This document shows positions 1 to 44,066 of a DNA stretch of 44,066 nucleotides, piece by piece. The stretch comes from Chromohalobacter beijerinckii (GTDB lineage: Bacteria > Pseudomonadota > Gammaproteobacteria > Pseudomonadales > Halomonadaceae). The notes below the pieces were generated by a model. That model worked only from the letters and a program-made list of their open reading frames with translations, made no database searches and was not told where the DNA came from. Position numbers and translations under genes: made by a program. The stretch spans positions 1 to 44,066 of the forward strand of contig NZ_JAKGAK010000024.1 in NCBI RefSeq assembly GCF_023061185.1, in the 5' to 3' direction. Every line of letters begins with the position of its first letter. Position 1 is the first letter of the stretch.

Positions 1-1
1 T

Positions 2-31
2 CGAAAAAACCGCTGCGAACAGCGGTTTTCG
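2..31 (-). terminator. Rho-independent terminator of the thiS-thiG-trmB unit
   Basis: A perfect stem (ACCGCTG/CAGCGGT, extended by A:T pairs) with a CGAA loop lies about 58 bases beyond the trmB stop. Read on the minus strand it runs into a T6 tract. The flanking A/T pairs make it usable in both directions, so it may also end a gene to the left of the window. Confidence 0.75.
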
Positions 32-88
32 AGGGAGTCAGCCTTCTGTGTTGAACGCGTGCTGTAAGAGCGGTGCTGCAACGTGCGC

Positions 89-838
89 TCATCCATCCTC
101 ACGGGCATAGATCAGATCCCAGACCCCATGGCCAAGCTTTTCGCCACGGCTCTCGAACTTGGTCAACGGGCGGAATTCCGGTCGCGGCACATAGGGCGCG
201 CTCTCGGCAGACGCCGTGTTGCGATAGCCCGGCGCCGCCTCCATGACCTCGACCATGTGTTCGGCGTAGGCTTCCCAATCGGTCGCCATGTGCAAATATC
301 CGCCAGGCGCCAGACGCGTGCGTACCAGTTCGACGAAGGCCGGCTGCACGATGCGCCGCTTGTGATGCTTCTTCTTCGGCCAGGGGTCAGGGAAGAACAG
401 TTGCAGCCCCGTCAGGCTCGACTCGGGTAGACACTTACCGAGCACTTCCAACGCGTCCTCGCGGTACACGCGCAGGTTGGTCAGGCCGCGCTTATCCGCT
501 TCGTCGAGCAGCTTGCCAACACCCGGCGCATGCACCTCGATGCCGATGAAGTCGGTCTCGGGATGTGCGGCGGCTTGCTCGACCAGCGACTGACCCATGC
601 CAAAGCCGATCTCCACGACACAAGGCGCCTGCCGGCCGAACAGCGTCTCCAGCGACTGGCGGCCATCGGCCACGCTTAGCCCCAGGCGTGGCCAGACCTC
701 TTCGAGCCCCCGCGACTGGGCAACGGTCATGCGCCCGGCACGCAGTACATAACTCTTGATACCCCGCGGCGCCCGCGAGGATGACGCCGAGCCCGCCTCA
801 GGGGCGTTCTCGGGGGAAGACGATGGTGAATCACTCAT
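89..838 (-). CDS. trmB: tRNA (guanine-N7-)-methyltransferase TrmB
   Basis: S-adenosylmethionine-dependent enzyme that methylates G46 of the tRNA variable loop in the cytoplasm. Seen: the SAM-binding motif [12 protein letters not shown], then [11 protein letters not shown], and the family signature [15 protein letters not shown] near the middle of the chain, ending in a conserved C-terminal block ([18 protein letters not shown]). The 249-residue length fits the family, with a low-complexity Ser/Ala/Glu-rich N-terminal tail of about 30 residues. I chose the ATG at 838 because the longer frame to 979 would run into thiG and its extra residues do not resemble TrmB. It is the last gene of a thiS-thiG-trmB unit, with 58 bases separating it from thiG, and is followed by a terminator. 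Confidence 0.95.
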
Positions 839-896
839 GGGCAAGTCTGCGTTGTCGATCAAGTAGCGAAGCAGGCCGTGCGGGCCGCGATAAGGT

Positions 897-1697
897 TCAA
901 GCGTTGATGCGCCCGGCGAAGGGCGATGACGGGCTCGCCGATGCCCGGCGTGGCATGCGTTCGGCAAGATACGCCTCACGCCCTGCCTCCACCGCCAGTT
1001 TCATGGCATGCGCCATGCGCACCGGGTGTCGTGCGTTGGCGATGGCAGAATTGATCAGCACGCCGGCGCAGCCCATTTCCATGGCCAGCGCAGCATCCGA
1101 GGGCGTGCCGATACCGGCATCGACGAGAATCGGTACCTCGGCATTGCCGAGGATGATCTCAAGCGTTGCCGGATTGAACAGGCCATGCCCCGAGCCGATC
1201 AATGAGCCCAGCGGCATCACCGCGCAACAGCCGATGCGCTCCAACTCCTTGGCGACGATGGGATCATCACTGGTGTAGACCATGACATCGAAACCGTCGT
1301 TGACCAGCGTCTCCGCGGCCTTGAGAGTCTCGACCACATTGGGGTAAAGCGTGCCATCGTCGCCCAGCACCTCGAGCTTGACCAGGTTGTGGCCGTCGAG
1401 CAGCTCGCGTGCCAGCTTGCAGGTCCGCACCGCGTCCTTGGCGGTATAGCAACCCGCCGTGTTGGGCAGGATCGTGTAACGGCTCGTCGGCACAGCGTCG
1501 AGCAGGTTGGGCTCATCGGGATTCTGGCCCAAGTTGGTGCGGCGCACCGCGACGGTGACGAGCTCGGTGCCACTCGCCTCGACGGCGGCGGCGGTCTCGT
1601 CGAAATCCCGGTATTTGCCGGTACCCACCAGCAGGCGTGATGAGAAGACGCGACCGGCGACGGTCAATGGGATGTCCTGGCGCTGCTCAGCGGACAT
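897..1697 (-). CDS. thiG: Thiazole synthase ThiG
   Basis: Forms the thiazole phosphate moiety of thiamine from 1-deoxy-D-xylulose 5-phosphate, dehydroglycine and ThiS thiocarboxylate; cytoplasmic TIM barrel. Seen: N-terminal [10 protein letters not shown], the [10 protein letters not shown] segment, KLEVLGDD containing the lysine expected to form the Schiff base, and the phosphate-binding stretches [10 protein letters not shown] and [12 protein letters not shown]. The 266-residue length matches the family, with a slightly extended Ser/Arg-rich C-terminus. ATG 1697 is preceded by AGGAGG at good spacing. It lies 78 bases downstream of thiS, its sulfur-donor partner, with a strong stem-loop between them. 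Confidence 0.97.
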
Positions 1698-1723
1698 GAC
1701 GAACCTCCTGGCGTAAAGGGAGC

Positions 1724-1764
1724 CGCCGACGCGGGTGGCCGCTTAGTGGCTCCGCGCGTCGGCG
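1724..1764. other. Stem-loop between thiS and thiG
   Basis: A perfect 10-bp inverted repeat (CGCCGACGCG at 1724-1733 and CGCGTCGGCG at 1755-1764) encloses 21 bases in the thiS-thiG gap. No T-tract follows it, so it is not a classical terminator. It could affect mRNA stability or the ratio of ThiS to ThiG. The function is inferred only from its position. Confidence 0.5.
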
Positions 1765-1775
1765 AGCGAGTAACA

Positions 1776-1976
1776 TCAGCCGCCGCCGATGGCATGCACG
1801 ATTTCCACACGGTCGCCCGGGGACAGGCGCGTCTCGGCATGCTGGCTGCGCGGCACGATTTCCTCGTTGACTTCGACGGCGATGCGGCGCCCGGTCAGTG
1901 CAAGCTGATCGATCAACTCACTGATCGTCAGCTGGGACGCGAGCTCGCGATGATCGCCGTTGAGCTGAATGTGCAT
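1776..1976 (-). CDS. thiS: Sulfur carrier protein ThiS
   Basis: Small beta-grasp (ubiquitin-like) protein whose C-terminal Gly-Gly is adenylated and converted to a thiocarboxylate that donates sulfur to thiazole synthesis by ThiG. Seen: 66 residues, the typical size, starting MHIQLNG, containing VAVEVNEEIVPRS, and ending VEIVHAIGGG with the terminal di-glycine. ATG is at 1976. It is the first gene of the thiS-thiG-trmB unit. The usual partners ThiF, ThiH or ThiO are not in this window. Confidence 0.93.
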   Translation of the reverse strand: MHIQLNGDHRELASQLTISELIDQLALTGRRIAVEVNEEIVPRSQHAETRLSPGDRVEIVHAIGGG

Positions 1977-2032
1977 GGCGGCCTCTCACGTTAGGTGGGG
2001 AGAGACCGCCATTATAACGCCAAATGCCGTGT

Positions 2033-3514
2033 TCAAGAATCCTTGGACGGCCATACGTCGTCATCTACCTGGTCGGGGCGCTTGAGGATCTTGGGGTCGA
2101 AGCGCGGCTCCTTGACGCCTTCGCGACGCTGGCGCTCGTAGTCCTTGAGCACACGCATGGCGATCGGCGCCAGGATCAGGATCGCGATCAGGTTGGTGGT
2201 CGCCATCAGCCCCATGGACAGATCGGCGAAGTCCCATACGAAGGTTAGTTGCGACACCGAGCCGATCATCACCATGGCCAGCACGGCCAGGCGCAACGCT
2301 TGTACCGCGCCCTTGGCATGGCGCTTGAACATGTACTCGATATTGACCGTGGCGAACGAGAAGTTGGCAATGATCGAGGTGAAGGCGAACAGCAAAATCG
2401 CCACGGCGATGAAGACCTCACCGAAGCCGCCGAAGTGATCCGCCATCGCATCCTGGGTGAGCTGGATGCCGACGATGTCCTGTCCCGGCGAATTGGCCAT
2501 CAACTTCTCGTAGACGCCGGAAAGCAGGATCACCACCGCCGTGCAGCTGCAGATGACCAGGGTATCGACGAACACGCCGAACGACTGCACCAAGCCCTGC
2601 GCGGCAGGATGCTTGACGTTGGCCTGGGCCGCCGCATTAGGCGCCGAGCCCATGCCGGCCTCATTGGAAAACAGGCCACGCTTGATGCCGTTCTCCATCG
2701 CCGTCTTGATGGCATAGCCGGCCGCGCCACCCACTGCGGGCCCATAGCCGAAGGCACTCTTGACGATCAGCGCCAGCATATCCGGCACTGCGGTGATGTT
2801 GAGCGCCAGCACCACCAGCGCCACCAGCAAGTAGGCGATGGCCATGATCGGCACGATCTTCTCCGCCGTGCGCGCGATGGACTTTAGCCCGCCATAGATG
2901 ACCACGGCCACGACACCGACCAAAATCAAACCGGTGACCCAATTGGGCATGCCGAAAGCCTGGTTCATGCCCTGGGCGATGGTGTTGGCCTGGGCGCCGT
3001 TGAATGCCAGACCATAGGCCACCAGCAGAAAGAAGGCGAACAGCAGACTCATCCAACGCCAGCCGAGCGTGCGCTCGATATAGTAGGCGGGACCGCCGCG
3101 GTACACACCGTCTTCGTGGCGCTTCTTGTAGACCTGCGCCAGGGTCGACTCGACGAACGAGGTGGCGAACCCGACCAGCGCGGTGATCCACATCCAGAAG
3201 ATCGCCCCCGGGCCGCCGATCCACAACGCGATGGCCACACCAGCCAAGTTCCCGGTGCCCACGCGCGCCGCCAGCGACGTGGCAAATGCCTGGAACCCGC
3301 TGACGCCTTCGCCCGCGCCACGGCTATTGAAAGTCACGCGCGCCATGTGACCGAACAGCCGAAACTGCATGCCACGCGTCAGCACGGTGAACAACACCCC
3401 CGCGCCTAACAAGAGATAAACGAGAATATACGACCAGATGAAATCGCTGACAGGGGTCATCACCGCGTAGATAGCATCGTGCAGCGGTGCGACGAGACTG
3501 GCGAGAGAGTCCAT
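2033..3514 (-). CDS. Sodium:alanine/glycine symporter (AGCS family)
   Basis: Inner-membrane secondary transporter that takes up alanine or glycine with sodium. The 493 residues are strongly hydrophobic with about ten or eleven membrane segments. Seen: the AGCS signature region ARVGTGNLAGVAIAL followed by GGPGAIFWMW, the YRGGPAYYIER stretch, and the NEAGMGSAPNAAA substrate-site motif near the middle. The C-terminal tail (about 35 residues) is charged and cytoplasmic. It is monocistronic, separated from thiS by 56 bases and with its own 170-bp upstream region. The family is clear; alanine versus glycine preference cannot be decided here. Confidence 0.9.
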   Translation of the reverse strand: MDSLASLVAPLHDAIYAVMTPVSDFIWSYILVYLLLGAGVLFTVLTRGMQFRLFGHMARVTFNSRGAGEGVSGFQAFATSLAARVGTGNLAGVAIALWIGGPGAIFWMWITALVGFATSFVESTLAQVYKKRHEDGVYRGGPAYYIERTLGWRWMSLLFAFFLLVAYGLAFNGAQANTIAQGMNQAFGMPNWVTGLILVGVVAVVIYGGLKSIARTAEKIVPIMAIAYLLVALVVLALNITAVPDMLALIVKSAFGYGPAVGGAAGYAIKTAMENGIKRGLFSNEAGMGSAPNAAAQANVKHPAAQGLVQSFGVFVDTLVICSCTAVVILLSGVYEKLMANSPGQDIVGIQLTQDAMADHFGGFGEVFIAVAILLFAFTSIIANFSFATVNIEYMFKRHAKGAVQALRLAVLAMVMIGSVSQLTFVWDFADLSMGLMATTNLIAILILAPIAMRVLKDYERQRREGVKEPRFDPKILKRPDQVDDDVWPSKDS

Positions 3515-3684
3515 GGATTAATGCTCCATTATGATTCTTGAGATCGGCAAGGCCGCGACGATACGCCATCCCGAGAAGCTTGTCATGGCGTAAGCGACGC
3601 CATAGGGTAAGCGCCAGCGCGGCGATACTGAGCCCCGGGATGACGTTCCGGCGTTCACTCACCGTTTCAGCATAGGTCAGCGGC

Positions 3685-4080
3685 ATGGGATGCAATATGC
3701 ACAAGCGTCGTGGATGGACACTCGTCGCCTTAAGCGGCTTGGTGGTGGTCATGGCGGGCGCGTTCGGCGCCCACGCGCTGGGCGGCACGCTCACGCCCAC
3801 ACGACTCGACGCCTTCGACACCGGCGTGCGTTACCAGGCCTGGCACACCCTGGCCGCCATGGCGGTACTCATCTGGCGGGCGCAGCAACCGCTTAAAGGG
3901 CAGCGGGCAGTGCTCTGGCTATGGAGCATGGGGATGGCGGCGTTTTCCGGCTCGCTGTACCTACTGGCCCTGACCGGCGCCCATTGGCTGGGGCCCATCA
4001 CGCCGCTCGGTGGACTGTTGCTGATGGCCGGCTGGCTGACGTTAGCGATATGCGCCTGGCGTCAGCGCCCCGCTGATTGA
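3685..4080 (+). CDS. DUF423 family small membrane protein
   Basis: A 131-residue protein of the DUF423 (YgdD-like) family, function not established. Seen: four predicted membrane segments and the family pattern with a first helix ending AGAFGAHALGG, then DTGVRYQAWHTLA, SGSLYLLALTG and PLGGLLLMAGW. The first ATG at 3685 is used; a second in-frame ATG at 3697 (MHKRRG) has a GGA a few bases upstream and may be the real start. It lies alone between two minus-strand genes, with its stop only 10 bases from the end of the convergent thioesterase. Confidence 0.85.
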   Translation: MGCNMHKRRGWTLVALSGLVVVMAGAFGAHALGGTLTPTRLDAFDTGVRYQAWHTLAAMAVLIWRAQQPLKGQRAVLWLWSMGMAAFSGSLYLLALTGAHWLGPITPLGGLLLMAGWLTLAICAWRQRPAD

Positions 4081-4087
4081 ACCGACG

Positions 4088-4507
4088 TCAGTCATCGTCC
4101 TGATCGGGCAGCGCATAGGTTGCGGTGACGGTGGCCACCGGTTCCTCGTCGTCGGCGGAAAACAAGTGCACCTCGCCGACCGCCAGGCGCTGGCCCAGCT
4201 TGACGACGTGTGCATTGGCGATGAGATCGCGGTCGCCGCGGGCGCGGCGCAGGAAATGGCAGTTGAAGTCCGTGGTCACCGCCATCGGCTCCGGGCCGAT
4301 CTGGGCCAGAATCGCCACGTACAGGCAGACGTCCGCCAGCCCCATCAGCGTCGGCCCCGAAATGCAGCCCCCGGGCCGCAAGTGCTCATCCTCGATGGCC
4401 AGGCTCATGGTCGCGCGCATCTCGCCCACCCCTTCGATGGTGCCCTGGCGGTGCGGAAAGACCTCGTCGAGAAATTCCTCGATGGCGGCGGCGGTCATCA
4501 CGGTCAT
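4088..4507 (-). CDS. PaaI-type hotdog-fold thioesterase
   Basis: Predicted acyl-CoA thioesterase of the PaaI/YigI type; substrate unknown. Seen: a 139-residue single hotdog domain with the family segments RPGGCISGPTLMGLAD (the catalytic-loop helix) and VTTDFNCHFLRRA, followed by the last beta strands ending VATVTATYALP. I start it at ATG 4507, which has GGGGAG about 8 bases upstream; the frame to 4585 adds residues without such a site, and ATG 4498 is a third option. No neighbouring gene suggests a pathway. It is the last high-GC gene before the AT-richer copper block. Confidence 0.8.
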   Translation of the reverse strand: MTVMTAAAIEEFLDEVFPHRQGTIEGVGEMRATMSLAIEDEHLRPGGCISGPTLMGLADVCLYVAILAQIGPEPMAVTTDFNCHFLRRARGDRDLIANAHVVKLGQRLAVGEVHLFSADDEEPVATVTATYALPDQDDD

Positions 4508-4691
4508 GGCAAGTTCTCCCCTGGCAACGGTGCTCGAGACGGCGGCGCAGTGGTCAAGATAGCGCAACATCACCCGAACACACACTACCGTGCGGCCCTC
4601 ACCGTCTCACCTTCTCCTAAAACGGATTTGCGCCAGAGCTCATGCACCTCCTACAACACCACCTGACATTACCCTGAATCCGCCGGATGGC

Positions 4692-5456
4692 TTATAAGAT
4701 TAACCTGACGCCCGCAACTACGCCGGTATCTTCGGTACTCTCCCCACCCTCACGGGACAAATCAGCAGTATCGCCATACTCTTTTTCCCAGTAAGCGCCT
4801 ACGTAAGGCGCGACGCGGCGGGTCACCTCATAACCCAAACGCATGCCGACACGCACGGAGTTCAGCCCTTCGCCCACGCCAAATTCTTCGACTTCATTGG
4901 CGGCCATGGCGATTTCCGTGCGTGGCTGTACATAGAGTCGCTGAGTAAGTCGAAAGTCATATTCTCCCTCGAAACTAGCGGATACATCTCCTTCGTCACT
5001 CACTTGCAAGGCTACATCGGTCTCAATTTCATATGGCATAACCCCTTGCAACCCAACGACACCGTAGGTTCGCTCTTCATGATCATCAGAGAACACACCC
5101 CCTTGGTAACCCACGCCACCCTGCAGCTCCCAAAAATCGGCAATCAACCGGCTATAGAGTAGCTCCAGGGACTCAAACTCGGCGTCTTCACCGTCTCCCT
5201 GAATATTTTCACCTTCCGATTTTACGTACATACGGTTAACGTCGCTGCCGTACCACCCCTGGAAGTCCCATACCATGGCATCCTTACCATTCTCCGGAAT
5301 ACTATATTCAAGCCGATCAAATTGTGCCGTGCCTTGATTATGCTCCACGATAGGGGATGGCCAGCCATCAGGAGCATCGTAACCATCATCAGCTTTAGCC
5401 AAGGAAGCAAAGATGAATGCCGCACTCACACCCACGAGGTAAAGTTTTATCTTCAT
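4692..5456 (-). CDS. copB: Copper resistance outer-membrane protein CopB
   Basis: Outer-membrane beta-barrel of the CopB/PcoB family, which works with the periplasmic oxidase CopA in copper tolerance. Seen: a signal peptide (KLYLVGVSAAFIFASLAKA) and the family start around VWDFQGWYGSDVNRMYVKSEGE. Alternating beta strands follow (LELLYSRLIADFWELQGGVGYQ, shown only in part) with a terminal strand GVVAGVRLIL. At 254 residues it is compact; the Met/His-rich linker found after the signal peptide in many CopB proteins is absent. It starts 9 bases after copA and is surely co-transcribed with it. Confidence 0.9.
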   Translation of the reverse strand: MKIKLYLVGVSAAFIFASLAKADDGYDAPDGWPSPIVEHNQGTAQFDRLEYSIPENGKDAMVWDFQGWYGSDVNRMYVKSEGENIQGDGEDAEFESLELLYSRLIADFWELQGGVGYQGGVFSDDHEERTYGVVGLQGVMPYEIETDVALQVSDEGDVSASFEGEYDFRLTQRLYVQPRTEIAMAANEVEEFGVGEGLNSVRVGMRLGYEVTRRVAPYVGAYWEKEYGDTADLSREGGESTEDTGVVAGVRLIL

Positions 5457-5465
5457 ACTGCCTCC

Positions 5466-7262
5466 TCAAGAAACCTGAACAACGCGGAACATGCCAGCTT
5501 CCATGTGGTAAAGAAGGTGACAGTGAAAAGCCCAGCTTCCTTCCGCATCTGCCGTGATAAGCGCGGAGACCCGCTCACCGGGCTTCACGTTCAGGGTATG
5601 CTTGCGTGGAATTAACTCACCCTGGCCGTTTTCCAGCTCCATCCACATACCGTGAAGATGAATGGGGTGCTCCATCATGGTGTCATTGATCAAGATCAGG
5701 CGCAGACGCTCATCCTTTTCAAAGTGGATAGGGCCTGAGACTTCGCTGAATTTCTTGCCATCGAACGACCACATGTAGCGTTCCATGTTGCCGGTCAAAT
5801 GCAGCTCCAGCTCGCGGCCGGGGCCGCGCCGGTCAGGCCATGGGGTGAAGGCTTTCAGGTCGCGGTAGACCAGCATACGGCGCTCGTCGGGGTCGATGCC
5901 GATGCCTGCCTCGCCATAGCGTGAGCCCGGCTGGGCCTCACCGGCCACAAGCATGCCATTCTCGCGCGTCTTGGCTTTTTCTTTCGCCATGCCGTCGCCG
6001 CTGCCGTGGTCCATGCCCTCCATGTCTCCGCCGGACATATTGGAGTGGTCCATGCCCTCCATGTCATCTCTGGACATGCCGGAATGATCCATTCCTTTCA
6101 TGCCCACCATTGCGCCAGCTGCCATCCCTTCCATCCCGCGGTCGGCAATTTGGCGGCGCTTGGGGATTTCAGCCTGCATGCCATCACGTGGGGCCAGGGT
6201 GGCACGGGCGTAGCCGCTGCGATCCATTGATTCAGCAAAGATCGTATAAGCTTGATCGTCTTCGGGGGAGACCAGCACGTCGTAGGTCTCGGCCACACCA
6301 ATGCGGAATTCGTCCACAGGCACGGGTTGCACTGGCTGGCCATCGGCGGCTACCACGGTCATTTTCAGGCCGGGAATGCGCACATCGAAATACGACATCG
6401 CCGAACCGTTAATCACTCGAAGGCGCACGCGCTCACCCGCCTTGAACAACGCCGTCCAGTTCTCCTCGGGGGCGCGGCCATTTAGCAGGTAAGTGTAAGT
6501 GCTGCCAGTCACATCGGCGATATCCCGCGAACTCATGCGCATTTTTGACCACATTCGGCGCATTTCCACCGTGTCTGAAAAGCCTTCACGTCGAACATCG
6601 GCAAAGAAATCAGCCATCGTGCGCTCTTGGAAGTTGTAATAGCCTTCCATGGTTTTCAAATTACGAAATACCGACGCAGGATTTTCGAAAGTCCAGTCAG
6701 TCAAAAGCAGCACATGCTCGCGGTCATAGCGGAAGGGTTCACGCTCGGCGGCATCAACAATCAGCGGCCCCACATGCCCCACCTGTTCCTGAAGGCCCGA
6801 GTGGCTGTGATACCAATAGGTGCCGTTCTGGCGTACGGGAAAGCGGTAGGTAAAGGTCTCGCCTGGCTCAATACCGGCAAAACTGACGCCCGGCACGCCG
6901 TCCATGCCGGAAGGAAGAATCAAACCGTGCCAGTGGATTGAGGTGGGTTCGTCGAGCAGGTTGGTGACGCGTAATACGGCGTCCTGGCCTTCCTTAAGGC
7001 GGATCAGCGGGCCGGGGCTGCTGCCGTTAATACTAAAGGGGCGAGCCTCTTTGCCGTCAATCGGAATGGACTCACGGCGAATGGCTAATGCCACCTCTGG
7101 CCCTTCTTCAACGCCTTTGGAATAGACGTTTGTGCGCCCCCAGGGATTGGCCCAGGCAGGACTCATGCCCATAGCGGCTGCGGAGCCCAGCCCAAGCGCA
7201 GCCCCCCCTTTCAATATCTGGCGGCGCGAGAAGGGGCGCGATACAACAGGTGAGCGTGCCAT
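5466..7262 (-). CDS. copA: Multicopper oxidase CopA (Tat-exported)
   Basis: Periplasmic multicopper oxidase of the copper-resistance CopA/PcoA family, thought to oxidise Cu(I) and bind copper. Seen: twin-arginine signal FSRRQILKG with a hydrophobic stretch ending AWA, and copper ligand motifs HWHGL, WYHSHSG, HPIHLHGMW and HCHLLYHMEAGM for the type 1/2/3 centres. A Met/His/Asp-rich insert at roughly residues 385-425 is built of repeated MEGMDHS-like units. The first codon of the longer frame is TTG; ATG 7262 (MARSPVV) has GGGAG seven bases upstream and is preferred, giving 598 residues. copB follows by 9 bases. A response-regulator-like direct repeat sits just upstream (7310-7325). Confidence 0.95.
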   Translation of the reverse strand: MARSPVVSRPFSRRQILKGGAALGLGSAAAMGMSPAWANPWGRTNVYSKGVEEGPEVALAIRRESIPIDGKEARPFSINGSSPGPLIRLKEGQDAVLRVTNLLDEPTSIHWHGLILPSGMDGVPGVSFAGIEPGETFTYRFPVRQNGTYWYHSHSGLQEQVGHVGPLIVDAAEREPFRYDREHVLLLTDWTFENPASVFRNLKTMEGYYNFQERTMADFFADVRREGFSDTVEMRRMWSKMRMSSRDIADVTGSTYTYLLNGRAPEENWTALFKAGERVRLRVINGSAMSYFDVRIPGLKMTVVAADGQPVQPVPVDEFRIGVAETYDVLVSPEDDQAYTIFAESMDRSGYARATLAPRDGMQAEIPKRRQIADRGMEGMAAGAMVGMKGMDHSGMSRDDMEGMDHSNMSGGDMEGMDHGSGDGMAKEKAKTRENGMLVAGEAQPGSRYGEAGIGIDPDERRMLVYRDLKAFTPWPDRRGPGRELELHLTGNMERYMWSFDGKKFSEVSGPIHFEKDERLRLILINDTMMEHPIHLHGMWMELENGQGELIPRKHTLNVKPGERVSALITADAEGSWAFHCHLLYHMEAGMFRVVQVS

Positions 7263-7309
7263 GTACAACTCCCGTTAGGTTTTACATGGCCCTATCCTGC
7301 CAGAACAAG

Positions 7310-7325
7310 CTGAATCAAAACTGAA
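7310..7325 (-). promoter_or_regulatory. Candidate CopR-type box upstream of copA
   Basis: On the minus strand two TTCAG half-sites lie 11 bases apart (CTGAA at 7310-7314 and 7321-7325 on the plus strand). The same layout, with matching flanks (TTCAGnnTnnnTTCAGnTTG), occurs upstream of the cupredoxin gene at 9851-9867. OmpR-family regulators typically bind tandem half-sites one helical turn apart. Assignment to the regulator encoded at 8652-9317 is inference. Confidence 0.5.
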
Positions 7326-7332
7326 CGAACTG

Positions 7333-8665
7333 TTACCTCGCCCCCTCTGCCAAGGTCAGCGTCACCTTAGCGCGCAACCCACCAAGTGAGCTATGGGAAA
7401 ATTGTGCGTATCCAGCATAGCGCGCAGCTAGCTGAGTCAAGATGGACAACCCCAAGCCATACCCCGGATGGCGCTCGTCCAAACGCTTGCCCCGCTCGCC
7501 CAACCTAGGCAAATCGCTTTCCACCACACCAGGGCCATCATCATCGACGGTTATCACTAGCATTTCTGTTAATAACCTTATATCACAGCAAATATAGTAT
7601 TTCGCCCATTTACCTCCATTATCTAATAATATACCGAGCATTTCCGAAAAGTCGTGGGGCTCTATGGGTATCTGATCCCGGTCAACATTAGAATACGTTA
7701 TTTGGAACTCTTTTTCCGGGTAAAGACCACGAAACATATCTATAAGGCGAGGACTATCGTTCATTAAATGAGTCACCCTCCCCATATTGGGACCCGCGAT
7801 TCGAGAGCGGCGCAGCTCAGCATCAAGCTGAGCATTAATACTTTCTATCCTTACGAGCAACTTGAGGCGTCGATCATCATCAATTGGCCGATTCCCACGA
7901 AGCACCTGTGTCACGGCAGCCAATGGCGTCTTCAACGCGTGAGAAAGATTCGCCGCCGACTCACGCGAGTGCTGTAAGCGTGAATCTATATCATCCATGA
8001 AACGGTTGAGCTGCTCGACGAGGACATTCAATTCGGAAGGTACCAATACTGAGAACCGCCGACGCTGCCCCGCTTGTAGTGCATCAAGTTGTTCGCGTAG
8101 TTCCCTCAATGGCTTCAAGCCACGATTGACTGCCAACATGTTAAGCACTATCAATACTATTAACAAGGCTCCTGCGACCGCCCCCACCCACCAATGCAAG
8201 GTTGCAAGCCCAGCCTCCACTTGTGAAAAGTCTTCCCCAATAAGCAAAACACCGTTACTATCTTCCCAGCTAAAATGGCGACGATAGACCAGTAAGTGGC
8301 GCCCCCCCTTCTTCTACTTCTACCAAGGAATCACGGTCACTTGCGAGCAGTGGAGAAAGTCTTGTCTGCCACTTCGGATCCGAGGCACTAACACTATCGC
8401 CAATAGACAGCACATACAGGTGGTGAAAAACCTGATAACTTTTGCTCACAGACTGTAATGACTCAGGGACCAGGGAACGTTCTTCACCCAACTGAGAAAC
8501 AGCATGATCGGCCTCTCTACGCAGGCGCTCACCAAGAAAGTCCTTGGCGATACTTTCCAAAAAAAAGCCGTGCATCAACCATGTCACGACCACGACTATA
8601 AGCGCCACGCTTCCTAGCCAAGCTAGCAGGCGAAACCGCAAGCTATGCCAATCAATGCGATACAA
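7333..8665 (-). pseudogene. Copper sensor histidine kinase, frameshifted
   Basis: Inner-membrane sensor kinase of a CopS/CusS-like two-component system, read here in two frames. The first (8665 to 8270, 131 residues) has membrane segment 1 and part of the periplasmic sensor. The second (up to 8247, ending 7333) has membrane segment 2, HAMP, the H-box SHALKTPLAAV (His about 242), the N-box region LLDNGGKWAK and ATP-lid motifs DDDGPGV and GYGLGLSI. A run of seven C at 8302-8308 is the join: with six C the two frames fuse into one protein of about 443 residues with no gap (EEGG-RHLLVYRRHFSWEDSNG-VLLIGED). It overlaps the response regulator gene by 14 bases. The state could be a true mutation, a phase-variable tract, or a sequencing error. 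Confidence 0.85.
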
Positions 8666-9317
8666 ATAAGTACCCCTGGCCGCGGCGTGTTTGTATCAAC
8701 GCCTTACCTAAATACCGGCGCAGCCGGGCAACATACACTTCCACCAGATTAGACTCAGCTGCATCTTGTTCAAGCGCATAAAGTTGATCGAGCAAATGAT
8801 CTTTAGAATGCACACGATCGGGATGGTGCATTAGATAACGCAACAGTCGAAATTCAGTTGCCGTTAGCGAACGCCAAGGAAGACTTTCTGTACAAACCGA
8901 CTGCCCAGCCTCATCTAAGGAAACCCCGTTAACTGTCAATATTTGAGATACACTACCAGAGCGACGCCTAAGCAATGCTTTAAGTCTCGCCAATAACTCG
9001 GCCTCATGAAACGGCTTTGTCAAATAATCATCTGCGCCAGTTTCTAATCCAGACACTTTATCTTCCCAAGTATCCCTTGCCGTAAGAACCAAAATAGGCA
9101 TGTCACGATTTTGCTTATGCCAATGTGCAACCAATTCAAGCCCAGAACCATCAGGCAGCCCAATATCGACAACAGCCAGTTCATAACATTCGGTTGCCGC
9201 AAGCGACGTGGCCGCCTTTATAGAGTCGGCCACGTCAACGAGGTAACCGTTGTCCTTCAAGCTTTCCGCCAGGCTTTCGGAAAGCAGATCATCATCTTCG
9301 AGAAGCAACAGTCTCAT
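8652..9317 (-). CDS. OmpR-family response regulator of the copper cluster
   Basis: DNA-binding response regulator, presumably the partner of the adjacent sensor kinase and activator of the copper genes (CopR/CusR role; inferred from context). Seen: 221 residues; receiver domain at about 1-115 with acidic pocket LLEDDD, phospho-acceptor Asp51 in VVDIGLPDG, and Lys101 in YLTKPF. A winged-helix effector domain follows from about 130 on, with TATEFRLLRYLMHHPDRV and VEVYVARLRRYLG ending in TRRGQGYLF. Its 3' end overlaps the kinase start by 14 bases and its start lies 9 bases after the cupredoxin stop, so the three genes form one transcript. The coding sequence is noticeably more AT-rich than the housekeeping genes nearby. 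Confidence 0.92.
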   Translation of the reverse strand: MRLLLLEDDDLLSESLAESLKDNGYLVDVADSIKAATSLAATECYELAVVDIGLPDGSGLELVAHWHKQNRDMPILVLTARDTWEDKVSGLETGADDYLTKPFHEAELLARLKALLRRRSGSVSQILTVNGVSLDEAGQSVCTESLPWRSLTATEFRLLRYLMHHPDRVHSKDHLLDQLYALEQDAAESNLVEVYVARLRRYLGKALIQTRRGQGYLFVSH

Positions 9318-9326
9318 ATATTCACA

Positions 9327-9803
9327 TCATTTTACTGTAACATTACCATACATGCCTGACTCATAATGACCTGGGATGTTGCAGGCATACTCTAAGCTTT
9401 TATCACTGTCAGGAGCTGTCCAAACCAGCTCTTTGGTCTCACCGGGTTCAATGGTCACCGAAGCCATGCCATCACCACCTTCCGACATATGGTGTCCCCC
9501 ATCGCCTTCACTCATTTCTTGCATCATATCACGATGTTCCTCTTGAGCAGACTCGTCTCCGATTGTGAACTCGTGTTCTATACTACCCGTGTTAGTGATC
9601 TCGAATTTAATGGTTTCCCCGGTAGAGGCCTCAATGTCCTCAGGATCAAACCACATGTCTCCCGCTTCCACCGTGATGGTGCGATCAACGTCAGCGTCAC
9701 TCACCTTTTCGCTATTTCCATGCCCGGCCGAGGCCCAGGAAGCCGCCGCCAGCGTACTCAACGAGATTGCCAAAAGGCTTGATACCAGATGCTTCTTATA
9801 CAT
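9327..9803 (-). CDS. Periplasmic cupredoxin (blue copper protein)
   Basis: Secreted type 1 copper protein, probably binding or shuttling copper in the periplasm for the CopA system. Seen: a signal peptide of about 26 residues ending ASWASA, then a plastocyanin-like domain. Copper ligands appear as His77 (SIEHEFTIG) and the C-terminal loop CNIPGHYESGM giving Cys141, His146 and Met151. A Met/His/Glu-rich insertion (roughly 88-113, with MMQEM and HHM) interrupts the fold and is likely an extra metal-binding loop. It is the first gene of the minus-strand operon cupredoxin-regulator-kinase-copA-copB. A promoter with a tandem direct repeat lies at 9836-9868. Confidence 0.9.
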   Translation of the reverse strand: MYKKHLVSSLLAISLSTLAAASWASAGHGNSEKVSDADVDRTITVEAGDMWFDPEDIEASTGETIKFEITNTGSIEHEFTIGDESAQEEHRDMMQEMSEGDGGHHMSEGGDGMASVTIEPGETKELVWTAPDSDKSLEYACNIPGHYESGMYGNVTVK

Positions 9804-9835
9804 CAGTGTTCTCCTACAAAAGTGGATGTCTACCC

Positions 9836-9868
9836 TTTATAGAGGCACAACCTGAAATGATCCTGAAT
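9836..9868 (-). promoter_or_regulatory. Promoter with tandem repeat driving the copper operon
   Basis: On the minus strand a TATAAA -10 element (9836-9841) is preceded, across the expected -35 region, by two TTCAGG half-sites spaced 11 bases (plus-strand CCTGAA at 9851-9856 and 9862-9867). A half-site array overlapping the -35 is typical of activation by OmpR-family regulators. The same repeat occurs upstream of copA. Confidence 0.55.
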
Positions 9869-9915
9869 ACATCTACTTAGTTTGCTAACAAACAAGCCAT
9901 GATCATTTCTACAGC

Positions 9916-9947
9916 TTGACCTTTGGGCTACACAAAGGCTGTACTCT
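9916..9947 (+). promoter_or_regulatory. MerR/CueR-type promoter for the small peptide and DUF411 genes
   Basis: A perfect -35 TTGACC (9916-9921) is followed by an over-long spacer of 20 bases and a TACTCT -10 (9942-9947). The spacer holds the dyad CCTTTG-N7-CAAAGG. A long spacer with a central dyad is the hallmark of promoters activated by MerR-family metal sensors such as CueR. No merR-type gene is nearby in this cluster. Confidence 0.55.
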
Positions 9948-9980
9948 TTACCTTAGGATAGCACTGCCAAGAGGATTTTC

Positions 9981-10130
9981 ATGATGAATTCAGAATGTTT
10001 CGCTTTAATGGGCTCAATGGGATGGATAGGGTGGCTTATGCCACTAACATTACTTTTGCTTATTGGATTAAGCATTGCTTCTCTTATTAAGTACCTTTTC
10101 AGGGGGCCTCATGAAGGATACAGGCATTAA
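9981..10130 (+). CDS. 49-residue Met-rich single-pass membrane peptide
   Basis: An unrecognised small ORF with an AGAGGA ribosome-binding site 7 bases before ATG 9981 (an alternative ATG follows at 9984). The product has a short Met-containing N-terminus (Met at 1, 2, 10, 13 and 20), one hydrophobic helix of about 20 residues (PLTLLLLIGLSIASLI) and a basic tail ending RGPHEGYRH. Its last 20 bases overlap the start of the DUF411 gene in another frame, which suggests translational coupling. Position behind a MerR-type promoter within the copper block suggests a role in copper handling, but that is inference. Confidence 0.6.
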   Translation: MMNSECFALMGSMGWIGWLMPLTLLLLIGLSIASLIKYLFRGPHEGYRH

Positions 10131-10563
10131 ACAACTCCTTGCTTCACTACTGGCATGTAGTTTCTTGGCAACAGGGGCAGTGTCGGCAAACGACCTACCT
10201 GATGAAGCAATTCTTTACAAAGACCCCAGGTGCGACTGTTGTACAGCTTATGCACATTACCTTGAAACGCAAGGTGTCAGGATCACGATCGTGGATGATG
10301 TTGCGCTGGATAGCATCAAGAAGCGAGCAGAAGTGCCCAAGAATTTGGCTTCATGCCATACCCTTAAAATGGGTAAGTATTGGATCGAGGGTCACGTTCC
10401 TAAGAAAGCACTAGCAACGCTTTTCTCTAAACAACCAGATATAAATGGCATTGGCCTTGTCGGCATGCCGAAAGGATCCCCAGGCATGCCCGGGGCTCAA
10501 GAAGCACCCTTTAAAATCTATGAATTTAAAAATAATAAAGACCATTCTTTCATGACTTTTTAG
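10111..10563 (+). CDS. DUF411 periplasmic metal-binding protein
   Basis: Member of the DUF411 family, commonly found in copper and silver resistance loci and presumed to bind metal in the periplasm. Seen: signal peptide (residues 1 to about 26, ending GAVSA), then the cysteine motif DPRCDCC (Cys41, 43, 44), a second site SCHT (Cys82, His83), GHVP with His95, and the family C-terminal signature GMPKGSPGM. 150 residues from ATG 10111, which has AGGGGG immediately upstream; the frame is open further upstream but those residues overlap the small peptide gene and look non-coding. A terminator follows. Confidence 0.9.
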   Translation: MKDTGIKQLLASLLACSFLATGAVSANDLPDEAILYKDPRCDCCTAYAHYLETQGVRITIVDDVALDSIKKRAEVPKNLASCHTLKMGKYWIEGHVPKKALATLFSKQPDINGIGLVGMPKGSPGMPGAQEAPFKIYEFKNNKDHSFMTF

Positions 10564-10592
10564 AAAATATTTTCATCGCAGCCTGGCTTTTA

Positions 10593-10618
10593 GAGGGGGG
10601 CATCTCCCCTCCTTTTTT
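10593..10618 (+). terminator. Terminator after the DUF411 gene
   Basis: GAGGGG (10593-10598) pairs with CCCCTC (10606-10611) across a 7-base loop and is followed by T6, 30 bases after the DUF411 stop. It separates this transcript from the convergent cytochrome b561 gene. Confidence 0.75.
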
Positions 10619-10643
10619 ACACACGACAAATTCTTAACCAAAG

Positions 10644-11156
10644 CTATTGATTTTTCCCTATCATTTTTTCCCAAGTTCCGTCACGATGTACTAGGCGATG
10701 CAATATCGCCATAAACACATGTCCTGCAATCAACGCTGTCAGTATATAAGCAAGTGGGCCATGCAGCTCCTGAAAAATCGTATCCCATTTTGTGTCAAGA
10801 CCTTTTGTCAGAAGAGTATCAAAAACTAAAACGGGATAACCTTGCAATAAGCCACTCAACGGGATAGCGATCAGAACAACGTATATACTAAAATGCCCAA
10901 ACCTTACCATTATACTTCTACTTCGTGGCCTATGCTTTCTCTGCACCAACAACCAGATCATGCGGAGCAACATTACCCCCAAAATAGAAACCCCTATCGT
11001 CATATGCCACGGCTGTACATACTGACTAAAAATATTCTTGGGGTCCCAACTACGCATATATACATCGGCTAGCTGTATAATGACCAATATTGCAGTTATC
11101 CAATGCAATACGCGACTAACAACACCATAGCATTTATATGAGTCCGTTGCCTTCAT
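10644..11156 (-). CDS. Cytochrome b561 family membrane protein
   Basis: Four-helix di-heme b-type cytochrome of the bacterial b561/YceJ family, probably passing electrons between the quinone pool and a periplasmic partner. Seen: 170 residues with four hydrophobic segments and the expected heme-ligand histidines in VLHW (helix 1), QPWHM (helix 2), ELHGPLAY and GHVFMAILH (helices 3 and 4). ATG 11156 is used; the frame extends three codons to a GTG at 11165. Its AT-rich codon use matches the copper block, and it may supply reducing power there, but no direct link is visible. Confidence 0.85.
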   Translation of the reverse strand: MKATDSYKCYGVVSRVLHWITAILVIIQLADVYMRSWDPKNIFSQYVQPWHMTIGVSILGVMLLRMIWLLVQRKHRPRSRSIMVRFGHFSIYVVLIAIPLSGLLQGYPVLVFDTLLTKGLDTKWDTIFQELHGPLAYILTALIAGHVFMAILHRLVHRDGTWEKMIGKNQ

Positions 11157-11201
11157 TATCCACACCCCATGCTATTTTAGGATTGCACACTACAAGAAGA
11201 A

Positions 11202-11223
11202 CCGGCCAACCCCAATCAGCCGG
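11202..11223 (-). terminator. Weak hairpin after the small secreted protein gene
   Basis: CCGGC (11202-11206) pairs with GCCGG (11219-11223); on the minus strand it is followed by TTCTTCTTGT. It lies about 20 bases beyond the stop of the gene at 11246-11662. The short stem makes it only a moderate terminator candidate. Confidence 0.4.
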
Positions 11224-11245
11224 CCCTTAATTTACCATGCATCAC

Positions 11246-11662
11246 TTATTGATATTGGGTGTGGAGTTGGTAGATATTCCGACTTTCATGAGCGCCTCCC
11301 ATGGTAGTGCTTCCAGTAACCATAAGCTGATAATCTCCTGGCTCTAATGACCTGACAAGAGAAAAGTGCCCATCAGGATCTGACGCTGCGGCAACCATTT
11401 CTCCTGATGCGTCATAGAGCACCGCCTTCAGATAGTTTCCACGGCTAGAGCTACCAGCATAGTGCTCACTTGTTACTGTTAAAGTAGTCGGCTTATCAAT
11501 AGGCACGGTGTATCGGTTTTCGTTGCCATTGCTAATCATCTGACTCGATGAAATACCATCTTCTAGCACGGGAACGCCACCGTCATGACCAACGCTCGCA
11601 ACAGCAGGAATTGCTAACACGCTGGAGATAAAAGCTGTCAATGCAATCATTTTCACTTTCAT
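11246..11662 (-). CDS. Small secreted protein of unknown function
   Basis: Not recognised. The 138-residue product has a clear signal peptide (KMIALTAFISSVLAIPAVAS) and a mature part of about 115 residues predicted to be all-beta: NRYTVPIDKPTTLTVTSEHY, then LKAVLYDASGEMVAAA and LEPGDYQLMVTG. This pattern resembles bacterial pre-peptidase-type beta-sandwich domains that present a carbohydrate-binding-like fold. ATG 11662 has GAGGTG upstream; the frame extends to 11704 without a site. A single TTCAG half-site and a TATAAA lie upstream (around 11690-11713), hinting at control with the copper genes, but the second half-site is degenerate. Confidence 0.6.
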   Translation of the reverse strand: MKVKMIALTAFISSVLAIPAVASVGHDGGVPVLEDGISSSQMISNGNENRYTVPIDKPTTLTVTSEHYAGSSSRGNYLKAVLYDASGEMVAAASDPDGHFSLVRSLEPGDYQLMVTGSTTMGGAHESRNIYQLHTQYQ

Positions 11663-11851
11663 GGCACACCTCATTTCATTGGGTACAAATACTTTATATC
11701 CCATAAAGCTGAAATGAGTATTAAAAACACCCTTACACTATGCGGCAACCATGTGCAGCCTGACGAGCGACGTAGCTCGCCAAACTTTTGCGTTCAAAAT
11801 CGGCAAAAAGCCTGACATGACAGAAAGCGGGATGCCAGGCTCAGATGGTGA

Positions 11852-11879
11852 GCGCCGAGGAAAGAGTTAGCCTCGGCGC
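11852..11879 (-). terminator. Stem-loop downstream of glcB
   Basis: A perfect 9-bp stem (GCGCCGAGG/CCTCGGCGC) with a 10-base loop begins 10 bases beyond the glcB stop. No T-tract follows on the minus strand, so termination is less certain than 3' end protection. Confidence 0.5.
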
Positions 11880-11889
11880 CCAGTTCAGA

Positions 11890-14094
11890 TCAACCCAACT
11901 TGGCCTTGTGCACCGCTCGCCAATGGTGCAGCAGCGGTTCGGTGTAGCCGGCCGGTTGCTCGCGTCCCTTGACGATCAGGTCGGATGCCGCCTGGAAGGC
12001 GCTGGACTCCGCCAGGTGCGAGGTCATCGGCGTATAGTCGGGGTCGTGGGCGTTCTGGTCGTCGACCACCTTGGCCATACGCTCCAGCGTCTCGCGCACC
12101 CGCGCTTCGCTGACGATGCCGTGATGCAGCCAGTTGGCGATGTGCTGACTGGAGATACGCAACGTCGCACGATCCTCCATCAGCCCCACATCATGGATGT
12201 CCGGCACCTTGGAGCAGCCCACACCGTGCTCGACCCAGCGCACCACGTAGCCGAGGATCCCCTGGCAGTTGTTATCCAGCTCCTGCTGAATCTCGTCGTC
12301 GGCCCAGCTCGGGTTCTTGTTAGCACCCGAAGCCGCGCTTTTGACCACCGGCACGCTGAGTAGATCGTCGAGCAGGTCGTCGCTCGGCTTGGCTTCCAGT
12401 TCACGCTGAATCGTCGCGACATCGACCTGGTGATAATGCAGCGCATGCAGCACTGCCGCTGTAGGCGAGGGGACCCAAGCCGTAGTCGCACCCGCTTGGG
12501 GATGACCGATCTTCTGCTCGATCATCGCTGCCATCAGCTCCGGCATCGCCCACATGCCCTTGCCGATCTGCGCCCGACCGCGCAGACCGCATGCCAGACC
12601 GGTCTGGACATTGTTCTTTTCGTAGGCCGCAATCCACTTGGTGCCCTTCATCTCCCCCTTGCGCAGCATGGGACCGGCTTCCATGGCGGTATGCATCTCG
12701 TCGCCGGTGCGATCCAGAAAGCCCGTGTTGATGAATGCCACGCGCGAGGCGGCTTCAGCGATGCACGCCTTGAGGTTGATCGAGGTGCGACGTTCCTCGT
12801 CCATGATGCCCATCTTGAGGGTATCGCGCGGCAGGCCCAGCATGTCCTCGATGCGCATGAACAGGCTGTTGGAGAAGGCGACTTCCTTGGGCCCGTGCAT
12901 CTTCGGCTTGACGATATAAACCGAGCCCGTCCTCGAGTTACTTGCGTCACCTTCGCGCTTTTTAAGGTCGTGGATCGCCAGCAGGCTGGTAATTACGCCA
13001 TCCAGTATGCCCTCGGGGATCTCGTTACCCTCGCCGTCGAGCACCGCCGGGGTCGTCATCAGGTGGCCGACATTGCGCACGAACAGCAGCGAGCGCCCGG
13101 GCAGACGCACCTGGCCACCCTGCGGCGCCGTGTAGTCGCGATCCGGATTGAGACGCCGCGTCACGGTCTTGCCACCCTTGTCGAAGCGCTCTTCGAGATC
13201 GCCTTTCATCAGCCCCAGCCAGTTGCGATAGAGCAGCGTCTTATCCTCGGCATCGACTGCGGCCACGGAGTCCTCGCAATCCATGATCGTACTCACCGCC
13301 GCTTCGACCAGGACGTCCTTAACGTGCGCCGGATCGGTCTTGCCAATGGGATGCGTAGCGTCGAACTGCACTTCCAGATGCAGACCGTGGTTGGCCAGCA
13401 GTACCGCAGTGGGTGCTTCCGTCTCGCCTTGATAACCCACCAGTTGGGCGGGACGCGCCAGCGTCGTCTCGCTGCCCCCCTGCAACTGCACCACCAGCTT
13501 ACCGTCGCGGATGCTGTAGCCACTCGACTCGGCGTGCGAGCCCTCGGCCAGCGGCGCGGCCTGATCGAGTACGCCACGCGCATAGGCGACGACCGCTTCA
13601 CCACGCTTGGGATTGTAGTCCTGACCCTTCTCGGCGCCATCGGTCTCGGGAATCACATCGGTGCCGTAGAGCGCGTCGTACAGGCTGCCCCAGCGCGCGT
13701 TAGCGGCGTTGAGCGCGTAGCGCGCATTGCTCACCGGCACCACCAGTTGTGGCCCGGCCTGGATAGCGATCTCGTCGTCGACATGGGCGGTCGTCGCCTG
13801 CACCTTCGCCGGCGCCTCGACCAAATAGCCGATGTTTTTCAAGAAGGCGCGATAGGCGTCCATGTCTTGCACCGGGCCAGGGTGAGCCTTGTGCCACGCA
13901 TCCAGCTCAGCCTGTAACCGCTCGCGTTCGGCCAGTAGCGTCTGATTGGTGGGCGTAAGGTCGTGGACCAAGGCATCGAACCCGGCCCAGAAGGCCTCGG
14001 AGTCGACACCCGTACCGGGCAAAGCTTCGTCGTTGATGAAACGATCGAGCTGGCTGGCCACCTGCAAACGATGGCGTGTCGTACGGTCTGTCAT
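11890..14094 (-). CDS. glcB: Malate synthase G
   Basis: Condenses glyoxylate with acetyl-CoA to malate, the second step of the glyoxylate cycle and of glycolate use; cytoplasmic, monomeric, Mg-dependent. Seen: 734 residues, close to the family length of about 720-730, with family blocks [48 protein letters not shown] and [13 protein letters not shown]. The C-terminal domain carries [16 protein letters not shown] and the final [17 protein letters not shown] 14094 ([10 protein letters not shown]) has GAGGAGA upstream; 15 extra codons to 14139 lack a site. A 17-bp dyad at 14123-14139 lies 28 bases upstream and may be its operator. Isocitrate lyase is not in the window. Confidence 0.96.
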
Positions 14095-14122
14095 GCGGCT
14101 CTCCTCGGGTGTCGCCTCAAAC

Positions 14123-14139
14123 GTGGAAAATAATTCCAC
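14123..14139. promoter_or_regulatory. Dyad operator candidate upstream of glcB
   Basis: GTGGAA-AATAA-TTCCAC is a perfect interrupted palindrome with an AT core, 28 bases from the glcB start, where a repressor would cover the promoter. The cognate regulator is unknown; no regulator gene is adjacent. Confidence 0.45.
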
Positions 14140-14326
14140 AAATTAGACGTAAATCCTCGCGCTGTCATCTCCACCATTGGTCTGAGCGTCGTTTTTCGGC
14201 ACGGAAGAAAGCGATGCCAATGCTGACAAATGCCGTGCAAGACCTGAAAAAATGGGCCCGGCAATCACTTCCCTATAGCCTCGGGGACCGCGCGGACGCT
14301 AGCATGGAACGCACCGGGAGAATTGA

Positions 14327-15328
14327 ATGACCGACTTTACCCCCTTGAAACAGCTAGGCCTGCTGACGCCGATGGCACGCCCCGTGTCGCCGGCTATGAA
14401 TGCCTATCTCGAGCACTATCGCTTAGCGTCGCTGTTGACAGAGAATACCGATCTACATGCCGGCTTCTTCGAGGCTCGGGGGTTTCAGTTGTGGGCTCAG
14501 GTATGGAGCCCGCCCAAACCGCAAGGCACGGCGTTCGTCGTGCACGGCTACTTCGATCACCTAGGGCTCTACCGCCATCTTCTCAAACTGCTGCTGGCGC
14601 GTGGCTGGCGCGTGGTGATGTGGGATCTCCCGGGGCACGGGCTCTCCAGCGGCGCGCGCGCTTCCATCGACGACTTCGGCGACTATGTCGGCTGCCTGAG
14701 CGCGCTGACTGAGGAGGTCACGCGTCTCGGCCTGGCCGATGGCCCTTGGATCGGCATCGGCCAAAGCACCGGCGCGTCGATTCTCGCCACCGACGCCCTG
14801 ACCCACGGCCATCAGACACGCTGGGACGGCCTGGCGCTACTGGCACCGCTGGTGCGCCCCTGGGGCTGGCAGCAATCCAGTTGGCTGCACCGTGTGGTCA
14901 GTCCTTTCGTGCGCTCGGTGCCGCGCCGGTTTCGCCCCAACACCACCGATCTTGGCTTCGCCGATTTCCTGCGCCGCGGCGACCCCTTGCAGCCGGACCG
15001 CCTGGCCTTGACCTGGGTCAGCGCCATGCGCGACTGGATCCCCCTGCTGATGTCCATGCCGCCCAGCGAATTGCCGGTGCTGATCCTCCAGGGCGAACAA
15101 GACTTCACCGTGGACTGGCAGTGGAACCTGGAAACGCTGACGGACAAATTCCCCAATGCCGATGTCCATCGGCATCCGGAAGCCCGTCATCATCTGGTCA
15201 ACGAGGCCAAGCCGATTCGCACCCCTCTCTTCCATGAACTGAGTGGTTTCCTGGCGGGTTACGAGCGCCGGCTCGACCCGCACGACGCGCTATCCAGTGC
15301 CGACCCTTGCCCGCAGGAAACACCATGA
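14327..15328 (+). CDS. Alpha/beta hydrolase (lysophospholipase/monoglyceride lipase-like)
   Basis: Serine hydrolase of the S33/lysophospholipase type; substrate unknown, acyl esters of lipids are the usual substrates of relatives. Seen: oxyanion-hole region VVHGYFDHLGLY, the LPGHGLSSG loop, nucleophile Ser147 in IGQSTG, then Asp259 in LQGEQDF and His288 or 289 in EARHHLVNE, a complete triad. 333 residues, no signal peptide. ATG 14327 has GGGAG upstream. Its stop overlaps the ATG of the lipoprotein gene (ATGA), so the two are co-translated, and the aminotransferase and DUF4105 genes follow in the same direction. Confidence 0.85.
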   Translation: MTDFTPLKQLGLLTPMARPVSPAMNAYLEHYRLASLLTENTDLHAGFFEARGFQLWAQVWSPPKPQGTAFVVHGYFDHLGLYRHLLKLLLARGWRVVMWDLPGHGLSSGARASIDDFGDYVGCLSALTEEVTRLGLADGPWIGIGQSTGASILATDALTHGHQTRWDGLALLAPLVRPWGWQQSSWLHRVVSPFVRSVPRRFRPNTTDLGFADFLRRGDPLQPDRLALTWVSAMRDWIPLLMSMPPSELPVLILQGEQDFTVDWQWNLETLTDKFPNADVHRHPEARHHLVNEAKPIRTPLFHELSGFLAGYERRLDPHDALSSADPCPQETP

Positions 15329-15816
15329 AGCATGCCCACGCCGCTGGCATCATCGCACTCTGCCTGCTGTTGGCGGGATGCGCTGGGCTCGGCGACGCCC
15401 CGCCCGAGGACATGCGCCAGGCGGTATATGGCATGAGTAGCCAGGCCGCCGAGGCACTGCTCGAATCGCCGCCCTGGTCGGGTGAAGCGCAGGATATGGT
15501 GGTGATGCTGGCACCACCGACGGTATCACCAGCGCTGGGTATCGCACCGGGACGACTCACCGAAACCTTGGGCCGCGCCCTACTGGCACAGGCAGAGGGC
15601 CCCCAAGTCCTCGATTGGACGCCGGGCATGCTGGCCGACGATGCGCCGGACAATCACTGGGTACTCGAGAGTCGGCTCCAAGGCAACGGCGTACTGCGCC
15701 TCTCCGATCGAGAGTTGCGTCCCTATCAGTGGGAAATCACCTTGCGCCGTCCCGGCCAAGACGCCCCCAGCTGGCGCGCCACGCTCTCCGGAGCCCTGGA
15801 CGCCAGCGCGTTGTAA
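15325..15816 (+). CDS. Small lipoprotein of unknown function
   Basis: Not recognised beyond being a lipoprotein. Seen: signal sequence ending in lipobox LLAGC (Cys at about residue 18), followed by about 145 periplasmic residues including VVMLAPPTVSPALGIAPGR and an alternating strand pattern DNHWVLESRLQGNGVLRLSD. The layout resembles lipoproteins of the LpoB/FlgO type, which have one compact alpha/beta domain, but this is only a loose resemblance. The start at ATG 15325 has AGGAA upstream and overlaps the hydrolase stop by 4 bases. Confidence 0.75.
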   Translation: MKHAHAAGIIALCLLLAGCAGLGDAPPEDMRQAVYGMSSQAAEALLESPPWSGEAQDMVVMLAPPTVSPALGIAPGRLTETLGRALLAQAEGPQVLDWTPGMLADDAPDNHWVLESRLQGNGVLRLSDRELRPYQWEITLRRPGQDAPSWRATLSGALDASAL

Positions 15817-15909
15817 TGCGTGCGTGCGAGGCATCGGACGTATGCGTGTCACGTTGTGCCCAGCGCGTCTCGGTCGCACAATGAGCCTTTTGCGTTTCAG
15901 GAGTCTCGC

Positions 15910-17019
15910 ATGTCGCGTCACGCTCGCCACCTTGATCGTTCCGGGCCGTCCAATCCGTTCCCCGGCCTCAAAGCGCTGGAACGCAAGCTAGGCCGTGAGG
16001 TGCCGCATCGCCTGGGCTCCAACGAAGGATTGGACATGCCCCACCAGGCGCTCAAGGCGCGTTTTGGCGATGAGGTCGCCACCCTGGCCCGCGCCTACGG
16101 CGACGCCGAGGCCATGGATGTACGCCAACGCCTGAATGCCCTGCTCGGCACGCCACTGGAGGCGCTGATCATCGATGCCGGCGCCGACAGCCTGATGGCG
16201 CTCGCCCTGCGCACGCTGTGCGATCCCGACAGCACGGTCATCGCCAGCGCGGGTACCTATCCCACCTTTCGTTACTTCGCCGAGGGTCAGGGCTGTCGGC
16301 TGGTCGAAGTTGACTATCACGACGCGCCCAGCGTGCTGGCGCCGGACCTCGACGCCCTGGCCGACCGCGCGGTGCGCGATAACGCCCGCGTGGTCTACCT
16401 GGCCAATCCCGACAACCCCAGCGGCCACCTGCACAGCGACGCCGATATCCTCACGCTGCGCGATGCTCTGCCCGAGGACTGCACGCTGTTGCTCGACGAG
16501 GCCTATCACGACTTCCGTGACGATGCCGACGCTCCCGCTGCAGGCGAAGTCTGGCCCGGCGTGGTGCGCCTACGCACCTTCTCCAAGGCACACGGCTTGG
16601 CCGGCTTGCGGATCGGCTATGCCATCGCCGAACCGGCGCTGATCGAGGTGATGCACAAGGTGCGTATTCATTACGCGGTCTCATCGCTGGCACTGGCCGC
16701 CGCCGAGACTGTGCTCGACCACCCGGAGGAAACCACGCAGCACGTACGCGACGTGATCGCCCGCCGCGAAGCACTGGCCGGCCATCTACGAGTTCTCGGC
16801 GCTGACGTGCCGCCCAGTGCCACCAACTTCATCGCCGTGCGCCTGCCGGAGGCGGAGCTCGCCGCCCGCATCCATCGCGAACTGCTCGAGGCCGGCACGC
16901 TCGTGCATCGTCCCGCGCATCCCGCGCTGGGCCACGTGCTGCGCATCAGCACGCTCGAGGACGCCCTGGCGCCCGGTCGACTGGCCGCGCTGGAACGCGC
17001 GCTCGAGGCACAGCACTGA
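15910..17019 (+). CDS. HisC-like PLP-dependent aminotransferase (class I/II)
   Basis: Fold-type I aminotransferase. Seen: 369 residues; substrate-side N-terminus RLGSNEGLDMP, PLP-binding motifs NPDNPSGH and LLLDEAYHDF, and the Schiff-base lysine in TFSKAHGLAGLRIGY. A C-terminal small domain has LRISTLED. The pattern fits histidinol-phosphate aminotransferases, but HisC paralogues acting on other amino acids or on threonine phosphate look alike and no his genes are near. ATG 15910 (MSRHARHL) follows a good GGAG; the upstream 30 codons of the open frame look non-coding. DUF4105 begins two bases after its stop. Confidence 0.85.
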   Translation: MSRHARHLDRSGPSNPFPGLKALERKLGREVPHRLGSNEGLDMPHQALKARFGDEVATLARAYGDAEAMDVRQRLNALLGTPLEALIIDAGADSLMALALRTLCDPDSTVIASAGTYPTFRYFAEGQGCRLVEVDYHDAPSVLAPDLDALADRAVRDNARVVYLANPDNPSGHLHSDADILTLRDALPEDCTLLLDEAYHDFRDDADAPAAGEVWPGVVRLRTFSKAHGLAGLRIGYAIAEPALIEVMHKVRIHYAVSSLALAAAETVLDHPEETTQHVRDVIARREALAGHLRVLGADVPPSATNFIAVRLPEAELAARIHRELLEAGTLVHRPAHPALGHVLRISTLEDALAPGRLAALERALEAQH

Positions 17020-17021
17020 TC

Positions 17022-18071
17022 ATGGCACGTCCCGGCTGGCTTGCCTCACTATGGCACTGGCTCATCGCCGGCGTGCTGGCACTGCTCATCGTCGCCAGCA
17101 GCGGCTGGGCGGTGCTGGCGCTGTGGTATCGCCTTCCCGGTCCCACCGTGCTGCGTTACGGCGTGGCGGGGCTGTGGATCATCGCCGCGCTGGCATGCTG
17201 CATGGGGCTGTTCCTCAAGGGCTGGCCGGCACGCGCCCTACTCGGCTATCTAGCCATGTACCTCGTGCTCGGCATCTGGTGGTGGACGATCCAACCCGCC
17301 ACCGAGCGCGACTGGGCGCCGGATGTCGCGCATATCGTCAGCGGCACACAAGAAGACGACAACCGCGTCACCGTCAACAACGTGCGTAACTTCCAATGGC
17401 GCACCCCGCAGGATTTCGATGAGCGCTGGGAAACCCGCCACTACGACCTGGACCAGCTACGCTCGGTCGATCTGCTGGTGTCCTACTGGATGGGGCCGGC
17501 CATCGCCCATACGCTGGTCAGCTTCGGCTTCGACGACGGGCGCTACCTGACGTTCTCGGTGGAGATACGCAAGGAGCGCGGTGAGGCCTTCTCCACCTTG
17601 GGCGGCTTCTTCAAGGAATACGAAGTCAGCATCATCGCCGCCGACGAGCGCGATATCGTGCGCGTGCGCACCAACACGCGCGGCGAGGACGTCTATCTAT
17701 ATCGCGTGCAGATGCCCAAGCCGGTCATGCAGGATCTGTTTCGCGCCTACCTCGACGAGGCCCACCAGTTACAACGCGAGCCGCACTACTACAACACGCT
17801 GACCTCCAACTGCACCACGCTGGTCTACGCCATGATGAAGCGCATCGTCCCCGGTCTGCCCTTCGACTACCGACTGCTGCTATCCGGCTACCTGCCCGAG
17901 TACGTGCACAGCGTCGGCGCGTTGGCACCCGGCGTTCCCTTCGCCGAACTCAAGGCCAAGGGGCATATCAACGCCCAGGCCCTGAAAACGAACGGCGCCG
18001 ACGGCTTCTCCGCCCGCATTCGCGAGGGCATCCCCGGCACCGACACGCCTTCCTACGACGCCGACAACTAA
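17022..18071 (+). CDS. DUF4105 (Lnb-like) membrane protein
   Basis: Membrane protein with a DUF4105 domain, now described in databases as the Lnb N-terminal periplasmic domain; the related Lnb protein of Gram-positives is a lipoprotein N-acyl transferase using a papain-like Cys. Seen: three N-terminal membrane segments (to about residue 90), then a soluble domain with SVDLLVSYWMGPAIAHTLVSFGF (in part), VSIIAADERDI, and the candidate active-site Cys in TLTSNCTTLVYAM. 349 residues, start 2 bases after the aminotransferase stop. Its stop overlaps the yifB stop by 4 bases, convergently. Function in this organism is unknown. Confidence 0.8.
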   Translation: MARPGWLASLWHWLIAGVLALLIVASSGWAVLALWYRLPGPTVLRYGVAGLWIIAALACCMGLFLKGWPARALLGYLAMYLVLGIWWWTIQPATERDWAPDVAHIVSGTQEDDNRVTVNNVRNFQWRTPQDFDERWETRHYDLDQLRSVDLLVSYWMGPAIAHTLVSFGFDDGRYLTFSVEIRKERGEAFSTLGGFFKEYEVSIIAADERDIVRVRTNTRGEDVYLYRVQMPKPVMQDLFRAYLDEAHQLQREPHYYNTLTSNCTTLVYAMMKRIVPGLPFDYRLLLSGYLPEYVHSVGALAPGVPFAELKAKGHINAQALKTNGADGFSARIREGIPGTDTPSYDADN

Positions 18072-19582
18072 GCCCCTCCATTGCCACCGATCAGCCGATC
18101 CAACTGACGATAGCCGATGGCTTCCATCAGTTGCGGCTGGCGGGGGCGGGGCTCCTCGGCAAGATCGGCGAGCGTCAGGGCGACGCGTAGCACGCGATGA
18201 TAGGCGCGGGCGGAGAGGTTGAGGCGGTTGAGCACGTCGGCCAGCCAGGTGCGTTCCTGGCCATCCAGGGCGCAGAGGTCCTCCAGCGCGCTGCTGGGTA
18301 AATAAGCGTTGAGCGCGCCGCGCTGGGCTTGGCGCTGGCGCGCAGCGAGAACACGCTGGCGAACGACCTCGGAGCTTTCGCCGCTGCGTTGTTCGGTGAG
18401 TTGTGCGGCGGGCAATGCGGGGACTTCCACCTGCAGATCGATACGGTCGAGCAGTGGGCCCGAGATACGGGCCTGGTAGCGCTGCACTTGGGCCGGCGTG
18501 CACACACAGGCTTTGCGCGGGTCGCCGAGATGTCCGCACGGGCACGGATTCATTGCCGCGACGAGTTGAAAGCGAGCGGGAAAGCAGCTCTGCATCAATG
18601 CCCGCGAGACGACGATCTGGCCCGATTCCAGCGGTTCGCGTAGCACCTCCAGCACACGCCGGTCGAACTCCGGCAATTCATCCAGAAACAGCACCCCGTG
18701 ATGCGCCAGTGAAATCTCCCCCGGGCGTGGCTTGCCGCCACCGCCGACCAAGGCCACACCACTGGCGGTGTGATGCGGCGTACGAAACGGCCGTTGCCCC
18801 CAGCGTTCTAGGATCGGCAGGCCGCATACCGAGCGCACGGCGGCCACTTCCAGCGCTTCATCTTCTTGGAGGGGTGGCAAAATCCCGGGTAATCGACTGG
18901 CGAGCATGGTCTTGCCGGTACCCGGCGGGCCAGCGAACAGAAGATTGTGGCCGCCGCTGGCGGCAACTTCCAACGCCCGCCGGGCCTGATGCTGGCCACG
19001 CACTTCGGCGAGGTCGGGCTCAGCCAAGCGCGGTGCAGGCCGTTCACCAAGTTGGTGCGGCGTGATCGGCGCTTGTTTGAGCAAGTGGGCAACGACTTGT
19101 GGCAAGTCGGCGGCGGGGAGGACGTCCAGGTCGCCGGCCAACGCCGCTTCATCGGCGTTGCTCTCGGGCAGCAACAGTGCACGCCCGGCGCGACGCGCTT
19201 CCAGGGCCGCCGGCAGCACCCCGCGCACGGGGCGCAACTTGCCATCCAGCGCCAACTCGCCCAGGCATTCGAGATCCGCCACCGCCTCGCCGGGAATCTG
19301 CCCTGAGGCCACCAGAATGCCCAGCGCAATGGGAAGATCGAAGCGTCCGCCTTCCTTGGGGAGGTCCGCCGGCGCGAGATTGAGCGTGATGCGCCGCGTG
19401 GGAAAGTCGAAACCGGCATTAATCAGGGCGCTGCGCACTCGTTCGCGGCTCTCTTTTACCGCTGCCTCCGGCAGTCCGACGATCGCCAATCCCGGGAGGC
19501 CGTTGGTGAGGTGCACTTCGACCAACACATTCGGCGCCTCCAGCCCCAAGCCGGCACGCGTATTGATGATGGCAAGCGCCAT
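18068..19582 (-). CDS. YifB/ComM family Mg-chelatase-like AAA+ ATPase
   Basis: Cytoplasmic AAA+ protein of the ComM/YifB family; ComM is a hexameric helicase promoting branch migration during natural transformation. Seen: N-terminal Lon-S5-like ChlI domain (MALAIINTRAGLGLEAP, GLPEAAVKESRERVRSAL), Walker A GPPGTGKTMLA, Walker B GVLFLDELPEF, the Cys-rich insert NPCPCGHLGDPRKACVC, and a C-terminal lid with RAYHRVLRVALTLADL. 504 residues, full length. ATG 19582 follows AAGGAGG; the open frame beyond it is not coding-like. Whether this organism is naturally competent cannot be told from the window. Confidence 0.93.
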   Translation of the reverse strand: MALAIINTRAGLGLEAPNVLVEVHLTNGLPGLAIVGLPEAAVKESRERVRSALINAGFDFPTRRITLNLAPADLPKEGGRFDLPIALGILVASGQIPGEAVADLECLGELALDGKLRPVRGVLPAALEARRAGRALLLPESNADEAALAGDLDVLPAADLPQVVAHLLKQAPITPHQLGERPAPRLAEPDLAEVRGQHQARRALEVAASGGHNLLFAGPPGTGKTMLASRLPGILPPLQEDEALEVAAVRSVCGLPILERWGQRPFRTPHHTASGVALVGGGGKPRPGEISLAHHGVLFLDELPEFDRRVLEVLREPLESGQIVVSRALMQSCFPARFQLVAAMNPCPCGHLGDPRKACVCTPAQVQRYQARISGPLLDRIDLQVEVPALPAAQLTEQRSGESSEVVRQRVLAARQRQAQRGALNAYLPSSALEDLCALDGQERTWLADVLNRLNLSARAYHRVLRVALTLADLAEEPRPRQPQLMEAIGYRQLDRLIGGNGGA

Positions 19583-19698
19583 GCAGCCTCCTTCCGTCAC
19601 ATCAAAATATGCGTATACACTAATTGATTGACGGCGGTAACGCACGCGCTGCGGAAGGCGGCGAGAGGGCCTATCGGCAAGAAAGAGGCAAAAGGCGG

Positions 19699-19722
19699 AT
19701 GCCGTCTCGACCGAGACGGCAT
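19699..19722 (-). terminator. Terminator-like hairpin after ubiK
   Basis: A near-perfect inverted repeat ATGCCGTCTCG/CGAGACGGCAT lies 18 bases beyond the ubiK stop; on the minus strand it is followed after a few bases by TTTT. Confidence 0.55.
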
Positions 19723-19739
19723 TCGTGATCGAGCGGCGA

Positions 19740-20093
19740 TCAGTTCTTGCGGGAGGTGTCGGACGCGCTCGACTCGTCGGCGTCGCCATTGGCGTCGGGT
19801 TCGGTCGCCGGCTCGGCGCCTTCGGCGGCGGCCACCGGGGCGCTCTGGCCCACTTCTAGCGCCGCTTCCAATGCCGCGACCTGCGCCTCGAGTGATTCGA
19901 CCCGGGAGCGCGTGCGCTGCAGCACTTCCATCAAGATATCGAAGTCCTCACGCGAGACCAGCTCCATGCGATCGAAGGCGCCGCGCATCACACCCTGGAC
20001 GCTGCGCTGGATGTCTTCCGGCGCGTGCGAGGCATCCTGGAGCCGGTCGCCGACTTGCTGTGCGAGACGTGAGAAGAGGTCGTGTGTCGCCAT
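19740..20093 (-). CDS. ubiK: Ubiquinone biosynthesis accessory factor UbiK (BMFP domain)
   Basis: Small accessory protein of aerobic ubiquinone synthesis that works with UbiJ. Seen: 117 residues; N-terminal amphipathic segment ATHDLFSRLAQQVGDRLQ, then SVQGVMRGAFDRMELVSREDFD and a coiled coil VLQRTRSRVESLEAQVAALEAAL (quoted in part), the BMFP/YqiC pattern. A low-complexity acidic, Ala/Glu-rich tail of about 35 residues follows, longer than in E. coli and typical of halophile proteins. ATG 20093 has GAGGGAA upstream; the longer frame to 20237 is not coding-like. It is divergent from glnK. Confidence 0.85.
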   Translation of the reverse strand: MATHDLFSRLAQQVGDRLQDASHAPEDIQRSVQGVMRGAFDRMELVSREDFDILMEVLQRTRSRVESLEAQVAALEAALEVGQSAPVAAAEGAEPATEPDANGDADESSASDTSRKN

Positions 20094-20158
20094 GAGAGTT
20101 CCCTCGGATTGAACGTTTCCTTCTCGCCACAGCATACGCAAGGCCGACGAAATACGCA

Positions 20159-20175
20159 TGCGCCATATTGGTGCA
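20159..20175 (+). promoter_or_regulatory. NtrC-like enhancer site
   Basis: TGCGCCATATTGGTGCA differs by one base from a perfect palindrome and matches the known NtrC pattern TGCACCA-N3-TGGTGCA. It lies about 120 bases before the sigma-54 promoter at 20295, a normal enhancer distance. A weaker GCACCA half-site follows at 20192-20197. Confidence 0.65.
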
Positions 20176-20263
20176 GGCCCGTCAGCAACACGCACCAAAA
20201 GCTGGCGAGGGGCGTTCCATGTTTGGGCACTACACACAGCGTCGTTTCCACACCCTCCCGTAA

Positions 20264-20689
<426 letters not shown>

Positions 20690-20716
20690 GGCAAGGGCTG
20701 AAGGGAGACACAATAA

Positions 20717-21967
20717 ATGACTGAAGATATTACACAGCTATCGTACGCGCTCGACACCTTCTATTTCTTGATCGCCGGTGTGCTGGTCATGTGGATGGCC
20801 GCCGGCTTCGCCATGCTCGAAGCGGGCCTGGTCCGCTCCAAGAACACGGCGGAAATCCTGACCAAGAACGTGGTGTTGTTCGCCATCTCTTGCACCATGT
20901 ATCTGCTGTTCAGCTACCACTTGATGTATTCCAGTGGCGCTGGCGGCTTCCTGCCGAGTCTGGGCTTTCTGCTCGGCGGCGAGAACTCCGTCGATCAGGT
21001 AATGGGCAGCAACGGGGATATCTATTATTCCAACCGTGCCGACTTCTTCTTCCAGGTGGTGTTCGTCGCAACCGCCATGTCGATCGTCTCCGGGGCCGTG
21101 GCAGAACGCATGAAACTCTGGGCGTTTCTGGCCTTCGCCGTGGTGATGACCGGGATCATCTATCCGACGTCCGGCTATTGGACCTGGGGCGGTGGCTGGC
21201 TCGCCGAGCTGGGTTATTCCGACTATGCCGGTTCGGGCATCGTCCACATGGCGGGTGCGGCCGCGGCCCTGGCCGGGGTGCTGGTACTCGGGCCGCGCAA
21301 GGGCAAATACGGCAAGAACGGCGCGATCTACGCCATTCCCGGCGCCAACCTGCCGCTGGCGACGCTGGGGACCTTCATCCTGTGGATGGGCTGGTTCGGC
21401 TTCAACGGTGGCAGCGAGCTGATGGTCTCCAACATCGATTCCGCCAATAACATGGCGCAGGTGCTGGTCAACACCAATGCCGCCGCCGCGGGCGGGGTGA
21501 TTGCCGCGCTGATCCTCGCCAAGATCTGGTTCCGCAAGGCGGACCTGACCATGGCGCTCAACGGTGCCATCGCCGGCCTGGTCGCGATCACCGCCGACCC
21601 GCTGTCCCCCACCGGCCTGGGCGCCACGCTCATCGGTGCCGTCGGCGGGCTGCTGGTGGTGGTTTCCATCGTAGCGCTGGACAAGCTCAAGATCGACGAT
21701 CCGGTGGGTGCTATCTCCGCGCACGGCGTGGCCGGCTTGTGGGGTGTTCTGGTGGTGCCTCTTACCAATGCCAGTGCCTCCTTCGGCGCTCAGATCATCG
21801 GCGCCCTCGCCATCTTCCTGTGGTGCTTCATCGCCAGCCTGATCGTATGGCTGATCATCAAGGCCGCGATGGGCGTGCGAGTCAGTGAAGAAGAAGAATA
21901 CGAAGGGGTCGACCTGGCCGAATGCGGTCTGGAAGCCTATCCCGAGTTTTCCGTCGGCAAGAAGTAA
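20717..21967 (+). CDS. amtB: Ammonium channel AmtB
   Basis: Trimeric inner-membrane ammonium transporter, closed by GlnK binding. Seen: 416 residues and about eleven membrane segments. The start is directly in helix 1 (ALDTFYFLIAGVLVMWMAAG) with no cleavable signal peptide. Conserved pore elements include GFAMLEAGLVRSKN, His177 in GIVHMAGAAAALAG, DPLSPTGL and the second pore His in ISAHGVAGLWG. The cytoplasmic tail carries the EEEEYEGVDLAECG stretch. It has AGGGAG upstream and is co-transcribed with glnK. A strong terminator follows. Confidence 0.95.
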   Translation: MTEDITQLSYALDTFYFLIAGVLVMWMAAGFAMLEAGLVRSKNTAEILTKNVVLFAISCTMYLLFSYHLMYSSGAGGFLPSLGFLLGGENSVDQVMGSNGDIYYSNRADFFFQVVFVATAMSIVSGAVAERMKLWAFLAFAVVMTGIIYPTSGYWTWGGGWLAELGYSDYAGSGIVHMAGAAAALAGVLVLGPRKGKYGKNGAIYAIPGANLPLATLGTFILWMGWFGFNGGSELMVSNIDSANNMAQVLVNTNAAAAGGVIAALILAKIWFRKADLTMALNGAIAGLVAITADPLSPTGLGATLIGAVGGLLVVVSIVALDKLKIDDPVGAISAHGVAGLWGVLVVPLTNASASFGAQIIGALAIFLWCFIASLIVWLIIKAAMGVRVSEEEEYEGVDLAECGLEAYPEFSVGKK

Positions 21968-22004
21968 GCAAGCCGACGTACCGAGTGAGCTGGCGTGCTC
22001 CCCT

Positions 22005-22028
22005 GGCCCCCTTCGGGGGGCCTTTTTT
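22005..22028 (+). terminator. Strong terminator after amtB
   Basis: GGCCCCC-TTCG-GGGGGCC (22005-22022) is followed directly by T6. It separates amtB from the second glnK-type gene, which therefore needs its own promoter. Confidence 0.9.
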
Positions 22029-22077
22029 AATCCCGCGACCAGCGGTGTATGCTTGAAAGCATGATCGTTGGGCATAA

Positions 22078-22464
<387 letters not shown>

Positions 22465-22504
22465 GCGCACTCAGCCAGCTGGCTGAAGCCGCCTCTGATT
22501 CGTC

Positions 22505-22528
22505 ATGCCCCTGCGCAGCCAGGGGCAT
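22505..22528. terminator. Stem-loop between glnK copy 2 and the ankyrin gene
   Basis: ATGCCCCTG/CAGGGGCAT forms a 9-bp stem with a 6-base loop between two convergent genes. T-tracts are absent, so its strength is uncertain. A perfect 16-bp palindrome (22471-22486) sits just before it, 7 bases after the glnK stop. Confidence 0.45.
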
Positions 22529-22550
22529 TGTCGTGTTCAGGGCATGGGCG

Positions 22551-23078
22551 TTAGGTATGAGCGCCGGGCAGCATCGCAGGCGTCTTGGTCGCCCCCATCG
22601 CCGAGGCGAGTTCGTGTGCCGTCATGCCACGGCTGTCGGTGGCATTGGGGTCGGCGCCCTGGGCCAGCAGGAAGTCGACGACCTCGGCGTTGTCGAACAT
22701 GGCGGCAAACATCAATGCCGTCTTGTCGTCGGGAGAGCGGGCGTTGACCGAGGCGCCATGCGACACCAGCAGCTCGGCCATGGCCAGGTCGCCCTTGAAG
22801 GACGCGCCAGAGAGTGGATGATGGCCGTTGTCGTTGTACATCTCGGGATCGGCGCCCTGCTCGAGCAACAGTTGCGTGGCCTCGAGATGCCCGTGATAGC
22901 TGGCCAGCATCAACAAACTGTCGCCCTTGTCGTTGCACATGTTGGGCGGCAGCCCTTGAGCCAGCCAGCCGCGTAGCTTTTCCGCCTCGCCGTTGCGCGC
23001 GCTATTGAAAATCTCCGTGGCCAGGCGAATCGTGGCCTCATCCAGCTCGGCGTTGCCGGTGTCATTATCATCCGACAT
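22551..23078 (-). CDS. Ankyrin-repeat protein
   Basis: Cytoplasmic protein of 175 residues with about four ankyrin repeats, a protein-binding scaffold; partner unknown. Seen: acidic N-terminus, then repeat units GDSLLMLASYHGHLEATQLL, GHHPLSGASFKGDLAMAELL, KTALMFAAMFDNAEVVDFLL and a last partial repeat RGMTAHELASAMG, joined by the usual GADP and GASVN turns. ATG 23078 has AGGAG upstream. No signal peptide. Small bacterial ankyrin proteins of this kind are often near catalase or stress genes, but here the neighbours are PII and a LysR regulator, so context gives no role. Confidence 0.85.
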   Translation of the reverse strand: MSDDNDTGNAELDEATIRLATEIFNSARNGEAEKLRGWLAQGLPPNMCNDKGDSLLMLASYHGHLEATQLLLEQGADPEMYNDNGHHPLSGASFKGDLAMAELLVSHGASVNARSPDDKTALMFAAMFDNAEVVDFLLAQGADPNATDSRGMTAHELASAMGATKTPAMLPGAHT

Positions 23079-23164
23079 CGTGTCGTGCTCCTTGTGGCAT
23101 CTAGCATCGAGCGTAGCATGTCGTTTCACGCGACGCGTCACCCTCCAAGAGACCCGAGAGTCCC

Positions 23165-24049
23165 ATGCTGGATATCAAGTATTACGTATTGATCGACGCC
23201 ATTGCCACCCACGGCACCGTGCACGATGCTGCCGCCGCCATCGGCATCACCCAGCCTGCGGCGACGCATCGCATTCGGGAGATGGAACGCCGCCTGGGCG
23301 TCGCTCTTTTCCATCGCGAAGGACGCCGACTGACGCTTTCCGCCTCGGGCGAGCGGCTGCTCGATACCGCGCACGACGTGCTACCCCGCCTGCGTAGTGC
23401 CGAGCTCGAGGCGTGGCAATTGGCACGCCGGGCCGAACCCGCCTTGCGCCTGGGCATCGGCCCTTACGACACCTTCTCGCGGGCAATTCCACATCTTTAT
23501 GACCAGCATGCGCGCGACATCGATCTGGTCCGCCTGCCCATGGCGGACATGACCACGGCGCTACTCGCCAACCGGGTCGACATGATCTGCATGATCGAGG
23601 TGCCCTCGCAGCGCGGCATCGCTCATCAGCTATTGTTCGAGGAACCGCTGGTGGCCGTTTTGCCGCCCGAGCATCCTTATGCACAGAGCGATGCGGTTCC
23701 CGCCGAGGTTTTCGATCGAGGCCGACATTTCACCTACAGCATCACGCCCGAATCCGGTCATGAATTTGAGCATTTCTTCCAGCCGGCCGGCGTCTATCCT
23801 TCGCACATGGTACAGATCGAGTCGGTGGCCTTGATCCTGGAACTCGTCGCCGCCGGCAAGGGCGTGAGCATTCTCTCGCGCTGGGCCGCGCGAGATGCCC
23901 ATCAGGCAGGGCACGTCGTCATGCGCCCTCTGGCTGGCGAGCTGCCACGCATCCCTTGGTATCTGGCCTATACGCAGACGCCCCACATCACCGCCGCTGC
24001 CGAGTCGATGGCCGCCACACTGCGTCATCTCTACCGCACCGACGACTGA
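23165..24049 (+). CDS. LysR-family transcriptional regulator
   Basis: LysR-type regulator of 294 residues, N-terminal winged helix-turn-helix (GTVHDAAAAIGITQPAATHR, with EMERRLGVALFHREGRR) and a C-terminal co-inducer-binding domain (LRLGIGPYDTFSRAIPHLY, LVAVLPPEHPYA). Within the family the HTH start MLDIKYYVLIDAIATHGT resembles MetR-like members. It is read in the same direction as, and 182 bases before, the oxygenase/M24/binding-protein operon, and is the most likely regulator of that operon, with the ligand unknown. The intergenic region contains four 14-nt tandem repeats. Confidence 0.88.
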   Translation: MLDIKYYVLIDAIATHGTVHDAAAAIGITQPAATHRIREMERRLGVALFHREGRRLTLSASGERLLDTAHDVLPRLRSAELEAWQLARRAEPALRLGIGPYDTFSRAIPHLYDQHARDIDLVRLPMADMTTALLANRVDMICMIEVPSQRGIAHQLLFEEPLVAVLPPEHPYAQSDAVPAEVFDRGRHFTYSITPESGHEFEHFFQPAGVYPSHMVQIESVALILELVAAGKGVSILSRWAARDAHQAGHVVMRPLAGELPRIPWYLAYTQTPHITAAAESMAATLRHLYRTDD

Positions 24050-24155
24050 GACAAGACGCCATCTGCTACAACGCACGCGATCGATAAGAATCTCGTCGCA
24101 GATGGCCGGACATTCTCATTAGTTTCACGCCCTCCCTCCTTTTACCGTATCGCTA

Positions 24156-24211
24156 CTCCTTATCAAGGACTCCCAATCATCGGCTCCCAACCAACGAGTC
24201 CCGATCAACGA
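24156..24211 (+). repeat. Four tandem 14-nt imperfect repeats in the operon leader
   Basis: Four head-to-tail units with consensus CTCCCAATCAACGA occupy 24156-24169, 24170-24183, 24184-24197 and 24198-24211, matching the consensus at 11, 12, 13 and 12 of 14 positions. They end 20 bases before the oxygenase ATG and directly before its ribosome-binding site. They may be regulator sites or a leader element. Confidence 0.7.
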
Positions 24212-24231
24212 CCGCACAGGAGGGCGATCTC

Positions 24232-25128
24232 ATGTCACAGGCCACGCTCGCAACTCAAACTACCGCACAGGACGTCACCGCCGAGCATCATCCCCTGGCG
24301 CGTTTCATCGACCTCGAACGCTATCCGATCCTGGAGCGCGATAGCGACGCCTACCGGGCCACTGTCGAGGGCGTGCGCGATCAACTACGCACCGACGGCT
24401 GCGCCCTGTTGTCGAAGTTCATCCGCGAGGACCTCATCGAACCGCTGCGCGAGGAAAGCGAGGCCCTGGCGCCCAAGGCGTTCTACTCGGACAACAACGT
24501 CAATCCCTACGTCACGCCGGACGATCCGTCGCTGCCCGAGGATCACCCCGCTCGCTTCTTCCAGCACTACACCAATGGCTTCGTGGCGCGCGACCTGATC
24601 CCCGAGGACGCCATCGTCCAGCAGCTCTATCGCGACCCCGACTTTCAACGCTTCGTCGCCGATTGCCTCGAAGAGCCGGTGATTTACGAGTTCGCCGACC
24701 CCATCGCGGGGCTGGTCATCAACGTGATGCCCGACGACACCGAGCTGCCCTGGCATTTCGATACCAACGAATTCATCGTCAGCCTGATGACGCGGCGCCC
24801 CAACGAAGGCGGCGAATTCCAATACGCCCCCAGCATCCGCCGTCCCGGCGAGGAGAACTTCGCGGCCGTGAAACGCGTGCTCGAGGGCGACCACACCGAC
24901 GTCGAATCGCTGACGCTCAACACCGGTGACCTGCAGCTCTTCAAGGGGCGCTACTCCATGCACCGCGTCGCCGCCGCCAAGGGGCAGCGTCTGTGCACCC
25001 TGCTCGGCTACGCCAAGACGCCCGACATGATGGGTAGCCTGGAGCACACCCGGCGCATCTACGGTCGCGTCACCCAGCAACACATCGATGCTGACAATCA
25101 GCGCCGTCACGACGCGCTCATGGGCTAA
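24232..25128 (+). CDS. Fe(II)/2-oxoglutarate-dependent oxygenase
   Basis: Predicted non-heme iron oxygenase; substrate unknown. Seen: 298 residues, double-stranded beta-helix motifs with the facial triad His175 and Asp177 (PWHFDTNEF) and the distal His244 (YSMHRVAA), followed by Arg253 as probable 2-oxoglutarate ligand (GQRLCTLLGYA). Because the second ligand is Asp and not Gly/Ala, it should hydroxylate or oxidise, not halogenate. The N-terminal half (SKFIREDLIEPLREE, HPARFFQHYTNGF) fits the group sometimes called ArpA-like. It has AGGAGGG upstream and heads an operon with an M24-type enzyme (57-base gap) and a betaine-type binding protein (59-base gap), so a small zwitterionic substrate is plausible. 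Confidence 0.75.
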   Translation: MSQATLATQTTAQDVTAEHHPLARFIDLERYPILERDSDAYRATVEGVRDQLRTDGCALLSKFIREDLIEPLREESEALAPKAFYSDNNVNPYVTPDDPSLPEDHPARFFQHYTNGFVARDLIPEDAIVQQLYRDPDFQRFVADCLEEPVIYEFADPIAGLVINVMPDDTELPWHFDTNEFIVSLMTRRPNEGGEFQYAPSIRRPGEENFAAVKRVLEGDHTDVESLTLNTGDLQLFKGRYSMHRVAAAKGQRLCTLLGYAKTPDMMGSLEHTRRIYGRVTQQHIDADNQRRHDALMG

Positions 25129-25185
25129 CACCGCCTCGCGTACGTCACCAAGCGTCTCGTTCACTCTTTACAAGGATGCCTTTCA

Positions 25186-26454
25186 ATGGGCGATATCGTA
25201 TCACTCGCCGGGTCCGTCCCCACGGGCGGCCCCTACACCGACGGCGGCTTCCGTCACGCCACGCTCGACGCCGCGCTGCTCTCGCGCGTCGAGCGCTACC
25301 GGCTGCAACGCCTGCGCCAGCAGATGAAGCATCACGAACTGGACGCGGTGATCCTGTTCGATCCCATCAACATTCGCTATGCCTGCGGCGTGCGCAACAT
25401 GCAGGTTTACTCGCAGCGCAACCCGGCGCGCTACCTCTACGTCGCGGCGGACGGCCCGGTGGTGCTGTTTGAGTTCAGCGCCTGCCTGCACCTGGCGGCC
25501 AACGCCGAATTGCTCGACGAGGTGCATCCCGCCCGCGCGGTGATGCCGCAATACAGCGGCCCGCGCTGCGCGGCGCATACCCAGGCCTTCGTCGACGACA
25601 TCCGCGGTCTATTCGAGCGTTCGCATACCCAGGGGCAACGCCTGGGCATCGAGTCCGCGCCCACCGGCGCCATCGAGGCACTGGGTCAGGCTGGCTTCGA
25701 GCTGACCGATGCCGCTACCGTGGTCGAGGGCGCCAAGTCGATCAAGAGTGTCGACGAGCTGGCGCTCATCCACCGCTCCGTGACGCTGACCGAAGCCGCG
25801 ATGACGCGTATGGAAGCCGCCATTCGCCCCGGCATGAGCGAAAACGAGCTGTGGTCGATCTTCAACCAGCATGTGCTGGCCACTGGCGGCGAATACGCCG
25901 AGACTCGGCTTCTCAGCTCCGGCGCGCGCACCAATCCATGGTTCCAGGAGTGCTCGGATAAGATCATCGCCCCGGGTGAGCTGGTCGCCTTCGATACCGA
26001 TATCGTGGGCTGCTTCGGCTACTACACGGATTTCTCGCGGACCTTCCACGTGCCCGGCGCAGGCGCGCCCAACGCCGAGCAGAAGGCGCTTTATCGCATG
26101 GCCGCCGACCAGCTCGAACGCAACATCGCCCTGCTGCGCCCCGGCATGAGCTTTCGCGACTACTCGCAACAAGCGTGGCCGATACCCGACGGCTATCGTG
26201 AAAATCGCTACTTGGACATCGTCCACGGCTGCGGCATGACCGGCGAATGGCCGCTTATCGCCCACGACATGGACTGGGACGAGGTCGGCTACGATGGCGC
26301 CATCGAGCCCGGTATGACGCTCTGCGTCGAGGCCTATATCGGCCACCGTGACGGCACCGAGGGCGTCAAGTTGGAAGAACAGGTGCTAATCACCGAAGAT
26401 GGCATCGAACGCCTCTCGACCTACGGCTATTCCGACACGCTGATGGCAGAATGA
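25186..26454 (+). CDS. M24-fold enzyme related to DMSP lyase DddP
   Basis: Creatinase/prolidase (M24) fold protein of 422 residues. The metal site DTDIVGCFGYYTDFSRT gives Asp270, Asp272 and Asp282, followed by His347, Glu382 and Glu397. The D-x-D-x9-D spacing and the later intervals (H to E 35, E to E 15) match those I recall for DddP (D295, D297, D307, H371, E406, E421). Ordinary M24 peptidases have D-x10-D instead. At the position of the DddP catalytic base Asp377 (HGxGxxD) this protein has Gly353, with Glu354 next to it. So it is DddP-like in metal chemistry but probably not a standard DMSP lyase. It could cleave another betaine or an oxidised product of the upstream oxygenase. Cytoplasmic. 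Confidence 0.65.
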   Translation: MGDIVSLAGSVPTGGPYTDGGFRHATLDAALLSRVERYRLQRLRQQMKHHELDAVILFDPINIRYACGVRNMQVYSQRNPARYLYVAADGPVVLFEFSACLHLAANAELLDEVHPARAVMPQYSGPRCAAHTQAFVDDIRGLFERSHTQGQRLGIESAPTGAIEALGQAGFELTDAATVVEGAKSIKSVDELALIHRSVTLTEAAMTRMEAAIRPGMSENELWSIFNQHVLATGGEYAETRLLSSGARTNPWFQECSDKIIAPGELVAFDTDIVGCFGYYTDFSRTFHVPGAGAPNAEQKALYRMAADQLERNIALLRPGMSFRDYSQQAWPIPDGYRENRYLDIVHGCGMTGEWPLIAHDMDWDEVGYDGAIEPGMTLCVEAYIGHRDGTEGVKLEEQVLITEDGIERLSTYGYSDTLMAE

Positions 26455-26513
26455 CGCCATAGCGCAGCACCCTTTCTCATCCCTTTCGATTCACCCACAC
26501 AAAAAGGACGCGT

Positions 26514-27368
26514 ATGAAACCGTTGACTTCCCTTTTCGTCGCCTGTGGCCTGGCCGGTATCTCGATGACCGCCACGGCCAACGACACGCTGACCATCGGC
26601 ACCAACAACTGGTCGGAAAACATCGCCGTCTCGCACATGTGGCAGCAATTGCTCGAAGAGCAAGGCTACGACGTCAACCTGACGACTACCGGCAAGAGCG
26701 TGCTCTTCAGCGGACTGGCGCAGGGCGATCTGGATATCTCGTTGGAAGTCTGGCTGCCGCATGGCGACGCCCAGTACATCAAGCCCTACGAGGACAAGAT
26801 CGACGTTCACGATGCCTGGTTCGACGGCGCCCAGGACGAACTGGTGGTGCCGGCTTACATGGAAGACATCGACAGCATTAGTGACCTCAAGGACAACGCC
26901 GAGCGCTTCGTCTACCAGAATGAACCGACCATCATCGGCATCGAATCGGGCTCGGCCATCTCCGGCGAGACCGAAAACGCCATCGAGAGTTACGATCTGC
27001 CGTTCCGCCAGTTGAACAGCTCCGGGCCCGCCATGCTCGCGGCCCTAGAGGAAGCCTATGCCAACGAAGAGCCCGTCGCCGTCACGCTATGGCAGCCGCA
27101 CTGGGCCTACGCGCAGTACGACCTCAAGGCGCTGAAAGATCCCAAGAAAAGCTATGGCGGCGGTGACGACATCATGTGGATGTCGCCCAAGGGCTTTGGC
27201 GAGGAGCACCCCGAAGTCACCAAGATGCTCGATGCCTGGCACATGAGCCACGCCCAGTTGGCCGATCTCATGTTGACCATCGAAAACGTCGGCGATCCCA
27301 CGCAAGGCGCCAAACAGTGGATCGAGGAACATCGCGATCTCATCGACGGCTGGCTCGTCGAGGACTGA
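26514..27368 (+). CDS. Glycine betaine/carnitine-type periplasmic binding protein
   Basis: Substrate-binding protein of the OpuAC/ProX family for quaternary amines. Seen: signal peptide ending ATA (about residue 22), then TIGTNNWSENIAVSHMWQQL, VWLPHGDA and WQPHWAYAQYD with tryptophans that would form the aromatic cage for a trimethylammonium group. 284 residues, strongly acidic. AAGGA precedes ATG 26514. No permease or ATPase gene lies beside it, so it must share a transporter encoded elsewhere, as P. aeruginosa CaiX does next to its carnitine genes. It could bring in the substrate of the preceding enzymes or carnitine/gamma-butyrobetaine for the genes that follow. Confidence 0.88.
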   Translation: MKPLTSLFVACGLAGISMTATANDTLTIGTNNWSENIAVSHMWQQLLEEQGYDVNLTTTGKSVLFSGLAQGDLDISLEVWLPHGDAQYIKPYEDKIDVHDAWFDGAQDELVVPAYMEDIDSISDLKDNAERFVYQNEPTIIGIESGSAISGETENAIESYDLPFRQLNSSGPAMLAALEEAYANEEPVAVTLWQPHWAYAQYDLKALKDPKKSYGGGDDIMWMSPKGFGEEHPEVTKMLDAWHMSHAQLADLMLTIENVGDPTQGAKQWIEEHRDLIDGWLVED

Positions 27369-27377
27369 TCCCATTCC

Positions 27378-27400
27378 GGGCCGGTCGTCAGGACCGGCCC
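27378..27400 (+). terminator. Stem-loop after the binding-protein gene
   Basis: GGGCCGGTC/GACCGGCCC forms a perfect 9-bp GC-rich stem with a 5-base loop, 10 bases after the stop. A T-tract is lacking. It marks the likely end of the oxygenase operon. Confidence 0.55.
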
Positions 27401-27543
27401 ACCTCCAAGCCTTGCCTATTTTCTTCCCGCTCTCGCTGACGCGACCCGCAAGCCCTCGGCAATCGAATTTGCTATCGTGAGCGCATCGCGCGCCTCGGCG
27501 CGTCACCGTTCGCCGCCTGAGTCGCTACCGCCACGGGGGAGAG

Positions 27544-28524
27544 ATGCGTCTACATTATGCCGGGGCGTTTCCCGAGCCCATCGGCTTTCTGCTATTGCCG
27601 CGTTTCTCGATGATGGCATTCTTCTCTGCCATCGAGCCGCTGCGCATTGCCAACCGCATCGCTGGAGAGCGCCTGTTCACCTGGCGCGTGATCGGCCTGG
27701 ACGGCGCCTCGGTCACCGCCAGCAACGACATGACCCTGCTCGCCGACGACACCCTCGCCTCGGCACCGGCACTGCCCAGCATCGCCATCTGTGCCAGCTT
27801 CGAGCCCGAGGAGCGCCTGACCCACCACTTGCTGCATTGGCTGCATCAGCGTCATCAAGGCGACTGTGTGCTGGGCGGCATCGACACCGGTAGCCTGATC
27901 CTAGCCCGCGCCGGCTTGCTCGAGGGGCAGCGTGTCACTCTGCACTGGGAAAGCTTACCGGCGTTTCGCGAGCGCTTCCCCGAGATCAACGCCGTCGAGT
28001 CGCTGTTCGAAGTCGGCCCACGCGGCTTCTCCTGCGCCGGCGGCACCGCCGCGATGGACATGACACTAGACCTGATCGCCCGCCGCCATGGCGATGAGCT
28101 GGCCGCTGACGTTTCCGAGCAGTTGATTCACGCTCGCATGCGGCCTCGCCACGACCACCAGCGTCATGATCTGACTCAGCGCCTGGGGACCCACAAGCAC
28201 AGCGTGATCGAGGCCGTCGCCCTGATGGAGCGCCACCTCGAGACACCGCTGACACTCGCCCGTCTCGCCGCGCGCATCGGTATCTCGCTGCGCCAGCTTC
28301 AGCGTCTCTTCGAACAGGAGCTGGGCGAGCGGCCACGCGATCACTATCTGCGCCTGCGCTTGCAACATGCTCGTCAGCTACTGCGGGAAACCGACCGCGA
28401 CATTCTGAGCATTGGCCTGGCCAGCGGTTTCACCTCGGCTTCCAGTTTCTCGCGGGCCTACAAGCAGCATTTCGGTACTAGCCCGCGCCAGGCACGCCAC
28501 CCGCACCCTGACGACACAAGATGA
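27544..28524 (+). CDS. cdhR: AraC-family regulator with GATase1-like domain (CdhR/GbdR type)
   Basis: Transcriptional activator with an N-terminal DJ-1/PfpI-like ligand domain (PIGFLLLPRFSMMAFFSAIE; CVLGGIDTGSLILARAG) and a C-terminal AraC double helix-turn-helix (PLTLARLAARIGISLRQLQR; DILSIGLASGFTSASSFSRA). This architecture is that of the carnitine and glycine-betaine sensors CdhR and GbdR of Pseudomonas. 326 residues, GGGGGAGAG directly before ATG 27544. It sits upstream of the gamma-butyrobetaine hydroxylase gene and close to the carnitine genes, so CdhR is the better guess, but GbdR-like specificity cannot be excluded. Confidence 0.85.
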   Translation: MRLHYAGAFPEPIGFLLLPRFSMMAFFSAIEPLRIANRIAGERLFTWRVIGLDGASVTASNDMTLLADDTLASAPALPSIAICASFEPEERLTHHLLHWLHQRHQGDCVLGGIDTGSLILARAGLLEGQRVTLHWESLPAFRERFPEINAVESLFEVGPRGFSCAGGTAAMDMTLDLIARRHGDELAADVSEQLIHARMRPRHDHQRHDLTQRLGTHKHSVIEAVALMERHLETPLTLARLAARIGISLRQLQRLFEQELGERPRDHYLRLRLQHARQLLRETDRDILSIGLASGFTSASSFSRAYKQHFGTSPRQARHPHPDDTR

Positions 28525-28616
28525 CGACTGACGGCAAGAAGCCGTCGCTTGGGGTGTAAATATGGACGCCGAGTCAAGCCATGCTGGGGCTACGTTTTGT
28601 AGCCAAGGATGCCGTC

Positions 28617-29888
28617 ATGACCCTTTCCACGCCTGCTGCCACGTCTGCCAATACGCCCGGCGGCACGCTCCCCGCGACGCCTGATTACGACGCCTGGCCG
28701 GTCGAGGTCGCCATCCACAACGTGAGCCACACGCCCCGCCAGGTCGAAGTGCGCTGGGAAGACGGTCGCGTCAGCCGGTACCACAGCATCTGGCTGCGCG
28801 AAAACGCCGCCGACGACAGTACCGTCAATCCGGCCACCCGCGAGCGTATCCTCGACCTGTCACGCCTCGAGGATTGGCCCACCGTCAGCGAGGCATGCCT
28901 CGACGACACCGGTGCGCTGGAGATCGTCTTCGCCCCGGAGCAACGCCGCTTGCGCTTTCACCCCGGCTGGCTGCGCGCGCACGACTATACCCACTTGGCG
29001 GAACTCGACGCCCCGCTGCCTCCTGCCACGTTATGGAAAGGCAGCGAACGCGACGCGCCCACGACCCTCGATGCGCGCGACTGGCTGGACACCGACGATG
29101 ATCCTCTGGCACCGGATGCCTGCCTCGAAAGCGCCCTCGAGGCCGTCATCGGCGAAGGCCTGGTGCGGCTACGCAACCTGCCCACCGAGCCCGGCAGCCT
29201 GGATGCCATCGCCCGGCGCATCGGCCCGCCGCGCGCCACCAACTTCGGCACGCTGTTCGACGTGCGTGCCAAACCCGACCCCGACTCCAATGCCTACACC
29301 TCGATCGCCCTGCCACCGCACGTCGATCTGCCGACCCGCGAGTATCAGCCCGGTCTGCAGTTGCTGCACTGCCTGGAAAACGACACCGTTGGTGGTGAAG
29401 CGGTGATGATGGACGGTTTCGCCGTGGCCGAGGCCCTGCGCGAGCGTCATCCCGAGCACTTCGCGACGCTCACGCGTGTACGCTGGTGCTACGCCAACAC
29501 CGCCCGGACCACCGATCATGTGTGGTACGCACCGATGATCAAGCTCGATGACGACGGCAATTTCGACGAAGTGCGCATCGCCGATTTCCTGCGCGGCCCC
29601 TTGATGGCGCCGTTCGAGGACGTGGAGTCCGCCTATGCCGCCTTGATGTCACTGCAGCGCCTGCTGCGGGAGCCCGAGTTTGCGCTGCGTTTCACCTACA
29701 CCCCCGGCGACCTGGTGATCTTCGACAACCGCCGCCTGCTGCATGCTCGTGATGCCTTCGATGTCGGCCAGGGCGGCCGGCGCTGGCTGCAAGGCTGCTA
29801 TCTCGAGCGCGACGAAGCCCGCTCGCGGCTGCGCATGTTGCGCCGTGCCCACCGCCGGCAACGCGTCGAGGTACTCGGCCAGGGCTGA
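28617..29888 (+). CDS. Gamma-butyrobetaine hydroxylase
   Basis: Fe(II)/2-oxoglutarate dioxygenase converting gamma-butyrobetaine to L-carnitine. Seen: 423 residues with an N-terminal DUF971-like domain (VRWEDGRVSRYHSIWLRENA) and the catalytic domain. The iron ligands are His235 and Asp237 in PPHVDLPTRE and His376 in LLHARDAF, followed by the 2-oxoglutarate Arg near 388. The zinc-binding Cys cluster that follows WLRDN in known hydroxylases is missing: residues 62-75 hold no Cys. ATG 28617 has AAGGAT seven bases upstream; an in-frame ATG at 28581 is less likely. Convergent with the carnitine catabolic genes, which use its product. Confidence 0.88.
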   Translation: MTLSTPAATSANTPGGTLPATPDYDAWPVEVAIHNVSHTPRQVEVRWEDGRVSRYHSIWLRENAADDSTVNPATRERILDLSRLEDWPTVSEACLDDTGALEIVFAPEQRRLRFHPGWLRAHDYTHLAELDAPLPPATLWKGSERDAPTTLDARDWLDTDDDPLAPDACLESALEAVIGEGLVRLRNLPTEPGSLDAIARRIGPPRATNFGTLFDVRAKPDPDSNAYTSIALPPHVDLPTREYQPGLQLLHCLENDTVGGEAVMMDGFAVAEALRERHPEHFATLTRVRWCYANTARTTDHVWYAPMIKLDDDGNFDEVRIADFLRGPLMAPFEDVESAYAALMSLQRLLREPEFALRFTYTPGDLVIFDNRRLLHARDAFDVGQGGRRWLQGCYLERDEARSRLRMLRRAHRRQRVEVLGQG

Positions 29889-29920
29889 TCCAGTCGCGCA
29901 GCAGTATCTGCCAACACGAA

Positions 29921-29950
29921 AACCCGCCCATGGCTTGCCATGGGCGGGTT
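29921..29950. terminator. Bidirectional terminator between convergent carnitine genes
   Basis: A perfect 13-bp stem (AACCCGCCCATGG/CCATGGGCGGGTT) with a CTTG loop stands between the hydroxylase and the thioesterase genes. TTCTTT follows on the plus strand and TTTTCG on the minus strand. Confidence 0.85.
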
Positions 29951-30000
29951 CTTTGCAGCGAGGGAAAACGTCATGGAGCGTTTTGACTCTCCATTCGACG

Positions 30001-30486
30001 TTAGCGGCGTACGATCCCGATGCGCCGCCCCGCAGCGCTCGGCCACGTTTCGCCAGCGGCGGGCAACGTGGCGACCACAGCCGCGACCGGTTCGGGGAAT
30101 GGCCCGGGCCTACCGCTAGCGACATCGATGCCCATCAGCATCTGCTCGCTGGTCGCCAGCGGGTCGCCGTCGGCGTTGCGCAGGGTAAAAAAGACATGCA
30201 ACCGCTTGGCATCATGATCGAGTAGCGTCAGTTCGACCGCCAACGCCTCGCTACGATGCGCTTGCTGGCGGTAGCAGAGATGCGTCTCCAGGGTATAGAG
30301 CGTGTAACCATGCTCGGCTCGCCCCGCTACATCGAGGCCGATACGCTCCATCAGCGCCTCGACGGCCAGCGAGAAGACCCGCGCGTACTCGGCATCGTTC
30401 ATGTGGCCGTTGTAGTCGACCCAGGCGTCGGCCACCCGGGTTTCCAGCAAGGGGCCGAACGTTGAACTGTCTGGTATCCGGCTCAT
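30001..30486 (-). CDS. cdhB: Betainyl-CoA thioesterase (hotdog fold)
   Basis: Probable last enzyme of carnitine breakdown, releasing glycine betaine from betainyl-CoA. Seen: 161 residues with the 4HBT-type signature VDYNGHMNDAEYARVF carrying the active-site Asp, and THLCYRQQAHRSEALAVE. No signal peptide. Its ATG overlaps the stop of the carnitine dehydrogenase gene by one base, the usual coupled arrangement of these two functions; in some bacteria they are fused. The assignment to betainyl-CoA rests on family plus operon context. Confidence 0.85.
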   Translation of the reverse strand: MSRIPDSSTFGPLLETRVADAWVDYNGHMNDAEYARVFSLAVEALMERIGLDVAGRAEHGYTLYTLETHLCYRQQAHRSEALAVELTLLDHDAKRLHVFFTLRNADGDPLATSEQMLMGIDVASGRPGPFPEPVAAVVATLPAAGETWPSAAGRRIGIVRR

Positions 30487-31475
30487 CAGATGCGCCCCTC
30501 AAGCCCCTCGGCTTCCGGCCAGTACTTGCGGGTCAATGCCAGCAGCTCGGTGAGGAAGGCGTCACGTCGCGTCTCCAGTTCGGCGACGCTGCGCCCGGCG
30601 GCCTGATGCTCGCAACCGTCGGCGACCTTCTCGATCAGTTCGTCGGTCAGCTCCGGCGCCTCGAGCTTGGTCCACGGCAGCTTCAGTGCCGGCCCGAACT
30701 GGTGCAGCATGTGGCGCATGCCACCCTCACCCCCGGCTAGGTGGAAGGTCAGGAAGGTGCCCATCAGCGACCAGCGCAGCCCCGCGCCGTAGACCACGGC
30801 GGCGTCGATTTCCTCGGTGGTGGCGACACCGTCGTTGACCAGGTGCAGCGCCTCGCGCCACAGCGCCTCCATCAGACGGTCGGCCACATGGCCCTCGATT
30901 TCGCGACGCACCACCAGCGGCCGCATGCCCAGCGCGGCATATTGAGCCCGGGCGCGCTCGGTGACGACCGGCGCGGTGTGCTCGCCGCCCACCAGCTCGA
31001 CCAGCGGCAGCAGGTACACCGGGTTGAACGGGTGCGCGACGATGACGCGACCGGGGTCGCGCGTGCAGGCCGATTGCAGCTCGCTGGGCTTGATGCCGGA
31101 CGTCGAGGAGCCGATCACCACGCCCTCGGGGGCATGTGCATCCAACTCCGCCAGGACGCGATGCTTGATCTCGAGCCGCTCCGGCACGTTTTCCTGGACC
31201 AGGTCGGCCTCCTCGACGGCCTCGCTAGCCGAGGCCGCGAAACGCAGCCGGCTCGGGTCCGCCGTGTCGGCGAGCCCCATCGTCGCCACCGAATCCCAAA
31301 CCCGTTCCACGAAGGCGCGCGTCGTCGCCTCGGCACCGGGGGCCGGGTCGAAGGCCACCACATCGCAGCCCGCCGCCAGGGCTCGCACGATCCAGCCATT
31401 GCCGATCACGCCGGTGCCGATGACGGCGACCCGCGCAGGCACATCGGCCGCCGCGGCCGTGTCTTGTCGAGACAT
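30486..31475 (-). CDS. lcdH: L-carnitine 3-dehydrogenase
   Basis: NAD-dependent oxidation of L-carnitine to 3-dehydrocarnitine; relative of 3-hydroxyacyl-CoA dehydrogenase. Seen: Rossmann motif VAVIGTGVIGNGW near the N-terminus, catalytic region VIVAHPFNPVYLLPLVELVGG with the His-Glu pair, and helical C-terminal domain VYGAGLRWSLMGTFLTFHLAGG, typical of LcdH. 329 residues from ATG 31475; AAGGAG lies six bases before it, while an upstream GTG at 31496 would overlap the preceding stop. Second gene of the BKACE-lcdH-thioesterase unit. Confidence 0.93.
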   Translation of the reverse strand: MSRQDTAAAADVPARVAVIGTGVIGNGWIVRALAAGCDVVAFDPAPGAEATTRAFVERVWDSVATMGLADTADPSRLRFAASASEAVEEADLVQENVPERLEIKHRVLAELDAHAPEGVVIGSSTSGIKPSELQSACTRDPGRVIVAHPFNPVYLLPLVELVGGEHTAPVVTERARAQYAALGMRPLVVRREIEGHVADRLMEALWREALHLVNDGVATTEEIDAAVVYGAGLRWSLMGTFLTFHLAGGEGGMRHMLHQFGPALKLPWTKLEAPELTDELIEKVADGCEHQAAGRSVAELETRRDAFLTELLALTRKYWPEAEGLEGRI

Positions 31476-31492
31476 CATGTTCTCCTTGTCGC

Positions 31493-32374
31493 TCACGGCT
31501 GGCGCAGCCCCAGCGTCTGACGTGTTTCGGCCGGCGTCTGCACGCGGCCTCCCAGGTTTTCGGCAATCGTCGCGGCACGTTCCACCAACTGCGCATTGGT
31601 GGCGAACACGCCGCGGCTGAGGTAAAGATTGTCCTCAAGGCCGACCCGCACGTGACCGCCGAGTAGCATCGATTGCGCGACCATCGGCATCTCGCTACGC
31701 CCGATGCCGAACGCCGACCAATGAGCGTTGGCGGGCAGCTTGTTGCGCATCGCCAGCATGGTCTCGGTGTCCGCCTCGGCGCCCCAGGGAATCCCCAGAC
31801 ACAGTTGAAACAGCGGATCGCCTTCGATCAGGCCTTCCTCGATCAACTGGCGCGCGAACCACACATGCCCCAGATCGAAGCACTCCAGTTCGGGTTTGAC
31901 GCCGGCGTTCTTGACCAGCCGGGCATGCTCACGCAGCCAGTCGGCGGTATTGAGATAGACCATGTCGCCGAAGTTGAGGCTGCCACAATCCAGGGTGCAG
32001 ATTTCCGGCAGCAGTTCGCCGACCGGCGCGTGGCGCTCCGCCGGTGTCTGCAGATCGGTGCCTTCTAGGCCATGGATAACGCCATCGCGCACCTCGGGGA
32101 AGAGATCGCCCCCGCCGCCTGCGGTGATATTGATGACCGCATCCACATCCGCCTCGCGGATGCGCCCCACCGCCTCACGGAAGTACTCGGTGGAATGGCT
32201 CACACCGCCGGTTTCCGGGTCGCGCACGTGCAAGTGCACGATGCTCGCCCCGGCGCGCGTGGCCTCGATGGCGCTATCGGCGATCTGCTTGGGCGTAATG
32301 GGCAGGTCGGGATGCTTGTCGGCCGTATCACCGGCGCCGGTGATGGCGCAGGTAAGAATGACGTTTCGATTCAT
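31493..32374 (-). CDS. cdhC: 3-Dehydrocarnitine cleavage enzyme (BKACE family)
   Basis: Zinc-dependent beta-keto acid cleavage enzyme that reacts 3-dehydrocarnitine with acetyl-CoA to give betainyl-CoA and acetoacetate. Seen: 293 residues, TIM-barrel, N-terminal [20 protein letters not shown], metal motif [13 protein letters not shown], a second His near LCLGIPWG, and terminal [17 protein letters not shown], all family hallmarks. The dehydrogenase and thioesterase genes follow at 17 bases and with overlap respectively, giving the known cdhC-cdhA-cdhB order of Pseudomonas. Transcription starts from the 420-base gap shared with the divergent gntR gene. Confidence 0.92.
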
Positions 32375-32797
32375 GATGTCTTCCTGAGCGTCTAAATGGC
32401 GGCGCGATGCCGTCGAACGCCCTCATTATCGAAAGTCCGGCGGAAAAGGGATTGCCATGAAACGTCATGCGGTTGGCGTGTTGCGTCAGAACGTCTCAGC
32501 CACCAACAGTCTTGGATGATCCACGCTCGGGCTCTACATCATTGCGAAGCCAATAAACCACAACCTCCACAATGACTTGCATGCACTTCTCCCGGTCGAG
32601 CGAAGCGTCACTTCGCATGAATCTCCACTGGCAGTGCGACGTTGGTCCAAAGACGTATTGTGTCGTCACCACACTATTTATAATGTTGTCTGACAAATCC
32701 ATTGGGGCAACACCGCCATTAGTCGGAGACGTCCCGCACCATCGATGCGAGGCCCGCACCACGCCTGGCGGCGACGAACGAAGGAGAAGGAATAGCG
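32375..32797. other. 423-base intergenic region between cdhC and gntR
   Basis: No convincing gene: an 88-codon minus-strand frame (32496-32762) lacks a ribosome-binding site and does not resemble a protein. The right half carries the gntR promoter and operator described separately. The left half must hold the promoter for the carnitine genes, but I see no clear element there. Confidence 0.6.
32656..32696 (+). promoter_or_regulatory. gntR promoter with overlapping GntR-type operator
   Basis: A perfect TATAAT -10 (32679-32684) with a weak -35 (TATTGT at 32656-32661, 17-base spacer) is followed at once by TTGTC-T-GACAA (32686-32696). This perfect 11-bp palindrome has the form bound by FadR-subfamily GntR regulators. 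Its place over the start point suggests autorepression by the protein encoded just downstream. Confidence 0.6.
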
Positions 32798-33553
32798 GTG
32801 ATCACGAACCCAGAGACCCAACCGACCCGTGGCACCCAACTCTCGGAGCAGGTCGCACGGCAGCTGACGCACGCCATCCATACCGGCGACATGCGCCCCG
32901 GGGAGCGTTTGCCCACCGAGGCCGCGCTCGGCGAACGCTATGGCATCAGCCGTTCGGTGGTGCGCGAGGCCATTTCCATGCTGCGTAACGCCGGCCTGGT
33001 GACATCGCGTCGCGGCAGCGGCAGCTTCGTCGCCGAGGTGCCCACCGTGGCACTGCGCCTGGCGATTCCCGACCCATCGCTGCAATCGGTCATCCGTCTT
33101 CTCGAACTGCGCCGGGCCCTGGAGGTCGAGGCGGCGCGTCTGGCGGCGCAGCGCCGCACGCCGTCCCAATTGCGCCGAATCCGTAATGCCATGGCCGATA
33201 TCGACGAGGCCGTCGAAATCGGTGCCGATGGTGTCGATCAGGACATGGCCTTTCACCGCGCCATCGCCGAGGCGTCGAACAACACGCACTTCACGGCAAT
33301 CATCGACTTCTACAATCGCTTCCTGCATCACGCCATTACCGTGACGCGAACCAATGAATCGCTACGCGAAACGTTCATGGCGCAGGTCATCGAAGAGCAT
33401 CAAGCAATCGTCGATGCCATCGACCAAGGCGACGAAGACGCCGCCGCCCAGGCCGCCGCGCGCCACCTCGAGCATGCCGAGTGGCGCCTGCGACAGGCGC
33501 CGACGGATCTGCTGGAACGTCTCGAGGACACCGCAACCGACACGCCGGTCTGA
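32798..33553 (+). CDS. GntR-family regulator (FadR/FCD subfamily)
   Basis: Probable repressor of the threonate operon. Seen: 251 residues; N-terminal winged helix (LSEQVARQLTHAIHTGDM; LPTEAALGERYGISRSVVRE) and an all-helical FCD effector domain (LLELRRALEVEAARLAAQRR; metal-site pattern DMAFHRAIAEASNN and later EEHQAIVDAI). It starts with GTG 32798 after AAGGAGAAGGAA. The ltnD gene follows 59 bases on in the same direction, and an operator-like palindrome overlaps its own promoter. The inducer is presumably threonate or a pathway intermediate. Confidence 0.9.
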   Translation: MITNPETQPTRGTQLSEQVARQLTHAIHTGDMRPGERLPTEAALGERYGISRSVVREAISMLRNAGLVTSRRGSGSFVAEVPTVALRLAIPDPSLQSVIRLLELRRALEVEAARLAAQRRTPSQLRRIRNAMADIDEAVEIGADGVDQDMAFHRAIAEASNNTHFTAIIDFYNRFLHHAITVTRTNESLRETFMAQVIEEHQAIVDAIDQGDEDAAAQAAARHLEHAEWRLRQAPTDLLERLEDTATDTPV

Positions 33554-33612
33554 TCAATGGCCGTTCTGACCAACGACCGTTTCATCAAAGAACCACAGAC
33601 AAGGAACGCGAG

Positions 33613-34545
33613 ATGACACAAGCACGACGCGCGCGGGTGGGGATCATCGGCCTGGGGTCGATGGGAATGGGCATGGCGACGTCATTGGTCGATGCCGGCT
33701 TCACGACCTGGGGATGCGACCTGCGACCCGACGCCAGGCAGGCATTCGACGCGCACGGTGGCCGGGCGGTTGCCACGCCCGCCGAGATGGCCGCTCACGT
33801 CGATGTCGTCGTCAGCGTGGTCGTCAATGCCGAGCAAACCCGTGAGGTTCTGTTCGGCCCCCAGGGCATCGCCGACGGCCTGGCGTCCGGCAGCGTCATC
33901 GTCTCATGCGCTACCTGCGCGCCGGATGCCGTGGTCGCCCTGGGCGATGAGCTCTCCACCCGGGGCCTGCGCCTGCTCGACGCGCCGATTTCCGGTGGTG
34001 CCGCCAAGGCCGCGCAAGGCGCGCTGACGATCATGGCCTCGGGACCGGCCGATGTTTTCGACAGCGTCGAGGAGGTTCTCGATGCCCTCGCCGCCAAGGT
34101 CTTCCGCCTTGGCGACGCGATGGGACAGGGTTCGCAGGTCAAACTGGTCAACCAACTGTTGGCGGGGGTGCACATCGCCGCTGCCGCCGAGGCCATGGCC
34201 TATGGCATTCGCGGCGGCTGCGACCCACAGGTGCTGTATGAGGTCATCACCCAGAGTGCTGGTAATTCATGGATGTTCGAGAATCGCGTGCCGCACATTC
34301 TCGAGGACGATTACACGCCGCGCTCGGCAGTGGACATCTTCGTCAAGGATCTGGGCCTGGTCCACGACACTGCCCATCGCGACAAGTTTCCCCTGCCGCT
34401 GACCAGCCAAGCGCTCACCATGTTTACCCAAGCCTCGGCACAAGGCCATGGCGGCGACGATGACGCTGCCGTGATCAAGACGTTTCCGGGCTTCGGGTTG
34501 CCATCTCACGCGGCCAACGATGCCGACACAGGGGAGGAGGAATGA
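33613..34545 (+). CDS. ltnD: L-threonate dehydrogenase
   Basis: NAD-dependent beta-hydroxyacid dehydrogenase family member; in this context oxidises L-threonate to 2-oxo-tetronate. Seen: Rossmann motif VGIIGLGSMGMGMATSL, substrate loop DAPISGGAAKAAQGALTIM, catalytic Lys in GQGSQVKLVNQLLAGVHIA, and the C-terminal domain with DIFVKDLGLVHDTAH. 310 residues from ATG 33613 with AAGGAA upstream. Its stop overlaps the kinase start by 4 bases. Alternatives such as D-erythronate dehydrogenase or 3-hydroxyisobutyrate dehydrogenase cannot be excluded by sequence, but the presence of OtnI favours LtnD. Confidence 0.88.
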   Translation: MTQARRARVGIIGLGSMGMGMATSLVDAGFTTWGCDLRPDARQAFDAHGGRAVATPAEMAAHVDVVVSVVVNAEQTREVLFGPQGIADGLASGSVIVSCATCAPDAVVALGDELSTRGLRLLDAPISGGAAKAAQGALTIMASGPADVFDSVEEVLDALAAKVFRLGDAMGQGSQVKLVNQLLAGVHIAAAAEAMAYGIRGGCDPQVLYEVITQSAGNSWMFENRVPHILEDDYTPRSAVDIFVKDLGLVHDTAHRDKFPLPLTSQALTMFTQASAQGHGGDDDAAVIKTFPGFGLPSHAANDADTGEEE

Positions 34546-35813
34546 CGATGCCCATCATCGGATGCATTGCCGACGATTTCACCGGCGCAACGGACGTGGC
34601 GAGCATGCTGGTCAGTGCCGGCATGCGCACGCTGCAGACCATCGGCGTCCCTACAACGTCACTGGACGATGACGTCGAGGCCGTGGTCGTCGCCCTCAAG
34701 TCGCGCACCCTGCCCGCCGACGAGGCCGTATCGCAGTCTCTCGAGGCGTTGGCGTGGTTGCAGGCCCAGGGCTGCGAGCAGTTCTACTTCAAGTACTGCT
34801 CGACGTTCGACTCCACACCCGCGGGCAACATCGGGCCGGTGACCGACGCGCTGATGACGTCGCTTGGCACTGACTTCACCGTGGCCTGCCCGGCACTGCC
34901 CGCCAACCAGCGCACCGTCTACAACGGCTACCTGTTCGCGGGGGGCGTGCCGCTCAACGAAAGCGGCATGCAGGACCACCCTCTCACGCCCATGACGGAT
35001 GCCAATCTGGTGCGCGTTCTCGGCGCCCAGACGCACCAGCGGGTCGACCTGATCGACTACGCCACGCTCAGCGAGGGGGCTGAGGCCGTCGAGGCCCGCA
35101 TCCAGGCGCTGCGTTCGGCGGGCGTGGGCATCGCCATTTGCGACGCCATCGACACGCAACATTTGCATACCCTGGCGCGCGCCTGTCGTCATTTGCCCCT
35201 GGTGACCGCCGGCTCCGGCCTGGCATTGGGGCTACCCGCTAACCTGGCCGATCGGTTGCCTGCGGCGGGACAAGCCGATGCATTACCCGCCATCGCCGGT
35301 CGAGAAGCGATCTTGAGCGGCAGCTGTTCGCGCGCCACCCTGGCGCAGCTCGAACATGCCCGCGAGCACTACCCGAGCTATCACCTCGACGCCCTGGCCT
35401 TGGCCGATGATTTCGAAGGCGTCATCGCGAAGGCACTCGCGCTGGCCGAAGAGCATCTCGACCGTGGCCCGGTACTGCTGTATGCCAGTGCCTCGCCGGA
35501 AGACGTGCGACGGGCGCAGGAGGTCCTCGGCGTCGCGGAAGCGGGGGCCCTGGTCGAACGCGCCATGGCCGAGATCGCCCAGTCCCTCGTCGAGCACCAT
35601 GGCGTGCGGCGCTTGCTCGTGGCGGGAGGCGAAACCTCCGGCGCGGTGGTCAACGCGCTTGGGGTGCAAGGCTTGCGCATCGGCCCGAGCATCGATCCCG
35701 GCGTGCCCTGGACCACCACCTTTGGCACCCCGGCGCCGCTCGCCCTGACCCTCAAGTCGGGCAACTTCGGCGCCCGGGACTTCATGACCAAGGCATGGGG
35801 GATGTTGCCATGA
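34542..35813 (+). CDS. otnK: 3-Oxo-tetronate kinase OtnK (four-carbon acid sugar kinase)
   Basis: DUF1537-family kinase that phosphorylates 3-oxo-tetronate at position 4. Seen: 423 residues; N-terminal IGCIADDFTGATDVASML with the substrate-binding Asp pair, KYCSTFDSTPAGNIGPVTDAL, and a C-terminal nucleotide-binding domain with LLVAGGETSGAVVNALG and a final LKSGNFGARDFMTKA, all typical. It overlaps ltnD at its start and otnC at its end by 4 bases each, so the operon is tightly coupled. Confidence 0.93.
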   Translation: MTMPIIGCIADDFTGATDVASMLVSAGMRTLQTIGVPTTSLDDDVEAVVVALKSRTLPADEAVSQSLEALAWLQAQGCEQFYFKYCSTFDSTPAGNIGPVTDALMTSLGTDFTVACPALPANQRTVYNGYLFAGGVPLNESGMQDHPLTPMTDANLVRVLGAQTHQRVDLIDYATLSEGAEAVEARIQALRSAGVGIAICDAIDTQHLHTLARACRHLPLVTAGSGLALGLPANLADRLPAAGQADALPAIAGREAILSGSCSRATLAQLEHAREHYPSYHLDALALADDFEGVIAKALALAEEHLDRGPVLLYASASPEDVRRAQEVLGVAEAGALVERAMAEIAQSLVEHHGVRRLLVAGGETSGAVVNALGVQGLRIGPSIDPGVPWTTTFGTPAPLALTLKSGNFGARDFMTKAWGMLP

Positions 35814-36469
35814 GCCACATCAGCACCACGACCACCGAAAATCGCCTGCGCGAGGAGATCGCCGACATCGGTCGTGCCTTCCGGCTACTGGGCATGGCGC
35901 CGGGCACCTCCGGCAACATCAGCGCCAAGCTCGATGACGGCTGGCTGATGACGCCGACCAACGCCAGCCTCGGCGCCCTCGATCCCGCCGCGATTTCCAA
36001 ACTTGACTGGGACGGCAACCTGCTCGACGGCGCGCCACCGACCAAGGAATCGTTCCTGCATCGCGCCTTCTACGATCAGCGTCCCGATACCGGCGGCATC
36101 ATTCATTTGCATGCCACGCACTCGGCGGCGGTCTCGTGTCTCAACGGCCTCGATGAACGCTCCTGTCTGCCTCCCATCACACCGTATTTCGTCATGCGCG
36201 TGGGGCGTTTGCCGCTGATTCCTTACTATCGCCCCGGCGATCCCGCCCTCGGCGACGCGATACGCGAGCATGCCAAGACCCATGGCGCGGTGTTGCTGGC
36301 CAATCACGGCCCCGTGGTGGCGGGCAAAACCCTGGAAGCGGCACGCAACGCCATCGAGGAACTGGAAGAAACCGCCAAGCTGTATCTCCTGCTACGCCAG
36401 CACGACGTACGCACCCTGGGCGAAGCGGAAATCGACGAGCTTCGTCAGGCCTTCGGCGCCCACTGGTAA
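35810..36469 (+). CDS. otnC: 3-Oxo-tetronate 4-phosphate decarboxylase OtnC (class II aldolase fold)
   Basis: Zinc-dependent enzyme of the class II aldolase/adducin family that decarboxylates 3-oxo-tetronate 4-phosphate to dihydroxyacetone phosphate. Seen: 219 residues; LGMAPGTSGNISAKLDDG phosphate-binding region, TKESFLHRAFYDQRPD with catalytic Glu, zinc motif HLHATHS, and the third His in LANHGPVVAG. ATG 35810 overlaps the otnK stop; the open frame five codons upstream is not needed. Its product enters glycolysis. Confidence 0.92.
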   Translation: MSHISTTTTENRLREEIADIGRAFRLLGMAPGTSGNISAKLDDGWLMTPTNASLGALDPAAISKLDWDGNLLDGAPPTKESFLHRAFYDQRPDTGGIIHLHATHSAAVSCLNGLDERSCLPPITPYFVMRVGRLPLIPYYRPGDPALGDAIREHAKTHGAVLLANHGPVVAGKTLEAARNAIEELEETAKLYLLLRQHDVRTLGEAEIDELRQAFGAHW

Positions 36470-36493
36470 GCATTTTCTGAAAGGAGCCTCCCC

Positions 36494-37282
36494 ATGCCCC
36501 GCTTTGCCGCCAACCTGTCCATGATGTTCAACGAGGTGCCCTTCATGGAGCGCTTCGCCGCGGCCGCCGCCTGCGGCTTCGAAGGGGTCGAGTTCCTGTT
36601 TCCCTATGCGTTCGCGGCCGATGACATCGCCGCCGAGTTGAAACGTCATGGCTTGCAGCAGGCGCTGTTCAACCTGCCGCCGGGCGACTGGGACGCCGGC
36701 GAGCGCGGCATCGCCGCCCTGCCGGGGCGCGAGGCGGAGTTCCGCGAAAGCGTCGAGACTGCGATTCGTTACGCCCGGGCGCTGAACTGTCCGCGTCTGC
36801 ACGCCATGGCAGGGCTGGCACCTGAGGGTGTTTCACGGGAAACATGGCGCGCGGTGTATCTGGACAACCTGCGCCATGCCGCCCGCCGCCTCGCCGAGCA
36901 CGACCTCGAATTGCTGCTCGAGCCCATCAATACCCGCGACATGCCGGGGTACTGCCTCAATCATCAGGCCGAGGGGCACGCCATCGTGGCCGAACTGGGC
37001 GAGCCCAACGTCAAGGTGCAGATGGATTTCTACCACACCCAGATCATGGATGGAGATATCTGGACGACCTATCGGCGTCATCGCTCAGGGGTCGGCCACA
37101 TTCAGATCGCTGGCGTTCCCGAGCGTCACGAACCCGATACCGGGGAAGTGAATTATCCGTGGCTTTTCCAACAGTTGGACGCAGACGGGTTCGAGGGTTG
37201 GATCGGCTGTGAGTACAAGCCCCGTGCCGGCACGCGGGCGGGACTGGGATGGTTCGAGGCGTGGAAACGGCCAGCCGGCTAG
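36494..37282 (+). CDS. otnI: 2-Oxo-tetronate isomerase OtnI (hydroxypyruvate isomerase family)
   Basis: TIM-barrel isomerase converting 2-oxo-tetronate to 3-oxo-tetronate, supplying the OtnK substrate. Seen: 262 residues; MPRFAANLSMMFNEVPFMER at the N-terminus, catalytic and metal residues in LLLEPINTRDMPGYCLN, VQMDFYHTQI, HIQIAGVPERHEP and IGCEYKPRAGT. AAAGGAG lies before ATG 36494, 24 bases after otnC. Sequence relatives include Hyi; the operon decides for OtnI. Last gene of the threonate operon, no transporter gene being attached. Confidence 0.9.
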   Translation: MPRFAANLSMMFNEVPFMERFAAAAACGFEGVEFLFPYAFAADDIAAELKRHGLQQALFNLPPGDWDAGERGIAALPGREAEFRESVETAIRYARALNCPRLHAMAGLAPEGVSRETWRAVYLDNLRHAARRLAEHDLELLLEPINTRDMPGYCLNHQAEGHAIVAELGEPNVKVQMDFYHTQIMDGDIWTTYRRHRSGVGHIQIAGVPERHEPDTGEVNYPWLFQQLDADGFEGWIGCEYKPRAGTRAGLGWFEAWKRPAG

Positions 37283-37340
37283 AGGCCGAGACGCTGGCAG
37301 ACCCTGGCGTTTGCACATGCGCCGGGGCCCGCCAGGACAT

Positions 37341-39551
37341 TCAGAACGAATAGGTCAGGGTCGAGGTCACCCGTCGTGGTTCGCCATAGACACCGTAGGT
37401 GTCGAAATAACTGTAGTACTTCTCGTCGAACAGATTCTTCACGTTGACCTGTAGCGCCAGCTGCGGCGTGAACTGGTAACGACCGAAGACATTCGCGACC
37501 GCGTAACTGCTCTGCTCGTAATCGCGGGTTCCGCCGCCGGGCGCGGCCTGGTCGTCGATGAAGGTGTCGCTCTGCCATCTAGCGCCTCCACCGATCGTCA
37601 GCTGACGCCACTGAGGTACACGGTAGCTGGCGAAGAGATTGGCTTGAGTACGCGGGCGGTCGGTGTTGAACGAGCCTTCCGCGGACGTCGCCGTGTAGTG
37701 GGTAAAGCCGACCGTCATATCGAGATCGTCGGTCACCGCACCGGTCAGCTCGGCCTCGAAGCCTTCGCTGACCACGTCACTGACCGGGGTCGCGGTGGTG
37801 ATGAGCGAGCCGGGCGTACTGACGATATCGGCCACGTTGTCCTGCTCGAGCCGGAACACCGAGAACGAGGCGTTGAGCAATCCCTCGAACCAGGCCGCCT
37901 TGATGCCGGTCTCGTAGTTCTTGCCCACGAGGGGATCCAGATAGCCGTTGCCGCCCTCCAGGCGATAGCTCTGTGGCTGGAAAATCTCGCTATAGCTCAA
38001 GTAAGTGGACCAGACATCGTTGATGTCATAGACCAGGCCGCCATACGGGGTGATGTCGTCTTCGTCCTGCGAATGGTTGCCCAGGCCGCTCGACCAGGTG
38101 CTGCCATGCCAGTCGGTATAGCGAGCGCCGACGATCAGCGTCAGCGGATCAGCCAGCGAGAATCGCGCAACGCCATAGACCGCCTTCTGCCGCACACTGG
38201 CGCTTTCCGACTGAGAAAACGCCGGCCAATCAAGGTCGTCTGTCGCCCCGCCCCAGTTGTCGAAGTCGCCTACGTCGATAGCGGCAGACGTATAACTGTT
38301 TTCGTAATCGTTACTTTGATCGCTGTAGCTGCCTCCAACGACTAGCTCATGTTCGCGACCGAATAACTCGAAAGGACCTTTCACATAAGCGTCGGCAGAA
38401 TCCACATCACGATCGCCGCGATTCCAGCCAGTATAAAAGGCAGGCCCTTGCCCCGTTATCGGATCTGGTGACGAAAAATAGGGCTCGTAGTAGGGCGCCA
38501 TCAGGCGGGAGTCCAAATCCGTCTCTTCATGGGTCGCCGTGCCGCGCAGCTCCCAACCGTTGTCGAAGCGATGGTCGATCTGCGCGAATACTTTCTTCGA
38601 TTCGTAATCGCTGTAGGACCAGTCCGGGGCCACGCTGAACGAGCGGCTGTAATCCGTCTCGCTGCCATCGCTGTACCAGAGCGGCAATCCGCCCCAGGTC
38701 GGCGACGAGGCATGAGTGTTCTGGTAGTCGTAACCCACCGACAGGGTGGTGCGATCGGTCACGTCCGCATCGATCACCGCGTAGCCGAACTTCTCACGCT
38801 CGGCGTAGCGGTCCAGAGAGGAGTCGCTGTCGTCGTAGCCGCCGACGAACCGCGCCCGCACATTGCCGGACGGCGTCAGCGGGGTGGTGACATCGACCAC
38901 GCCGCGGCGCTGGTCCCAGCTACCCAGCGTGCCGGACACCGACCCCGTCAGCTCGCGGCTGTCGGCGTGCTTGCGCACGAAATTGACCGAGGCACCGGGG
39001 TTCCCCGCGCCCGTCATCAGGCCGTTGGCGCCGCGCACCACCTCGACCCGATCATAGATCGCCGTGTTTTGGGAGCCCTCGCCGAAGTACCAGCGACTGT
39101 CCGTGTTGAGCGTGGGAATGCCATCGTATTGATAGCTGTTGATGCGAAAGCCGCGTGAGTAGAACGACACACGGTTGCTGTCGATGCGGCTGGCGGAGAT
39201 GCCCGTGGTGTTGGTGAGGACCTCTTCGATGTCCTGTAGATCCTGATCCTCGATGCGCTGCTCGGTGACGATGCTGAGCGCCTGTGGCACCTCCTTGGGG
39301 CTCAGCTCGAAACGCGTGCCCGCCGCGGTGGTGCGGCGCGTATAGCCGACATTGTCATAGAGGTTCACGGCTGTGACCGTCACCGTATCCAGCTCAGGTG
39401 CCTCATCGGACTGTGCCCATGCCGAGGAGAAGGGAAGCACTGAGACGGTGGAGAAAAACGCGATCGGTAACGCGCGGCTGCGAAGAAAATGCGCGCGGAC
39501 TTGGCCGCACGACTGGCCCGACTCGTACGGCCGACAGGAAGGTTTGTTCAT
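37341..39551 (-). CDS. TonB-dependent siderophore receptor
   Basis: Outer-membrane receptor for a ferric siderophore of the FhuE/FpvA/FoxA type. Seen: signal peptide (basic start, hydrophobic segment ending SAWA), TonB box DTVTVTA, plug domain with SPKEVPQALSIVTEQRIEDQ (in part) and VEVVRGANGLMTGAGNPGASV, then a 22-strand barrel ending NVKNLFDEKYYS and RRVTSTLTYSF with terminal Phe. 736 residues from ATG 39551 (MNKPSCRP), which has AAGGGA upstream; the frame is open to 39632. A Fur-like box lies 87 bases upstream. The exact siderophore is unknown and no biosynthesis genes are near. Confidence 0.93.
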   Translation of the reverse strand: MNKPSCRPYESGQSCGQVRAHFLRSRALPIAFFSTVSVLPFSSAWAQSDEAPELDTVTVTAVNLYDNVGYTRRTTAAGTRFELSPKEVPQALSIVTEQRIEDQDLQDIEEVLTNTTGISASRIDSNRVSFYSRGFRINSYQYDGIPTLNTDSRWYFGEGSQNTAIYDRVEVVRGANGLMTGAGNPGASVNFVRKHADSRELTGSVSGTLGSWDQRRGVVDVTTPLTPSGNVRARFVGGYDDSDSSLDRYAEREKFGYAVIDADVTDRTTLSVGYDYQNTHASSPTWGGLPLWYSDGSETDYSRSFSVAPDWSYSDYESKKVFAQIDHRFDNGWELRGTATHEETDLDSRLMAPYYEPYFSSPDPITGQGPAFYTGWNRGDRDVDSADAYVKGPFELFGREHELVVGGSYSDQSNDYENSYTSAAIDVGDFDNWGGATDDLDWPAFSQSESASVRQKAVYGVARFSLADPLTLIVGARYTDWHGSTWSSGLGNHSQDEDDITPYGGLVYDINDVWSTYLSYSEIFQPQSYRLEGGNGYLDPLVGKNYETGIKAAWFEGLLNASFSVFRLEQDNVADIVSTPGSLITTATPVSDVVSEGFEAELTGAVTDDLDMTVGFTHYTATSAEGSFNTDRPRTQANLFASYRVPQWRQLTIGGGARWQSDTFIDDQAAPGGGTRDYEQSSYAVANVFGRYQFTPQLALQVNVKNLFDEKYYSYFDTYGVYGEPRRVTSTLTYSF

Positions 39552-39637
39552 TGTGTTCCCTTGAGGACGCGTCATGGGCGTCACTTTCATGAGGCATTTC
39601 CGAAGCGCGAAGTATGGAAACCCTCGACTCAAGAGTC

Positions 39638-39656
39638 AATGATTATGATAAATATT
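39638..39656 (-). promoter_or_regulatory. Fur-box candidate upstream of the siderophore receptor
   Basis: AATGATTATGATAAATATT agrees with the 19-base Fur consensus at 12 positions by my count, in the hexamer phase typical of Fur sites. It predicts iron repression of the receptor gene. Confidence 0.6.
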
Positions 39657-39674
39657 CGCATTGGCATCATTGGC

Positions 39675-39710
39675 GCCATCGATGCTGAAGACGCCATCGA
39701 TGCTGAAAAT
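39675..39710. repeat. 18-nt tandem duplication
   Basis: Two adjacent 18-base units begin GCCATCGATGCTGAA and differ only in their last three bases (GAC versus AAT). They lie in the gap between the receptor promoter and the 3' end of the RIO kinase gene. No function seen. Confidence 0.7.
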
Positions 39711-39732
39711 GGTGCTTGCGGCAGTCGAGACC

Positions 39733-40593
39733 TCAGTCGTCGTCCTCAAGATCGTCACGCTCGCGTTCGCGGCGCTCCTCGGCTTCCTCGCGGGCATCGT
39801 CGATCACCGCCATCAGCTCCATCACGTCGACGTCGAGGGTATCAGGCTCGAAGTGTCCGGTGAGCGGGCTATCCGGGTGCAGCTCACCAGCTTCATAGAG
39901 CGCCCAGATCTCCTTGCCATAGTCGGTATTCAGTAGCGCCGGCTCGAAGCGCCCGAACCAGGCACGCATGTTGTCGACGTCGCGCACCAGCAGCATCGGC
40001 GCGCTGTTGTTGCCCGCCGCGTCGACCGCCTGGGGCAGGTCGATGATCACCGGGCCCTCACGGTCGACCAGCACGTTGAATTCGGAAAGGTCGCCATGCA
40101 CCAGCCCGGCGCACAACATGCGCACCACATCGGCGATCACCCGATCGTGATAATCGCGCGCCTGTTCCGGGCTCAGCGCCACCTCACCAAGTCGGGGGGC
40201 AACATCGCCCTCGCCGTCGCCGATCAGGTCCATCAGCAGCACGCCGTCGACGAAGCCATGCGGCCGAGGCACGCGCACCCCCGCCGCCTCCAGCCGGTAC
40301 AGGGCATCCACCTCGGCGCTGAGCCAGGCCGCTTCCTGTTCCTTCTGACCGTAGCGGGTCTTCTTGGCCATCGCCCGGGCACGCCGGCTGTTACGCTCCT
40401 TGCGACCCTCCTGATACTGAACGGCCTGCTTGAAGCTGCGTTGACTGGCTTCCTTGAATACCTTGGCGCAACGCCGCTCGGCGCCACAGCGCACCACGTA
40501 GACCTGGGCTTCCTTGCCGCTCATCAACTGGCTGACGACCTCGTCGATCAAACCGTCGTCGACCAAGGGCTGGAGTCGTTTGGGTACTTTCAT
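39733..40593 (-). CDS. RIO-type serine protein kinase
   Basis: Atypical protein kinase of the RIO1 family found in many Proteobacteria (PA4780-like). Seen: 286 residues; GKEAQVYVVRCG as the nucleotide loop, KVFKEASQRSFKQ with the ATP-binding Lys, catalytic loop VHGDLSEFNVLVD with Asp and Asn, metal-binding IIDLPQAV, and a C-terminal acidic tail rich in Glu/Arg/Asp (EEAEERRERERDDLEDDD). AAGGTGAT lies directly before ATG 40593. Substrates unknown; in gammaproteobacteria these kinases have been linked to ribosome or RNA-related functions, and it lies near the helicase dbpA, without being co-transcribed in an obvious way. Confidence 0.88.
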   Translation of the reverse strand: MKVPKRLQPLVDDGLIDEVVSQLMSGKEAQVYVVRCGAERRCAKVFKEASQRSFKQAVQYQEGRKERNSRRARAMAKKTRYGQKEQEAAWLSAEVDALYRLEAAGVRVPRPHGFVDGVLLMDLIGDGEGDVAPRLGEVALSPEQARDYHDRVIADVVRMLCAGLVHGDLSEFNVLVDREGPVIIDLPQAVDAAGNNSAPMLLVRDVDNMRAWFGRFEPALLNTDYGKEIWALYEAGELHPDSPLTGHFEPDTLDVDVMELMAVIDDAREEAEERRERERDDLEDDD

Positions 40594-40687
40594 ATCACCT
40601 TATATATGGTATGGGCCAATAATCGGCAAAGCATCGCATGGTCATCCATCAATGCAAGCGCCAGAAAAGCAGTCTAGGGAGGAAACG

Positions 40688-40813
40688 CTGACAAATAGTC
40701 GAGCGGGATAAAGCGCAAGGCGCACGGAGCACAGGAGCCGGAGCCTATGGGGTATAGGTGAGGATTCCGCGCACCGCGCAACGCAGCGATTTGCCCGCGC
40801 AGGCATTTGTCAG
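40688..40813. repeat. 126-bp palindromic intergenic element with inverted ends
   Basis: The segment begins CTGACAAAT (40688-40696) and ends ATTTGTCAG (40805-40813), a perfect 9-bp inverted pair. Behind it the two arms continue to match imperfectly (for example GCGGG at both ends, and GCGCAAGGCGCAC opposite GCGCGGTGCGCGG after folding). It holds no ORF and fills the gap between the RIO kinase and dbpA. I read it as a MITE- or REP-like element; only one copy is in this window. Confidence 0.6.
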
Positions 40814-40819
40814 GATATC

Positions 40820-42214
40820 CTAACGGGTGACACGGCGCGCCCGGAACGACCGCCCCTTGATCCGTCCATTGGCGAGTTGATCGAGCGCGGCCCTGGCCAC
40901 CTCGCGCTCGACGGCGACGAAGGCACTGCGCTCGGTGATCTGGATCTTGCCGACTTGGTCGCCGGCGATACCGCCCTCGCCGGTCAAGGCGCCGAGAATG
41001 TCCCCCGGACGTACCTTCTGCTTCTTGCCGGCGCCGAGCTGCAGCGTCGTCATGCGCGGCGTGAAGGGCTGCGGATTACCGCGCAGGGTCGGCAGCGGCT
41101 CGCAGGCCAGCGACTCGCCGAGGAACTCGCTAAGCTTGTCGAGCCGGTAATATTCGTTCTCGGCGACCAGTGTACAGGCCACTCCGCGCCCACCGGCCCG
41201 GCCAGTCCGCCCAATGCGATGCACGTGAACCTCGAGTTCGCGGGCGATCTGGTAATTGAACACCGCATCCAGCGCGTCGATATCCAGCCCGCGCGCCGCC
41301 ACGTCGGTGGCGACCAGGACCGACACGCTCTTGTTGGCGAACATCGCCAGGATGCGGTCGCGGTCGGGCTGCTCAAGATCGCCATTGAGCGCCAGCGCGG
41401 AAAAGCCCGCCGCGCTCAGGGCGTCAGCGACCTGCAAGGTCTCGCGCTTGGTATTGCAGAACACCACGCTGGATTCCGGGCGGCTATTGAGCAACAGGCG
41501 TTCTAATGCCGGTACACGGTCGTTTTCGTCCGCGACGCGGTAGAAATGCTGGCGAATGCTGGTGTCATCGTGAGTCGAGGCGACCTCGACGTTCAGCGGT
41601 TCGCGCATCATACGCTCGGCGATGGGTCGGATGCCCGCGCCGTAGGTGGCGCTGAACAACAGCGTCTGCCGCGAGACCGGCGCCTGGCCGACGATCGCCT
41701 CGATGGCCGCCTGAAATCCCATGTCGAGCATGCGGTCGGCTTCATCCAGCACCAGCGTGGTCAGCGCGTCGAGTGTCAACGAGCCCTTGCGCAGGTGCTC
41801 CTCGATCCGCCCCGGCGTGCCCACCACCACATGCGCGCCGTGCTCCAGCGAGTCGCGCTGCGGCTTGAGCGGCGCCCCGCCGCATAGCGTCAGCACCTTG
41901 ACGTTGCCCAGCCCGCGCGCCAGCCGACGTACCTCACCGGCGACCTGATCGGCCAGCTCGCGGGTCGGACACAACACCAGCGCCTGCACGCGAAACGTCT
42001 TGGTCTCGAGTCTTGAGAGCACCCCCAGGCCGAACGCCGCCGTCTTGCCCGAGCCGGTCTGGCCCTGACCGATCACGTCGCGCCCGGCAAGTATCGCCGG
42101 CAGGCTCTCGGCCTGGATCGGTGTCATCGCGTGATAACCCAACGAATCCAGGTTAGAGAGCAGTGCGGGCGCCAGCGGCAAGGTGGCGAAATCGGATGAT
42201 GGCGAATCGGACAC
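40820..42214 (-). CDS. dbpA: ATP-dependent RNA helicase DbpA
   Basis: DEAD-box helicase that acts in 50S ribosome assembly by binding hairpin 92 of 23S rRNA. Seen: Q motif MTPIQAESLP, motif I GQTGSGKTAAFGLG, motif II VLDEADRMLDMGF, motif III LFSAT, motif V TDVAARGLDI and motif VI HRIGRTGRAG. A C-terminal RNA-recognition-like domain (VRPGDILGALTGEGGIAGDQVGKIQITERSAFVAV, in part) is specific for DbpA. I start at GTG 42214 (VSDSPSSDF), which leaves 464 residues, the family length, with AGGA upstream; the frame is open to 42373 but the extra residues have no counterpart. It ends 7 bases from the palindromic element. Confidence 0.9.
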   Translation of the reverse strand: MSDSPSSDFATLPLAPALLSNLDSLGYHAMTPIQAESLPAILAGRDVIGQGQTGSGKTAAFGLGVLSRLETKTFRVQALVLCPTRELADQVAGEVRRLARGLGNVKVLTLCGGAPLKPQRDSLEHGAHVVVGTPGRIEEHLRKGSLTLDALTTLVLDEADRMLDMGFQAAIEAIVGQAPVSRQTLLFSATYGAGIRPIAERMMREPLNVEVASTHDDTSIRQHFYRVADENDRVPALERLLLNSRPESSVVFCNTKRETLQVADALSAAGFSALALNGDLEQPDRDRILAMFANKSVSVLVATDVAARGLDIDALDAVFNYQIARELEVHVHRIGRTGRAGGRGVACTLVAENEYYRLDKLSEFLGESLACEPLPTLRGNPQPFTPRMTTLQLGAGKKQKVRPGDILGALTGEGGIAGDQVGKIQITERSAFVAVEREVARAALDQLANGRIKGRSFRARRVTR

Positions 42215-42668
42215 GGCGGCAAATCCTGTCGTGAAGCTGGCCACGCCATACGCGCGAATGGGTGGCGTGTGATAGCGGGGGCAATGGCCAAGGATGGAAT
42301 GGCGGCAGGATAACAGAATCGTGCCAGTAGCGTGCGCACAAGCAAGTGATAGCGATCCAGAACCGAAGGGCACGGAACACCATTATTCAGAAACCGGCCA
42401 GCAAGCATGCGTTACCTGGCCCCCACTTTCGTCGCGCACCTTTGGTCGCATCACATACAGAAGTGTTTGTAATCGCCCGCTCTCATTTCATCAATAACTC
42501 TTTAAGTATCAAAAACAAGAAATACATATATTAGATAGAATACCAATTAAGCGCTTACGCTTCGCAGGCTCAATAAAGAACGGGTAAGCGGATTAAATGG
42601 TTGATCTTACCTTTGCATGAGAGTGAGACAGACCGGCATCTCATCGGATTATCTGGTTGATGCTTCAC
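42215..42668. other. 454-base region between dbpA and cadR
   Basis: No gene seen. The dbpA promoter should lie in the first 150 bases. From about 42480 to 42560 the sequence becomes strongly AT-rich, a break in composition that precedes the metal-resistance pair. A 7-bp inverted pair (CGCTTAC/GTAAGCG near 42552 and 42586) is too loose to call. Confidence 0.5.
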
Positions 42669-43076
42669 CTACTGCTGGTGCATGTTTCCTTCGCTAATTC
42701 CAGCAAGAACCCCACACGCCTCAACTTCCCGGTCATCGTTGCAACTCGCTCTCAGTGAAACGAGTTGTTTCTCAAGCGCTTGCAGAGCGGTTATCTGCGA
42801 CCGCACATGAGAGATGTGATCATCGAGCAAGGCGTTGACGGCGGTACAAGGCTGATGAGGGTCGTCCTGATAGCTCTGTAGTTCGTGAATCTCAGCCAGT
42901 GACAGGCCCAGGATTCTGCAGCGACGGATGAAGGCCAGCCCCTCACCATGCTTCTCGGTATAGACACGGTAACCGTTGTCCTGCCGATCAGGCGGCGGCA
43001 ACAAGCCCTGCTGTTCATAGAAGCGGATCGTCTGTGTTTCGACCCCTACCAACTGCGCCAACTGACCAATGCGCAT
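42669..43076 (-). CDS. cadR: MerR-family Cd(II)/Pb(II)-type regulator (CadR-like)
   Basis: Metal-sensing activator of the divergent efflux gene. Seen: MerR helix-turn-helix MRIGQLAQLVGVETQTIRFYE, wing NGYRVY, dimerisation helix, and metal-binding cysteines Cys77 (HQPC), Cys112 (ASC) and Cys121 (EACGVL), the CadR/PbrR pattern. 135 residues from ATG 43076, which is preceded by GGGGAGGAGG; the frame continues five codons to a TTG. The C-terminus is short, ending HQQ without the His-rich tail of P. putida CadR. The operator is in the divergent promoter at 43108-43138. Confidence 0.88.
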   Translation of the reverse strand: MRIGQLAQLVGVETQTIRFYEQQGLLPPPDRQDNGYRVYTEKHGEGLAFIRRCRILGLSLAEIHELQSYQDDPHQPCTAVNALLDDHISHVRSQITALQALEKQLVSLRASCNDDREVEACGVLAGISEGNMHQQ

Positions 43077-43107
43077 CAGCCTCCTCCCCAACGGATTCTT
43101 TACTCTA

Positions 43108-43138
43108 TTGACCTTATAGTAGCTTTATAGTTTTAAAT
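43108..43138 (+). promoter_or_regulatory. MerR-type promoter for the efflux gene
   Basis: TTGACC -35 (43108-43113), a 19-base spacer and TTAAAT -10 (43133-43138), with TATAGTAGCT in the spacer as in known CadR/PbrR operators. The long spacer fits activation by DNA untwisting. It lies between the divergent regulator and transporter genes. Confidence 0.65.
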
Positions 43139-43171
43139 GGTACCACAACATTGTTCAAGTGGAGTCGTATC

Positions 43172-44066
43172 ATGAGCAAATCCTGTGGTGGCGCCTGTGG
43201 CGGTGATGCAACGTCCGCAGCGGATACCGATATACAGGCCTCCTCCGAGGCGCCAGGGAGATGGGTCAGTGTTTATGCCGTGCCGAAGATGGACTGTCCA
43301 TCAGAAGAACGAATGATTCGCCTAGCCCTGAACGGCTTTGAGGAGATTCGGGCGCTGTCCTTCGACTTGTCGAACCGCCGGCTGAAGGTCGTGCATGACG
43401 GCGAGGTCGAGCCCGTCACCTCGAAACTGAAGACCTTGGGGCTAGGCGCCTCGCTTCAGGAAACCGTCGCTGCAAATCCGGAGACCATCAAGGCCGCCGA
43501 GTTTTCGGCAGCTTCTGCTAAGCAAGAATCCGGGACCCTGCGCTGGTTGCTCGGCATCAATGCACTTCTGTTCGTGGTGGAAATGACTGCCGGTCTGATC
43601 GCCCAGTCCACCGGCCTGATTGGAGAATCCCTGGACAATTTTGCCGATGCGGCGGTGTACGGGCTTGCCCTTTATGCGGTTGGACATAGCGTGAAAATGC
43701 AGGTACGTGCCGCGCATCTTGCTGGTGTACTGCAACTGATCTTGGCTGTGGGCGTGCTCGTAGAGGTGGTGAGACGCTTTGTATTCGGTAGTGAGCCTGA
43801 ATCGCTGGTGATGATGGCTATCGCATTCGTCGCATTGATTGCCAATACCAGTTGTCTGCTGCTCATATCCAAACATCGGGAAGGCGGGGCGCACATGAAG
43901 GCAAGCTGGATATTCTCGGCCAACGACGTGGTGATCAACCTGGGGGTCATCACCGCCGGCGCCCTGGTCGCGTGGACCGGTTCCAATTATCCGGATCTGA
44001 TTATCGGCACCATCGCGGGGGGCATTGTACTTAACGGTGCCAGACGCATTTTGGCGTTGAAGGGTT
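43172..44066 (+). CDS. Cation-efflux transporter with N-terminal HMA-like domain (3' end beyond window)
   Basis: Incomplete at the window edge: 298 codons with no stop. Inner-membrane cation diffusion facilitator-type protein for heavy metals. Seen: Cys-rich start SKSCGGACGGD, a heavy-metal-associated-like domain at about 31-95 with VYAVPKMDCPSEE, keeping only one Cys (Cys42) of the usual CxxC, then membrane segments from about 118 on. The CDF transport motif is ESLDNFADAAVYGLALYAVG and the later helix is NDVVINLGVITAGALVAW. ATG 43172 has GGAG upstream. Divergent from cadR, whose operator overlaps its promoter. Cd, Zn or Pb are the likely substrates. Confidence 0.82.
   Translation, partial: MSKSCGGACGGDATSAADTDIQASSEAPGRWVSVYAVPKMDCPSEERMIRLALNGFEEIRALSFDLSNRRLKVVHDGEVEPVTSKLKTLGLGASLQETVAANPETIKAAEFSAASAKQESGTLRWLLGINALLFVVEMTAGLIAQSTGLIGESLDNFADAAVYGLALYAVGHSVKMQVRAAHLAGVLQLILAVGVLVEVVRRFVFGSEPESLVMMAIAFVALIANTSCLLLISKHREGGAHMKASWIFSANDVVINLGVITAGALVAWTGSNYPDLIIGTIAGGIVLNGARRILALKG

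Follow-up and report, generated by a model that had tools for sequence, protein, structure and literature searches.

In saline habitats betaines abound, both as osmolytes and as carriers of nitrogen, and the amounts of amine, formaldehyde and trimethylamine set free depend on how they are broken down. Among the described systems that come close to the locus considered here is the DMSP lyase DddP, for which Asp377 is the favoured catalytic base (PMC4108388). Another is the demethylation of methylguanidine by MgdH and MgdL in Vreelandella boliviensis (PMC12508155), which sets a precedent of a dioxygenase followed by a lyase: there, as in our reading of the present locus, a halophile operon supplies a 2OG dioxygenase and then a second, dedicated enzyme. 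The MgdH–MgdL substrate is a guanidine and its control is by riboswitch, and we liken the two by the order of the enzymes, not by M24 kinship.

The window, the whole stretch of 44,066 nucleotides analysed, comes from Chromohalobacter beijerinckii. On its plus strand, positions 23165-27368 begin with a LysR regulator, followed by a HalD/BesD-fold Fe(II)/2OG oxygenase, then an M24 metalloenzyme and finally an OpuAC-type binding protein, with successive gaps of 182, 57 and 59 bp; the four reading frames match exactly those of the initial annotation. The features are as follows.

23165..24049, plus strand: LysR-family regulator of the operon (PF00126/PF03466 above cut-off), found upstream of the pair in 18/18 window-type loci
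24083..24122, plus strand: candidate LysR operator between the LysR and oxygenase genes (imperfect inverted repeat, GATAAGAAT...ATTCTCATTAG)
24232..25128, plus strand: HalD/BesD-fold Fe(II)/2OG oxygenase, 298 aa, of the hydroxylase type (HxD rather than the halogenase HxG)
25186..26454, plus strand: M24 pita-bread metalloenzyme of a DddP-related subfamily, Gly353 replacing DddP Asp377, 422 aa
26514..27368, plus strand: OpuAC-type periplasmic binding protein with Trp prism W33/W80/W193, 284 aa
27378..27400, plus strand: GC-rich hairpin 3' of the binding-protein gene (-21.8 kcal/mol, z -2.4)

The hairpin is the probable end of the operon; it has no T-run and the terminator scan did not pick it out, and the promoter scan found no sigma-70 promoters. 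We defined 18 orthologous loci as window-type (L032-L047, L052 and L053), all of which have a LysR gene of the window type (≥73% identity) upstream and the binding-protein gene, with an extra gene between the M24 and binding-protein genes in two (L037 and L053). The element at 24083-24122, which may act as the LysR operator, aligns in the window and 11 compared loci of the 18, with 16 of its 40 bases invariant.

The oxygenase is linked with the M24 gene. In a survey of 151 Halomonadaceae genomes, 70 had at least one oxygenase place, with up to four in a single genome, and at 101 of the 107 places the M24 gene lay directly downstream on the same strand, at a gap of 37-342 bp. An oxygenase of ≥40% identity stood without M24 at just 1 of 102 places, and the protein distances of the two enzymes correlated at r = 0.971 over 45 neighboring pairs, in which one place enters twice. 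The pairing is not due to chance, and many related bacteria have inherited the two genes jointly; a lack of linkage elsewhere, named in the initial annotation as telling against its pathway, did not occur. The linkage fades beyond close orthologues: where the oxygenase profile matched in 23 proteobacterial genomes, the pair was side by side in 7 and not in 16. The M24 reaction is not always dependent on the oxygenase, since M24 occurred without it at 12 of 113 family places and, within the flanks fetched, in all 21 Bacilli loci.

The oxygenase has the BesD/HalD fold and scores 49.6 bits against HalD PF23169 (curated cut-off 26). Its residues H175, D177, H244 and R253 are invariant across the 20 rows of the alignment, and D177 aligns with the Gly of HalB and with the Asp of the lysine hydroxylase homologue. 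The metal Asp is not replaced by the Gly that marks a halogenase, and we class the enzyme as of the hydroxylase type, because D177 is invariant and matches the hydroxylase Asp. It thus differs from the BesD/HalA-E halogenases in having the HxD triad of their lysine hydroxylase homologue rather than HxG, and in its linkage to betaine-type genes. Its identity to these halogenases and to the hydroxylase is 13-18% in structural alignments; in the VIA-align comparison, a family missing from the listing is not thereby excluded.

The binding protein was described at the outset as of quaternary-amine type, and this was borne out by a score of 229.7 bits against OpuAC (Pfam PF04069) and by the three tryptophans of the prism, aligned at W33, W80 and W193; the nearest solved structure is OpuAC 2b4l. 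In the alignment, the carboxylate-contacting His of Bacillus subtilis OpuAC, which we take to be His230, is not kept and is replaced by Asp85, so that the ligand may be other than a simple betaine. No permease gene adjoins the binding-protein gene. The initial annotation had further supposed that a released amine feeds the adjacent carnitine/betaine genes. This was not supported: no more than 8 of the 18 orthologous loci have a CdhR/GbdR-like gene close to the cluster, and the adjoining carnitine genes therefore look incidental. A step in a carnitine pathway of the CdhR-CdhABC operon type was rejected on the same ground, as the adjacency is confined to those 8 loci.

Relatives of the M24 gene in other bacteria are associated with betaine-type transporters and demethylase-type genes. 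Of 5 Marinomonas/Amphritea loci, 4 have a BCCT gene with the pair, as do all 4 Halomonad places of the same sub-clade. One starred clade comprises 19 M24 rows. Nine, from Halomonadaceae and from two genomes of a different class, are linked to the oxygenase; the other ten are of Sinorhizobium/Shinella type. All ten of the latter have an isochorismatase-family gene beside M24, and three also have a glycine-betaine-type ABC transporter and an MttB-family gene (counted within 4.5 kb of M24), the nearest solved structure to the MttB-family protein being a glycine betaine methyltransferase. Within this clade, the Halomonad M24s share 63-67% identity with that of S. meliloti, and at two loci (L209 and L214) the binding protein and ATPase are 53-59% identical to the S. 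meliloti M24-linked transporter. Rhizobium relatives adjoin a Rieske oxygenase plus reductase, with formaldehyde genes (Gfa/FghA) at two loci; the Rieske oxygenase of R. anhuiense has 4qup, a "demethylase," and 3vca as its nearest solved structures.

Two candidate links among the neighbors were rejected. A mandelate-racemase-family neighbor of M24 in S. meliloti is not close to the hydroxyproline-betaine epimerase HpbD, scoring 81 bits against the sequence of 4e8g/4izg/4j1o, which we take to be HpbD, and the same entries were absent from the 11 matches at 1e-40 of a mandelate-racemase-family protein upstream in the Pseudomonas MPC6 region. A beta-alanine route through an AptA aminotransferase and MMSDH in a distant oxygenase clade was seen in L088 only and in none of four further genomes of the clade.

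The M24 protein itself matches Peptidase_M24 (PF00557) at 112.5 bits and Creatinase_N at 41.6 bits (Pfam) and had been likened to DddP. The metal site stood: the six DddP positions Asp295, Asp297, Asp307, His371, Glu406 and Glu421, present in 121 of 122 aligned rows, are kept as D270, D272, D282, H347, E382 and E397. The protein is 34% identical to RlDddP, shares its fold family and tree, and retains Tyr366. An MMSDH-family aldehyde dehydrogenase (660.9 bits against a cut-off of 448.5) follows M24 in one group at 28 or more of 54 places, as would be expected if a semialdehyde were released; the count used the best 31 dehydrogenase rows among the matches listed, which leave 26 places without MMSDH, and the places were picked by identity to the window (≤47%), two of them (G078 and G109) falling elsewhere in the tree. 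These features would suit a lyase that acts by beta-elimination on an onium propionate, either DMSP or beta-alanine betaine, and whose acrylate or malonate semialdehyde passes to MMSDH. The catalytic part of the likeness was not supported. The position of Asp377 is Gly (G353) in the window and in 86/86 rows of its clade, and other active-site positions switch along with it (R70, R78, Y75 and Y280 in the window, for Thr90, His98, Trp95 and Cys305 of DddP); that of Trp95 is Tyr or Phe in 84/86. The window M24 falls in a separate starred clade, scores 330.6 bits against the 600 of the DddP model NF043017, and has no adjoining MMSDH. We therefore class it as DddP-related but not DddP, dropped DMSP cleavage by the DddP mechanism because of the residue change and the score, and regard the wider lyase reading as improbable. 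A still slimmer prospect is an ordinary X-Pro dipeptidase in a loose grouping of genes: public records annotate relatives as Xaa-Pro peptidase family, but the prolidase model PepQ gives 66.7 bits against 630, and the gene is linked to the oxygenase and to betaine-type transport. Ectoine hydrolase (DoeA/EutD), likewise an M24-fold enzyme acting on a compatible solute, was rejected at 38.1 against 613 (TIGR02993) and 61.5 against 575 (NF038259) bits; DoeA is a separate gene of the same genome (C23:186515, 644.6 bits, above 613) and in the alignment is without the metal residues.

A weightier alternative, which we nevertheless consider rather unlikely, reverses the steps: M24, first or alone, would hydrolyze an imported quaternary-ammonium conjugate or ring, and the oxygenase would N-demethylate or hydroxylate the released betaine. 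The near absence of the oxygenase without M24 fits this order, as do the isochorismatase-family gene in the ten rhizobial-type rows and the oxygenase-free Bacilli loci, 20 of 21 preceded by a GntR gene and 5 having a BCCT or OpuAC gene detected in the vicinity; apart from GntR, no gene family is common to more than 6 of these Bacilli flanks. The arginines of creatinase bind the substrate carboxylate, and the two clade-specific arginines of M24, which occupy positions 90 and 98 of the DddP numbering in 85/86 clade rows (the remaining row is without that region), would do the same, although this role is read from the alignment only. The gene order oxygenase–M24–(MMSDH) suggests the opposite sequence of steps.

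The reading that we tentatively favor is a catabolic operon under LysR control that serves an imported compound of quaternary-ammonium (betaine) type, in which the oxygenase acts first and M24 makes a C-N cleavage. More generally, the gene set probably takes up a betaine-like osmoprotectant and breaks it down with the oxygenase and a two-metal cleaving enzyme. We draw this from the linkage and correlated distances of the pair, the quaternary-amine transport genes that travel with it, the demethylase-type genes beside M24 relatives, the MMSDH gene in one group and the MgdH–MgdL precedent. Of the original interpretation, the conserved pathway-like pair, the DddP-like metal site, the binding-protein type and the general idea of oxidizing and cleaving an imported betaine-like compound are supported. 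We infer the substrate, the site of hydroxylation, the order of steps and the bond cleaved as follows. The binding protein would catch the cation in its tryptophan prism and pass it to a permease encoded elsewhere; the oxygenase would hydroxylate the compound on a methyl or on a carbon next to nitrogen; and the dinuclear M24 would then cut a C-N bond of the oxidized product, leaving an amine and a carbonyl fragment. The cut would be made by metal-bound hydroxide or by Lewis-acid catalysis and not by the Asp base of DddP.

If this is correct, the DddP scaffold has been rebuilt away from DMSP cleavage, and the count of DMSP lyases among DddP-like matches may be too high; a 42% relative on an Oceanisphaera plasmid already carries the dddP label (record label only). 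With oxygenase places so widespread among Halomonadaceae, the conserved two-enzyme set could explain growth on osmolytes outside known pathways. The earlier statement that no described pathway has this pairing held in our searches of open-access papers.

The rhizobial clusters of Rieske type (GbcAB/Stc2-like) and MttB type resemble the locus in their M24 relatives, LysR and GlxA regulators and glycine-betaine-type ABC transporters, whereas the oxidative or demethylating enzyme here is a HalD-type 2OG oxygenase, which would fill the place held by Rieske- or MttB-type genes in some rhizobial versions. This "same slot" argument rests on few loci, because Rieske neighbors occur only with Asp377-type M24 relatives (in 8 rows, and in none of the window's clade) and MttB neighbors in 4/86 rows of the window's clade against 6/36 of the other; a single locus (L148) has the oxygenase, M24 and an MttB-like gene together. 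Unlike the window, the rhizobial Rieske clusters hold Asp377-type M24s. It is possible, and we put it forward with caution, that a HalD-fold 2OG hydroxylase, together with a new kind of dinuclear M24 that lacks Asp377 and cuts C-N bonds, forms a third route into quaternary-amine catabolism beside the Rieske demethylases and the corrinoid MttB-type methyltransferases, and that genomes of halophiles have several paralogous sets, one for each of several osmolytes.

The predicted operon lies entirely on the plus strand:

23165-24049, plus strand, LysR regulator (ORF)
24232-25128, plus strand, HalD-type oxygenase (ORF)
25186-26454, plus strand, M24 enzyme (ORF)
26514-27368, plus strand, OpuAC-type binding protein (ORF)
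27378-27400, GC-rich hairpin after the binding-protein gene

The gaps between the four genes are, in order, 182, 57 and 59 bp. The first contains an imperfect short inverted repeat, alignable across the window and the 11 loci compared of the 18 orthologous window-type loci, which we infer to be a candidate LysR operator. We class the set as a putative operon for betaine-type catabolism in which the combination of enzymes is unusual; our searches of the open-access literature gave no description of the oxygenase–M24 pair, and the M24 family may already carry a name.

The pairing, which the initial annotation had tentatively read as a pathway, recurs in many related genomes. We searched the same 151 Halomonadaceae genomes with both proteins (M24 threshold E 1e-40) and found the oxygenase at 107 places in 70 genomes and the M24 enzyme at 113 places in 69 genomes. 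The M24 gene was directly downstream on the same strand, at a gap of 37-342 bp, at 101 of the 107 oxygenase places, and 101 of the 102 places with at least 40% oxygenase identity were paired; some genomes hold several paralogous pairs, and 12 of the 113 M24 places lacked the oxygenase. Outside the family, Marinomonas, Amphritea, Pseudomonas sp. MPC6 and Caballeronia sp. SBC2 also carry the two genes side by side, as do two genomes from a different class of the phylum, G460 and G166, the latter with two such pairs. Of 23 proteobacterial genomes matched by the oxygenase profile, 7 showed adjacency; in the other 16, the oxygenase matches were below 200 bits (12 genomes) or near 300 (4 genomes). 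Oxygenase and M24 distances correlated closely (r 0.971 over 45 adjacent pairs, one place, L089/L207, being counted twice), and 0 of 2000 permutations reached this value.

One Halomonadaceae pair (L022 in genome G046) contains internal stop codons and is probably decaying. On plasmids of Pantoea and other enterobacteria (e.g., records H6, H9-H13 and H17), more distant HalD-type oxygenases overlap or adjoin a DUF2817/M14 metallopeptidase gene, another oxygenase–metallopeptidase pairing.

The window M24 protein, 100% identical to that of Chromohalobacter sp. 11-W, shares 34% identity with RlDddP and retains Asp295, Asp297, Asp307, His371, Glu406, Glu421 and Tyr366, but has Gly353 in place of DddP Asp377. 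The latter is favored as the catalytic base of DddP (PMC4108388). In a tree of 122 relatives, 86 rows group with the window protein and the other 36 with DddP, both sides starred. Of the 122 rows, 121 conserve all six metal-site residues. In DddP numbering, the window side has Gly377 and Tyr/Phe305 in 86/86 rows, Tyr/Phe95 in 84/86, and Arg90 and Arg98 in 85/86, the region being absent from one row; the DddP side has Asp377 (35/36), Cys305 (34/36), Trp95 (34/36) and His98 (33/36). On the window side, 44 of 86 M24 rows have a HalD-type oxygenase gene no more than 4.5 kb away, versus 1 of 36 on the DddP side. The residue switch, the clade split and the oxygenase association together mark the window enzyme as a member of a subfamily distinct from DddP; the DddP-like metal site proposed earlier stands, but the likeness does not extend to Asp377 or to clade. 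Ectoine hydrolase DoeA is encoded by a different gene of the same genome (644.6 bits, cut-off 613) and lacks the metal residues.

The earlier assignment of the third gene to the quaternary-amine binding proteins held: the product is of OpuAC type (229.7 bits; nearest solved structure 2b4l), with prism tryptophans W33, W80 and W193. The position that holds the carboxylate-contacting His in OpuAC is Asp85 here, and Asp also in the aligned window-type relatives. No permease gene is adjacent to the binding-protein gene. In the genome (Chromohalobacter-like, 3.34 Mb, 60 contigs), the OpuAC domain gave 15 matches at 14 places, and the single ChoW-like permease scores 318 bits, under the cut-off of 363. 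Several Cbc binding proteins of Pseudomonas use one common permease and, by analogy, several binding proteins may share one permease here. The genome also has, at another site, a gene for a GbcA-type glycine betaine monooxygenase (830 bits, cut-off 670).

Beyond the hairpin is a separate carnitine-type block. Its regulator resembles GbdR/CdhR and is accompanied by a TauD protein similar to gamma-butyrobetaine dioxygenase; carnitine-dehydrogenase-like genes lie on the opposite strand. The NCBIfam scores of the block's genes are high yet under the equivalog cut-offs. The window also holds an L-threonate/tetronate catabolic cluster (33481-37282; threonate dehydrogenase, oxo-tetronate kinase, decarboxylase and isomerase, all above NCBIfam cut-offs), an FhuE-like TonB siderophore receptor (37341-39632, minus strand; 809 bits, cut-off 666) and, by eye from translations, a putative PII (GlnK)-AmtB-GlnK-like order, an ammonium-transporter-like ORF between two similar PII-like ORFs (20294-22464).

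What the M24 neighborhoods have in common is a link to quaternary amines and to the demethylation or cleavage of these compounds. All 18 window-type loci have the binding protein, and 8 of the 18 have the carnitine-type regulator nearby; in the sister subclade (Marinomonas, Amphritea and four Halomonad places), a BCCT transporter is nearby in 8 of 9 distinct loci. In the window's own genome, locus L083 on contig C23 is a paralogous set whose genes share one strand: a HalD oxygenase, an M24 enzyme, an OpuAC binding protein and another 2OG oxygenase, this one of PF03171. In another M24 group, an MMSDH-family aldehyde dehydrogenase (660.9 bits, cut-off 448.5) is encoded immediately 3' of the M24 gene at at least 28 of 54 places. 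Halomonad M24 enzymes of this group are 63-67% identical to the Sinorhizobium meliloti pSymA M24 and share with it one starred clade of 19 rows. The pSymA gene neighbors an MttB-family gene, an isochorismatase-family gene, a GlxA regulator and a glycine-betaine-type ABC transporter, with similar surroundings in other relatives; MttB is nearby in only 3 of the 10 Sinorhizobium-type rows. At locus L148 (genome G460), an MttB-like gene occurs together with oxygenase and M24. Rieske oxygenases adjoin Asp377-type M24 relatives in Rhizobium and Caballeronia, also with reductase genes and at some loci with 4-hydroxyproline epimerase (575 bits, cut-off 376) or formaldehyde-detoxification genes; that of R. 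anhuiense (409.7 on the GbcA model, cut-off 670) has as nearest solved structures 4qup ("demethylase") and 3vca, both presumably stachydrine demethylases. The 21 Bacilli M24 loci had no oxygenase within the fetched flanks, 20 lay behind a GntR gene, and a betaine-type transporter was detected near 5.

We tentatively read the pair as a two-step route in which the oxygenase would oxidize a quaternary amine and the M24 enzyme would then cleave a C–N bond in a metal-dependent manner. Our confidence in this reading is lowered because few loci carry MttB and because Rieske oxygenases occur only with the Asp377-type relatives. That the M24 enzyme acts before the oxygenase we consider less likely; M24 occurs without the oxygenase and the oxygenase hardly ever without M24, an asymmetry compatible with both orders. 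Oxidation followed by cleavage has a counterpart in Vreelandella, where demethylation proceeds in two steps, by a dioxygenase and then a lyase (PMC12508155); the window pair would parallel that system in function only.
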